A stretch of DNA of 64,000 nt from Labia minor (Eukaryota; Arthropoda; Insecta; Dermaptera; Spongiphoridae), in contig OY720344.1 of assembly GCA_963082975.1 (NCBI GenBank), forward strand, positions 27,501,172 to 27,565,171. Reading direction: 5' to 3'. A program made the translations under genes and the position numbers. Numbering within the stretch: position 1 is the first letter of the stretch; each line of letters begins with the position of its first letter. Shown piece after piece: positions 1 to 64,000 of the stretch. Under the pieces are notes generated by a model, which did not search any database, was not told the origin of the DNA, and saw only the letters and a program-made list of their open reading frames with translations.

Positions 1-1667
1 AAAAAAAAATTATTGATCATAAAAATTACTCTTAAAAAAGAAGAAATACAAAAGAACATTAAAAAAATAATTGATTTTTTTTAAGTATATTTTATAAAAT
101 CCATTATGATTTTCAATACATTCTTTGAAAAAATAGAAATTTAATATGTATTTGTATTTGAAAATCAATTTTTGATAGAAATATTGAAAATGGATTGGAT
201 AATAATGGAATCTCTTTCCCTATTCTGTTATTAAGGGCCATTAACTTTCTTTTGTATTACTGATTCATTGTTTCTTGAGTCAAATTACTCGGCTCTATCT
301 TAACAATAAAGAAAAATAGAATGTTATTGTAGAAAATGTGTCAATCAATTTTAATCGAAGTGAATATTCTTGATAATGAAATTTCATAAATCAGTACAAA
401 AAGTAAAATAGACTTCTTATTAATTTATTTGTATTTTATATTTATTTCTAGATCTGGAAATGAAGTAATGTTGTCAAATATAATGTCAACAATTGAAATT
501 ATTCTAAATTTTATTTAAATTTTTGTTAGTTATTATGAATTAATTTTCCCTATGATGCATAAATAATAAATATTTTTATGTCTTTTATTTGAATTATTTT
601 TATTTTTATTATTTTTTATAATATAATATTATAAATAATGTTTTTTTTTTTTGAAAAATATGAATTTTAATTAATTTAGGATTCACTTTATGTATATCAA
701 AGGATTTATTTTTATATTAATAAGTATAAATATATAGGTATATCTATATTTTTGTATTATATATTTAATAAAGATCAATTTTTATTATATAATATATATA
801 TATATAGATATAGATATGTATATATATATTTATATTCAAAGAATTTATAATGAATAAAATTATCTTTTAACATATAATTTTAAATTATACATAATTTTAA
901 TTGCGTTCAAAAAGGAAAGTGTACTTAGCATTTCATTAAATGATCAATTATTTTTTTATGAATATATCGTGTACAATACAATTCATTTAAAAGAAGTTAT
1001 TAAATTTCTCATTGAAATATTCTTCATCCTTCAGCAACAGAACTTAATGAGAAACAGTTTATAATGGATTTGAATAAGACATCGTCTCTCTGTAGGCCGC
1101 GAGAGCTCACCCTTTATTTTAAGGCAGGTCTTAAGGGAGCTATAAAATTAAGACGAATATATCTCTTGGAATAACAAGACTAAAGGGAGTAGACATTAGC
1201 AAGGTATTTTGCAATGGTATCAGGTCGTTTTTGAACATTCGGAATTCGCCATTCGGCTTTTCGCCGAGATAACTTTTTCTTTGTTACCGAAAATTTCATG
1301 TTAATAATTTACCGATAAGAACAATTAACATAGAGTATATATATATATATATATATATATACAGTAAATTGTAAAAGAATTTCTGAATTTGGATCCAATC
1401 CAGGAAAATATATACTAGCATTTTTAAATTTGTACAAGAGATCACAAATCTTATGGGGTTTTATGTAATCAACTAACTAATTACAAATGTATTATTGTAT
1501 AATGTGCAACGATTAGTCTATTGACAATTCTTTTAACAATAACGAACAATTTATTCCCTTTCTCCATTTTTAAGCAATATAAAGAATTATTATTTAATAT
1601 GATATATATAACTATTACAAGTTTTTATAAAATATTTTTTAATTTTTAAAATATGTGTAAAAAAAAT
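1..1667. other. AT-rich non-coding stretch
   Basis: No gene or recognisable transposon is visible. It holds homopolymer runs, a TA dinucleotide tract near 1336-1361, and one patch of more complex sequence at about 1020-1290 that includes the near-palindromic text ATTCGGAATTCGCCATTCGG. That patch could be a conserved non-coding element, but nothing in it identifies a function. Confidence 0.6.
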
Positions 1668-2190
1668 CTGGAGTGTCTCTACTCGGCTATCTCGCAAATT
1701 TGAATTGGATTAATTAACATATATGAAATTTAAATTTAATAACTTTACCTTGATCTTTAAGTCAAAATTTAAAAAATTAATTCTGGTATTTTCAGCGATT
1801 CGATCAAGCTGAAATTCTATGTATAGCAGTTTTATACAATTTTTAATAAGGTGAAAAACTATCAAACATATATTTTTATTTTTACTGTCACTTTAGAGGA
1901 AAAAAAAAATGAAAACGTGGTAGGTAATAGTCCTCTTCCGAATGAGATACATTTCTCAAAAGTTGATAGAAGGCTACGAATTTTGAATAATGCCCGGAAA
2001 CCAAATTTCATGATTCTAGCTCAAACCGTTTTTGCGTAATATTTACTAAATACACACACACAGACACATACAAACTTTTTTCAACCTTAGTCCAAATGAC
2101 TCAGGAGCCTTCAAAACGTATAAAAACATCAAAATTTCGACATCGAAATTTTTTGTGATTGCAATACTATCACTGGCGAGATAGTAAAAA
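1668..2190 (-). mobile_element. Helentron/DINE-1-like element, family A copy 1
   Basis: Non-autonomous rolling-circle-type element. Read on the minus strand it starts after a T run with ACTATCTCG (plus-strand 2177-2185), passes a GTGTGTCTGTG-type microsatellite near 2050-2070, and ends with the inverted form of the start (CGAGATAG, near 1685-1693) and a palindrome GAGT..ACTC followed by CCAGATTTTTT. This layout of subterminal inverted repeats, microsatellite and 3' palindrome is that described for DINE-1/Helentron-associated elements. It codes for nothing; open frames across it are chance. Compared with copies 2 and 3 it is somewhat shorter and diverged. Confidence 0.7.
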
Positions 2191-3344
2191 GTTTTAAAAT
2201 ATATGATATAATGTGAATATGAGCAACAAATCAAATAAATAAATATAGCTATATTCATTGAGAAAATATTATTTTTTAAAATACTATTACATTTTAGATC
2301 TAAAGTTATTTTAACCATCTCCTACACATTTTTTCATTCATTCAATTTAATTTATTATTGAAAATTTATTTTTTTGAAAGTATCCGAGATAAATACATAA
2401 ATTTGTAAATTGTAAAATAAATTTCTTTTTTAATTAAGGTTGTATTAAACATCAAAATTGGATTCTGATCTTATTTTAAAGCATATTAAGTTACCTTAAG
2501 AAAGTATAGGATTAAAAAATATCAAATTAAAATTTTATCAATTTTATTCAATTTTTTTTTCATCAATAAATATATTTATTGTCAATTTTAATGATGAAAT
2601 GATAAACTTTCTACTATAAAGTTTTATTTTTTTACTTTCTAACTTTCACATTTTACTGTGAATGAGATATGATCATAATAAAAAAAACCTATTATGAGAT
2701 TTTGGTATGTATTTAAGTTTTAAAGTCTCAAAAATCCATTCCTGACATTTTTACGATTATATCTGTCTAAGAACCAATGGTTGGGTGAACGTGATAGCGT
2801 TTAAACCGTTTATCCTATTGGTTTCAAGTTTGCTTGCTAGGTTATAAAATTCTTACGGGAGATCGTTAATTATTTTACACATAATCACCAATTCTAGTGC
2901 CGCTAATGGTACACATATGTTCTTTTATTTTAAAATAATAATTATTTTAATTTTAATTTTTAATTTATATTTTTGACTTCTTAATGTTTTATGATTTCAA
3001 TGCATTTCAAATCACTATCCTATTTCCCATTAATTTAATAAAGGACAGTGAGTTTCAAATTTTTAACAAAATCAAATAATAAAATAAAATTTATATCAAA
3101 AAAAAAACAAACAAACATTTTTTAATAAATAGTTTTATAATATTAAATTTTAGAATAATTATATTAATAACATTTAATCAAGACAAGTATAAAATTAAAT
3201 AATTTCCAAAAATAGATTCTAAATATCGTGTGTTGGTTATTAATAATTAATGCATAGTTATAAATTTTGTGGAGAGAAAGATAGCTTAACTGGTAGCGTA
3301 AAACTGCTAGAAAACCAAACCAACAAGAACCAAATTTTCTATAA
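2191..3344. other. AT-rich non-coding stretch
   Basis: No gene seen. A patch at about 2755-2900 is less AT-rich and contains an imperfect inverted pair, GAACCAAT and ATTGGTTTC, about 40 bases apart; function unknown. Around 3275-3310 the text TAGCTTAACTGG resembles a tRNA A box, but I see no matching B box at the right distance. Confidence 0.5.
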
Positions 3345-3592
3345 AATTAATTCAAAGAAAAATTCCAGGAGTAGCGGGTGGACACTCTCTATGACCCCTA
3401 TAAAAATAGATCTACTTTAGGGGAGCAGCTCTCCTCACACAATCCACGAATTTCAATTAAGAAAGTCGCGTCCCAAACCCTAATCAAATCCCAAATCCCA
3501 CCAATATAATATTAATCCCTCTCTCGCGAAAATAAGTCTGTAGCTTTTCTTCGAGTACAGCAAACCCCATAAGTGACAAATTCTAGAAAGAT
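3345..3592. repeat. Unnamed dispersed repeat F, copy 1
   Basis: This segment matches 62455-62710 in order over about 250 bases: both contain AAAGAAAAATT, then GTAG(C/T)GGGTGGAC.CTCTCTATGACCCC, then a stretch ending CG(C/T)GTCCCAAACC, CAAATCCCAAATCC and TTTTCTTCGAGT. The two copies are clearly related but diverged by many small differences. I do not recognise the family. It is more GC-rich than its surroundings. It may be a SINE or the untranslated part of a retroelement. Confidence 0.6.
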
Positions 3593-3765
3593 GAAAAATT
3601 ATAAATTTTGTGACTAATAATTTAAATCGAATTTTACTAAAATTAGTTATGTAATAAATAGAAAATTGTACATTTTGTTTTCATATAATTTATTAAATTT
3701 ATAAAAAATTTTATATTTGATAATACATTACTATTTTATTTGATAATTTAAAAAAAAAAATCAAC

Positions 3766-4070
3766 TTCACCTCTATGCATCTCCAGAATAGTTAGAATTA
3801 TAAAATCGAGAAGACTGCGATGGACACGGCACGTGCCTAGAATTGGAGACGAAAGAATGGCGAAAAATATATTGGTGGAGAGACCGAGTGGGAAACGTCC
3901 TCTTGAAAGACCAAGGACGCAGTGGGTGGATATTGTAGGAAGGGATGTGAGAGAGATGGGAGGGGGTAGGGATTGGAGAGTTGTGGCTTAGAATAGGGAT
4001 ACTTGGAGAATTGTGATTGCTGCGGCAAAGAACTTTCGAGTTCCGTAGAGCCACAGAGATAAATAGATAG
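3766..4070 (+). pseudogene. RTE-like LINE, 3'-terminal fragment L1
   Basis: Coding remnant of the C-terminal tail of a non-LTR retrotransposon. In the plus-strand frame one reads ASPE, then RHVPRIGDERMAKNILVERP, then RPRTQWVDIVGRDVREMG, RDWRVVA, DTW and AAKNFRVP followed by a stop. The same series of motifs is found in eight other fragments in this window. Internal stop codons (for example after PE and after VVA) show it is dead. The copy is 5'-truncated, losing the reverse transcriptase domain, and ends in an ATAG-rich tail typical of this family. The open frames on the opposite strand are shadows of it. Confidence 0.85.
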
Positions 4071-5485
4071 AATAATGATTTGTAACTACTATACAAAATT
4101 ATTATTTCTGTGGTTATTATATTATATTATTATTATTATTATCAAAAGAAAAATAAAAAAAATGATTTAGTATTTTATTAAATAGTTTAAATAGATTGTC
4201 TTCTAGTTACATATAATGCAGGCTTTTTGATAAATACTACCATCTGATAGACATAAATGTGTAGTAAAATAAAAATTTTATTAAAACAAATTAGTAATTT
4301 TTAAAATATAATATTATTTTTAAATTTAGGACACGAACATTGAAATTGTTTCATCAGAACTAATTTATTAATTTATTATTTGTAAAATTTGACAGTTATA
4401 GTAAAAATTATATTTAATTAGAAACTATTCATTCTTTCTAAATATATGGAATATATAAGAAAATATTTTCTAGCTGTCTGTTCATTTAGAAATAAAGTCT
4501 AATAAAAAATATATTAAAGCTTTTCACATAAATAAGAGAAAAAAATATTTTGGTTTCGATTTAAGGTGAAATGTCCATTTTCAAATATTGATTTCTGAAT
4601 AAATGAATTGATTAAATTAATAAATTAAATATTATAAAATTTATAAAACCACTAAGCAATTTTAACATAAAATCTACTTATAAATTCTAACTAAATTTCA
4701 AGATAAACATCCCCTGATAGTCTGACAGACGTTGGTTTATTATACCTACCTATTTATTTTCCACTAATATATACTTTGTTGTACCGATAATCTCTTCTAA
4801 ATGAAATACTAATTAAAAGTTGGTAATAATTTATGTTATACAAAATATTGATTGGAAATATTTTGGTTAATTCTCATTTTGGCAAACTTCATCACAAGTC
4901 AATGTTACAATATGAGTGAGTCATTTACTCTAGGGTTCAATTATACAACTACAGAACGTAAACTGTGTTGAACAACACTCCACGATAGTTGAATAATTAG
5001 GCAAAACATATGAACAAGATAGATATCTATATCTATATAACGAGAAACAAGCTACTCTATTCTCTCTTGGAATCATTTATCTGAATGATGAATGCCATCA
5101 TGTGATTAATTTGGTTAGTGGCTGCTCTTAATACGAATGCCCAAGTCTAATCAGATAGGAACACGTGAGTTGCACACATCTCGTTAGATATCGCTAATAA
5201 ATATTTATCAGGCAAGCAAGAATCAATTGCAACAGTGGGGCGACAGGTGACAGCCAAATGAAGCCTCTGACTGTTAATGAACCTGTCTTCTTAACACTTC
5301 GATTCTCATAATAGTGTTTAATCACCATTTGGTAAAATATTGGATTAATAATTTATGAATAGTATTAAAATAATTTATAATGTGTGTTATTTTTGTTAGA
5401 AAGAAAAAAATAATCTTAAAAATGATGTTTTAATTTTGAGAACGTCATGATCACTAGACAACAAATGTTGAATGGCAAATAAATT
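4071..5485. other. AT-rich stretch with a more complex patch at 5050-5310
   Basis: A (TTA)n tract lies at 4120-4142. Most of the rest is plain AT-rich sequence. From about 5050 to 5310 the sequence is more complex and holds CACGTG, CAGGTG and TGACAG motifs close together (E-box and Meis/homothorax-type core words). This is compatible with a cis-regulatory element, but such short words also occur by chance; I cannot confirm it. Confidence 0.35.
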
Positions 5486-5487
5486 TA

Positions 5488-6749
5488 TTGGGTTGATGGA
5501 TAAATTATGAAGTTTTTTTGGTATGACAGGTTTTTTAACCTGTCTTTTTAATTTTTTCATTTATGCATTCAATTATATATAGTTTCCACCATTTAAAATA
5601 ACTTTCTCCCATCTCTCTACTAACATATTAATGCCTCTAAAATAAAAATCCTCTGGTTGAGAAGAAAAATACAAATCAAGGGCGTTTTTCACTTGTTCAA
5701 TTTGAACTGAATATTTTTTTTTTGTTTAAATAATTTTGTAACGACCTGAAAAGATGAAAATTGGAAGGAACAAGATCCGGAGAATAAAGAGGCTGCTTCA
5801 AAACCTCCCAATTTAAGTCCCTCAATTTGTGATGTGTCGTCATTGCCGTGTGTGTTTGCGCGTTGTCCTGATGAAAAATTACCCCTCTTCTGTTGACCAA
5901 AGCAGGCCTTTTTTAATTTCAACCTCAAGTTTCGTCAATTGTTGACAATAGCGCTCGGCTGTAACGGTTTCGTTCCGTTCCAAATGTTCATAATAAACAA
6001 TTCCTCCTTTCCAATCCCACCATATGCAGAGCATCACTTTTTGTTGATGAATATTGGCTTTCGCAGATGATAATGGGGTTTCTCCACGCATCTTCCAATG
6101 TCGTTTTCTCGTCACATTATCGTACACGATCCACTTTTCATCTCCAGTTACCAATCTGTGCAAAAAAGGTTCATGTTTTTACCGAGCGCTTAAAGAAACA
6201 CATGCTTCGATACGGGCCATTATATTTGAAGCCGACAATTGGTGAGGGGTCCAAACGTCGCACCGAGAAACCATTCCTAGGCGATGCAGATGATCTACCA
6301 CAGTTGATTGGTTAATGTCCATCCCCTAGTGGTTAAATGTGGATCAGCTTCAATTGTCATCAATCTTCAAAGGGCGTCCTGTTCTTGGATTATCGGTCAA
6401 TGTAAAAATCTCCCGATCGGAATGTTGTAAACCATCTCTGAGCTTGTCGAACTTTAACAACACCTTCTCCTTATACTGAGCAAATGTTTTTTGTGGCATT
6501 GTTTGCATTATTCCCTTTACGAAATTCGTAAAGCAAACAGTGTCGTAAATGCTCTTTGTCATCGGACATTTCAAAAAATCACAAGGGTTGTTAATTAGGT
6601 GTTAGGCAAACCAAAACTGTACTAAAAGCGAAATGAAAAGCATATTTATAAGACAAAACAGTCTGAAAACAAAGTTATTCGGAGATTCCAAGAAAAATTA
6701 TTTTTTATGAGCACCATATAAAAACGTCATAATTTATCCATCAACCCAT
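5488..6749 (-). mobile_element. Degenerate full-length mariner transposon
   Basis: A 1.26-kb mariner element flanked by TA (5486-5487 and 6750-6751). The inverted repeats read TTGGGTTGATGGATAAATTA on the left and the near-complement on the right, ending TTATCCATCAACCCAT. Total length is the normal size for mariner. The transposase is on the minus strand and is broken, described separately. Since both ends remain, the element may still have been moved by an active relative. Confidence 0.92.
5697..6574 (-). pseudogene. Mariner transposase pseudogene (D34D type, third Asp lost)
   Basis: Transposases of this family cut and join DNA at TA sites using three acidic residues. Here the N-terminal region (from MKCPMTKSIY) is readable, followed by damage after LKIDDN where the frame is lost and bases are missing. 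Then come INQSTVVDHLHRLG and the first catalytic motif VTGDEKWIVYDN, with a TAA stop about 9 codons before it (within the ..SLSARxKHEPF text). The second motif is VIFHQDNAQ; one base is missing in an A run upstream of it, shifting the frame near 5900. The third motif reads YSPDLVPSNFHLF: exactly 34 residues separate the HQD aspartate from an asparagine where Asp is expected. The gene is therefore inactive several times over. It ends in ORF remnants LNKKKIFSSN. Confidence 0.92.
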
Positions 6750-6751
6750 TA

Positions 6752-8386
6752 TATAAAATCATTAAAATAAGGCAAATTTGTTTAAAAATTAAAATTGTTT
6801 ATTTATTCTTTCAAATCAATTTAATTTGAACTTATTTGAAAATTTTCCAATCCTTGTTTAAAATCATTTAACCATGAGTTCAATTTCAGGGTTATAATTA
6901 TATTTCCGGGTGAGTATGATAGACATAACCCTGTTTCTATGTATTTTAAAGTTAAAATATACTTATACTTATTTAAAAAAAACAAAAGAAATATTTATTA
7001 AATAAAATTTATCTCCACCAAGTACATGTGATTTATAATCACTGGAAATTATTTTTATTATTTACTTTTTATCTCCTCAATAGTGATGAAATTGTGGTGG
7101 TCGGAGTAGTCTTTAGATATTCAAAAATCATGTGGTGCAAAAACAGGCGAATATGGTGATAGATTTATTTTATAAAAATAAAACTTATATAATTTGCTAT
7201 ATAATTTTATTTGATTTACTATAATTTTATTTTTTTTTTTGTTATGATTAAATATTATCACTAAAAATAGTGTCAACATCAAATATTTTCCTTGTCTAAA
7301 ATAAAAATGTAGGCTTTCTGTAGTTAGTATCTATAGATGCTTAACTTAAATGACGAAACGTCATGAGATTTGTACTAAAAAAAAAAAAAAATAATTCCCA
7401 AAAGTCAGCGTGAAAATAATCCGACATTTGGGAAGGTTTGGATTTATTCGCTGAGCTATCGGGGGAGGAAAGGAAAGCATGGCACGGCCAAGCCAAATTT
7501 CACACAATGCATAATACGTAAAAGTTTTGATTAATAGCATTGGAATTTTTTTTTCTGTCTTTGTTTTATTTGTAGTCGCGTTTTTATCAAAAAAAAAAGG
7601 CTGAAGAGTTTCGTCGATATTTTAAAACAAACTTGTGTCCTTAAAGAGTGGTGGGCTTTGTGTCCGATCAGACAGAGGGATATCCCGATAGGAAATTTTT
7701 ACTCCTATCGATAAAAGTGAACGTTATTTATTCTTAAATTTTTCTTATTTAAAAAACAAAACAAAAAGTAACTAATAAATAAGAACACCAATAATCATAT
7801 ATTATTTATCTATTTTCATTTATTTACTTATTAAGATAAAAAAAAGTCAAAATAATTATCGTTGGTGGGGATGATCTTCACAGTTTATTAAGGAGAAATT
7901 ATGATATCATCTTCAATTCAAATGATTTCATAGTCCGGATAAATAACAGATCAGTTATTACAAAGGATTTTTTAAACATTCATAAAATTACGATATTAAT
8001 TTATAATATTTTGAAAATTAAAATTTATTGAATTGAATTATATTCCAAAAAAATATTATAAATAATTCATGAGTTTATGCCATTAAAACTTCTTTAATTA
8101 TTGTATGTATATACTATACGTATTTTTAAATAAGAATATGATAAGAAAAAATAATTTTTTTTTTCCAGAAATAAAAGAAAAGAAAAGAAATATACCTAGA
8201 TATATATATATATATTTATATTGTATTATTTTTAAATTTATAAAAGAAAACAATATTTATTACATTTAAGTGAATAATTTTATTCTACTAAATTTTTTTA
8301 TCTCTTTTTTTTCAAATGAATTCACATTTATTTACTTAATATCACATTTCTATAACACTAGAATTAGTTTATATTAAAGTCTCTAC
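6752..8386. other. AT-rich non-coding stretch
   Basis: No gene seen. Small structures noticed: ATGACGAAACGTCAT, a short perfect palindrome with 3-base centre near 7352-7366; a hairpin of CGATAGGA with TCCTATCG separated by ten bases at about 7697-7722; and a less AT-rich patch near 7400-7520 containing GGCACGGCCAAGCC. None can be assigned a function. Confidence 0.4.
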
Positions 8387-8536
8387 TTAACAGGTCTTAT
8401 ATCTCTCCTCTTTTTCTCGGTGCCGTTGGCCATTTAAATCTGTTTTCGGCGAAATCCCCTGGGATGGCAGACCAAGATCTTTCATTCGGTCCAACTCCTC
8501 CTCTTCTTGCTCACACGGAGGTTGATCCTCTTCAAC
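8387..8536 (-). other. Weak candidate coding exon (acidic/basic peptide)
   Basis: This is the only unexplained patch of near-50 percent GC besides 12.5 kb that also stays open in one frame. On the minus strand it encodes 49 residues including EQEEEELDRMKDLGLP and then a basic end (NGQRHREKEERYKTC) before a TAA. The string with Glu-rich lead followed by MxxLGLP faintly resembles the GLP motif near the N terminus of trimethylguanosine synthase-like proteins; this is recollection, not a search. Acceptor-like CAG sites lie just upstream on that strand and a GTAGAG donor-like site lies just after the stop. A second frame contains ATGGCC in a fair initiation context. It may be non-coding regulatory sequence instead. 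Confidence 0.2.
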
Positions 8537-8887
8537 TCATTTCTGTCACGAGTAGAATAGCTGAAATATCTTAGTGCAACCTAAAAAAACAAGAGAACAC
8601 ACAATAGCCCAGATAAACCGAATGATATTTCAGGTTGTTATGTGACAATCTTCCCAGATTTTTTTATATATACGTATATACAATATATAATATATATATT
8701 GATATATTGTTTAATAAAGGTAAATGTTATGTTTTTTACACTATTTAATAATTAAATAAAATAATAATTAATATTTTTTTTAAGTTGAGCGTGAACTAAA
8801 AATAATGAATTATATTATTTTCTAAACCCTTCTTATCGATAAACTATTTCAATTTTTATTTTCCTCTAGAATTTTTAATTATTCAAT

Positions 8888-9488
8888 TTTTACTATCTCG
8901 TAAGAGATAGTATTGCGATCACGAAAATTTTCGATGTTGAGATTTTGATGTTTTTATATGTTTTGAAGGTTCCGGAATCATTTTCACTAAGGTTGAGAAA
9001 AATGTCTGTGTGTGTGTGTATGTGAGTGTATGTATGTAACCAAGATTACGCAAAAACGGTTTGAGCTTGAATGATGAAATTTGGTACATGGGCATTATTC
9101 AAAATTCATAGTTTTCTATCAACTTTTGAGAAATATAGCTCAACCGGAAGAGGGTCATTACCTACAACGTTTTGATTTTTTTTCCTCTAAAGTGACCGTA
9201 AAAATAAAGATATATGTTTGATAATTTTTCACATGATTAATAATTGTATAAAACTGCTATATCTAGAATTTCAGCTTGATTTATTTGCTGAAAGTACTAA
9301 AATTAATTTTTTAACACTGCAAATCTCACGCTTCAACACGTGACGTGGTGCCATCAACAAAGAGCCAAACATGCGCTGGTTTAATATTTATTATTTATAA
9401 TTTATAATTAATTAAATTTAATTTAAATATAATATATATTATTTAATCCAATTCAAATTTGCGAGATAGTCGAGTGTAGACACTCCAG
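8888..9488 (+). mobile_element. Helentron/DINE-1-like element, family A copy 2
   Basis: Starts in a T run with ACTATCTCG (8892-8900), at once forming a hairpin CTATCTC-GTAA-GAGATAG. A TGTGTGTGTATGTGAGTG microsatellite follows at about 9003-9037, then the block GATGAAATTTGGTACATGGG shared with other families. The 3' end carries CGAGATAGT (9462-9470), the exact inverse of the start, and a perfect palindrome GAGTGT-AG-ACACTC (9472-9485), ending near CCAGG. These are the hallmarks of Helentron-associated non-autonomous elements. Copies 1 (minus) and 3 (48431-49033) are clear relatives. Confidence 0.78.
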
Positions 9489-11754
9489 GTAATTTTTAAC
9501 TTGTTTTGATTTTAAAGTAAATATTAATAATAAAATATCTCCTATTTAGAAATATAGATATATTAAAGCATTCAAAAATTCTTGTTTGGATATGAATTTT
9601 TTATTTGTTTTAAACTTCAATTTATGTTTAATAAATCAAGAGATATTGCTACATAGCCTTTTTGAGTTGCTAAAGGTGTTGTTTTGACCATCATCCATTT
9701 GTTAACAGTCAAGTGATTTTACAGCATCCAATTCAGTTCAAATTGAGAAGCTATTGTTATATCCCTCATAACCGAATTTAACACCCCATAATAGGGTGTA
9801 TTTCGTTGGCCGCCAAGAGCAAAGTAACATCTTTTTCACCCTTACGATGTCTTTCTAAAATAGAGGTCTATTCGATTTCAAGCTAAATCACATTTACTGA
9901 ACCTCCAGAATAAGTTCATCTTGTCAAAAACAATTCCAACATTTAGTTGAATAATTTCTTTTTCTAATATTATATTCAACATCAATTATTCAAAATCTTT
10001 ATGACACCTGAAATATAAATTAAATTATTGTTAGATTTTTTAAAAACTGTAGAAATGAATTAATATTTTTAATTTCAAAAAATAAAAAGAATAATATTTA
10101 TAAAAATCCACTTTTGAATGCTATGAAGATATTTTTAAAAATTAGAAAAACACATTAATAAAAATTCAATATTTTCATTAAATTTACCAAAAAAAAAAAA
10201 TCCTACTACATTAGAAGCAAGAGTTAATAACATAATAATGGTTAACATTATAATAAATTTCTAATAACTTGAAATCGTGATGAGTAGATTTTTAGATTAT
10301 TTTTAATTTTAATTATTCTAATTTTTATAAGTAATATAAATATATTTTAAATAATTATAAATATAAATGTATTTTCAAACCAATCAAACCAAACCATAAA
10401 ATAACTAATTATTACAGAGGTATTACGACAAATGGTGGTTATTGTAAAAATAATTTAGATACCCAATATTTAATTTAATTTGGAATTCCCGGGTCTGGTT
10501 TGTTCCAAACAGCCCAGGAAATATTCGGCTTTAACTTTATCGATCATACCTTCTCTAATAATATAAATAAAAATCTATTTAAATAAAAAATAAAAATATT
10601 AACAAGAATAGCAAAAAAAAAATAATTCTTTAGCTAATCCATGGTTTGTTTATAAATTTATCCACGTGTTTATTTGTAGAAAAGTGTGGAAGCCTCGATG
10701 GAGTTTTCATTTAAAGGACCACAATAGTCCATACCATTTTTATTTCTTTTTTTTTTTGTTTCTCTATCTTTTCCATTTTGTTTTTAACCATTTATTTACA
10801 TTCACCAGTAAAAAGTGAATATCTAATAAGATCAGCTCAGGTCAAGCTCACTAAATATTCATCGGATTCTTTACTTACCCCTTGAAAATGAATAAATTTA
10901 TGTTTAACCCCGTTTTCTCTATTCTGATATTAGCGGAGAGGGAAGACAAGTGAGATATTGATACATGCTTAACCGTATGTATATACATATTAAATAAATT
11001 ATATTTGTGATAATGGGAAATATATTTCATAAATATATGGTATTTACTTCAGTGATAATTCAAAAATAATTTATAATAATATCTAAATTCATATAAACAA
11101 GATTTTTTTATAAAATTTGCTTGTAAGTCTAAGTAAATAATATTTTAGTAAACCATTTTTTCCAATACAAATTTTGTTATGTAATTATTTTTTTTTATGA
11201 AGGAATACGAATTTTTAAGATATAAATTTACTTTTTTGATAGACATATTTTTATTGTAAACACTAAGAAGATATTTCATCCGTTTTTTTAAAAAGCCAGT
11301 ATATTTAAAAGAACCATCAAAAATCGAAAATTATTAAAGACTGCATGGGATTTAACTGAATGTGTCTAAAAGATATTACGTGATCCATGAAAAAAGATTT
11401 AAGAGCAGAAATAAAAGTGAAAGTTCAATTATCCTGTCAGTTGGATAATTTATCTTTAGATAATCACCATCTCTATATTATATATTCAATTTTTTTTAAT
11501 ATAAAAAAACATTAAATATTAATTGAAAACTATTTGTAAATAAATTTTTTAATTTATTACTATTATCCTCTGGATTTCGAATATCCTTCATAAGGACGAC
11601 TTCTTTCACATCATTTAACGCCTAAGTGGAGTAAAGATGTTATGTGGTCAGCAGAACAGAATCTCTCAACATTTATCTTGATTTTCTTGGACGGAGGCTG
11701 TTTATTAATAAATAATTCAAATAATTCCCAATATTATGGAGAATATATTTCTTT
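9489..11754. other. AT-rich non-coding stretch
   Basis: No gene found. Some less AT-rich patches (9650-9930, 10480-10560, 10650-10740, 10810-10960) have higher complexity than the rest but no open frame or motif that I can defend. At about 10831-10850 the text CAGGTCAAGCTCA contains a nuclear-receptor-like half site. Nothing else is visible. Confidence 0.4.
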
Positions 11755-11880
11755 CCCATACATCCCAGCTAGAGAGAAATTCTCCTACCAGATCCAGGAC
11801 TTGAACCCATGACCATGAGAATGAGAGTCAAGCGTGTTGGTACTCGCCTCCCCCAGGTTACGTGGCGTCGTTTTTTACCC
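11755..11880 (-). repeat. tRNA-derived SINE or tRNA-like fragment
   Basis: On the minus strand the sequence contains GGGTTCAAGTCC (plus-strand 11797-11808), a perfect RNA polymerase III B box, preceded by about 50 bases that include GGCGAGTACCAACACG, close to a degenerate A box. The T arm would have four pairs including wobbles around the TTCAAGT loop. I see no clean acceptor stem, so this is a SINE head or tRNA pseudogene rather than a working tRNA gene. A run of T (plus-strand T run at 11870-11876) lies outside the head. Confidence 0.5.
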
Positions 11881-12534
11881 GAATATCTTTGTTAAATTAT
11901 TTTATAAATCTGATTGAACTGAACTCTTTTACAAAATCTTTTTTTACATCATCTTATCATTGTTAATATATGAATTATCAAAATTGCTGGAAATTTTTCT
12001 ACTATTATTATTGTTATTCTTTACTTACAATAAATAAATAAATAAATAAAAATTGAATTAACATTGAAATAAACTAAATTTTTTTAAATATATATTATTT
12101 ATTTAATATGTTTAAAAAATGATTTGAAAACTAAAATTGAAATCATATTAAATAAATAAAAATAATTAATTTAATCCTTACTGACCAAAGGACTAAATTT
12201 AATAATTTAAATGAAATTTAATATAATAAAATTTATTTTAAAAAGCTGACTAAAAATTACAAGAAATTAAATGAAAATATACTCATACATATGCATTTTG
12301 TACTTTATTTAAAAAAATTTTAAAAATGCAAAGGATTTTTTTTTCTATTGCGCTTACCATCTAAAAATTTAGTTCTAGTTTTATTCTTGTAATAAAAAAA
12401 AAAAAGAAAAAAAAACAATAAAAGTCTTTTATTCATCATTTTTTTTACACCCTCTACAAGGAACATCCACCCAGTTCTGTTATTTTGTATGAACCTATAG
12501 CGATAAGACGTGACCTGAAATATCACGAAAGTGT
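11881..12534. other. AT-rich non-coding stretch
   Basis: Holds a TAAA-type repeat near 12030-12050 and A/T runs near 12390-12450. The last 60 bases rise in GC and merge with the island that follows. No gene seen. Confidence 0.4.
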
Positions 12535-13010
12535 CCAACGTCCGTTTCTCCCGGGGGAGTCATGAAAGAAAGAGCCGATCTGACAGCGAATTTATATGCG
12601 AGTCATTTTCCCGGTCACCACCGGGGTTAACATGATTAATCATATTTTTGTTTGGTTTCGTATTCATTTTCAAAGGAAGGGGGTGATATTCGTCCACGTG
12701 GGTGAAAAACCACCACCAACTCGCTTCCACTCACGTTTCTATCAATTCTCGAAGGGTGATGGAGTAAAAAGGAACTGGATGATTTCTATTTCCGGCGGTA
12801 GGCATGCTGTGTATACGGCAAACTCGCCAATCGAAATCACGAGTGGCGAGGATGTAGGAGGGGAAGGGCGTAGAAAGGGCGAGTTTAATTAACTGCCGAA
12901 AACTGGCAGCCAATCACGAACTCGACTACACGTCAACAGCGCCAGGCCCGGCCACTTTCATTTTTAATCATTCAATTCTAGTCACAAATCACGAGATGCC
13001 GCGTTTACGA
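12535..13010. promoter_or_regulatory. GC-rich island, possible promoter or first exon
   Basis: This is the longest unique GC-rich block in the window, with many CpG dinucleotides, in a very AT-rich context. It contains a hairpin CCCGGT-CACC-ACCGGG, a GTTAACATGATTAAT word like a homeodomain/HNF1-type site, and a CCACGTGG E-box. An open frame of 98 codons runs on the plus strand (12596-12892) and a 60-codon one on the minus strand, but neither resembles a protein I know, and CpG-rich sequence stays open by chance. It matches no other repeat in this window. The downstream exon at 38278 needs an upstream untranslated exon on the same strand, and this island is the best candidate for it. The link is inference only. 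Confidence 0.3.
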
Positions 13011-14868
13011 GTACCTTCCCCTTTTCTTTCAATTCCCTTATCTAATTTCATTGGTACAAAACGAGCTCCCTTCCATTTTAGTGTTCTAGATAGATTTTCA
13101 TTTATTTGTCCTACTATAAGATTTTTCCCTTATAACCTCCAACACAAAGCAAGGAAACGGTTTTCTTTTATGATGAAATTTTATAATATCTTTTCATCTT
13201 CGGGGTGGAAAAAATTTCCTTTTTTTTTTTTTATTAAAAGTGATAATTTGTTTCTTGTCAATTTCAAGAGATATAAATTCTTATTGATTTTGGGTAAGAG
13301 AGCTATAATTTGGAAAGATACAATAATTTATTGATGACTACAAGCATCTTTCGTTCCCTGATCTATTAATCATATTCATGTCCTTATAAATTTTACATTA
13401 ACTATTATTATTAATTAAAAGAGGGCGTGACACTTTTATTTACCCACAATTTAACATTAAATGATTCTATACCTTTCAAGAAATCAATGTCATTACATAA
13501 AATATAAAAAAACAATTCTTTATTAGTTATTTAAACATTAAGTTTCAATGACTAGAACATTAGACAAATAGGAAAGAGGAACATAAAAAATATGTAGTAA
13601 AATGAGAACTAAATTTATAAAGGAAAAATTCCATTAATCTATAAATGACCAAATGACAAACAAATATATAATATATATATATATATATATATGATTCACC
13701 CAATATAATCTTATCTTCTCCTAACTATTGCTTTTTCGTATACAATTTTCTCTTCAATTTAAGGCTCCATCAGTCCATTCCAACCTTTTACACCGTTATT
13801 TAATCTCCTCCATTACTCTGTGATTTTATCTTTTTTCAGATAGAGATTTTTTGAATAATTTTATTTTCATAAAATTCTCGTCCATGAACTATGACTAACG
13901 CCCTTATATATAATAATTAGTAATAATTTCTTGATCTTTCCGTTTCGTTCAGTGAAATTGATTTTTGTTTTCAAGAATCAATTTAGGTTTTAATTTATAA
14001 CAAAATAAATCTGAATAACTGATATAACATTGGATGCCGAAATCAGAAAATTGTGATTAGATTATAGAATAATTATAAAAAATAAAAAATTTAAAAAATA
14101 AATCAAACTCCTATATAACAAATATCTACATATATTTTTTTTTAATGAACAATATTGACTATAAGTTATAATCAAATAATGTTATGATATGATTATCTCT
14201 AATCAGCCTAACAACATAATATAATACAAACAAAATATTATCAAAGAAAATGGTGTATTATTATGTCTGGTTCTCTTCAATAAACAACGTGACCTGCATA
14301 AATATTTTCCCTGAAGCTAATCACCCCTAATATATGTATAATAAGGGGGAACAAATTTGATTTGCAATTCAATGGCATCCATATCACTATGCTTTCATAA
14401 ATCATACTATAGTATTTACAATATTGATTGGAGAAAGTTTAATCTTTAAATCATAAAGAAAAATATTTTCTATAAATGAATCATTATTTGGTTTAAGTAA
14501 AAATAAAATAGAACAAATTGACATATTAAATTAAAATTTAAAATCAATTTTTAGAAGAATAATTATGGCGATTTTCGAGACATATAATTAATATATTAAA
14601 ATTTAAAAAAAAAATTATTGTTTTTTATCAAATTTTTATCTATTTTAATTTAATTGTGGCATAATTCTTCGATTTTATTTTCAATTACATATATATATTA
14701 ATTTGAAAAAATAAAAGTTGTTATCGACACTCAAAAGTTTTTAATAAAGATAAAAATTTGAAAAAAAATAAAATTGGTTAGTTAATATTATATATATGAA
14801 TAAATATTATAGGCAAATAATAATATTTGCTATTTTATGTATTGAAGAGAAGATATATACATTGTACA
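13011..14868. other. AT-rich non-coding stretch
   Basis: No gene seen. The first 150 bases are moderately complex; a TA tract lies at about 13668-13693. The rest is AT-rich sequence without recognisable structure. Confidence 0.5.
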
Positions 14869-14870
14869 TA

Positions 14871-15375
14871 CGAGGGTCATTCAAGAAGTACTTAGCCTCA
14901 CCGTCCGATGGCGCTGCTATCACAAAAGAGTTTTACCATCAAATAGTACAGTCTTTTACTAGCCTACTGTCAAAGTTTCAGTCAATTCCCTTCACTAGTT
15001 TTGTTTTGACTTCCTTTGGAAGCGAGTGTGTCGATCAGTTGTACAAAAATGGCCATGGCCAAATTGGTCGAATTGCGCTACGAATTGCTGCTTCATCCAC
15101 CTTACTCTCAAGATTTGGCCCCTGTGATTACCTTTTGTTTCCAAACATGAAAGTCACTCGTCGGGAATAAATTTGGGTCGAATTGTTCTTTTTCCATTTT
15201 TGTACAACTGATCGACACGTTCGCTTCCAAAGGATGTCAAAACAAAACCAGTGAATGGAATTGACTAAAACTTTGACACTAGGCTAGTAAAAGAATGTAC
15301 TACATGATGGTAAAACTCTTTTGTGATAGCAGCGCCATCGGACGATGAGGCTAAGTACTTGTTGAATGACCCTCG
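14871..15375. mobile_element. Mariner-derived element with 180-base inverted repeats
   Basis: A 505-base element flanked by TA on both sides (14869-14870, 15376-15377). Its ends read CGAGGGTCATTCAAGAAGTA and the inverse of CGAGGGTCATTCAACAAGTA. The inverted repeats continue for about 180 bases (14871-15052 and 15194-15375) with only scattered mismatches, so the single strand would fold into a long hairpin. The 140-base centre holds a scrap of mariner transposase. This is a deletion derivative of a mariner whose TIRs are unusually long. Confidence 0.9.
15085..15153 (+). pseudogene. Mariner transposase remnant (third catalytic motif)
   Basis: The plus strand reads LLHPPYSQDLAPCDYLLFPN then MK, which is the region around the third catalytic aspartate of mariner transposases (family pattern HPPYSPDLAPSDYHLF). 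The aspartate in CDY is still present. Nothing else of the protein remains between the two long inverted repeats; an in-frame stop follows about ten codons after it. Confidence 0.85.
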
Positions 15376-15377
15376 TA

Positions 15378-16442
15378 TGCGATAAGTTGGAGGATTTTTT
15401 ATTAAAATTAGTAAACTCAAAGTGTATGTATAATATCATTATGAAATTTAGATATTTTGTGTTTGTGATTTTTTAAAATAAATTTTATAAAAACTCTCTT
15501 AATTATGGTTTTATTCTATTCTTTAATTTTTATCCAAATTGAATCAGTGTTGTACAAAGAATAATAAAAATCTTTATTACTTCATTTCTATTAAAAATAA
15601 TAAAAAAAATTATGTTCTTATAATTATATTTATTTTGAAAGTTATTTTTATAAGTGTTCGCTCAAGTACAAATAATTTTATTTTTAGATCCTTGATGAGG
15701 TTTTATTATCATTTAAACAAAAAAAAAATTCATACTACAAATAAAGATTTAAAATTATTGCTTACAAAAATGTTGCATTGTTCAACTGCTGATGAATGAA
15801 TGTAAAAATAGTAAGAAAAAAAAATAAAAAAATAAAATGTGGGAAAAGTAAGGAATAAAGAGGAAAAAAAGGAAAAATGTATTAAAATGGGTTGAATGAA
15901 ATAGAACGAGTAAGGGGTAGGAAGGAGTGGATGGGGGAAAGGATAGAATAACCAGGCGCATGTCGCAATGAGCATGCATAGCATCTCCCGCAGGGAGGTT
16001 TTGAATGTTTAATAGCAGTTGAGGCGACAGAAAAGGAAGTCCTGCAGCCATGCAGGATGAATCCTAGGTCTCTGAGGCAAACGGCTATTTTGCTTTTGTA
16101 TAATAAATACATAATTCCTACAAAGGTGTTTGGTTTTACTAAACTCTACGTAGAACAACAACGATTCTAATTTTATTTCTAATAAACTGAGACCAACAAT
16201 TCTCCAAGGAAATTAAAAAGTAATAAATTTACACAAAATGTGTACGTGTGTTTATATGTAACCCTCTCTTATTTAGGACCATATTCATATATATTTATAA
16301 AGTTAAACCAAAAATAAATACCTATATAGATTTACAAAGGTAGAAAAAATAAAAAAATAAATAAATACAAATCATAATATTAATAATAATTAATATTTTT
16401 GTTTTTACATATCTTATCTTATTATACTAGCAGCATTGCATA
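15378..16442. other. AT-rich stretch with an unexplained GC-richer patch
   Basis: From about 15890 to 16110 the composition rises and the text is complex (for example AGGCGCATGTCGCAATGAGC and GGAAGTCCTGCAGCCATGCA), ending in a possible polyadenylation word AATAAA near 16102. Frames on both strands are open for 70-90 codons but none resembles a known protein. It could be the 3' part of an old retroelement or an exon of an unknown gene. The rest is AT-rich filler. Confidence 0.35.
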
Positions 16443-17129
16443 TCTTATATATAAAATTCTCGTGTCACAAAACTTTGAAATGATACTCCTCCGAAACGGC
16501 TGGACCGATTCTTATGAAATTTTTTATGTATATTCAGTAGGTCTCAGGGCATGTCAGACTTCCTTTAGAAAACCGCTAATTGGTAAGGGGTGTCCAGGAA
16601 ATGCTAATTAATTAAAAATAGTTTAGTTACCATACTAGCTCATAGAGGCGCTGGTGGCAAAAATTTGAAATCTTATATATACCCTTATAAGAAGCTTCCA
16701 AACAATACTGGTTGATTGGTAAACTAGCTAGCGCGCCATCTTATAACTTTGCACTCTGAGTTCGAAACTCGCAAAGGCACATTTTTTTCTTTAAGTATTA
16801 TATATTTTTTTTTTAAATTTATTAATTTTTATTATTTTAGTATTTTATTAAATTAAATTTTATTATTAAATTTTATTTTATTAAATTATAATATTAAATT
16901 TTATTTTATTAAATTAATAATTATGTCAATTAATTTTTTCTGCATAAATAAACATATATAAAAAACTATATAAAATTTGAATTTTCATTCATTCATTTAA
17001 AATGATATTAAAATATTCCTTTGAAATATAATAAATAATTAAATTAATCCCTACTAGGGCCTCGGGGGGGGGGGGGGAGGTAACTTTCTCTTTTTGGAAA
17101 AACCCATATTGCCATCTCCAGCTCGACTA
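16443..17129 (+). mobile_element. Helitron 5' portion, second subfamily
   Basis: Begins after an A with TCTTATATATAAAATTCTCG, a form of Helitron 5' terminus common in arthropods, followed by ACTCCTCCGAAACGGCTGGA and CCGATTCTTATGAAATTTTT. The sequence CATAGAGGCGCTGGTGGC near 16645 recurs in the minus-strand Helitron at about 22690. A tRNA-like segment lies at 16700-16790. Its own 3' end is not evident because another Helitron starts at 17130. A G run of 14 bases sits near 17066-17079. Confidence 0.65.
16700..16790 (+). repeat. tRNA-like fragment inside Helitron
   Basis: The text GAGTTCGAAACTC (16758-16770) is a good B box and T arm, with the TTCGAAA loop closed by GAG/CTC. Upstream, TAGCTAGCGCGCC in the right place resembles a degenerate A box, and a T-rich terminator-like run (TTTTTTTCTTT) follows at 16782-16792. 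The full cloverleaf cannot be drawn with confidence. It is a tRNA-derived SINE head or captured tRNA pseudogene. Confidence 0.45.
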
Positions 17130-18822
17130 TCTATATATAAAAAAAAGGTTTCTGTCTGCATATTGCTCAGAATTTAAAAATTATTATAATATTTCACTTT
17201 TTATTTTAAATTCTAATATTTAAATATCAATTAAATTAAATAATTTATTCTAAAAGTTCTCATTTAAATTTATTTAATAAAATATTTAGATCATATTTAA
17301 CTTAATTTTTATTTATTCTTTCTATATAATTGAATATTTCTTCTTTTCTATTTGAAAGTGAAAGCTTAAAAAAACTGAATATATTATTTTTAAACTTTTA
17401 TCAATACAAAAATATTTTCAAAACTTCAATTAAAATGACAAAATTTTATTATTTTTGTTTTTGTTTCAATTATTAATTACAAATATATTTTAAGTGCAAA
17501 AATGATTTCTTGGTTAATTAAAATATGTTTTTTAGACAAATGATATTACGAGATGTTTTAAATTTATGTCTTTTTTATATTGAGTATTTTTTTTTAAAAT
17601 TAAAATTTGTTTTAAATCAAAATTATTGTATTCTATTATATTTTTTTATTAATAGGCTTCTTTTTTTATTTTTAATTTTTAATAAATTCTCTTTTTTGAT
17701 ATGATATTAATAAAAAATAATATTCAATTGTATTTAAATTTAAAAATTAGAATATTTGAATTTTTTTAAATTTTAACACATGTAATCAATCATATGCATA
17801 AAGAATGGAAAATTTTGAAAATCAACTTGGTATTAAATTCAGAAAAAAAATACTGATATATAGAATATAATAGACCATTCGAATATAATTTAAAACTATT
17901 TATCTCCTTTTATTTTAATTTTCAAAAAAACGGAGTGTTAAGAAATTAAGATGCCTGGATAGGTAAATGGGCTGGAAGAGGAGGTAATTTATAATTTTCT
18001 TCTAATTCAGATTGAAATTAATGGTGATATGAAAAAATATTTAGTAACAAAATCTATATACAAAATGTAGAATTTGAATATGTAGAAAAATTGAATGTAA
18101 TCACGAAGGATAATAATATTTGAGAAGAATTTAAATCGAAGTTGTAATCGGGAAACGCCTGTTATCATGCAGTAAAGAGGCTTATCTCATCAAAATTATT
18201 ATCAAAAGGAATCAAAATTTAAATATATAAACCAATTATTTTGCCTGTTGTATTATATGGGTGGGACGCACAAGGTCTATGACCCTGGGAGATGAGAGTA
18301 GATCCAGAGTATTCTTTCCAGCATTTATTGGCCAAAGAAAGATGAGGTCACCGGGGAATGGCGGAGACTGCACATCGAGGAATTGCATGACCTCTATGCA
18401 TCTTCAGAAATAGTTAGGGTTATAAAAGCGAAAAAGCTGCGATAGGCAGGGGACGCGGCTAGAATGGGAGAGGAAAAAGATTTTGGATTGGAAAACCAAG
18501 GACGTGTAGGAAGGGACGTAAGAGAGATGGGACAAGGGCTCAGGATAGGGACACTTGGAGAAATGTGGTTGCTGCGGCCTAGAACTTTCGAGTTCCTTAG
18601 AGTCACATAGATAGATAGATATAACGTATACAATAATAATATATATAATTAATTTAGTGATTAAATTAAAATGTATTTTAAATAAGAACACAAAAAGAAA
18701 TGAATGTTTTATGTAATATACTGATTGAAACAAAATGGATGAAAACCTTTTACTCGGGGGGGTACAGGGGGCGGAGCCCCCGTCTAGGTGCGGCGAGCGC
18801 CGAAGGCGCTCGGGGCAGCTAG
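17130..18822 (+). mobile_element. Non-autonomous Helitron H1
   Basis: Starts A|TC (17130) with TCTATATATAAAAAAAAGGT and TTCTGTCTGC, and ends with a perfect 8-pair hairpin CGAGCGCC-GAA-GGCGCTCG (18794-18812), six bases, then CTAG (18819-18822) followed by T. TC at the 5' end, hairpin and CTRR at the 3' end, and insertion between A and T define Helitrons. It has no Rep/helicase gene. About 670 bases of its inside come from the RTE-like LINE (17945-18624). The last 70 bases include a GC-rich block GGGGGCGGAGCCCCC that is itself palindromic. Copies H2 and H3 share both ends. Confidence 0.85.
17945..18624 (+). pseudogene. RTE-like LINE fragment L2 carried in Helitron H1
   Basis: Reads degenerate C-terminal LINE sequence in several frames: the text for PVVLYGW.A near 18238-18265, FIGQRKMRSPGNGGDCTSR near 18325-18385 in a shifted frame, DLYASSEIVRVIKAKKL near 18390-18440, then the EMGQG and NFRVP regions to an ATAG-repeat tail. 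Frameshifts and a deletion within the RPRTRWVDN region make it non-coding. Its presence at the same relative place in H2 suggests it was already in the Helitron ancestor. Confidence 0.8.
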
Positions 18823-19993
18823 TATATATATATATATATTTGTATATTTTTGAGATATTAAACGGCTCTAAGGATGAAATTCACACCATAGATAATATTC
18901 ATAAAGATAAATCGATCTGTATTGGTTTCAGCCACGAGAAAAATCAACTTTATTAATATTTTCTATTTAAAATAGTAAATCCAAATGACGTCATCAATAA
19001 CGTCATCCATATTTGCCCCTTGCCATTCTTTTTTAATTGATATTGTATTAATATCTTTTTATTATTTAAAATATTTTAAATTTTTTTATTTAATTTCGAA
19101 ATAAAATTAAAAATATTCATTTTAATATTTTAGAATCAAATATTACGAAATATATTTATTATTAATCTCTTACCAAAAAAAAAAAATTAAAATTTATCTT
19201 ATTTGTCTTGCAAACATTGAAAGTATAAATTATCTTTTTGTGTTTCTATTTTGAAAACATATACATATTATTTAAGATATTTTAAAAACAAATTCTTTAA
19301 TTAATATTCATTTAAAATGATTATTAAAGAATATCTTATCAAAAATAAATTGTTGAATAAATATGATCAAATAATATTAAATAGAAATAGAATAGCATAA
19401 TTGATAGCAAAAATGTCAGTTTTATCTCTAAATAAATCATTTTTTTATTCTCAATATTCTTTCTAAATAAAAATAAATTTAAAAAACCTGCCAAGTCAGC
19501 TTCTTTTTTTCTTTAGTTCTTCTTAGATCAACTTGGGGCGCTAAACAGTGTTTCAAAAATTTACATTAAAAGATGATTTTATTTTTTAATATATGTTGTT
19601 TTAAATTATTGTTTAATATATTTTGTCGTTTATTTATTTTAAATAATAATCTTAATCTTAAATATTCATAAGGAATAATTTTTTTAAAGAACCGAGCGGC
19701 GGCTAGGTGAACCAGGTAATAAATATATATATTGCAAGTATAATAAGATTAAATATATATATATATGATAATAGTAAAATAATATATAAATTTATTTTAT
19801 TTATTATAAATTAAGTTTTTATTATTTGTATATGTAATTAAAAAAGAAATTTAAAAAATATAAATCATAAAAGATAAAATATATATAAATTAGTAATAGA
19901 TAATTGAGAGATCAAGAGGTAAAGCTAAAGTATAACATGAAAAGATATTAAATAAATAGATTAATAAACAAAACGATTGAATAGACTATAGAC
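18823..19993. other. AT-rich non-coding stretch
   Basis: No gene seen. Near 18985-19010 the text TGACGTCATCAATAACGTCA has two cyclic-AMP-response-like words. A TA-rich stretch runs near 19745-19770. The sequence CGAGCGGCGGCTAGGTGAACC at about 19692 is a short GC-rich patch of unknown origin. Confidence 0.4.
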
Positions 19994-20992
19994 CAGAGGC
20001 GGCCAACCCAAATGATCTTGCGGGCCTCTTTGGAAATGCATCATAACTTCGCGGGCCGCATATAAAATTATAAAGACCCATTATAGATATTGTTTGGTGT
20101 GACAAATTGAAAAATAATGAATTTTTATTATGTTTACTATTATTTTTACATATAAACATAAATAATATAATAATAATGATATTGAATGCACATTGTAAAA
20201 AATATATAATACTAAAAATAATAAGTTGTCCAGTGGCCAGGTCAGAACCGACCGACGGTTTGAAGTAGAAAAATTTCCAGCTACAGAGATAATTTCAAAT
20301 AATTTTAATATATCTATTAATGTAATAAAAAACAGATATGGATATAACATAATTATTTTTAATTTTATTTTATTTTTAATATATATGTAAGACCAGACGT
20401 CATGAATGGCTGGATGACGTCATATCATTTTAAATTAAGAAACACTAATAAAGATGATTTTCCCGAGGTTAAAACCAATACAAAGTGCATGATTCGTGGT
20501 GATATGTAAAAAATCTCCTCATGTGAAATTTGGTGTGAAAATAACCCTTCCCTTCCTATCGTCGATCGCTAATACTACCACTTCCGGTTTCCGGAATTGC
20601 ACCAAAAGTTGATCAATTAATAACTGATGAATTAAGTAAATATACGAAATTTCATCAAAATCCGTTGAGCCGTTTAGCTGTACACATCTATACGGACGGA
20701 CGGACAGACATCATGCTAAAAATACTTTTTTCTGTTAAGAAAATGCATGATTCGTGGAGATATGTAAAAATCTCCACATGTGAAATTTGGTGTGAAAACA
20801 ATACCTCCCTTACTATCGTCGGTCGGTAAAAAAAGAAACAACGAAATAAAAAAAATGAAATCATATTTATTTCACTAGTGCGATATTTGTTTCATTAGGG
20901 TGCAGAATATAAAAGTGTGATGAATCTCGCGGGCAGCAAAACTGTTTACAGCGGGTCGCATGCGGCCCGCGGGCCCCGGGTTGCCCCCCCTG
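19994..20992. mobile_element. hAT-type element with nested family C insertion
   Basis: Ends read CAGAGGCGGCCAACCC on the left and, inverted, CAGGGGGGGCAACCCGGGG on the right, flanked by an 8-base duplication with one mismatch (CTATAGAC 19986-19993, CTATAAAC 20993-21000). Both are features of the hAT superfamily. The inner ends are GC-rich (GCGGGCC repeats). About 600 of its 999 bases are a later insertion of a Helentron-like element (20225-20828). There is no transposase; it is non-autonomous. Confidence 0.85.
20225..20828 (-). mobile_element. Helentron/DINE-1-like element, family C copy 1
   Basis: On the minus strand it starts after a T run with ACCGACCGACG (plus 20817-20827) and ends with the inverse CGTCGGTCGGT (plus 20247-20258) followed by a palindrome TGACC...GGACA (20226-20244). 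A GTCC/GTCT microsatellite lies at about 20694-20710. The first about 90 bases are repeated inside the element (plus 20735-20827 and about 20494-20580), differing at a few positions. It sits inside a hAT element, so it is younger than that insertion. Confidence 0.82.
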
Positions 20993-21742
20993 CTATAAAC
21001 AATAAACAATTAATTTTTAAGTAGAAAATTATTATTTCTTAAAAATGTCCTTTAAGTCCTTTCAATCCTTTCTCTTACTCTTACTCATCCCCCCTAAAGA
21101 GAAAAAAAAATGAAATCTTGACTCTTAAAGGAGACTCCCTATTGAGAGTTTAGAGTTTCCTATATTAATTAATCCCACTACGCGCATTCTTATGACTAGC
21201 AAAACCTTGTAATTGACGAGTGAGACATTTGTTATAACTGCCTCTGAGAGGACACACCTCTCTTACGCTTCATATTAGTATAAAACTTGGAACTCATATT
21301 TATCGTATTCTTTAGAGAATTAGGAGAACAAATCTATTCAATGTTTTATATTTTATTAAAAATTTTGACTAAATCTTATAAATTGCGACCAAGGCAATCA
21401 ATTCATCATAATTTTAGCCAGATTCTAAATAAAAATCAGTTTTAACAGTTCAAACAAAATATTGCCTTATAACATCAGGTAAAACCTATACGAATATATT
21501 CATTATGAAATTTAGATTCATTTTCACTAGTATTATATAATTTTATGGTGCTTCCTTAATTAAATATTAATTATTAAATTTTGACAGATTGAAAAGATTC
21601 GCCGCCATGTTGATTGACCGCCACCTCAAATACTTTGCTTATGCGTAACCTTGAAGGGGACAATTGTGTTTTAATTCCTGCATAGCAATCTCTTGCTTAC
21701 CCCAACGGATGAGATTCAACTGCCTTTGGTCTTATTTCCCTA
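20993..21742. other. AT-rich non-coding stretch
   Basis: No gene found. The text around 21100-21300 is moderately complex. The last 140 bases before the Helitron (21600-21740), with GCCGCCATGTTGATTGACCG, are GC-richer but hold no defined element that I can identify. Confidence 0.4.
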
Positions 21743-22932
21743 CTAGCTGCTCAGAGCTCCTTCGTCGCTCTTCGCATCTAGACGGGGGCTCCGCCCCCTG
21801 TACCCCCCCGAGTGTCCCTATTCTAAGCTATAACCATCTAACTCCTAACCTGTCCCATCTCTCTCACGTTCCTTCCTACATTGTCCACCCTGTTCACAAT
21901 TGGTCTTCCACACAAACGTTTTCCAATCGAACTCCCCACCAATATATTTTTCCTCTCCCATTCTAGCCATGTGCCCTGCCGATCCCAGTCTTCTCGCTTT
22001 TATAACCCTAACTATATCTAGAGATGCATAGAGGTCATGCAATTCTTTGTTATGCAGTCTCCGCTATTCCCCGGTGTCCTCATCTTTCTTTGGCCCATAA
22101 ATGCTGGGAAGAATCCTATTGTCAAATACTCTGAATCTATTCTCATCTCCCATGCCTCCCAACCATATAATACAATTAATAATTTAATAATTTTGATCCC
22201 CTTTGATAATAATTTCCAGATTGTAACCTCGATTTAAATTCTTTGCAAATATTATTCTCTCTGATACTAATTATTTTGTCTTATCACTATTAATTTCAAA
22301 CCCCATCAATTTTCCTGCCTCGATTAATTTTTTTATGCTACTTTAAATGTTATTAATTTATTTAAAAAAAAATCAAAGTAAACAAAATAAAAATAAAATA
22401 TAAAATTAGCATAACACTAAACTACTATAAAAATAATATTAAAAAATATATTATATATTAAAATCTTACGTGAAAATCCAATTATGAGATCAAATTTTCT
22501 TAATTAAAATAATTTACTCACATAATCTTAAAAATTAATAGTATTCAATTATAGCCGTAATGTGAATGTTTTCAAAGTTTAAAAGGCCAATAAGATCAAT
22601 TGAGATATTGTAAATATCAATAGATATAAAAAGATTTTTATCTGCACATTGCTGAGAATTTAAATTACCGCCAAATTATCGCCACCAGCGCCTCTATTGA
22701 CATATTTTTGTTCTACATAATTTCCACTACCCGCCTATAATATCTTTATAATTTTTTTAAAATTTTTCTAATTCAAAAATCGAAAATCGGGCTTCGAGGT
22801 CTGGTGGCCAGCCCCTTTGTGCTTCCGTGTAAAAAATTCCAGGTCCCTGCGTGCGATAGTTTTTGCTGGAGAGCTCGGTCAAACAGACAAACAGACAGAC
22901 AGACACATTACACTTGCTTTTTTTATTATAGA
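21743..22932 (-). mobile_element. Non-autonomous Helitron H2
   Basis: Reverse-oriented copy. On the minus strand it starts A|TC at plus 22932 with TCTATAATAAAAAAAGCAAG and a GTCTGTCTGTCTGTTTGTCTG microsatellite, and ends CTAG|T at plus 21743. The GC block GGGGGCGGAGCCCCC lies at about 21783-21797, and the terminal hairpin is degraded (GAGCG.CGAAGG.GCTC). It includes LINE sequence from 21814 to about 22350. Relative to H1, about 220 bases between the LINE and the GC block are missing, joined at a short shared ACT. No Rep/helicase gene. Confidence 0.82.
21814..22350 (-). pseudogene. RTE-like LINE fragment L3 carried in Helitron H2
   Basis: Minus-strand remnant containing the IEAGKLMGFEINSDKTK region near 22270-22340, the VVLYGWEAWEMR region near 22150-22180, then HDLYASLDIVRVIKARRL, HMARMGEE and a broken end at NRDT. 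Frameshifts separate these pieces. It stops abruptly at GGGACACT, where it is joined to the Helitron 3' GC block. Confidence 0.8.
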
Positions 22933-23988
22933 TTACACGCTTGGTATATACTCTACATTAATTTTACATATTCATAAATTACATAAATATATTATTTGAT
23001 TTCATTAAGTTAAAGTATTATATTATAATCGAAATCAGTATTTTTACTTTTTTTATATCTTATCTTATTATACTAGTAAAAATTGTATATATATATAATA
23101 TAGGATAAAATATTATATCAAGTAAATTTGATATATTTTCCGTCTTGAAATGAAGATCAAGTTATTTTTGGGAACAATCTTTTTTGAATACCCATTTAAC
23201 AATTGTAATAAATAATTAAAAAATTGTAAAATTTTTAAAGCTTATAATAATAAATTGTAAATTTGTTAAAGGGTCGAGCGATAGCGATAAAATTGTATAA
23301 TAATTTAAAATATAATTGAAATTATTTTTTATGAATGAAAAAAGATGATTATAATGATATTCATATCAAAAATAATTAAATTATATTAATATCAACTTAT
23401 TAATTCAAATAATTATTTTTCTAAATTTAAATTATTGTAAAAATAATTGGAGAAAATTATATTATTTCTATTTATTAATAAAAAAACCCTTGAAATAATT
23501 TGATAATTTAGTGTACATAAGTATATAGAAAATAAAAAAAATAAAAAATTAAGAGAAAGCAATTAAGGAAACATAATTAATTTTCATCTATGGTTAACCA
23601 TTTTTTAACATTCTCAAAGCAACAATTTGTCATTTATGTAGTACTCTCCTAATATAATTAATTTTCAAGATAGAAAAAATTGTCTTTGCCTGACAGTTGA
23701 AAAAGTAAAAACATATAATATATAATAGAAATTCTCGAATAAATAATGACATTCTGACATTCAAAATTGAAAATTTTATTAAGGTAAAAATTATTTTTCA
23801 CTACAATTTATTAAATAGAAAACAAATCTAATGTACTTTTAATTTGATGATAAAAATAATTATAATAAAAACGCTATGAAAACTTTGCATATATAAAATT
23901 TATAGTAATAATAATAAGGCGATAAATGGAGCGAAATGAAATTCATTTAGTAAATGCATTTTATTAATAAAATTTATAAATAAATTAG

Positions 23989-24023
<35 letters not shown>

Positions 24024-24471
24024 TGGCTTTAGTAAAAAATGGCATATATCAAAATTTATGAATAAACACTAATTTTTATTATTGTTTTAATTTGACTGGC
24101 TTTCATGTAATAAAACAACCCTTTATCAATATTTATTCTTAAAATAATTATCATTAATTAATATTATTAAAATTTACAATATTAAAACAGTGATTCGTTT
24201 GTATGTTAATTCATATTTTCGAAATTATTTTTTAATCTTCTTATTAATGTTTAAATGAAAATAAAAGAATTATCTATATAGATATTTCTATAAGATAATA
24301 TTTAAATGAGTTTAGACATGCGTTATGAGTGTTTATTTACAAATTTATTTTTAGATACCTAATTAATTAAATTAGAAAGCTTGGAATTTTAAAAATGATT
24401 TTTAATATTATTTTAAAATTCATTTAATTTTTTTCTGTAAAATAGAAAAAAAAATTAATCTAATTATTCTA

Positions 24472-24513
<42 letters not shown>

Positions 24514-25412
24514 TTATATTATTTCTCTAATAAATACATCATAGTACCTATAAATATTAAACTCTATCAGGATACAATTATGAATTACGAGACAATTTTC
24601 TTCATATCATTAAGGGCAACTTATCGCCTAGATATTTTTTTCTGTTTAGAAGCTTTAAACCAAAATAAAAATAATAATTTAATAAAATGTTTGTTAAAAA
24701 ACTGAGAACAAAAATGAATGTTCGCAATATAGAGTATTTTTTTCCACAATTCAATCTTTTTATTTAATCTCTTATTTTAAGATGTATAACTTTAGTGAAA
24801 GTATCGTGGGTTTTCTTGATTCTCGTCACGTGACTAAAATACAGGAGTTTCTTTAATTTAATTTTGTTATTGGCCTGTGTGAGTTTGCTTCTATATTCAT
24901 CTAAGATCTTAGTAAACTTACGCCTTGAAACTTCTCTTTATATTTTGTACTAGTTGTCTTATACTTAATTGTGTTGTGATAGATTTTTCTTTAATACATA
25001 ATTCCTCATTAATATTCTTCACCAATATTTTATTCAAATATAAAATTAATACAAATTTATTTATTTATTATTCTACTCTTCTTTTAACTTGAGGTAAATG
25101 GACTTAATATGGTATATATTGTCCTATATATTAGATGCTTAGTATGGGTTGGATTATTTAAAAAAATGGGATTAAAATTAATAAAATAGATCTTTAATTT
25201 AATTAGAAGTACACTGTTTATTGCTAATAGAAAATAGTTGGTCGACCACTTTGCTATTAATTTTTATTAGTATAGTGTTCAGTGCAAGATGACCCTCCGG
25301 GTGGTTCCTCTTCCAAGCATTCAATTATACATCTTCTCTAGGCAGCAACTTGTTGGACTAAATGTATGATCTTGGCAGTGTTGTATCACTTAGAAATGAC
25401 GCCTCAATTATG
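22933..25412. other. AT-rich non-coding stretch
   Basis: Essentially plain AT-rich sequence. TA dinucleotide tracts lie at about 23993-24020 and 24477-24510. A TCACGTGA E-box palindrome occurs near 24827. The segment 25260-25410 is more complex but has no recognisable feature. Confidence 0.5.
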
Positions 25413-25604
25413 TGCCTTGAAAAAGTAGAATTCATGACAATAGGTCCCTTTCACCAAACGATCCTATTTCAATTACATTATTCTCTTATTAGGTAAAATG
25501 GATGTACGAGTACTAGGTTTGCTTTAAATGTTTATTTATGGTGTCTTAATGATATTCCTCTATTAAAAAGGCATTTTTATGCTATATATATATAATATAT
25601 AAAC
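25413..25604 (+). repeat. Unnamed dispersed repeat E, copy 1
   Basis: Aligns by eye, in order and on the same strand, with 43224-43418: shared words include CTTGAAAA, ATGA-A-GTCCC, GATCCT-TTTC, CATTATTCT, TTAGGTAA, TTTATTTATGG and AAAAGGCATTTTT. Divergence is high, so the copies are old. No ends, inverted repeats or coding potential were found and the family is unknown to me. Confidence 0.55.
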
Positions 25605-27690
25605 ATTTAGTATTTAGTGTCTAAAATAAAATGAAAATTTAATTCTTCAGTTGTTATTAATAATTTTTTTCTAGATATTTGAATATATTTATGTCTTGTT
25701 TTTCTAAACTCTCATTATCACATCTAATACTAATTTACTGGTACATAACTACATAGATCTACATTCTTATGTTTAAAGAATTATTCAGGTCTTGATCAAA
25801 ATGAGCATATGTTTTTGAGATCAGAATTAGTCTTTTTAAAATATCCCCTTTCTTCCTTATAAAATGTAATATATATAAAAATTTAAAAAAAAACAATTAT
25901 CCTGCAATACTTATTTCAGCCTATGGTAGTTCTCTTACATAGAATGTTTGATCCTCCCTTCTAATTTCGACTTCCCTCTTCTTCCAAAATCTATTATCTA
26001 CACATTTAGTCTATCCCTAGAGACCCCTGACGTGTTTGTGTCTCAGATATAACTCTAAATGGCTTGTAGATCTTTGCCCATTTGGCCAATTAGTTGTCCC
26101 TCTCACTTGATAAATCTTAATTATCATGCAATTGTTAATTGTCGTAAAATTTCAAATCCATCAAGGGGGTTCTTAATAAAGAATAAAATTTAAGAAACAA
26201 ATAATATTTGCTTTAAATTAAATTAATTATAATAATTTTAATAATTTTCATTTTTTATACAATAAACTTTGTGTCTGAATTAGGTATATTAAAAAAATAG
26301 GTCAATTGCTACAGTCATTTGCACTTAATTCGATAGTATTTAAATGGAATGACATCGTAAAAATTAAAATTTTATATTTGAGATATACTACTATTAAACA
26401 TTTGAAGAATTATATAAAAAAACCTATATTAAAAAATATATTATATATTTATTAAAATATTATGTCCTTTTAGAAATGAATTATTTAAATGTGTACTCAT
26501 TAAACTTCATTTAATTTAAGAGGATAAGAGACAAAAATGAACTATTATAAATGTAAATAGTTCTTCATAATTCTTAAAATTTTATCAACTAATGCTAAAA
26601 TAATAATTTATATATTTCTAAGGTAAATAATTCAATTATTTAATAAATACAAAAAAAAAAAAAAATAAAAAAATAAATATAGCATATTGATGTTAAGATA
26701 TATTATAATTAAAATAACTATTGTTTTATTAAATGTACATGGATAAAAGAATACGTTTTATCTAGTTATTTTGCTTTTATAATATTTAAATTAATCATAC
26801 AAAAACAAAAACAAAAAACACATTTAAATAAATAAATGAATTGAATTTGTATGGGGATTATATAAAGGAAGCTTTTTGAAGTAACATGAATCAGGCTTTT
26901 AATAAAGTAAATGTATTTTTATATATCAAAAGATTATTTTAAATTAAAAGAATGTTTTGTTAATTATATTTTTGTTGGAATGACGTAAATTTAAAAGTTA
27001 TTAAAAAAAAAATATCATAGAACCTAATTAATTAAATTTAATTTAATCTTAATATTTATGACGAAAATTCAAATGACAAGATCTCACAACGTAGTAATTG
27101 AATTTTTAGAAAAGCAAATAATTAAATTAAAAAATATAAATTCATTTATAATGTAGGCACTGACTGGTTAGTTATGATGATAGGCTATAAGGGGTGAATA
27201 AAATAAAAATTAAGGAATATATATATTTTTTCTTTCATATTGAAAAAAAAGAAAAATCATAAAAGAAAGTTAAAGGGATATTAACGGAGACAAATTTCTC
27301 TTAGTCATCTTAACAAGAATATCTTTTGAAATTGTCAATTATTGACAGCAGTAAAGATATTAGTCCAATAATTTCTCTCACATTACATTTATTTGCTCCT
27401 ATATATTCTTATATATAATAGGATTTGTATAATAATAACTTCAGACAGACACCTTTGACAATGAATCGAGGTTATTATATATACATATTATTTAAAATTT
27501 TATAGTAAATATTATTATGCACCAAAAGCCTTTCATTTCGTCAAAATTTATCAAAAATTATCAAAATTAAAATGAAAAAAAAATCTATAATTTTTTTTTG
27601 TTTTTATAATATGGATGTGAGACATAATCCATTTCTTAAGATGACTAAAATAATATTAAGATTTTTAAAAATAAAATTTTTCGAAAACAA
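25605..27690. other. AT-rich non-coding stretch
   Basis: Mostly plain sequence. At 25915-26160 composition is less extreme, with words such as TTTGGCCAATTAG and GCAATTGTTAATTG that are homeodomain-like; it may be a conserved non-coding element. No gene or transposon recognised. Confidence 0.4.
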
Positions 27691-27699
27691 CATACTACC

Positions 27700-27895
27700 T
27701 CGTGATTTGAGAAGCAAATGAAAAAAGTGAATTTCCATGAAAATTCATGAATTGGGAATAATAATAATAATAATAATTGTTTCCTCATCCGCCCTATTCT
27801 CCGGATTTAGCCCCAAGTGACTATTTCTTTCCAAACCTGAAGAAATGGCTCGGCGAAAAGAGATTTGACTCCAACGATGAAATGATCTCAAAATA
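27700..27895 (+). pseudogene. Mariner transposase fragment
   Basis: From about 27781 the plus strand reads FPHPPYSPDLAPSDYF then, after a frame change, FPNLKKWLGEKRFDSNDEMI. This is the segment around the third catalytic aspartate of a mariner transposase and the text just after it. The stretch before it (TACCTCGTGATTTGAGAAGC) matches the inverse of 50475-50500, so it belongs to the same family as the 50130-50612 element. A (AATA)n expansion has replaced part of the gene. No terminal repeats are attached. Confidence 0.82.
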
Positions 27896-27913
27896 AAATA
27901 AAGATTTAAATTC

Positions 27914-27992
27914 GATATGGGGGCTCAGGATAGAGATGGTTGGAGTGATGTAATTGCTCCGTCCATAAATTTCCCTATCACTAGATAGATTT
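27914..27992 (+). pseudogene. RTE-like LINE fragment L4
   Basis: A scrap reading MGAQDRDGWSDVIAP then INFP, which corresponds to the VAQNMDTWRSVVAAAKNFRVP end of the LINE tail, followed by an ACTAGATAGATT remnant of its ATAG tail. Very short and highly diverged. Confidence 0.6.
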
Positions 27993-29364
27993 TAATATAT
28001 TTTTTATTTACTTAGGTTTATTAAAATTATTTTAATATTTATTGTATTATTGTATTATTATTATATATTTATTATTATATATAGTCATGTTAAATAGCTA
28101 ATAAACTACTTAAACCTACACTTTTGATAATGATTGTTATTTATCTTCATTAATTTTCAAGTAAAATGGTTTGAATGTTCTCAGGTCTTAACTCTAAATC
28201 TGAACAACGGAAATCATGACTTCATAAGATGATTCCAAGAAATATTTAACCTCCCATTAGAGCAACATGTACGATGATCATTCAAGACTCTCCAAGTCCA
28301 GCAAACAATGAATATTTATTAAGTCGTTGACTACTTTGTAAGAGTTTGACCTGAGGTTGTTGAGTCTTGTAAAGTCCATTAGTCAAACGCCGCAGTTACT
28401 CTGAAAAATGTGCAAATGTATAATTCAATTATATTCATAAAAAGTAAACTATATTATGTGTTTTTCAATTAATAATAAATTCAAATCAATTACAAAATAT
28501 AATTAAAAATTTAATTTTTAATTTGTTCACTCATTATTTTTATGAAATTATATTAAATAATTTTATAATATAATTCATCCTACTTTTAATCAAATATTTC
28601 AAATAGCTATTATTATTTCATATTTGCTAAAGAATTGATTAAATATTTCAGTTATAATAATTAATCTCAATTAATACTTATCGATTACTTGTTATATATT
28701 GGGGTTAAAATTTCGCATTTAAATACAATAAATAATTCGTGTAATGCTAAAGTCGTGAGACTAGGATAATGACACATACATGCGGTTCGGGTTTAAATAG
28801 TTAACTCAGCTGTCAACAACCCCCTTTGCAATTAATTCTCTCTCGACATTAAATTCCTAATGAGCTTCTAGGTGAATTGGATTTGTCAGTTAATCATTGA
28901 AATTTAGGCGAGTAAAAGTAGAAAGGGGGAGGATTTACTGTTGGACGATGTGATTGGTACGGTGTCTTCGAGAGTAATCAAAGAATTTTGAAATTAACTC
29001 AAATCATCATCTTGATTTTCATATTTTTAATTAATTCTATTTATATTGCTTCATATTTCAAATAATATGATTATTTATTTGTTAAAAATAAATAGATTTA
29101 ACCTTTAATCACCTCCTTGTATTTATTTTTTTTTTAATTTAAATATCTATGTATTTTAATCTCTATTTTCAGAAGATTCACATGGAATTGAAACTAAGAT
29201 TAAATTCTGTGGTTTAAACAAAAACAGTTTATGAGAAGATAATATAAAAAATATTAAAAGATCAAAAGTATTAGAGCAGGTGTACTTTAAAGAATATATT
29301 ATTGTAAACAAAAATTTCACTGTAACCTTAAATCATAAAGAAAGACAAAAATATCATAGTCCAT
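27993..29364. other. AT-rich stretch with two complex patches
   Basis: Two unique patches, 28180-28420 and 28720-28990, are less AT-rich. The second contains AACTCAGCTGTCAACAACCC, TAATCATTGAAATTTAGG and an ATTAATT word. They might be cis-regulatory elements, but no specific call is possible. There is no coding frame. Confidence 0.35.
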
Positions 29365-30582
29365 TATTACAATACATTATCAACCCATTTGGAAAATATA
29401 TATTTTTCCCTAATTGAACTCATAAGAAATTGGAAACCTACGAGATGGACGAAAGACAATGAAGACCTATCCATAAAAGGAGGGAGACCTAACTCATTAA
29501 ATGCACTATGGACAAGACTGACAGAAACACAATTGAAAACACAACTGATGAACATACTTTGGATCATTTACTCACATGCACATACACAGACATACACATT
29601 AATGAGGAATGGAAAAAATGGAGACAAGATCAAAGGACGATATGGGAAAATCGTCTACTATCTGTGTGGATAGACCAATTTAACCTCGATATAAAGACTA
29701 AATGGTGCGAGTTCCTTCTAATAATGGAAAAGGAAAAATACACAATACAAATTTATCTTTGTATGATGATCAGTGGCGTACCTAAGGGGGGGGGGGGCGG
29801 TGGGTGCGGTCCGCACCGGGCGGCACTTATCTTGGGGCAGCATTTTTTATATTTAGTTATAGTTGTAAAAAGCAACTTATTCATTTCATATTTATTTTTT
29901 TGCTTTCTTGAATAATAAATAATTATTATGATTATTATAAGTTTACTATTTGATTTATATAAATTATGACCAACTATATGATTTCGAATATTATTCCTCG
30001 GTGTATATAAATGCATTTTAGTGTAAATTTTGAATTCTAATTCCAAGAACAGGATAATAATTTTATTTTATTGTATTCATTAAAATTCGTTGAATTCGTA
30101 AACGCATCTTTAAGATTTTGTTCGGCAAAATTATCTTCGTTCTACAATGAGTCAATTAAGACTACAAAATCTTGCAATATTGCCAATAGAACAAGAAATT
30201 ACAAATAATATAAATTTTGAAAGCTAGAAGAGTAAATATTATATAAATATGTTTACGAGTGCATACAAATATGTGTAAAAAATTTACTCTGTGTATTAAT
30301 TAATATTGATTAAATAACTTAATAATTTATTTAAGTGAATTAATTTATAAAAACCACTATTTCATTGACTTATAATAGAAAGGGCGGCAAACTGGAGATC
30401 GCCCCGGGCGGCAAAAGTTCTAGGTCCGCCACTGATGATGATACATATAGTGTTGTGATATCTTAATATTCTATTTGTATCTTATTAGAATTATTAAGTT
30501 TTACTGTTAATTATAATACTTAAATTTAGCCTAAACCTCACAAAGAGGAAGGGGAAGAATCTTATTAAATAAATAAATAAAT
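29365..30582 (+). pseudogene. LINE-like coding fragment interrupted by a hAT element
   Basis: From 29389 to about 29770 the plus strand stays open in two successive frames: one reads WKPTRWTKDNEDLSIKGGRP and continues NSLNALWTRLTETQLKTQL, the other reads TDEHTLDHLLTCTYTDIHIN then EEWKKWRQDQRTIWENRLL. The C/H spacing in HTLDHLLTC...H is reminiscent of the zinc-knuckle-like end of R1/Jockey-type reverse transcriptases, but I am not sure. After the hAT insertion the text resumes and ends in ATTAAATAAATAAATAAATA (to 30582), a tail type usual for LINEs. A frameshift separates the frames, so it is dead. Confidence 0.4.
29771..30434. mobile_element. hAT-type non-autonomous element
   Basis: Ends are CAGTGGCGTACCTAAG on the left and the inverse of CAGTGGCGGACCTAG on the right, with an exact 8-base duplication ATGATGAT (29763-29770 and 30435-30442). 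The ends are GC-rich (a run of G at 29787-29798, GGGCGGC repeats on both sides) while the centre is AT-rich and non-coding. These features fit the hAT superfamily. It interrupts the LINE-like fragment. Confidence 0.88.
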
Positions 30583-31980
30583 ATTTTCCCCTAATTTCTA
30601 TATTAAGTAATTTGTTTTTAGTCTACTAAAGTTAATATAAATTGACATTTTTTCCAATTTAATAAATATATATTTTTTGAACTATTAATAATAAAATAGT
30701 TTTTAACTGTTCAGTGTGTTTTAGTTGAATTTCGAATTTAAATTTGGGTCTAATTTTCTTTGAATTCTAAAATATTACTTTTACTTGGGTTGAATTTGGA
30801 TTCTGGCTATTGACAATTTCCCTTCAAAGGTTCTCTTGAATTTGAAGTTTCTAAGACGACCAAAGAGAAGGAGAAGGAGAACGGGAGAGTAAAGGGAATC
30901 AAGTTTAAATATTCTTGTTTATCTTAATGCAAACTAACCTCAAGAGAATAAATAATTATTTTTATTTTGAACATTAAAGTAGAAGTCATGAACTACTAGA
31001 GTGAAAAATTAAACTTGGTAAAAATTAAAAAATAAATATATTTATAAAAAAAAATTTGATATTTTCGAGAATATTATAAAATTCTCATTCTTTTTATCGA
31101 CCGACGATAGTAAGGGAGGTATTGTTTTAATTTGAATTAATTCCATAAAATTTTAAATAACAATAATATATAATAAATTCTTTTAGGTAAGTAATTGAAA
31201 AAAGCCATCAATGGAAAAATAGGTTATTTCATTCATAATCAATTCTTTATGAGTATTTTCACAAATCTTTTTAATCCCACCTGTTTTTTTTTATGATTAT
31301 TGATGAACAAATATGAAAATGCTATTTTCTCTTCATCTTTTTTTTTTTATTTAAAAAAAAACAAATTCTATAATCCACAATTTGTTTTTGCTTTCGTTCT
31401 CTTTACAATTCATCATTGTTTTTGTTTAGGATCATGAATTATTGCTAATTGCTTTGTCGGTCTTTTCCTTGGCATTTATAATTAATAATTTAGATATATA
31501 ATTTGTGTTTGGGGCATATCTTCTTTTGATAACAACATTATTTTCTAACAAATTGTTCAAAATAAAATTAATTAAAGGATAATTTTGTATAAAAACAGGC
31601 AAATTTATTAATTAATTAATCAATTATTAAAATAGGATTAAAATTTATGATAATTTTATTTTTCTATTTGAAAAGATAATAAACTGTTATAGTTGTTTTA
31701 TATAATAAATATAATTATTTAATACACATGTATCAATCAATTTTTCTTGTTTAATGGCCTTGAGATTAAAGCTATTTTTGTTAAAAATGCATATGTGATA
31801 TGCCTTAAAGGGACAGAGTGGTTGACATTCGATGTTTTCATAATATCATAGAAATTCCCCACGAAATTAAAAAAAAAATCTAATACACAAATCATTATTA
31901 ATCATAACAATATACGATTTTATAAATTTGAAAAATTATAAAAAAATAATCTAACAATAAGACTATATGATTTGAATTCA
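30583..31980. other. AT-rich stretch with a family C remnant
   Basis: No gene seen. A 33-base remnant of family C lies at 31096-31128: T run, TCGACCGACGATAGTAAGGG and AGGTATTGTTTT. It matches only the first bases of the element, so it is a 5' scrap. The rest is AT-rich filler with an (GAGAAG)-like purine patch near 30865. Confidence 0.5.
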
Positions 31981-32470
31981 CTATCTATCTATCTATATCT
32001 CTGTGGCTCTCGAAAGTTCTTGGCCGCAGCAACTACACTTCTCCAAGTGTCCCTATTCTGGGCCACAACCCTCTAATCCCTATCATCTCCCATATCACTC
32101 ACGTCTCTTCCTACATTATCCACCCACCGCGTCCTTGGTCTTCCAAGCGGGTGTTTCCCACTCGGTCTCCCCACCAATATATTTTCGCCATTCTTTCCTT
32201 CCCCATTCTAGCCACGTATCTGCCCATCGTAGCCCTCTCGATTTTATAATTCTAACTATATCTGGACATGCTTAGAGGTCATGCAATTCCTCGTTATGCA
32301 GTCTCCGCCATTCCCTGGTGACCTCATCTTTCTTTGGTCCATAAATGCTTCGCAGAATCCTATTCTCAAATACTCTAAATCTACTCTCGTCTCCTAAGGT
32401 CATAGACCATGCCTCACACCTATACAATACAACAGGAAAAATAATTGTTTTATATATTTTAATTATTTGA
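31981..32470 (-). pseudogene. RTE-like LINE fragment L5
   Basis: Minus-strand copy with the tail CTATCTATCTATCTATAT (inverse of ATAG repeats) at 31981-31998. It reads, with frameshifts, PVVLYRCEAWSMTLGDESRF, RVFENRILRSIYGPKKDEV, TREWRRLHNEELHDL, a stop, then ACPDIVRIIKSRG and further pieces down to the terminal region. It is 5'-truncated just upstream of VVLY. Similar to L6 at 39543 but more damaged. Confidence 0.85.
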
Positions 32471-32590
32471 ATTCACACTAAATAATAATTATTTCATTTC
32501 AAAAATTTAATTTGTTGAAAACATGATTATTTCTAGATAATAATGAATACTAACTGCTCAATAAAGTAAAAAAAAAATCAAATAATAAAA

Positions 32591-32860
32591 CAAAAGTCCG
32601 TCAATAAGTCCGTGACTTTTTGCATGAAATACAGATTTTTTGATAAAAAATTATTTTAATTTTCAAAGTAGTCTCCTTTGTCCAACGTTTCTCCATTTTT
32701 TTTATCTCTTCCAAAAAATAAAAATTTCATGGAAATAGTCTTCTAATAATGGATGTCGACAGGAGTCAACTAAAAGTTGCCTGCTGCCAGGAGCAGTGTT
32801 GACATTTCATTTAAGAGACAGGAAATTCAAAATGTCTCGGACTTATTGACATGCCCTTTT
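32591..32860. mobile_element. Short mariner-related MITE (family GTCAATAAGTCC)
   Basis: Both ends carry GTCAATAAGTCCG (32599-32613 and inverted near 32838-32852), followed by GACTTTTTG on the left and GACATTTTG on the right. The interior matches both flanks of the longer copy at 50130-50612, including GTCCAACGTTT, TTCCAAAAAATAA and GGAGCAGTGTTG, but lacks the transposase part. It is an internal deletion form of the same mariner. Confidence 0.8.
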
Positions 32861-33045
32861 AGAATCATTATAATTTATGTTAGAAAATAGTTGGTTATTT
32901 TCTAAAAAAATTGCATAAACAATGAAATAAATATCGTACATAAGAAATTGTAAAAATATGTATTCAATTATATTAATGTCTTTTATATATTTTTTTATAT
33001 TATCAAATATTTTATATAGATTATTAAAGCTTTGGTGGTTGTTTT

Positions 33046-33293
33046 TATTTATAACGGAATTTTGTAAATTAAACCACATATTGATATTTGTTATTGTAAA
33101 TTTATTCAAAAAATACAAACATATACACAACGTTTCGATTGCTACTTCTGCAATCGTTATCAAGCGACTGCACTGTTCGAGCGTCCAGTGACAAGTGACA
33201 ATCGAAACGTTGTGTATATGTTTGTATTTTTTGAAAAAATTTACAATAACAAATATCAATATGTGGTTTAATTTACAAAATTCCGTTATAAAT
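33046..33293. repeat. Long inverted repeat, likely Penelope-like element ends
   Basis: Two arms of about 95 bases (33046-33141 and 33199-33293) are near-perfect inverses, with a 57-base spacer. On the minus strand the left arm plus spacer reads CTTGATAACGATTGC, a 7-base loop, then GCAATCGAAACGTTGTG. This follows the layout CTGATGA-stem-GAAAC of hammerhead ribozymes that are known in the terminal repeats of Penelope-like retroelements, though the first core motif has an extra T and other changes. Head-to-head terminal repeats are also usual for that class. No reverse transcriptase is left. Open frames in both directions are by-products of the symmetry. Confidence 0.55.
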
Positions 33294-34592
33294 ATTTTAT
33301 ATAGATTACATTTTGTTCAATTAGAGAATTTTTATTATTAATAACATCTGACCTATCTGAATGTACTTCAATTCTTAATTGTATATTTATTAGAATATTT
33401 CTAGTAAATTTTAATGAAACTTTTGGCTAATGGTGTAATTTATTTTTGATCATTTTTTTTTATCCTTATGAATGTCTATTCAAAATACCAATAACTATTT
33501 ATGTAGTATATGATGTTATATTTTCTATTTATATTTTGATGTATATATTTTTATTTTACCCTTGATACTTGACATATAACAACATCACAGTTTATAAAGT
33601 ATTTATTTTTTATATTGGACATATTTATCTCGTTGCCAAATATTATTGGCCCTTTAAAATTTATTCTCCCAGGTCCCAAGACCGTTTATTATCGTTATAC
33701 AATATTTAAAAGTTTACTTCTTCTGTCTAATTTATCTTTTTTTCCTCTCCAGATACTGGCATTGATCTTCTTAAAGTTAAACTCTCTTATAACCTTTACT
33801 AGCCCTAAAATAAACCTCAAATTTAATAATACAATTTGGCAAGAACATAACCTTATACTACCAAGACAATAGACGACACAATACTGTTAATAATAAAATG
33901 AACTGGGTCTTTAAAAGACCTTTAACTAAACAGAAAATTGCTAAAATGAAATGGACCGTTTCATGAAAAGATACTTCTCTCATGGATTATAATTTAATTA
34001 ATTTAAAAATATATCTTTAATTCATTTAATCTATCTTTAAAAGTATTATAAATTTATTAATAGTATAGGAATATAATACAATTCAAATGAAATTTATATT
34101 CTTTTATGTAATTTACTTTTTACTTTTATTTACTTCTTAATATAATAGCTTTTTTTTTAAACACAAAATGTTTAAAATTATAATTTTCTAATTTAATTTC
34201 AAATCCTCTCAATTCATTCAATTCATTTTTCACATAAAAAAATTCCAACTTATGAAACTCAAACTCTTTTTTTATGGTTTTCCTAGAAGAGTTACTGAAA
34301 AAAAAAAGTTAAGATCACGGACTTAGCATCTAAATAATTCACTATTGAAAAAAAAAACTTAGCTAGCTTTTCCAATGTTATTTTGAACATTAAGAGCTTG
34401 TAACTATTTTTTGAGAAGATTTTTCCAATTTTCATTCATATCAACACAAGAACATTTTTTTACGACTATAAATCTTGTCTAAATATAGAGGTCATGTGAA
34501 TATTGTATGTTTATAACTTCTAAAAATAATAAAATTAAAAACTTTGACCTATTTTGGGTTTTAAATTAATTATAAATTATAACTACATTTTT
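33294..34592. other. AT-rich non-coding stretch
   Basis: No gene or repeat recognised. An 85-codon open frame at 33615-33872 has no resemblance to a known protein and looks like chance. Confidence 0.45.
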
Positions 34593-35251
34593 ACCGACCG
34601 ACGATAGTAAGGGAGGTATTGTTTTCACACCAAATTTCACATGTGGAGATTTTTACATATCTCCACGAATCATGCATTTTCTTAATATAAAAAAGTATTT
34701 TTAGCATGATGTCTGTCCGTCCGTCCGTCCGTCCGTTCGTCCGTCTGTCTGTCCGTCCGTCCGTATAGATGTGTACAGCCTGAACGGCTCAACCGATTTT
34801 GATGAAATTTGGTATATTTACTTAATGCATCAGTGGGATGAATTGATCAACTTTTGGTGCAAATCCGGAAACCGGAAGTGGTAGTATTACCGATCGACGA
34901 TAGGAAGGGAAGGGTTATTTTCACACCAAATTTCACATGAGGAGATTTTTTTATATATCACCACGAATCATGCACTTTGTATTGGTTTTATCCTCGGGAA
35001 ATTCATATTTATTAGTTTTTTCTTGATTTAAAATTATATGACGTAATCCAGCCATTCATGACGTCAAAGCCTGGTTTTGCATATATATTATAAATAAAAT
35101 AAAATTAAAAATGTTTATATTTATTATTTATGTATCCATATCTGTTTTTTGTTACATTAATAGATATATTAAAATTATTTGAAATTGTTTCTGTAGCTGG
35201 AAATTAATTTACTTCAAACCGTCGGTCGGTTCGGACCTGGCCATAGGTCAA
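34593..35251 (+). mobile_element. Helentron/DINE-1-like element, family C copy 2 (most complete)
   Basis: After a T run it begins ACCGACCGACG (34593-34603). A (GTCC/GTCT)n tract fills 34712-34762. CCGATTTTGATGAAATTTGG then follows at about 34793-34812, and CCGGAAACCGGAAGTGG at about 34866-34882. It ends with CGTCGGTCGGT (35220-35230), the exact inverse of the start, and a palindrome GACCT-GGCCAT-AGGTC (35234-35249). The first 90 bases recur at about 34890-34980 with a few changes (ACCGATCGACGATAGG), an internal duplication also present in copy 1. It has no coding capacity. Confidence 0.85.
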
Positions 35252-36921
35252 CTGATTATATATAATATAAATATATATAATAAATAAGTATATATTTATA
35301 ATATGTAAATGAATTTCAAAACTTCCACTGTGTAGATATAATTTAGCTTGTCTTTTAGTGAGTTTGATAATCATATTTAAATATATTTCTATACAAAGGT
35401 ATATTGTTTTTTTATTTTATTGACAAAATCTAATAAAATTTCATCATTAAATATTATCATCTCCTTTTGTTTTATTTTTTAATTTAATTAATATTAATAT
35501 CGATTTTTTTATATATATTAAAAAAAAATTATTTATTTATATTTCGATATAAGAAAGCTAAAAAAAAATTAATAATTAATTAAATTATGGATTTTTGCTT
35601 TAGAATAAAAGCTTAATAATAAATATTATATTATTTATGTATATTGAAATATAACGAGTCAAAGGGTAATAAAATTATTTGATAAATCAAACTGACAATT
35701 TTATCTTGTAAAGAATTGCCCTGAAATGTTATGAGTTATGAGATATTGCTATATTACAATATTATTTTATTTTTAAGATGATTTGTAAATAAATAAATAA
35801 ATACACAGATTATTTTTTTATTGACTTTTTGAATAAAGATAAAATAATTTTCTTTTATTCATTCTTTTTGATCTTTTATTGTATAGCTAATATGATATTT
35901 ATATATCGAAACATTCTATTTGCATAGGAATCCAATTTGTACAAAATATTCCATATGGTTTATTCTCAATAGTTTACAACTGTAATATTTTGAACCAAAA
36001 TCGATGTGTTTGATCCAATCTGATCCTTTCGTCTTTCGAATTTGCAATGTATTGAAACCCAACAGCAATATTGCATCCTCTGTATGGCCAAACCTAAAGA
36101 AACTTATTATCTAGATTGATTTTTTTCGAATATTATATTTTTTTTTCCTCCTTAAAGAGGATAGATTCATTTTGTGCTAAAGCAAAAACTTTTATTCTAG
36201 TTCTTTTTTTTATATAAGCAGATAATTCACTCTAACATAAAATAAAAAGAAAATTGATATTAAATAAATAATAGAAATATGATGAAAAACAGAGAATATA
36301 ATATCTAGTAATTGTTAAGTAAGTTGTATGGTTCCTAATCGTAGTTTGATATAAACATGTAATAGTAGATCAAACAGTTCATTAAATTAAATTTTAATTA
36401 TATTATAGAAAAAATTAATTTTATATATCTAAGATATACAAAAATTTGACTAATTTTTATTTTATTTATTTTTGCTGTTTTGGATTTTATTATTTTATTT
36501 GGATTTTTAGTATTTATTGATTTTAAAATTTTAAGTTTCTTAAATAAAATAATTTATTAGGTAATAGCGATATAGTAATTTTTCTGATTAGGTTATTATA
36601 AAGTTTATTTATTTATACTTTTGTTAGAAGTTAGAATCTTGGAAAAGTGGAAACTCCACGAAGATTTCACCACTTTCATGAATAACTCTAATTCAGATTG
36701 CTGAAATTGGTAAAGTATTTACTAATTTTAGACAAATTCTATTAAGTGAATTTTATATTGATATTATTATAATTAAAACTGTATGTAACTATATTAAAAT
36801 GGATTCCAAAAAATTAAATAAATGTAAAACTTATTATTTAATAAAAGATTAATAATAAGTATAATAATAGGTTCTTTAAAGAATATTTTTGATTATAATG
36901 GGTTGATTTGTTTGATTTTTT
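35252..36921. other. AT-rich non-coding stretch
   Basis: No gene, repeat or structured element recognised. Near 35960-36110 the sequence is slightly more complex. The rest is AT-rich filler. Confidence 0.5.
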
Positions 36922-37522
36922 ACTTTCCCGCATACTTCGTATAAGAGAAGTATTGGAATCGTCAAAAATTTCGACTTCGAGATTTCGATAGATCTTGACG
37001 TTTTAGACCTCCCTGAGTCGGAAAATACCATTTTTCGAATTATGTCTGTGTGTGTGTATGTATGGATGTATGTAATGTCTGTGAGCAAATTTACTCAAAA
37101 ACTAATCAAGATAGGACTTCGAAATTTGGTACACCGATATTATTCACAGTTTGTAGATTTCTATCAAAATTTCGTCAAAATCGGTTAACCGGAAGTGGTA
37201 CTTTACCTACACTGGTTGCGTTTACCTTTCAAGTAAAGTACCAGTTTGCTTCGAGATATTTGCTTCATATTTTGTATATAGATTTAAAAATAAGAAAAAA
37301 ATTCAGATACCAAATTTCATCATGATCTGACTACCGGAAGTGACATTTTACCTATACAAGTAGCGTTATGTGTAAATTATAAATATATATACTAGAGTGT
37401 TAAACCATTTTACTTTATAATTTAAATTAATTAGTTTGTTTATTTTTATTGTTGTTAAACATAATAATAATAACCTAATTACCTATTTATATGCGGGAAA
37501 GTCTAGGGGAGGACACTCCCGA
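36922..37522 (+). mobile_element. Helentron/DINE-1-like element, family B copy 1
   Basis: Starts after a T run with ACTTTCCCGCATA (36922-36934) and ends with TATGCGGGAAAGT (37490-37502), a perfect 13-base subterminal inverted repeat, followed by the palindrome GGGAG-GACA-CTCCC and CGAATTTTT. A GTGTGTATGTATG microsatellite is at 37047-37075. The text GAAATTTGGTACACCGATAT and TTAACCGGAAGTGGTAC follow it, parallel to the blocks in families A and C. Copy 2 at 51541 is nearly identical over 600 bases, so family B was active recently. Confidence 0.85.
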
Positions 37523-37874
37523 ATTTTTATTCATTTTATTAATTTAATATTAGTCATCTTAATTATTATGTTTAGTTTGATTCCGATAACAAACTAACAG
37601 ACATTTGAAATATCTTTTAGATTAAGATGGTTCAAATTTGTTATAAAGTGCAATTTCAAATGAAAATTGTCTTGAAATGCATATATAAGTAAATTTAAAG
37701 TTTTTCATTAAAATGTTCAATTTATGGAAAGAAGAAAGGAAAAATAGGCGCATCTTTAAGATTTCATATGATGGAAAGGCTAGTAGAATCTTTGATATAT
37801 ATATATATACCTTATAAATTTGTTGTAATTAATAAAATTACTATTTACTTTCATTTTTGCATTCATTATTAATT
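37523..37874. other. AT-rich non-coding stretch
   Basis: Nothing recognised apart from a TA tract near 37796-37810. Confidence 0.5.
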
Positions 37875-38114
37875 ACCGACCGACGATAAGAAGGGAAGGT
37901 ATTGTATTCCCACCAAATTTCACATTTGCGGATTTTTTCATATCTCCACGAATCATGGATTTTGTTAACATAAAAAAGTATATTTAGCATGATGACTGTC
38001 CGTCCGACTGCCTGACCGTCCGTCCGTCTGTCCATTGTGTGTCTGTATAGACGTATTTACAGATATATATGAACGGCTCAACGGATTTTGATAAAATTTG
38101 ATATATTTAATTGA
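37875..38114 (+). mobile_element. Helentron/DINE-1-like element, family C copy 3 (3'-truncated)
   Basis: Begins ACCGACCGACG (37875-37885), then the usual CACCAAATTTCACAT and TATCTCCACGAATCATGG words, a GTCCGTCC tract (37997-38035) and ACGGCTCAACGGATTTTGAT. It stops after TTTGATATATTTAATTGAC, so the second half with the 3' palindrome is gone. It ends only about 160 bases before the splice acceptor of the LDLa exon, so it lies inside the intron close to the branch-point zone. Confidence 0.8.
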
Positions 38115-38277
38115 CATTTTCATGCTTTTATGGTATTAAAAATCTATTTCTTTAATTTAAATTCAAATATTAATATTGTTGAGAAAGGCGTTGCGTTACT
38201 TTTAGTATGATTGTACATAATACTCATTGAACACTCTAAACTAGTAAAATAAACTAAATCTGTTATGTTTGTTTCAG

Positions 38278-38457
38278 GAATGGTGAGGGTCCGGGAGACC
38301 CTCTTGGCTGTCGCCATCCTGATGGTGGCAGCCGCCATCGCATGTCGCATCTCCGAGTTCCCTTGTCGCCGTAGCGGACGTTGCGTTCGACTTGATAAAT
38401 ATTGTGATGGCAACGATGATTGTGGCGACGCAAGTGATGAGCCCAAATATTGTACCG
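38278..38457 (+). CDS. Exon: signal peptide plus LDL-receptor class A module
   Basis: The only clear host coding exon. It follows a good acceptor (TTTGTTTCAG, AG at 38276-38277) and ends at a GTGAGT donor (38458), leaving one extra base (phase 1). ATG is at 38280, only two bases into the exon, so an upstream untranslated exon is required. The 59 encoded residues start [20 protein letters not shown], a signal peptide with a hydrophobic core at 8-21. Residues 22-58 form one LDLa module: six cysteines at 22, 29, 35, 42, 48 and 58, and the calcium-binding pattern CDGNDDC...SDE with acidic residues 43, 47, 53 and 54. Such modules bind ligands outside the cell. The exon's high GC and regular third positions contrast with its surroundings. 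From memory, insects have a secreted or membrane protein with an N-terminal LDLa followed by CUB-like sequence that begins this way, but the rest of the gene is not visible here, so I give no name. It could belong to any LDLa protein. Confidence 0.9.
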
Positions 38458-39542
38458 GTGAGTCCACTCGGCATTTAAATATTTTATGAACGTCCAAACA
38501 AGAACACGCTCCACTTTTAACCCACTCATGTTAGTTCTTCTTTTGAAGTCCTTTTAAGAAAATCCACTCGGGGGCCATGAAATGAAATGACTTTGAAATA
38601 ACTCACAATCTTCCCCTTCCCTCCCTCTCCCTATCTCAAACTAATAAATTAGAACATGACATTACTCTTGAGATGAAGAACGTTTAGTAACTAATCTATT
38701 AAATAATAATTAGTTCAATTTTCATTTATTTAAAAGTACTTTTAAAAAGAATTAATAAAAAAAAAATGTTGATTAATCAAAATATGAACTAACTAATAAA
38801 TAATAAATAGAATAATAAACAAAATTATTAAAATGATGCATTACTAATTAAATAAATTAAAATAACTTAACATTAACTTTCTTATCAAAAATATTTCAAT
38901 TTTTTTTTTTTTAGATTTTAAATCATTTTATTTGTTTTTTGATAAAATAAATGATTAATATGTATTCGTAATTTTGAAATTTTAATAATATTAATTTAAT
39001 ATAAAATTTAATAAAAAAATCATTGTTATTTTTTTCTTTAATAATCGAAATAATAATTTTAAAACTTTATTCTCGGTTGTCATTTTCTAATAATTTGTTA
39101 ATAATTTAAAAATATTAATATGTTCATTTATATGAATAGGAAAAATAAAAACAACTTAAAAATTTATTAATGTTAATATATTTATTCTAGTGGTTATATT
39201 CACATTATCCCGAGGGTCATGTAATTAAAATTAATAAAAAAATGTATTTATTCTTCTAATATTCAGTGTTTCACTCAATATTTATTTAGTTTTTTTATTT
39301 AACTGGATATAGTAGAATAAATTAATATATTTAAATATTTAAAATCTAAAATCAAAATTAGAAAATTAATATTTTTCAAAATCACAATTTTATTTGATCA
39401 TTTTCAATCTATTTTTTTTTAATTGTTAAATTATAATACAAATATGAATGAACATTAAAAAATAATTATAACACTCTTATTTTACATTTTCTTATTTTTT
39501 TGTCTACTGTTTTCAATAATAAATATATATATATATATAATC
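38458..39542. other. Start of the intron after the LDLa exon
   Basis: AT-rich intron sequence. The first about 120 bases after the donor are less AT-rich and include TCCCTCTCCCTATCTC near 38620. No further exon could be recognised here. The phase of the exon before it means the next exon must start by completing a Gxx codon. Confidence 0.6.
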
Positions 39543-40525
39543 TATTACTGTGGCTCTACGGAACTCGAAAGTTCTTGGCCGCAGCAACAACACTTCTCCA
39601 AGTATCCATATTCTGAGCCACAACCCTCCAATCCCTATCCTCTCCCATCTCTCTCACGTCCCTTCCTACATTATCCACCCACCGCGTCCTTGGTCTTCCA
39701 AGAGGACGTTTCCCACTCCGTCTCCCCACCAATATATATTTCGCCATTCTTTCTTCTCCCATTCTAGCCACGTGCCCTGCCCAATTTCCTCTCAATTTTA
39801 TTATTCTAACTATATCTGGGGATGCATAGAGGTCATGCAATTCCTCGTTATGCAGTCTCCGCCATTCCCTGGTGACATCATCTTTCTTTGGTCCATAAAT
39901 GCTTCGCAGAATCCTATTCTCAAATACTCTGAATCTACTCTTGTCTCCCAGGATCATAAACCATGCCTCGCACCCATATAATACAACCGGCAAAATAATT
40001 GTTTCATAAGTATTTTAATTTTTATCCCCTTTGATAATAATTTTGACGCGATAAGCCCCTTTACTGCATGATAACAGGCGCTTCCCGATTACAATCACGC
40101 TCTTTAAACTTTTCTCAAATATTACTAACCTTCGTTATTACAGGACCTAAGTATTTAAATTTTTCTACATTTTCAAATTCTATATCTTGTATGTTAAGAC
40201 TTTGTGTGTTAATACTATTCCTTTCTTTTACTAAATACTTTGTCTTAGTACTATTAATTTCCAGCCCCACTTCTTTCCTGCTTCGATTAATTTTTCTACG
40301 CTATCTTTAATTTCAATTGCCGAATCTCCTATTATATTTAAGTCGTCTGCGTAATTTTTTTGTTTAATTCTATTCCGTTTGATTTTTTGTCTAATTACAT
40401 ATTTCAGAACTAAAATGAAATAAAATTGGTGATATTGCGTCTCCTTGTTTTAACCCATTCCGAATTTCGAAAGTATCTGATAGTTGATTCCAGCATCTTA
40501 CTCTTCCTTTACTACCTACAGGACA
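39543..40525 (-). mobile_element. RTE-like LINE, best copy L6 (5'-truncated)
   Basis: About 980 bases of a non-LTR retrotransposon. From its 5' side on the minus strand it reads LSDTFEIRNGLKQGDAISPI (reverse transcriptase motif before the catalytic box), then YADDLNIIGDSAIEIKDSVE with the YADD box at 40342-40353, then ENVEKFKYLGPVITK, then frameshifts, then the intact C-terminal frame. It ends in CCACAGTAATAG next to a TA tract. It lacks the endonuclease domain and most of the palm domain. It is the reference copy for the other eight fragments. It lies in the intron downstream of the LDLa exon, in opposite orientation. Confidence 0.88.
39556..39993 (-). pseudogene. C-terminal region of the LINE polyprotein, frame intact
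   Basis: An uninterrupted 145-codon frame from MPVVLYGCEAWFMILGDKSR through FENRILRSIYGPKKDDVTRE, ELHDLYASPDIVRIIK, GHVARMGEERMAKYILVGRR, RPLGRPRTRWVDNVGRDVRE, MGEDRDWRVVAQNMDTW to AAAKNFRVP and a stop. This C-terminal tail after the reverse transcriptase is common in RTE-like elements of insects and other arthropods; its function is not known to me. The initiating Met is not a real start: in a complete element this is an internal part of the protein, and frameshifts upstream make it a pseudogene piece. Confidence 0.88.
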
Positions 40526-43094
40526 AATTTGTATCATAATAAATATATATAAACAATATTTATAATAATTATAAATTTTAATAAACATATTTACATTTAA
40601 CAAAATAAAAACAAAATTGATTTGTAAAATTATTTGTTGATTGATTGACCGACATTAAATAACCTTTTATCGAATCTAAGTAAACGTAATTATTCTTTTT
40701 ATTTGTTTACGTATTTTCAACGAACTTATGTGAGTTTATAAAATCGTTCAGTCTGTCATTCTGTTTGACATCAAACTCAAAATTTTGAAATTCTGACTTC
40801 AGATTCAGAAAGAGCATCGAAAAGTAGTAACGTAAAGTGCCTTTCATTTTTTGATGCCCCCTCGGGAACATGGTCAAAATGGCGTCCAAAGTTGAAAATT
40901 TTAATATTTAAAAATGCGAAATTTTAAATTCTGATTTTAGATTCGAATAGTGTATCGAAAAGTATTAATGTAAAGTGTTTTTATTTTTTGATATCACTTC
41001 AGGAACATTAAATTAATTTTAATTAACTTAAATTAATCCGAACTTAAGTTCGTTTCGGCAATGCAAGCTTGCGCATTCCCAGATGTTTTATAATTAATTT
41101 ATTAATAAAAACATTTGAAATGCCAATATCACTAAAAATTTCTTGAAATAATGTTTTTATTCCAATTATGTATTTATTTATTGCTTTCTCGTTGAACTAC
41201 TTAAACAAAATTTCTAACAGAGACATTAAAATTCTTCACTAATCATTGTTTTGCCAATTTCGACTTCTTAAACAAAACCATAAATAATTTCCAATATAGG
41301 ATAGTTTAGAAACTATGACACCCTCATTAAAGACTTAACATTCTTTAATATGTAGATAGATTTTTAGTCAAAGTTACTTAACTAAAATGACTTTTAAACA
41401 TAAATTTACTAGCCAAATAAAAATGCATTATATTGAAAGTCAAAATTACAAATATAAATATTAGTTAATTCCAATTTTATTTAATTTTCTATAAATTCAT
41501 ATAAATATCTATATTATTATTTTTTATATTAAAATTTTAAGGTAGTTTCATATTTGTATTCTTTTCATAAGTAAAAGATTCCATAAAGGAAATAATGAAG
41601 ACGCCAAAAGAGTGGGGTTAAAAATATTTTATAAATACTCTTGAAATTATTAATTTTTTCACTTAATAATCCAAATAAACACAAATGATTCATTTAATCG
41701 ATTTAATCAGCCTCTGAATTGCTCATGAAAAATAAATTGATTGATTTTCCTTTAAATTATCAATATTATTAATAATAATTAGGTAATTAACATATATATT
41801 GTAGTAGGTGGTAAAGTTAACCCAACAGATCAAACGAACCACTCACATCAGTATATTTAATTAATTTCACTTCATTTCATATAAAGCAAATATTAATTAT
41901 TAGATTATTAGACCTGACTATGGATTCCAAGTCAATCATGATAAATAGTCAAGTAACCCGATTAATTTAGTACTTTCTAATATTAATCAATCATTCAATA
42001 GAAGAGAACGTACAGTAATGAATTTCAATTTAATTTTTTATTAGTTAATGAATTTCAATTTGGTCATCATAAAAAATAAATTAAATCATTAAGCATTTCA
42101 ATTCTTAAAAATATTTGATTACATCCAGTCTAGAAATATCACGTTGTATGACACGCAAACAGATTGATTATAGCTGAATATATCTTAAAATTTTAAATAA
42201 ATTAAATCGTATACTTGAACCACACCTACCATTTTTTAAGATAATTCAGATTAATTAAGATAATTGTTATCTTTATTATTATTAATAACCTCATTCAAAA
42301 ATAATAAATTTATGATTTTTAAGATAACTCTAGTTTTTATTTTATATTTTATATATTATAAATTAATATTTAAGCATAAAAATGCCTTTAATAAGAAAAT
42401 ATCGTTAAAATGCTATTAATTAACATTTATAAATAAAAAAAATAAAAAAAAACTTTTTAAAAAGACGATTTTATTTAAATGCATTCAAAAGGGGAAAATA
42501 AGGGAAAGGAAAAGAATACAAAGGACATTTCATTGTTTAAGCACAAATCTTTCTGTTTTTTTTTTCTTTTCCACTATAATTGATAATTATGTCTAGTTGA
42601 GGTTGAATTTACGTTTTTCCCTGCATGTTGGTACCCACGCTTTCAATTTTTAGATATGATTAATTATAACGAAATCATGGTGTGCGTGGAGAAATTATTT
42701 TCTCCTTTTAAGTGCATTTAAATAAAAGCGTGTTTTTAAAAAGTTTTTTATATTTTTTTTTTATTTCCTAATTTTTAGTCTTTATAGAAGTTTCGCCCGG
42801 TTTTTGATTTTAGGTTATAGTGTGAATGTTGAAAGAATTTAATTCAAGTGAATTTTTCACCTCAAAATTCTATAAATCAATTCTGTGGTATAAGGGACTG
42901 ATTATTATTATTATTATTATTATTAGATTATTGGTTTATATATAGATTATTTTCAAAAACAATATCGCCATTACTTTATTTGATATTCATTTAAATTAAA
43001 AACACTTATCTTATTTTTACAAAATAATTAAACATGATTTAAATTAATTTAATTAAAATGATAACTTTTAGAATAAATTATTTAATTCAAATGA
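40526..43094. other. AT-rich non-coding stretch
   Basis: No gene seen. At 40700-41080 the sequence is moderately complex and contains an imperfect internal repeat: ATCGAAAAGTA.TAA.GTAAAGTG..TTTCATTTTTTGAT occurs at about 40818-40855 and again at about 40953-40992. The same words AACGTC/GGAACAT follow each. A (TTA)n tract lies at 42901-42926. Otherwise AT-rich filler. Confidence 0.45.
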
Positions 43095-43165
43095 TGGCAG
43101 ATCAATAAGTCCGTGACTTTTTCAATGAAACCCAGGTTTTTGGATAAAAAATTAAATTAGCTCTT
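43095..43165 (+). mobile_element. Mariner-related MITE fragment
   Basis: Begins GCAGATCAATAAGTCCGTGA, then CTTTTTCAATGAAACCCAGG and TTTTTGGATAAAAAATTA, matching the left 70 bases of the 50130-50612 and 32591-32860 elements. The other end is not found nearby, so only one terminus remains. Confidence 0.75.
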
Positions 43166-43223
43166 ATTAATATATATATATATAGATTATTATTATTTTT
43201 CAATATTATGCAATATGTAATGA

Positions 43224-43418
43224 ACACTTGAAAAGATCGAAAACAAGACATGATGTCCCGTTCCATCAAGTGATCCTCTTTCATTATTCTATTTTTAGGT
43301 AATTTTCATAGATAGACTAACTTTATGATGCCACTATTTGTTTAAATAATTATTTATGGCATCTTTATGCCATTCTGCTATATAAAAGGCATTTTTGTGC
43401 TTATATATTACAATATAT
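43224..43418 (+). repeat. Unnamed dispersed repeat E, copy 2
   Basis: Partner of 25413-25604, with the shared words listed there. The segment upstream (43166-43220) is not shared. No coding potential. Confidence 0.55.
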
Positions 43419-45073
43419 ATGTATCCGCTTGACCTAACTTAAAATTCTGGATATAAATTCCATAATTACTTAACACTAACATTTATAATTACTTAATTTA
43501 ATTAATATATAAACATAGTCGTAGGGCGGTAATTCAAATTAATTTGAATTTAGATTCTATGCCGAACCAATATATATATACATTATAAGATGCTATATGA
43601 ATATTATCTTTAAATAAAAATAATAAAAAAAAACAATTTCAGAAGTTTTACTCTTTGAGCAAATTCTCTCTTATCTCAAATTAATTAAAATTAACGAGAA
43701 TAATATTCCAACATACCATATATAACTATAATTATAGCTTAATTGTTCATATTATAAAGAAGTCTCTTTTGTTGAATCAAATAGTCTATACATTGTAATT
43801 TTTCCCGAACTATATTGAAAAATTTTATATAATTATATTCATAAAATGAAATAAAAAATTGAATAAATTAATTTCATTCGAGACCGGCCGCTCCAATTAA
43901 AACATCCAATTGACTTACAGTTCTTCAAACTTCGTTATAAAGTTAGCTTAACTGAAATTCCCTTACAGAATACACCAGCTGGCTTTTTAAAATAATTTAC
44001 ACTTGTGAAATATATAATTTTCATCTTTTATCTATTGATACTTTACTTTTATAAAGTAAAGAACACATTTTCAAAAATACTAACAATATTTTATGAGAAC
44101 CCTTTATAACAATCTATAAATTAAACCGGTTAATACAAATTTTAATTTTCTTTTTCTTTTCGAGGTCTTCAAATACAATACAATGCATGTATGAGAAAAA
44201 AAAACTCATGGGATTTTGATATTTAAAAATTATATTTTTTTTTTTATTTTTTAAATATTTTATATTTAATATCTAAAACTAATCTAATCAACTTAATAGC
44301 CAACTTTTGAAAAGTATTCTCTAGTTACAATGAAATAAAAAATGAAATAAAACATTTAATATTTAGTATTTATCTTAATTTATGAATGTATTAGGATTTA
44401 AACAAAGTTTTGATGTTTTGCATTTATCATTCAATTATATTTGTAAAACAAAAATTGATCAAATTTTATAAACAGATTGAAATGTAGCAAATATTTATAG
44501 GAATCGTACTGTGTGTGAATATTCAGGAAAAATTATATGTATATATTGACATGATATTTATATATATATATATATATACATGTAAATAAAATATAAAAAA
44601 CGGAAATAATTCTCTCAAGTTAATATCCTAAAGAATATTTGAAAAATGTTTGTTTAATGTTTTAATATTGATAAAATGATAAATGAATAAAAAAAAATCA
44701 AATAAAATACATATATATATATAAAAGAATGAAGATTTTGATCTATGGTTTTATATACAGAAACATTCAACGAGCGAATAAATTTTTAAATTAAAAGATT
44801 TTATTTCTATTTTCATTATTTATATTCCAATAGATGTACGAGAATAATATATTCTTAGTTTTAGCATTTATTTCAATACTCAAAAGTTAGGGTAAATTTT
44901 TAAATCAGTTATGCGCTTGATTATTTTAAACAAATAAAAATTCAAAGGGCAGATAGTTAAAATCTATTCTTGGATAAGAACATATTTTTGGCAAATGGAA
45001 ACGTCAATCATGATTTAAAAAATAAATGAATGATCTAAAAAAAAGTTATTAAGATCTTAACAAAAAAAAAAAA
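43419..45073. other. AT-rich non-coding stretch
   Basis: No gene recognised. TA tracts near 44557-44578 and 44710-44722. A short patch at 43880-44000 is more complex (AGACCGGCCGCTCCAATTAA). Otherwise filler; a 20-base A run ends it at 45062-45080. Confidence 0.5.
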
Positions 45074-45446
45074 AAAAAAAGTCGAATTGGCAGTCGTGGG
45101 ACTGGCCGACAGAAGTGGAAACTTGTGCGTAAGAAATTTGAAAGCAGACGGAATACGCACCAGCTTCACGAGCAAAATGAAATTTATATACGTATATATA
45201 TATATATAAAATTCATAATTATTTTTTTCAGCAAACTGATTATTATTACAAAAATATTAAAAATACGTTGTGTATGAATATATATATATATATCTATATA
45301 TATAAAAGGCAATGTCTGTCTGTCTGTCTGTCTGTCTGTGTGTGTGTCTGTCAAATACTCAAAAACTACCCGTCCGATTGCGATGAAACTTTCAGGGATT
45401 GTTGTGGGCGTCCCAGGGAAGGTTTTAGTGTAGTTAAATCCAAAAT

Positions 45447-46459
45447 AAATTTATCCAAAATTAATTTAATTAGTAATATTTTGGTAAAAGTCTATTTATG
45501 GTTACCATGGTTACATTGAAAAATTTACAATAAATAAATAAAAAAATTGGAAATCTTTACAACTTATTATTTTGATAAATTTTATTAATATTTTTAATTT
45601 TTTTTAAACTGCCTAAAATAACATAACCATAATAATAGTTGTAATAAAAATAAAAATATAAATCACAATTTAAGTAAAATATTGAATCGTTTTATTTATA
45701 TTGTTTCAATTATTGTTTGAATAGTTATTAAATTTATATATAGATTAATTTACATGTTTAAATGTATATATATGATTAAATAATATTTATTAATTTAAAT
45801 TAAATTAATAAATATTATTTATAACATCAAAAACATCAAAATCTCAACATCGAAAATTGAATTGCTGAAAGTACCAGAATTAATTTTTTAACACTAGAAA
45901 TCTCACGCGCCAACACGTGACGTGGTGCCATCAACAAAGAGCCAAACTTTCGCTGGTTTAATAAATATTATTTATTAATTTTAATTTATAATTGAATTAA
46001 TTTAATTTAAATTAATATATGTTATTTAATCCAATTCCAATTTGCGAGATATGCTGAATATGCTTTTAAATAAAAAAAAATTTCAAGAAAGTAATTGGAA
46101 TTATTAATATTAAGAATCAATAAATAAATTTATTAAATATACATTTAAACATGTAAATTAATCTATATATAAATTTAATAAATATTCAAACAATAATTGA
46201 AACAATATAAATAAAACGATTCAATATTTACTTAAATTGTGATTTATATTTTTATTTTTATTACAACTATTATTATGATTATGTTATTTTAGGCAGTTTA
46301 AAAAAAATTAAAAATATTAATAAAATTTATCAAAATAATAAGTTGAAAAGATTTCCAATTATTTTTATTTAGTTATTGTAAATTTTTTAATGTAACCATG
46401 GTAACCATAAATAGACTTTTACCAAAATATTACTAATTAAATTAATTTTGGATAAATTT
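45447..46459. repeat. Long inverted repeat inside Helitron H3
   Basis: Left arm 45447-45770 and right arm about 46138-46459 are inverse copies over more than 320 bases with few differences; for instance both contain TGGTTACCATGGTTACATT and AAACTGCCTAAAATAACAT or their inverses. The spacer of about 367 bases holds the family A piece. Transcripts through it would form a long double-stranded hairpin. The right arm joins directly to LINE tail text (GGCCAAGAACTTTCGAG). Confidence 0.88.
45830..46050 (+). mobile_element. Rearranged fragment of Helentron-like family A (copy 4)
   Basis: Bases 45858-46050 match the 3' part of family A in plus orientation (TTGCTGAAAGTACCAGAATT, CAACACGTGACGTGGTGCCA, CAATTTGCGAGATA) but stop before the terminal palindrome. 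Just before it, 45830-45857 (AAACATCAAAATCTCAACAT) matches the 5' part of the element in inverse orientation. So the piece is an inversion-junction remnant, in the spacer of the Helitron's internal palindrome. Confidence 0.75.
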
Positions 46460-46460
46460 T

Positions 46461-46510
46461 TGGCCAAGAACTTTCGAGTTCCTTAGAGTCACAGAGATAG
46501 ATAGATATAA
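46461..46510 (+). pseudogene. RTE-like LINE fragment L7 (last 50 bases)
   Basis: GCCAAGAACTTTCGAGTTCC then TTAGAGTCACAGAGATAGAT: the very end of the LINE coding frame (KNFRVP plus stop) and its tail, in Helitron H3. Downstream text to about 46640 matches the part of H1 after its LINE, confirming the same insertion in both. Confidence 0.75.
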
Positions 46511-46854
46511 CATATACAATAATAATATATATAATTAATTTACTGATTAAATTAAAATATATTTTAAATAACAACACAAAAAGAAATGAATGTTTTATGT
46601 AATATACTGATTGGAACAAAATGGATGAAAATCTTTTACTACTCTTAACCAAATACTATGTACCACTCGGGGGTACAGGGGGCGGAGCCCCCGTCTAGGT
46701 GTGGAGAGCGCCGAAGGCGCTCGGAGCAGCTAGTACGTATATAAAATTCATTTTTCTCGTGAAGCTGGTGCGCATTCCGTCTGCTTTCAAATTTCTTACG
46801 CACAAGTTTTCACTTCTGTCGGCCAGTCCCACGACTGCCAATTCGACTTTTTTT

Positions 46855-48430
46855 AATTTCAAAGGTGAAATTAAAAAAGGAAAAAAAAATTCAATGTTCT
46901 ACTATTAATGAAATCCAACTGTTAATTAATTAAGTACTAATAACCAAAATAAATGGATATAAACATTTATCAAATTGTTTATTTGATGTATAGTATTAGG
47001 TATTAAGTTAACAATTAGTTATATTAGCTTTTCATATCAATATTTGAGTTACTTTTACTCTAAGGCGCACTGGTGGAGATGAAAAATATTTCAAACATCC
47101 CAACAATATTTTGTATTATTATATTATATATTATTAATTAATATTATACTTTCTATATTTTGTATCTTGGAGTCTACCCAGTGTCCGGGATTAAAATTAG
47201 GGGTCTAATTGATAAAAAGTAGCGCCTCCTATCAAGAAAGGCAAGAGATTAAGGTTGAAATAACCCATTCTACTGATCATAGAACACCTTTATACTTCTT
47301 ATTCGGCAACCGACTTAATAGGTTCTCTTCTTTTGAAGGGTGTACAAAAATCAAAGGGTTTTTTTTTATTTTTTGTAAAATTTGTCTTTATTACAATCAA
47401 ACCCATTTTATGTAATATAAATAATGATATATATTTACTATTTATGCCTTCATAATATCATATCGTTATTATTTTGTAATTAATTAGAAAAATTACATTT
47501 CACACACAAGTGAATATCAATATACATAGATAGTTATTCAAATTGAGGGAAGACAACATTTCATTTTATAAATATAGTTTCTTATTGAACAAATAAAATT
47601 AGTACAGATATCAATCTCTGGAATAATTACCAAATATAAAAATTTCAGAATTATTGATATATCTCCTATATATGTTATTTTATTATTTAGTTTTATTTTC
47701 AATTTTGTTAGAAATTTTATATATACCATATATTCTCAAAGGCGTCTATATTCTTCTGTTCATACGTATAAGTGAGAATATGCCGGAAGGCAAATGACAA
47801 GCATACAAAGGAAACAAGTGAGAGTTGAAAAAAAATCCATGAAATCTGTTCACGCTCCCAAATATGCCAGATTTACTTGGAAGGGTAGATTAAGCAAACA
47901 ATAAATAGCTATATTAAAATATATAGAATTTAAAATTCAAAATAATTGGAAAAATTTAATAAAAAAATGAAAATTTAAAAAAGGATTTACAATTATTAAA
48001 TATACCATTCTAGAAATACCATTTATTTATTTATTTAGAAAATTTGATTATGCATCTTTCTACAACTTAGCTATTTCCATTTACTAATTCCTATTATTTT
48101 TCAATTTTTCAAACATCTATCTTTAAAATTGACAGTCCATCGAGAATTTGCTCTTTTAGCCAATTGGTTTCCCTGTAATACATCTTTGCCAATTTTTATA
48201 TTTATTTATGTATGTCCCACTGATTTCACAATTTTACTACTTTATAATTATAAGTTCATGTAATTCTTCATTCCTCATCTGTATGCTATGAATACTTAAA
48301 GAATTAGGAGTATGTAACTTGGTATTTTTAAATTTTCAAATTTCTTTGAAAAACTTCTTTTATACATAAAATAGCCTATTTTATTTTTCTACCCTATGTA
48401 TTTCCAAATAAGAAATGAAGGGGAGTTTTT
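46855..48430. other. AT-rich non-coding stretch
   Basis: No gene recognised. Patches near 47040-47100, 47160-47345 and 47755-47890 are more complex. A 68-codon frame at 47209-47415 shows no similarity I can name. The rest is filler. Confidence 0.45.
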
Positions 48431-49033
48431 TACTATCTCATCAGAGATAGTATTACGATCACGAAAATTTTCGATGTTGAGATTTTGATGTTTTATACGT
48501 TTTAAGGTCCCTGAGTTATTTTCACTAAGGCTAAGACAAATAATGTCTGTGTATGTGTTTGTGTGTGTGTATGTAGACAAGATTACGCGAAAACGGTTTG
48601 AGCTAGAATAATGAAATTTGGTACACGGGCATTATTCAAAATTCGTACTTGTTTATCAACTTTTAAGTAATGTAGCTCATTCGGAAGTGGGTCCACCTAC
48701 CATATTTTAATTTTTTATACTCTAAACTGATCGTAAAAATAAAGATATATATTTGATATAGTATTTTACATGATTAAAAATTATATAAAACAACTATATA
48801 TAGAATTTCAGCTTGATTGTATCGCTGAAAGTACAGGAATTCAATTTTAACACGTTGACTGCCAGCACGTGACATAGTGCCATCAAGAAAGAGCCAAACA
48901 CGCGCTGGTTTAATAAATGTTATTTATTAATTTTAATTTATAGTTTATAATTAATTAAATTTAATTTAAATATAATCTAATATGTTATTTATTCCAATTC
49001 AAATTGCGAAATAGTCGAGTGGAGACACTCCAG
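48431..49033 (+). mobile_element. Helentron/DINE-1-like element, family A copy 3
   Basis: Starts in a T run with ACTATCTCATCAGAGATAG, GTGTATGTGTTTGTGTGTG microsatellite near 48545-48573, then AGAATAATGAAATTTGGTAC. Ends ...GCGAAATAGTC, palindrome GAGTGG-AG-ACACTC (49017-49030, one mismatched pair) and CAGATTTTTTTT. Same length and order as copy 2, with scattered differences and a mutated 5' subterminal repeat. Confidence 0.77.
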
Positions 49034-50129
49034 ATTTTTTTTTTAGAAAAATGTTAAACAAGTTAATGGATATAAAATATGTTGATTGTCAATTAAATCC
49101 CAGTTAGTTCGTTTTTTTTCTGTAATTTTAATTTTTGCTGAACCAGACTTTATATTTAAAGCCAAAAGATACATTAAAAAATAAAATGAATATATAAATA
49201 ACAGATGTTTACATTTCATTTGTCATAATTTCGGTGTCGCAGGGCGCTGTCTCCGGACGTAAACAGGGCACATGTTTCGGTTGTCCTCATTTGCCGTCGC
49301 CACTTATTCCTGTTCATGGCAGTGACTTTTAATTAATAATTTCTACCCATAACATTTCGGATATTTATGAAATATATCAACTGAATTAAACAAATTATGT
49401 ATAAGAATTTTTGATAAAAATAAATAATAATAATAATTTCTACTTGTCAAGGGAGGAATAGTTGATTTTATTAAAATTTTCATTAAATGTTTCTGAATAA
49501 TTATTCTAAAAATATAGTAATATTTCTTGTCTAATTTTGTTCAATTAAACCTTGATAAGAAAGGACAGGCGCTTTAAGTAATTTAAGTTTTAATTCTCTA
49601 AATTTGAAAATCTTAGGCTATTAATAATATATATATATATATATATATGGAATTTTAATAAAAGATTCATTTCATTTATGAGTTTTTATTAATTAATAAT
49701 TTTCAAAAGAAAAATAGAAAATAGTTTATTATCTTAATGATATTTACATAAATGTGATTGCTATTCCTTAAAATTTAAACATAATAAACACATAATAGAT
49801 TAATTTATTCTCTACTATATTCCAAATGAAACTATTCATATACATGTATATAACGTAATCATTAATGCTCACGGGATGGTTTTATTTAATCCGCCTGTAA
49901 TTAATTATAATTGTGTATTATTCCTAAACCATTCGAACGATTTATTTGATGAAAATAGGATAATGCTTATTTAAATGACTATTTTATTTTAAATTTTAAC
50001 TCTCTGTCGGCAGCACCCAACCTGAGAAACCATCCACATATTTTAACCTATTCCCTAGACTTTTCACTATATTAATTTATAATAAAAATACTTGGATAAA
50101 TTATTACTAGGATCTATGGAAAGGAAGTA
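49034..50129. other. AT-rich stretch with a 100-base GC-rich patch
   Basis: At 49233-49332 composition jumps to about half GC, with GTCGCAGGGCGCTGTCTCCG and ATTTGCCGTCGCCACTTATT. One plus frame and one minus frame are open across it, but no protein is recognised, and it does not fit the phase-1 start expected for the next LDLa-gene exon (a plus-strand stop appears in that phase). It may be a conserved non-coding element. A TA tract lies at 49627-49649. Confidence 0.35.
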
Positions 50130-50612
50130 CGAGAGCAGGTCAATAAGTCCGTGACTTTTTGAATGAAACAGGTTTTTTGATAAAAAATTATTTTATTTTT
50201 CAGCGTAGTCTTTATTGAGCTCTATACACTTTGTCCAACGTTTTTTTTATTTCTTCCAAAAAATAAGATTTGTATGGAAATCAAAAAAGGTATTTGTTTG
50301 TGAGATGATTTCATCGTTGGAGTCAAATCTCTTTCCCCCGAGCCATTTCTTCAGGTTTAGAAACAAGAAAGAGTCACTCGAGTTTAAATCCGGAGAATTG
50401 GACCAATAGGGAGCAATTTGTGTCCCAATTCATGGATTTTTGCCATGGAAATTCACTTTTTTCCATTTTCTTCTCAAATCACGAGGTAGTCTGCTATTCA
50501 TGGATGTCAAACAAAAACTAAAAGTCCCAGCTCATTCAAACTGGAGCAGTGTTGCCATTTCATTTAAAGGTCAGGAAATTCAAAAAGTCACGGACTTAAT
50601 GACCTGCCCTCG
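50130..50612 (-). mobile_element. Internally deleted mariner (family GTCAATAAGTCC)
   Basis: Flanked by TA (50128-50129, 50613-50614). Ends read CGAGAGCAGGTCAATAAGTC and the inverse of CGAGGGCAGGTCATTAAGTC. On the minus strand the text from about 50420 to 50285 gives APYWSNSPDLNSSDSF and then NLKKWLGGKRFDSNDEIISQ, a degraded third-catalytic-motif region in which the expected LAPSD has become LNSSD (Asp retained). The first two catalytic regions are gone. Shorter relatives are at 32591 and 43095 and a separate transposase piece at 27700. Confidence 0.85.
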
Positions 50613-50881
50613 TATACCAAATTCAATTCAAAAACAAATTATTAAATATTACCAACCATAAACTAAAATAAGAGAAATTATTATTTTCAACAAATAGTTT
50701 TCAAATTTATTTGTCTGCTGTTCCGTTACAAGCGTTATTTCAAGCGGGAACCACTCGTGATCGTTTTTAAAGTTTAAAAAAAAAGTTTAAAAATTTAAAA
50801 TGGCGCTTTAAAAAAAAGAAGTAGCTATAACAGGTTATGTTACAAATTTGTAAATGTTGAAATTACAATATGGCTACGCTC
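50613..50881. other. Unassigned stretch
   Basis: Slightly GC-richer near 50700-50770 (TTCAAGCGGGAACCACTCGT). Nothing recognised. Confidence 0.4.
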
Positions 50882-50988
50882 CAGGTGTCGATCACAACGC
50901 TCACGCTCACGGCCTTATTATAGCGCTCGCAAACAATTGGAACGGGAAAAAGCGCGGTATTGAGCGAGAGCGTTGAGATCGACAACTG
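50882..50988. repeat. Small GC-rich palindromic element
   Basis: Ends CAGGTGTCGATCACAACGCT and, inverted, CAGTTGTCGATCTCAACGCT; the match continues over CTCnCGCTCA for about 26 bases with four mismatches. The 107-base unit is GC-rich in an AT-rich setting, which suggests a tiny transposon (MITE). CAG/CTG ends resemble hAT-type elements, but I found no 8-base duplication at the flanks, so class is open. Confidence 0.5.
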
Positions 50989-51540
50989 AAACATTATGCA
51001 ATTTCTAAGAGAATCAAATTTAATTAATTTCAAATTCTTACTTATGATAATATGATGATTGACCAATGGCTTAACTTTTTAAAATAAAAATCATAACACA
51101 TAACATAATATTGATTGGCTGGTCACAATTTGACCAATTTAGAAATTTTAAGTGACCCACCAAAGTTTTGAAAATATTATTTTAGATTTAAATAAAAAAT
51201 AAAATATAAACTACGAAAATTGAAATACAAAATATGACGAAACTTTCAGAAATGAATCTTATCACTGCATGAATTGCATAAGATGCAAGCAGCAGTGTTA
51301 CAGTTGCATGTATAAAATGTTGAGCCTCTCGTATGCAACAAAATCTTGATTTATACTTGATGTACATAAAAAATTACTGCTAGAATATTTTGAATTGAAT
51401 AATATTTACATCAAAACATAATAAATTAATTTTTATTTCTAACATTTAAAATTATATTGGTTGTTTTTGATATTATTTAATTATTATTATTATTATTATT
51501 TAATTATTTTTTTAATAAGACTTATTTAATAAATTATTAA
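50989..51540. other. AT-rich non-coding stretch
   Basis: Nothing recognised except a (TTA)n tract at 51480-51502. Confidence 0.5.
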
Positions 51541-51669
51541 ATCGTATAAGGGAAGTATTGGAATCGTCAAATATTTCGACTTCGAGATTTCGATAGATCT
51601 TGGCGTTTTAGACCTCCCTGAGTCGGAAAATACCATTTTTCGAATTATGTCTGTGTGTGTGTATGTATG

Positions 51670-51700
<31 letters not shown>

Positions 51701-52145
51701 TGTCTGTAAGCAAATTTACTCAAAAACTAATCAAGCTAGGACTTCGAAATTTGGTACACCGATATTATTCACAGTTTGTAGATTTTTATCAAAATTTCGT
51801 CAAAATCGGTTATCCGGAAGGGGTACTTTACCTACACTGGTTGCGTTTACCTTTCAAGTAAAGTACCAGTTTGCTTCGAGATATTTGCTTCCTATTTTGT
51901 ATAGAGATTTAAAAATATGAAAAAAATTCAGATACCAAATTTCATCATGATCTGACTACCGGAAGTGACATTTTACCTATACAAGTAGCGTTAGGTGTAA
52001 ATTATAAATATATATAATAGTGTTAAACCATTTTACTTTATAATTTAAATTAATTAGTTTGTTTATTTTTATTGTTGTTAAAACATAATAATAATAACCT
52101 AATTACCTATTTATATGCGGGAAAGTCTAAGAGAGGACACTCCCG
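51541..52145 (+). mobile_element. Helentron/DINE-1-like element, family B copy 2
   Basis: Matches family B copy 1 over its whole length except the first about 19 bases, which are missing, so the 5' subterminal repeat is lost. The 3' side is complete: TATGCGGGAAAGT (52114-52126), palindrome region GAGAGGACACTCCC and GATTTTTTT. Its GTAT microsatellite (51653-51700) is longer than in copy 1. The frames seen across it (for example 68 and 87 codons) repeat in copy 1 but with different interruptions, and are not genes. Confidence 0.85.
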
Positions 52146-54221
52146 ATTTTTTTAGTTGGAGATGTTTTATAGTCGAAAAAAAACCTTTAATATTAATTTT
52201 ATTTTTTAAAAAAGATAAACCATTAAACGTTTGATATGTATATTTTATGTTTTATTTATTAAAATTTAAAAAAAAATGATCTCCAAATTCTATATCCTAT
52301 TAGAAAATATTTATAGATCCATTAAGCGATATAGATATATAAATAAATTATGATATGAATTTTTTTATTTATTAATATCTATCGATTTTCGATAATTCTC
52401 TTTCTCTATTATCAATTGTATTATACTATGATTATATTTTGTTGGTATTTATTTATTAATCACACTAAACGTAGTTTTCATATGCTATATTGAAAATTTT
52501 AATAATGTTTTTATGGACCAACTTTTTTATTAATATATCTTTTTATATAGATATATTTGAATTTAGTTCAAGAAAATTTTGTTTCCCACCCATTTCGAAA
52601 TATAATATACATATATAGTACTCGATTGGCATATTGGATTTTGTTCTTTCGTTTATTAACTGATCCCGACGTGACTGTGACACTACAGTATTCTAGAAAA
52701 AAAAAAACTATTAAATAAAATGGTTGTGGTGGTATTTCTTAATATTCTATAAAACATTATACTAGTAAAGCTACCTCGCATTTTATATATGCATATTGAA
52801 TTTTAAATTATATTAAAATTCTTCGAAAAGAAAAAAATATGAGAAAATAATTTAACAAAAGGCTTGAAACAATGCGATGTAATAATGATTTAAAGAAATT
52901 TAGAAAATTTTAAGTCGATATATATATATAAAAATGTATGATTGATACTTTAATAGTAATTATTTCTCTGAAAAATCAAAATTTATTAACTGGGGAAAGG
53001 GAGAAGGTTGCTAAATAATGCTTGGAAGTGAGTCTCAAAGACAATTTACCAAAAATAAAGTTCATTTTACATTGAGTTTTTGTATTTGTTTTTTTTTTGT
53101 TTTTGATTTTAAATTTCACTTTCAATGAACACTTTGCAATTTCAAAAAAAAAAAAAAACAATAAAACAACTGAAATCAAACTCAAATAACACTCTTTTAA
53201 AATATTTAAAAAGCTAAAACGAAAGATGAAATATATAAATGGATGTTTTTTTTTTATTATTGAAAAAAAAAAACAATATACCTAAACCTATCTATTCAGT
53301 GAATCGACCAAATAATATAATTTGAATTGGTATAATTTAAAACGAAGAGTAATTTCCTGTGAGTTTGATTGCCTAACGGCCTATCAAGTATTCATAGTGA
53401 AAGATCAACTTTATTTACGATCATCGCTAAATTTTGAAAGGGTATAAAAAAAAATTGTTATAATTTAGACGAAACAGTAGAAGGAGAGAGAAAACAGGTT
53501 ACTCCATCGTTGACATATTCATAAAAATACGATATTCGTCTGTGGATTCCTTTGGATCGGTTCTCGCAATTTTTGTCAACATGATATTGCCTGTTTACAA
53601 CTCTCGTATAAGTTTATTACTTAGAAATACACACATGGAATTTACTAGTAACGTTTAACTTGAAAATTCAATATCATCCAGATGATAAATAAAACCCACT
53701 CGTGCTTATTGCACATATTTTATTATCGACTTTTGATAAGAAATTTTATTATGTTCTTTTAAAATACTAAATTAAAAAAATTACTAATTTGTTTTTTATT
53801 ATATGTAGAAAAAAATTTTTTTAGAATATAATCAATTATTACACTTTTCTTCCTATAATAGTAATAAAGAAAATGATTTAAATATATAAGCCACTCAGAA
53901 ACCAAACCGATTAACTCCAATTTTTAAAATTTTGCTAGTAATGTAATTTAATGTAAAGTTAGGTAATCTGCAACATATGAAGTGAATAATGAACTTGATA
54001 ATCTTAATATTGCAATGCAATATACATTTTTCTGTAATCAATAACATTGAATTTTATACAAGCTGTGAACTTTGGGCTTCATTTTTCACTTTGTTTAAAT
54101 GTGGAGTTAATTTCTTTGGCTTCTGAGTGGCACATATAATGTAGTTATATCCATAGCTAAAAATAATTTACTAAATAGTATTATATTCAATATATAATAT
54201 TATTTATACATATTATATTGG
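52146..54221. other. AT-rich non-coding stretch
   Basis: A more complex unique patch spans about 53335-53720 (GATTGCCTAACGGCCTATCA; CCTTTGGATCGGTTCTCGCA) and another 52620-52700. No coding potential recognised. The rest is filler with A and T runs. Confidence 0.4.
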
Positions 54222-54392
54222 TCAGGATTGGTGGCTAGAATGGGAGAGGAAAGTATGGCGAAAAATATATTTGTGGGAAGACCGATTGGAGAACTTACGC
54301 TTGGAAGACAAAGGATGCGATGGGAAGGGACGTGTGAGAGAGATGGGAGAAAGTATAAGTTGGATGGTTATAGCTCAGGATAACAATCATCC
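54222..54392 (+). pseudogene. RTE-like LINE fragment L8
   Basis: Contains, across frames, the text for GLVARMGEESMAKNIFVGRP and the RDVREMG region (GGGACGTGTGAGAGAGATGG), ending near VIAQDN. A short internal piece of the LINE tail with both ends missing and several frameshifts. Confidence 0.78.
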
Positions 54393-55774
54393 ACCTACAC
54401 TCATTTTATAAATCCTAAGACTAAAACAACTATTTTCAGGGAAAAATAGGCTTTAACTTCGGTAATCAATTCTTTTTTTTAACCAAATCTCTTTTATTGG
54501 AGGCTTCTTTTAAGAGGCCAGATCTGGACTATAAGGCGAGTGGCAAACCACTCAATTGGAAACTTAAATCATTCAGTATATTCATTGTTTTTATTAATTT
54601 CAGATATAATGAATTATCTTTCAATAACTATTACGTTCACTAGAACAACTATAACTTCACATAGGTTTAATTTCATTTTTTATAATTTAGATTAATCGGT
54701 TGATTTTCATTGGATATCATTTTTTTATTGATTCAACCATATTCTGCAAAAAATAATAAATTAAAAACTTTCAAGAAATATAATAGAATATAATAGAAAT
54801 ATAATAGAATATTAGATTATTAAATTTATTTATTTTCTAGTTGATTTCTCCCTATTTATTAATAAATTTTTTTATTTCATGTCTCTTTCTTATCATATTT
54901 AATACTTTTTTTTAATTTCCATTAAATAGTATAAATATTTTACTTATTTATTTATTGAAATGGTCTCGGCTTTAGTTAAATCTAACTCTTATTCTTATAC
55001 AATAATGTCGCGTATATTAATTGGAATATGTATAACAATTGAGGTAATCACTCCTTAAAAAAACAAATGAATTTATTTAACAAGATATTTCAAATCAAAA
55101 AATTATGTTCAACATTTTACTGCAGTCTCAAATTTCATATTTGAATTACATTTTTTTAATAAATCTTTAACAAAAGTATATTCATGGTACGAGTATAATT
55201 AGAAAATATATTAGTTAAATTTTCTTATTCTTTTTATTAATTTATTAATTTTTAATTAATTTCTGATAAGATACAATTAATGTTAACAAACTAGCTGTGA
55301 ACATTTTCCCTCTCTCTCTTCATGATATGTTTTTAATTTATTTATAGAAAATGTTCTTGTCATCAATAATAGATGCAGGATGCCGGACAATCCCTTTTAA
55401 TTAATTAATATCCATCCTCTTTGGATACAATGCATACATCTGAATAATAATACATTATCATTTATTTGTTCCCTGTTAAAACACTTCATGTCTTTTAGGC
55501 ATTCGTTCATTTATTAATAATTTTGTTGCCTTGTGTCCCTTCCAATGGCTTCATTTAGGTGTAATTACTAATAAAAATTTGAGATCTTTTTTTTTCATTT
55601 TAATGAGTCTTTTTTTATACAAATATAATATAACAGTATGATAATAATTGTAACTTTTTAACATACTATTCAAAACAGGAAATTAAATTTGTATTTACTA
55701 AAGAGAAATATTTTTTAATATTTTTTTTTATGTTAAACGACATATTCTGAGACAAACTCATCAACGACTTTACA
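54393..55774. other. AT-rich non-coding stretch
   Basis: No gene or repeat recognised. AT-rich filler throughout. Confidence 0.5.
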
Positions 55775-55871
55775 TTTATCTCTTTCAAAAGTTCTAGAGC
55801 ACAGCAACCACAATTATCCTTATCATGAGCCACGTCCCCATCCATTTTAATTCTCTCCCAATTCCCTTCCT
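55775..55871 (-). pseudogene. RTE-like LINE fragment L9
   Basis: On the minus strand reads GGAAGGGAATTGGGAGAGAA, then ATGGGGACGTGGCTCATGAT, then GTGGTTGCTGTGCTCTAGAA, matching the REMGEDRDWRVVAQ...VVAAAKNF end of the LINE in heavily decayed form. Confidence 0.6.
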
Positions 55872-58737
55872 AAAAAAGAATATGAAATTTAGAGAATATA
55901 TGTTTGTTGAATTATTATTTGATCTTTTTTTTTAAACTACAATATAACAATATTCAATATAAATTCTTTTTCCTTTTTTTCATGATTCTCATGCTTATAT
56001 ATCTAATAATATATGTAAATCTTATTAACTTTCTTAAAGTTTAAGTTATTCCAAGTTTAGATTATTCTAAGTTGTTGATCGTTTTCTTATGACTCGGTTA
56101 AGAAACGTTTTGGGAGAGCGATGTTGTCCCACGCTACTTGGAGGCATTGCTAATGCATTGATTCGGATAAACCACTTGGCTATCAACTGCGGACTCTCCT
56201 ACCAGTCACAAACACGCTAAAGAGCTTATCTCTGTATAGTCATCAGCTCTATTCAATTGCCTTTGTACAATCTGCCATTATAATTCCATACCCTTTAGTG
56301 TTCTGCTCAAGCACTTCAGAGATTATTAGAATTGTATTGGGAGTCACAACAACAACAACAAGAACTACAACTTTTCTTGATAAAAAAAATACTCTTACAA
56401 AGTTTGATTTGAACATTCCATCCGAAAATAAAACGATTAGAGGAAACTATTCCAAGTCAAAGATTCGAGGATGCTTTATACTCATAGAATACTAAAAGAT
56501 CCTTTATAGTTGATAGAATTCTAAGTTTGGTTTCGATATAATGATTCAACCACCACTCCTGCATAAGATCTGCCTTTATGCATGTTCCTAGAAATGATCA
56601 CCAGAATAGTGTATATTGTATCAAATTATCATAAAAAAATTCCAATAGATATTAGATGAATTATGTAGATATGTTATAATGTTTAATCATTGACAAGGAC
56701 ATACTATAGTGAACCAAATAATATTAAAAGGGAAATTATAATCCTTGAATGTTTTGGAATAATAACTCAGTACCATCAAGAGGGAAGTGTTCGGATTATC
56801 AGTTCTCCATTCCTTTTCATTTGATAAGTTTTTTTGAACGCTATTCGTATAAGCTGCTTAAGTTCAGAGAAATGTTTCCAATAATATACTAAAGCAATAG
56901 AATATAAATAATAGTTATATAAAGTATAACATATTAAATTAAATTGGTAAAATAAAAATTACAAAACTTTTACTAAGTGTTTGTTATATGATTTTTGTTT
57001 AAATAATTTATATATACTCGTATCATAATACTACAATTATAATTAAAAAGTAGAATAATTCTAGCTAGATGAGAGATAGGAAATCATTTTTGACATTTTG
57101 ACCATTATACTGGCATATAAATCAAAAAAAAGGTAAATTTATAAAATACTAAATGAACTCTCTTTATCAATTGGATTGAAAATTTGACTTAATTTTTATT
57201 TAAAACATCAAATTGAAATTGAGTCAATAATTCTTTCATTGAAATGTCAATTAAATTTGTATTTTAAAAAATTGAACTTATATTGATAGTGGAATTCATT
57301 AGGATTAAGAAAGTTTTTTTTATGAATAGAGAGCAAAACAACTCTTATTTATAAATGTTAGTTCAAGATCAATATAAAAAAAAAAATTCACTATAAAATA
57401 AATTTAATAATTAATTAAATTGGAATAAAATTTTATATACTTTAGCATATATTGAATATAATAATATCGTATTATTATGGTTTACTAGACTTCTCTATAT
57501 TAGTATTTTAAAATTAAGTGGGGATTCGCCCCAAGGCGCAATTTTTTGGAAACTGAAAATGTAAATTAAATTCCTTACATTCTTTATTATTATTTTTTTT
57601 ATTATTTATTATAAGATATTATCAGAGGACCAAGATTTTAAATTATTTTTAATAAACCATTCATTAACATGAATTTAGCACAAGTTATTGTAAGAATAAA
57701 TGTATTATAAAATTAATTTAATTCATCTAACTATTTTATTGGGTTTATATAAATATGGTACATATGCAATTTGTTTGAAAACATCCTCTCATAAATAAAA
57801 TTATTAATCTAAAATTACAATCGTTTATTTAATTAAAAACGGATGAAATGTATTAAATAATTAAACTTTTCTTAATTTATTAATAAATAAATAAAAAAAA
57901 AAATATTCCATTGGAAAATATTTTAATTTTTATATTTTTATGTATGTAATAAATAATTGTATCGTATATACAAATACAGTATTTTTAAAAAAAAAAAAAC
58001 AACAAACAATAAATAAAGTTAGAGATATTTAATTAAAAGTATGTTTAAAAAAAAATTAATTATAGTAATAATATTATGTTTATTATTAGTAACAATATTA
58101 TGAGTATGTCTATTACCCATATTGTTATAGATAATTGTGCATATATGCCGAAATAATCATGTTAGAGTATGCAAATAACTTTGGTCAATTTACATTATAC
58201 TATTCCAAGTCCTGATCAAGTAAGTCATGTCAAATAAATGTCTTGACTGGTGAGGAAGACATACGGGTTTGAACAAAAGAGGAAACGGAGGCGATGACTT
58301 GAAGAAAATAACCACAAATATTTAATCGAAAGAGAATAGATAGATAGCGAGTTGCTCGGCTGATTGATATAAATGGAACAAACGAAAAAGGCTTCTTCCA
58401 TCCATTGTTGTTTTTTTTTTTAATCTAAAAACATTTCAATCATTTTTTTTTTTTTTTGTTATTATGACAACCTGAATTTAGTCGTGTATAAACTTTTAGA
58501 GTACGATTCCTATTAAACTTTAATTAAATTAAAAAGAAGAAAATGCTTATTTTGAGAACAAAGAAACCAACACATCTTTCTAAACGGTGTATAAACAATT
58601 CAATTTTGATAGAAAATAAGCATAAAATTTAATATTAAAAAGAAAATGAATTTTATTATTTTAACAACAGTGAAATTGTATTTCATTAATATAAAAAATA
58701 TTTTGATTATTTTTTGTGCCATATATTCGCAATTGTT
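55872..58737. other. AT-rich stretch with a more complex patch at 56090-56600
   Basis: The patch at 56090-56600 is clearly less AT-rich. On its minus strand, TAGCCAAGTGG (near 56177-56187) matches a polymerase III A box and about 50 bases follow that could once have been tRNA-like, but no B box is intact. A 65-codon frame (56298-56495) with a Thr run shows no recognised similarity. Another unique patch is 58200-58390. No gene is called. Confidence 0.35.
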
Positions 58738-59062
58738 TCATATAAGCATAATTTCAATTTGTGAATTGAACACATGAATGCCACCTTTAAAGAATTCTTT
58801 TGGTCCTGCCTGTAGCCATTCGTGCACCACGGTTTTCACTTTTCCATCACTTTCAAAATGCTTTCCCACAGTACCCATGTAATGCTCCAAAATTAATCCG
58901 TTTACATCCCAAAAGAGAGTCAGCATGACTTTTCCTGCTGATCCCTGAGTTCGGAATTGTTTTGGTTTTGGCTATGAGTTATGGCGCCATTCTTTGCTTG
59001 CTCTTTTTGTTTCTGGTTGATGATAATGAACCCAGGTTTCATCACACTTGCAGATTCCTGTC
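58738..59062 (-). pseudogene. Mariner-type transposase pseudogene with internal deletion
   Basis: On the minus strand it reads GICKCDETWVHYHQPETKRA, SKEWRHNS, a stop, PKPKQFRTQGSAGKVMLTLF, WDVNGLILEHYM, then directly KHFESDGKVKTVVHEWLQAG and PKEFFKGGIHVF. CDETWVHHY/EWRH/SAGKVM..FWD is the zone of the first catalytic Asp in mariners of the SETMAR-like type, and the WLxxxPKxFFxxGI words belong near the C-terminus. The HxDN and third-Asp regions between HYM and KHFES are missing, so at least a hundred residues were deleted. A different mariner lineage from those at 5488 and 50130. Terminal repeats were not identified. Confidence 0.82.
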
Positions 59063-59147
59063 TAGAAATGAATCACCTTAGGCGTTGAAACGACACACTT
59101 TATAGTACTTTTAAGGTTTTCATTTGATACACCCTCGAGTTATTTTC

Positions 59148-59452
59148 AAGTTTGATTGTGAGATTTGGGCCTCGACGTTCATTTTGGCGTCATTTTCAAG
59201 TAAGTTTATTTAGGAGGGAATACTTTTTTTGGGATTCCTGAAATTAGCCTAAAGTCGAATGTCATCAAAAACAAATGTTTCCGGGTCAGTGTTAATGCCA
59301 AGGATTATTCGAAGTAAATCCAAAATCACCTATTCATTCAACCCTAAATTCCAACATCGACTCTTGTTCACACAGACTATGACTCAGAATCCCAAAAAAT
59401 CACCTTGAAAATGGATGCCAAAATATCGAGACTCAAATCTCTCAATCAAACT
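59148..59452. repeat. Imperfect inverted repeat, unnamed family G
   Basis: Left arm 59148-59240 (AAGTTTGATTGTGAGATTTG...TTTTTTTGGGATTCCTGA) and right arm 59378-59452 are imperfect inverses; both carry GAGATTTG, CTCGA, TTTTGGC-TC, ATTTTCAAG and TTTTTGGGATTC. Related words (TTTTGGCATCCATTTTGG, AATTTTCAAGAGAG) recur at 61559-61610. It directly follows the mariner remnant and may be what is left of its terminal repeat, or an independent element. Confidence 0.5.
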
Positions 59453-61158
59453 TTAAAAAAGTCTAGAAATAATAAAAAATTTAATGGAAACCTAAACAAA
59501 TATATGCATATATTGAAATATTGAATGATCTTTATTGAACAAATATGAAGTCTTGAGGACACAAAAATTATTATTCTACTTTAATTAGAATTAGAATTTA
59601 CCACAGCACACTCTTTTTATAATTTCAATTAACTTGTTTTGTTTTGATTAAAGAAAAAATTGTTTTTAAATAGTGATATATAATAATAATAATATTGATA
59701 ATAATTTAAAAATTAAAATGACAATCTTTAAAATGAAATGATTAAAATGATAGATCTTTAAAGAAAAAAAAAAAAAAACTTTACGAAAACAAATAAGAAT
59801 AAGAAATATTTTGTTTGTTATTTTCTCGGTTAACAGAAGAGCAGATATTTCATTTAGGATAAATGATCGAAACGCGATGCGATCATTAATTTTCTCTAAG
59901 ACAAGAGCCGTGTTTGTTACTTAATATTTATTTGTTAAGTATAATACATTCTCTATCTCTCTCTCTCTCCACCATTTCTATCTTTCTCTTTCAATTTTGT
60001 TAGTCTAGCTTCTTTTTAATTTTGAAATGTTCCGAAAAATAAAATAATTCCCTTAATTCATCATTACTGATAGAAAAATTACTTTTTCCTTTTTCTTTAA
60101 TTTAAGCAAATATTTTCTCAAAGCACTTTTAAAAATAATCCTTTCCCACTTGATTATTTATCGATTATATAAAAAAAAAATGTTATTTTTTTTTCTTTGT
60201 TTTAGATAAAGGTATAATAACAAAGGTTAGTTGGTTGTAATGAGTTAAAGAAAATATACTAATTATTCCAAGATTAAAGAAATGTATTTTATTTCATAGA
60301 AAAGTTTTTTTTTTTTTGTTTGAAGTTGAATTAAAGGGAAGAACGAATGGGTTTTTGTATTCGCCTTATTAATTCTACTTTTGCGTATGAAAAGTCAACA
60401 TATAACAGATAATGTTTAACTATAAAATTCCAACAAAAGTCTTATTTATATAATTTATTATTACGTAAATACTTATTATAATATAATGTTTTAATGATAC
60501 TTATTTTTATTTAAATAAATTACTTTTTTAAATTTTAAAATATTCTCTTCATTAAAGAAATTGTTTTATAATTTAAACAATTATGTATATCTTGCAACTT
60601 CAAATAAACACGCTGTATATATAAGCAGAAATAAGGAGGGAAAAAAATATTGTTTAGAAATATATAATATTTTATATTAACAATTAATTAATTTTGGGTT
60701 ATGAATTTTAATTTAATTCTAGATATATCATTCCATCATTAAATTTAATCATTTAATAACAATATTAATATTACAAATATATATTTATCATAAGCTAAAA
60801 CATTTTACAAAGATATTTTATTGTTTATCGAAATTACTTAAATTTTTATAATTAATTAATTTCAATATATCTAATTATAATATTTTTATTTCAATATTAG
60901 ATTAAACAATAAGAGTAGATACTAGACACTTTCTAGGATCCCGATAGAGACACTATTAAATAATATATGTTGTTTTTTGTTGAATTATTAAATTATAGTT
61001 ACGAGGATATATAATTTTCATTATTTATAAAAAGATACGATTGGAATTCATATAATTTATGGAATTATAATAAAGATTTAACATTTATTATTTATTTTTA
61101 TTATCATTAATATTTATAATTAAAATATATATTAATTATTAAAATTTTATATCAGAAG
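59453..61158. other. AT-rich non-coding stretch
   Basis: Nothing recognised. A CT repeat sits near 59950-59969 and T runs near 60184 and 60307. Confidence 0.5.
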
Positions 61159-61166
61159 ATCTAGCT

Positions 61167-61350
61167 CAGTGATTTTCAACCACTGTGCCGCGAGATTATC
61201 AAAATGTGCCGCCATGTTATTACAAATGTAAAGAGGCTCTTAAACATTTCCGACTTTTTTTTCTAAATTTTTTCAATTGGGACCACTTTTTTGCCAAATT
61301 TTTAAACCGTTAAAAGTGTGCCGCGGTAACAATAAGGTTGAGAATTACTG
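61167..61350. mobile_element. Small hAT-type MITE
   Basis: 184 bases with ends CAGTGATTTTCAACCACTGT and, inverted, CAGTAATTCTCAACCTTATT, flanked by an exact 8-base duplication ATCTAGCT (61159-61166, 61351-61358). Subterminal GTGCCGCG words occur at both sides. CAGTGxTTxTCAACC ends and an 8-base duplication place it in the hAT superfamily. No coding capacity. Confidence 0.92.
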
Positions 61351-61358
61351 ATCTAGCT

Positions 61359-61888
61359 TAATAAAAATAAAATGACTCTCTCTCTCTCTCTTTAAAAACA
61401 GTTAATTTCAAAAACAATGATATTATAAAGGTTCTTTATGTACTTTTCTATATATATATATATATTCGTTTAGGTTGATTTCTGTAAAAAATTAACTTAT
61501 GAGTAGTTGATTCCCAGTTCTTTTCATTTTAGTTAATAAAATTTAAATCTCAGTGTTTTGGCATCCATTTTGGCACATGGTGTAATTTTCAAGAGAGTTT
61601 TAAGAAGAGATTTTAGGATTTTAGGTTTCACATCATAGTATCAAGAGTCACTGTCAAAGCATATAATATCCAATCCCAACTTCGAATGATTAAAATCAGT
61701 GTTCCTGTAGTTGGCACAGCAATTATCTCTTGGATAAAAGTTGAAATAAATCAGAGACAGCTAACTTCCTATCAGGGTGCAATTCAAGATATAAATGAAA
61801 AAAGAAACTCAGATTTCTCCTTAACAAAAATTTAATTAATATAAAGACAAATTAATAGATATTATAAAATAATACAAATGATAATATG
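61359..61888. other. Stretch with a family G fragment
   Basis: A CT tract follows the MITE (61376-61391). At about 61555-61620 it contains words shared with the inverted repeat at 59148-59452. No gene. Confidence 0.4.
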
Positions 61889-61896
61889 ATATATAT

Positions 61897-62090
61897 CAGT
61901 GCTCCGCAACCGGTGTGACGCGGCACACTGGTTTGCCTTAAAGGAGATACAGGTGTGCCGCCGCGATCAAATGAAACTTAGAAATCCGCATATAATATAA
62001 TTATAAATCAAAAAAATATAAATTTCTTATATTCATGTATCTCCTTTAAGGCAAACCAGTGTGCCGCGTCACACCGGTTGCGGAGCACTG
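61897..62090. mobile_element. Small hAT-type MITE with 55-base perfect inverted repeats
   Basis: 194 bases. The first 55 bases (beginning CAGTGCTCCGCAACCGGTGT) are a perfect inverse of the last 55. Flanked by ATATATAT (61889-61896, 62091-62098), consistent with an 8-base duplication though low in complexity. Shares GTGCCGC words with the 61167 MITE but is a different family. Perfect arms imply recent insertion. No coding capacity. Confidence 0.9.
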
Positions 62091-62098
62091 ATATATAT

Positions 62099-62454
62099 GA
62101 CTAAATATAAATAATGAAAATTGTAACCAAATCCTGGGTGACGTAGAAGTGGAATCCAATGAAACTTAAACGTAGCAGATGACTCCAAAGCCAGTGAAAT
62201 TCCCTCCCATATGGTGTGACTCGTTGTGGATGTGGGTCGCCTTTTATTTGTTGTCTTGTAGTGGATGGCGGATTCCCAATCCGTTTTTAATGTAGATGTG
62301 TTTCTGTTTGAAACACGATTTTGTAGTTGAGTTGAAGAGAATGAAGAATGAAGAACTAGATTCATTGGAAATGAGTACTGCTACTGGAATAAGATTTGGA
62401 TCTACGGGAAGTATGATAAATGGATTGATTGAAGGACTTGGTTAATTGTTTTAA
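62099..62454. other. GC-richer stretch of unknown nature
   Basis: Moderately GC-rich with minus-strand frames open for about 80-98 codons continuing into repeat F (residues such as WDTTLPKWKARKSRGLREQG and RGHREGPPTTHGAGEQFFFK). I do not recognise the protein. Since repeat F also occurs at 3345-3592 without this frame, it may be chance, or a retroelement coding region of a kind I do not know. Confidence 0.3.
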
Positions 62455-62710
62455 TTTAAAGAAAAATTGTTCCCCAGCCCCATGAGTAGTGGGTGGACCC
62501 TCTCTATGACCCCGATAGAGATCAGGGAAGTAACCCTGCTCACGCAAGCCACGACTTTTCCTCGCCTTCCATTTAGGAAGAGTCGTGTCCCAAACCTTCA
62601 AATCCCAAATCCAAACAATTCAATATTGAAATCCTTCACATATCCCCCTCCAATTCCAGCGTCAGATTGCAAGTTTTCTTCGAGTTTGCATTACCAAACC
62701 TTTGGAGGCT
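62455..62710. repeat. Unnamed dispersed repeat F, copy 2
   Basis: Partner of 3345-3592 in the same orientation, including GTGGGTGGACCCTCTCTATG, CGTGTCCCAAACC and TTTTCTTCGAGTTTGCA. Slightly longer than copy 1 between these words. Much of this copy is open on both strands. Confidence 0.6.
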
Positions 62711-64000
62711 GTTCAAAGCAGCAAGCCCGCAAAGGAAGAAAATATGAAGTATTAGAATAAACCACCTTCACTATTAATATAATAAAGGTTATTAATAGTA
62801 TTTAGATCATTTTAAATTATTAAAATTTATAAAGAAAAAAAGAACCTTTGATGTGAGGGTTAATAATTTTATCAATCTTTCTAATCTGCTCAAACTAAAA
62901 TTTGGTTAAAATAATTTTGAATAAATAATTATTATTTTAATCATAAATTAATCAAAATTCATTAAATTAAATTATCACAAGAAGAAGTTGAATAAAATGA
63001 TAATTATAATTAATGATTAAAAGCAATTATATTTTTTTAAAATATTTCATAGAAATAATTTTGAATTATTATTTATATTATGCATATGAAATTCATGAAA
63101 ACATAAATTAACTTCTGTGTATCTATTGATTATATACCATTATCTTTAAAATATATTAATAAATTCATTAAGTATAAATAATTGTAAAATTTTCCCAATG
63201 CATAATATATAATCTTTTATATATAATATAATTATCTTTTTTTAAGAACACCCCAGGAATATTATGGTGTGAAGGCGCCCTCCGATCTAATCTACCCATG
63301 AACCTCCCCCCCCCCAGCTTCTATTATCCTTTTGTTTTAACACTCGTGCATCTCGAAACTGCGCAAGCATTAATTTAAGACAAATATAATATATATACAT
63401 AGATATGATTAACTATATTATATTTAATATTCCAAATTCTAAGTTATAAATTCCTATTCGTATTTGGTGCACACACCAGTTAATGTTTTCTGTCACTTCT
63501 CACTTGATCATCTATCAAATCTGTTTAGGTATGAAAATTACAGTTATTTCCACTCTAATGGATGACTGATTTTCAATAGTGTGGTATACGCATCTATTAT
63601 TGATTCTAATCTGAAAGTCTGAAGGTTAAAATAGAAGAATATTGATATTGTTATTCAAGTAAATATTTATGCAGACAAAATCTGTAGAAATTGGATTTAA
63701 TTTTTTTGGTGCTTTTAAGTTTCTTAGGAAGAGACTGAATAGGGATTTGGATAATGATTTATAGTTACTGACTCATTAATGTGCGTCTTCCAGTCATTAA
63801 CTTCATTTCCAATTTAAATTTGACTGAAAATTTGATAAGTTAAGGATAAATAAATCCAAATCTAAATTTAAAAGGTTCATATGTGTAAATAATTTTTATA
63901 TAAAGTAAAAATAGGAATGTATTTACCTAAGTTAAATTATATATTTTCATAATTTATTTTTAAGTATTTGTACCATTGATATAAAATACATATTTTATAA
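62711..64000. other. AT-rich non-coding stretch
   Basis: Nothing recognised up to the end of the window. A C run lies at 63307-63316 within a short GC-richer patch (63255-63370). Confidence 0.5.

Follow-up and report, generated by a model that had tools for sequence, protein, structure and literature searches.

A short sequence block common to the left ends of Helentron-like and Helitron-type transposons in Labia minor

In the genome of Labia minor (Dermaptera), rolling-circle transposons carry a block of about 45 bp within their left (5') terminal region. It is present in the 5' ends of eight families belonging to two structural classes, as seen in the window (the whole 64,000-nucleotide stretch of contig OY720344.1 analysed here) together with a random sample of the genome. 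Families A, B, C and, probably, F are Helentron/HINE-like, and TC ends of the Helitron type are seen in H1, H3, D and G. The reading preferred here, tentatively and at rather less than even confidence, is that this left end is a region whose modules have been swapped between the two classes and in which the block would serve as a loading site for RepHel.

The block and the elements that carry it

The block is an ungapped segment with the majority sequence CTCAAAAACGGCT..A.CGATT.T.ATGAAATTT. When ten instances (five families) are trimmed to one length at a GAAATTT anchor, they align over 48 columns without a gap. The word CCGATTNTGATGAAATTTGG matches the window eight times with at most three mismatches, against 0.06 matches expected. 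All five of the words on which the original prediction was built exist, within some tens of bases of where it had placed them (Table 1). An nhmmer profile of the 48 columns recovers the block both in the window and in 20 stretches of 10 kb (200 kb in all, random places drawn with a seed) from the 604-Mb genome. One dinucleotide-shuffled copy of the same 264 kb yields no profile match better than E 3. The window is AT-rich, with a GC content of 21-35% in 2-kb bins. Coding sequence was rejected as the nature of the block, since reading by eye reveals no common open frame. A weak block-like match at 49917-49954 of the window (+; E 0.013) lies in no recognised element and is either a chance match or a decayed copy.

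The ends of families A, B and C are built alike. Each element begins after TTTTT, and the T run is followed by a 5' subterminal repeat, the inverse of this repeat near the 3' end and then a palindrome. The subterminal inverted repeats are 8 bp long in A, 12 bp in B and 10 bp in C. Family F is a single copy (locus L010) whose first 73 bp align with the 5' end of A (z 9.3). It is likely to be Helentron-like, a class assignment that rests on the 5' end of this one copy.

H1 and H3 are canonical Helitrons, inserted between A and T, with a 5' TC and a 3' hairpin followed by CTAG. Families D and G, like F, were found in loci outside the window. The 5' end of D, TCTATATATATAAA, is of Helitron type, and a candidate for its 3' end is a Helitron 3' end that follows one D copy (L009) in the same orientation. 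A host A precedes all 10 G-type ends recognised by their terminus pattern in the window and the loci, and a candidate for the 3' hairpin of family I is CGAGCGATAGCTCG, near the end of locus L063. The probable Helitron status of G rests on its 5' end.

H1 is itself nested in a G-type element. When the flanks of H1 are joined they are 72% identical over 428 bp to the G copy of locus L022 (E 2.8e-63), and the alignment runs across the insertion point. The joined flanks align with uninterrupted G copies, and the nesting provides a clean empty site for H1.

Table 1. Elements, block instances and associated features; positions are those of the window unless loci are named.
Feature	Position	Strand	Details
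Family A element, HINE-like	8893..9485	+	Exact 3' terminus not fixed
Family A ends			TTTTTA then CTATCTCG 8893-8900; inverse CGAGATAG 9462-9469; palindrome GAGTGTAGACACTC 9472-9485
Family B element, HINE-like	36923..37520	+
Family B ends			CTTTCCCGCATA 36923-36934; inverse 37490-37501; palindrome GGGAGGACACTCCC 37507-37520
Family C element, HINE-like	34594..35249	+
Family C ends			CCGACCGACG 34594-34603; inverse CGTCGGTCGG 35220-35229; one-mismatch palindrome 35234-35249
Helitron H1	16443..18822	+	Host A, 5' TC, 3' hairpin GAGCGCCGAAGGCGCTC, CTAG, host T
Helitron H3	45293..46733	+	Host A, 5' TC, 3' hairpin, CTAG, host T
5' end of G-type element split by H1	16412..16442	+
Same G-type element beyond H1	18823..19200	+	Own block variant by eye at about 18850-18890
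Short element, G-type 5' end and 3' piece, no block	23058..23286	+
Cited word, family A	9076-9084		GAAATTTGG
Cited word, family B	37117-37136
Cited word, family C	34793-34812
Cited word, Helitron H1	16505-16524
Cited word, Helitron H3	45374-45393
Block, family A	9040..9087	+	nhmmer profile
Block, second A copy	1998..2045	-	Profile
Block, third A copy	48577..48624	+	Profile
Block, family B	37085..37132	+	Profile
Block, second B copy	51710..51757	+	Inverted copies at 51790-51809, 51935-51954
Inverted block copy inside B	37165..37184	-	Adjoins CCGGAAG (37189)
Second inverted block copy inside B	37310..37329	-	Adjoins CCGGAAG (37334)
Block, family C	34768..34815	+	Profile
Block, second C copy	20642..20689	-	Profile
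Block, third C copy	38057..38104	+	Profile
Block, Helitron H1	16479..16527	+	Profile
Block, Helitron H3	45349..45396	+	Profile
Tandem arrays inside C elements	L038, L039, L040		C1:3590200, 5565300, 4718900

Distribution of the block

The prediction that the block occurs only in rolling-circle elements is borne out by the random sample. The 200 kb give 32 profile rows at E 0.1, one of which is a reverse-strand shadow. All 31 remaining sites lie in Helentron- or Helitron-type 5' ends, and these belong to seven families (C 12, A 6, G 6, D 3, H3 2, H1 1 and F 1); seven of the 31 assignments are circular in that the references for H1, H3, D and F are loci of the same sample.

The converse was examined with copies of C and A found through the stretch before the microsatellite alone, reaching the microsatellite side and followed by at least 150 bases (window and sample). 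The block lies downstream in 15 of the 18 C copies, the three misses being three places in locus L013, and in 10 of 11 A copies. Of six G-type ends recognised by terminus pattern in the window and the sample, four are followed by the G block. At the fifth the block of the nested H1 is met first and the element's own variant lies beyond it, and the sixth, at 23058 of the window, has none (see below).

Counts over the whole genome were made on both strands with each pattern read backwards as the control, and the sets partly overlap. The C-type 20-mer has 10,941 exact matches and the G-type 27-mer 5,832 exact matches. The H1-type pattern is found 2,181 times with at most two mismatches and a generic block pattern 9,204 times with at most three, against 0 for every reversed pattern. 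Scans of IMG/VR and of prokaryote genomes for the block gave 0 matches.

It had also been expected that the block always lies at the same distance from the 5' end. This is not the case, as the start of the block core ranges from about 50 to about 270 bp. It is close to the terminus in H1 (about +51), H3 (about +53) and G (about +62), further in for A (about +160), D (about +164), B (about +177) and C (about +191), and furthest in F (about +268).

Sequences next to the block

The block was thought to follow directly on a microsatellite in all families. The five sites do exist, but in H1 no microsatellite separates the 5' end from the block. In the 200-kb sample 23 of the 32 profile rows have a microsatellite immediately upstream.

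A second word, CCGGAAG, had been noted about 80 bases further on in A, B and C, and it is there, 60 bases past the end of the block and about 80 past its start (A 9144, B 37189, C 34872). The 200 bp that follow the block contain it in seven of nine A copies (two more have it with one mismatch), both B copies and 10 of 12 C copies. The same interval lacks it in F (0 of 1), H1 (0 of 2), H3 (0 of 3), D (0 of 3) and G (0 of 7). Since no family other than A, B and C has it after the block, CCGGAAG was rejected as an independent common signal. Family B carries the block on the opposite strand as well (37165-37184 and 37310-37329), which places CCGGAAG in B next to an inverted copy. Some of the C-type matches form tandem arrays with a period of 126-146 bp, in which a unit made of the microsatellite, the block and CCGGAAG recurs three or four times in a row. 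The arrays of L038-L040 also hold a longer unit of about 282 bp.

Likeness between the two classes

Could this be an accidental likeness of AT-rich sequences that caught the eye? Outside the anchor columns, A, B and C share on average 15.5 of columns 1-33 with H1 and H3, against a mean of 8.4 of 33 for shuffled consensuses, and not one of the 5000 shuffles comes up to 15.5. When four families are taken from each class the values are 16.4 and 8.5, and again 0 of 5000 shuffles reach 16.4, although this version is less clean since the profiles that led to D, F and G contain the compared columns. Among models that leave one class out, one built from H1, H3 and D recovers C copies at values down to 3e-6, and one that contains only C recovers D (1e-4), H1 (1.6e-4) and F (4.5e-3). 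Built from A and B only, such a model detects none of the families in the other class, and with H3 as the sole source nothing reaches significance.

An unbiased local alignment of whole 5' ends, with microsatellites masked, was made for 16 cross-class pairs with 200 shuffles. The best match falls on the block in six of the 16 pairs, and three (C-H1, F-G and F-H1) beat all 200 shuffles. The other 13 pairs are not significant on the block, and A, B and H3 never are singly. This weakness of single pairs is what chance likeness would predict for A, B and H3. In addition, the AT-rich tail of A scores z 10.9 against the interior of H1 through AT-rich DNA alone, so shuffles are a mild control here. 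Nevertheless, the window, shuffle, reversed-pattern and anchor-excluded tests all speak against chance for the set as a whole, and it is a most improbable explanation. Sharing across the classes is firm for the families as a set. C, F, H1 and G show it strongly, and A, B and H3 weakly when each is considered on its own. Block identities do not sort by class, with C nearest to H1 (30 of 48) and F nearest to G (32 of 48), although 48 columns are too few for a tree.

Exchange between Helentrons and Helitrons

The suggestion that the block arose by exchange between element classes gains support from outside the block. Part of the interior of Helentron C is colinear with G-type elements. Positions 373-434 of C are 83% identical to the G copy of L022 (E 9e-13, z 13.3 with 300 shuffles) and positions 476-585 are 77% identical to the G copy of L042 (E 3e-18, z 24.6 with 300 shuffles). 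Positions 373-429 are 81% identical to a G-type element of the window that has an intact 5' TC (E 6.5e-10). Three more distant G copies give z values of 6.6, 3.3 and 3.8 against the C interior; since this test also yields z 8 to 11 when the AT-rich tails of A are set against G and H1 interiors, a low z says little. The likeness of A and B tails to Helitron interiors is AT-rich and was left unused as evidence. In L042 the G-type copy lies inside a C copy, but its tail is only 77% like C and is therefore not simply C tail. This colinearity shows that sequence modules have passed between the classes. The block is then most likely an exchanged left-end segment, with a class swap behind the sharing.

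Does exchange suffice without any function? On this account, which is a substantial possibility although it too falls short of even odds, ancestry and exchange would explain everything and the block would be what has yet to diverge. The routes could be nested insertion, template switching in rolling-circle replication or recombination at the microsatellite. Nesting is seen directly, with H1 in a G-type element and a G-type element in C (L042), and the common interior of C and G-type elements shows that likeness extends beyond the block. The uniform divergence of A and B along the whole 5' end and the existence of a block-less variant, both described below, also fit. Two observations do not fit so well. 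In C-H1, F-G and F-H1 the likeness of 5' ends across the classes falls mainly on the block instead of extending over the left end, and the block is present in every family seen in the sample.

Constraint, folding and a block-less variant

According to the original prediction, elements that differ everywhere else keep the block. This was wrong for A and B, whose first 330 bp align throughout with an identity of about 68%. Identities are 74 of 108 before the microsatellite, 32 of 48 in the block, 26 of 37 and 21 of 32 after it and 32 of 48 further on. Therefore, between A and B the block is conserved no better than its neighbours.

The element at 23058 has a G-type 3' piece (GGGTCGAGCGATAGC) about 215 bp after its G-type 5' end, with other DNA and no block between them. 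The genome has three matches to its first 59 bp when at most three mismatches are allowed, and none to the reversed pattern. The element either moved without the block or was copied by duplication. The variant speaks against the block being indispensable. Its stretch 23086-23168 is 89% like part of L059.

The block might also act as a DNA structure (a hairpin or cruciform) with a part in replication or strand transfer. The folding of single strands, with one copy per family, gives z values of -1.8 for A, -0.2 for B, -2.1 for C, 0.1 for H1 and -0.7 for H3. The A and C copies thus fold somewhat better than shuffles (8 of 200 are as good in each), and B has inverted copies of the block, as a structural role would have it. 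However, B, H1 and H3 fold no better than shuffles and no fold common to the five was found with these single copies, which makes a structural role very unlikely. The function that had been read from the conservation of the block draws no support from any of this: there is no common fold, no extra constraint between A and B, and a G-ended variant without the block is present.

An autonomous carrier

The genome has 104 matches to Helitron_like_N (PF14214), several of them in long open frames. Seven have the same score of 195.7 in frames of 1537-1652 aa and make up family I. Three copies of family I compared upstream of the frame are 98.9-99.9% identical, and the 5' end of the family is fixed by three copies at A|TCTTATCTTATTATGC. 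A block of the G variant lies upstream of the family I RepHel (L056 975-1011, E 0.008 with a profile built without G), with its core from position 62 after the TC end. G thus includes an autonomous element with a RepHel that contains Helitron_like_N. The other RepHel elements (L030-L037 with the extensions L055 and L057-L059), whose 5' ends are not fixed, show no block at a 5' end of their own, which counts neither for nor against. Block matches in three of these loci (L033, L058 and L059) belong to nested non-autonomous elements.

The position of the block upstream of a RepHel frame raises the possibility that autonomous elements use it as a promoter or transcription signal and that their non-autonomous derivatives have simply retained it. 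However, over 2.5 kb separate the block (in L056) from the start of the open frame (in L029). Furthermore, thousands of non-autonomous copies, which need no promoter, keep the block, and C has tandem block copies inside it. A promoter role is accordingly improbable.

The RepHel of family I (L029:2114-4000) has N-terminal STPR repeats (PF21107, E 1.1e-19). Among the other RepHel frames, STPR is weakly above the cut-off in L033, just below it in L032 and absent from six. Across the genome 20 of 42 STPR matches share long frames (1345-1785 aa) with Helitron_like_N, matched by eye on place and frame length. No paper containing both 'STPR' and 'Helitron' was found in PMC. In the silkworm protein FMBP-1, according to the available text of the report, the STPR domain binds ATNTWTNTA (PMC4821344). 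This 9-mer was not seen in the block consensuses, so no claim is made that STPR reads the block.

A possible role for the block and its relation to known elements

The available text on Helraiser of bats describes a left end that is indispensable, a right end that is not, and determinants of precise cleavage that lie in the terminal 40 bp (PMC4778049). If the left end is indispensable and precise cleavage needs only the terminal 40 bp, further left-end sequence could serve to load RepHel on DNA. In the preferred reading, that of swapped left-end modules with a loading site, the block would be kept as an accessory left-end recognition site for the RepHel machinery. RepHel would be loaded on the DNA at the block before it nicks the terminus. 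A left end that was exchanged between classes and still carried the site would stay mobile and spread. To our knowledge, what RepHel reads in the left end apart from the terminal bases is not settled, and many non-autonomous families can be identified from hardly anything except their ends.

Several observations weigh against a recognition site. The block lies outside the terminal 40 bp in seven of the eight families, the constraint between A and B is uniform, the distance to the terminus varies and the block-less variant exists at three genome places. Perhaps the block does have a recognition function, which on this analysis would not be much likelier than plain exchange. A stronger version, in which Helitron and Helentron machineries both read a common left-end site bound by the N-terminal DNA-binding part of RepHel, and in which one class mobilises or recombines with the left ends of the other and C is a product, seems unlikely.

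Features of the known elements recur here. H1 and H3 are like Helraiser and canonical Helitrons in their A|TC start, 3' hairpin and CTAG before T. A, B and C are like DINE-1/INE-1 and HINEs in their subterminal inverted repeats, 3' palindrome and, probably, T-rich insertion site. The available parts of the DINE-1/HINE reports also describe, as seen here, a GTCY-type microsatellite inside a conserved left block (A1-microsatellite-A2) and central tandem repeats, and a conserved core has already been suggested to be important for transposition (PMC2374699, PMC4067079, PMC7492417). However, in those parts HINEs are compared among themselves, whereas here the block after the microsatellite is found in Helitron-type elements as well. 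The oyster Cg_HINE, in the portion of its report that was available, combines a GTCY microsatellite in the left flank with internal tandem units, as do the C arrays (PMC7492417). Unlike in Cg_HINE, the tandem unit here itself holds the microsatellite, the block and CCGGAAG. The non-autonomous Lep1 Helitrons of Lepidoptera, aphids, beetles and wasps have a 5' TC and are described, in the available text, as insect-wide (PMC4038834).

A literature search found no report of a block common to Helentrons and Helitron-type elements. A PMC search with the literal block words found no paper, a weak test because figures and databases are where such sequences are usually given. The left end of Lep1 may have a short microsatellite and a block-like word, and other insect Helitrons may carry similar words.

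A block that spans two classes offers a concrete sequence for tests of binding and mobility. It is also a marker of sequence flow between classes that are usually treated as separate lineages. The window also contains three related repeats, at 39556-40014 (-), 31999-32454 and 21764-22210. The frame at 39556-40014 (-) looks like the end of a retrotransposon endonuclease-reverse transcriptase.
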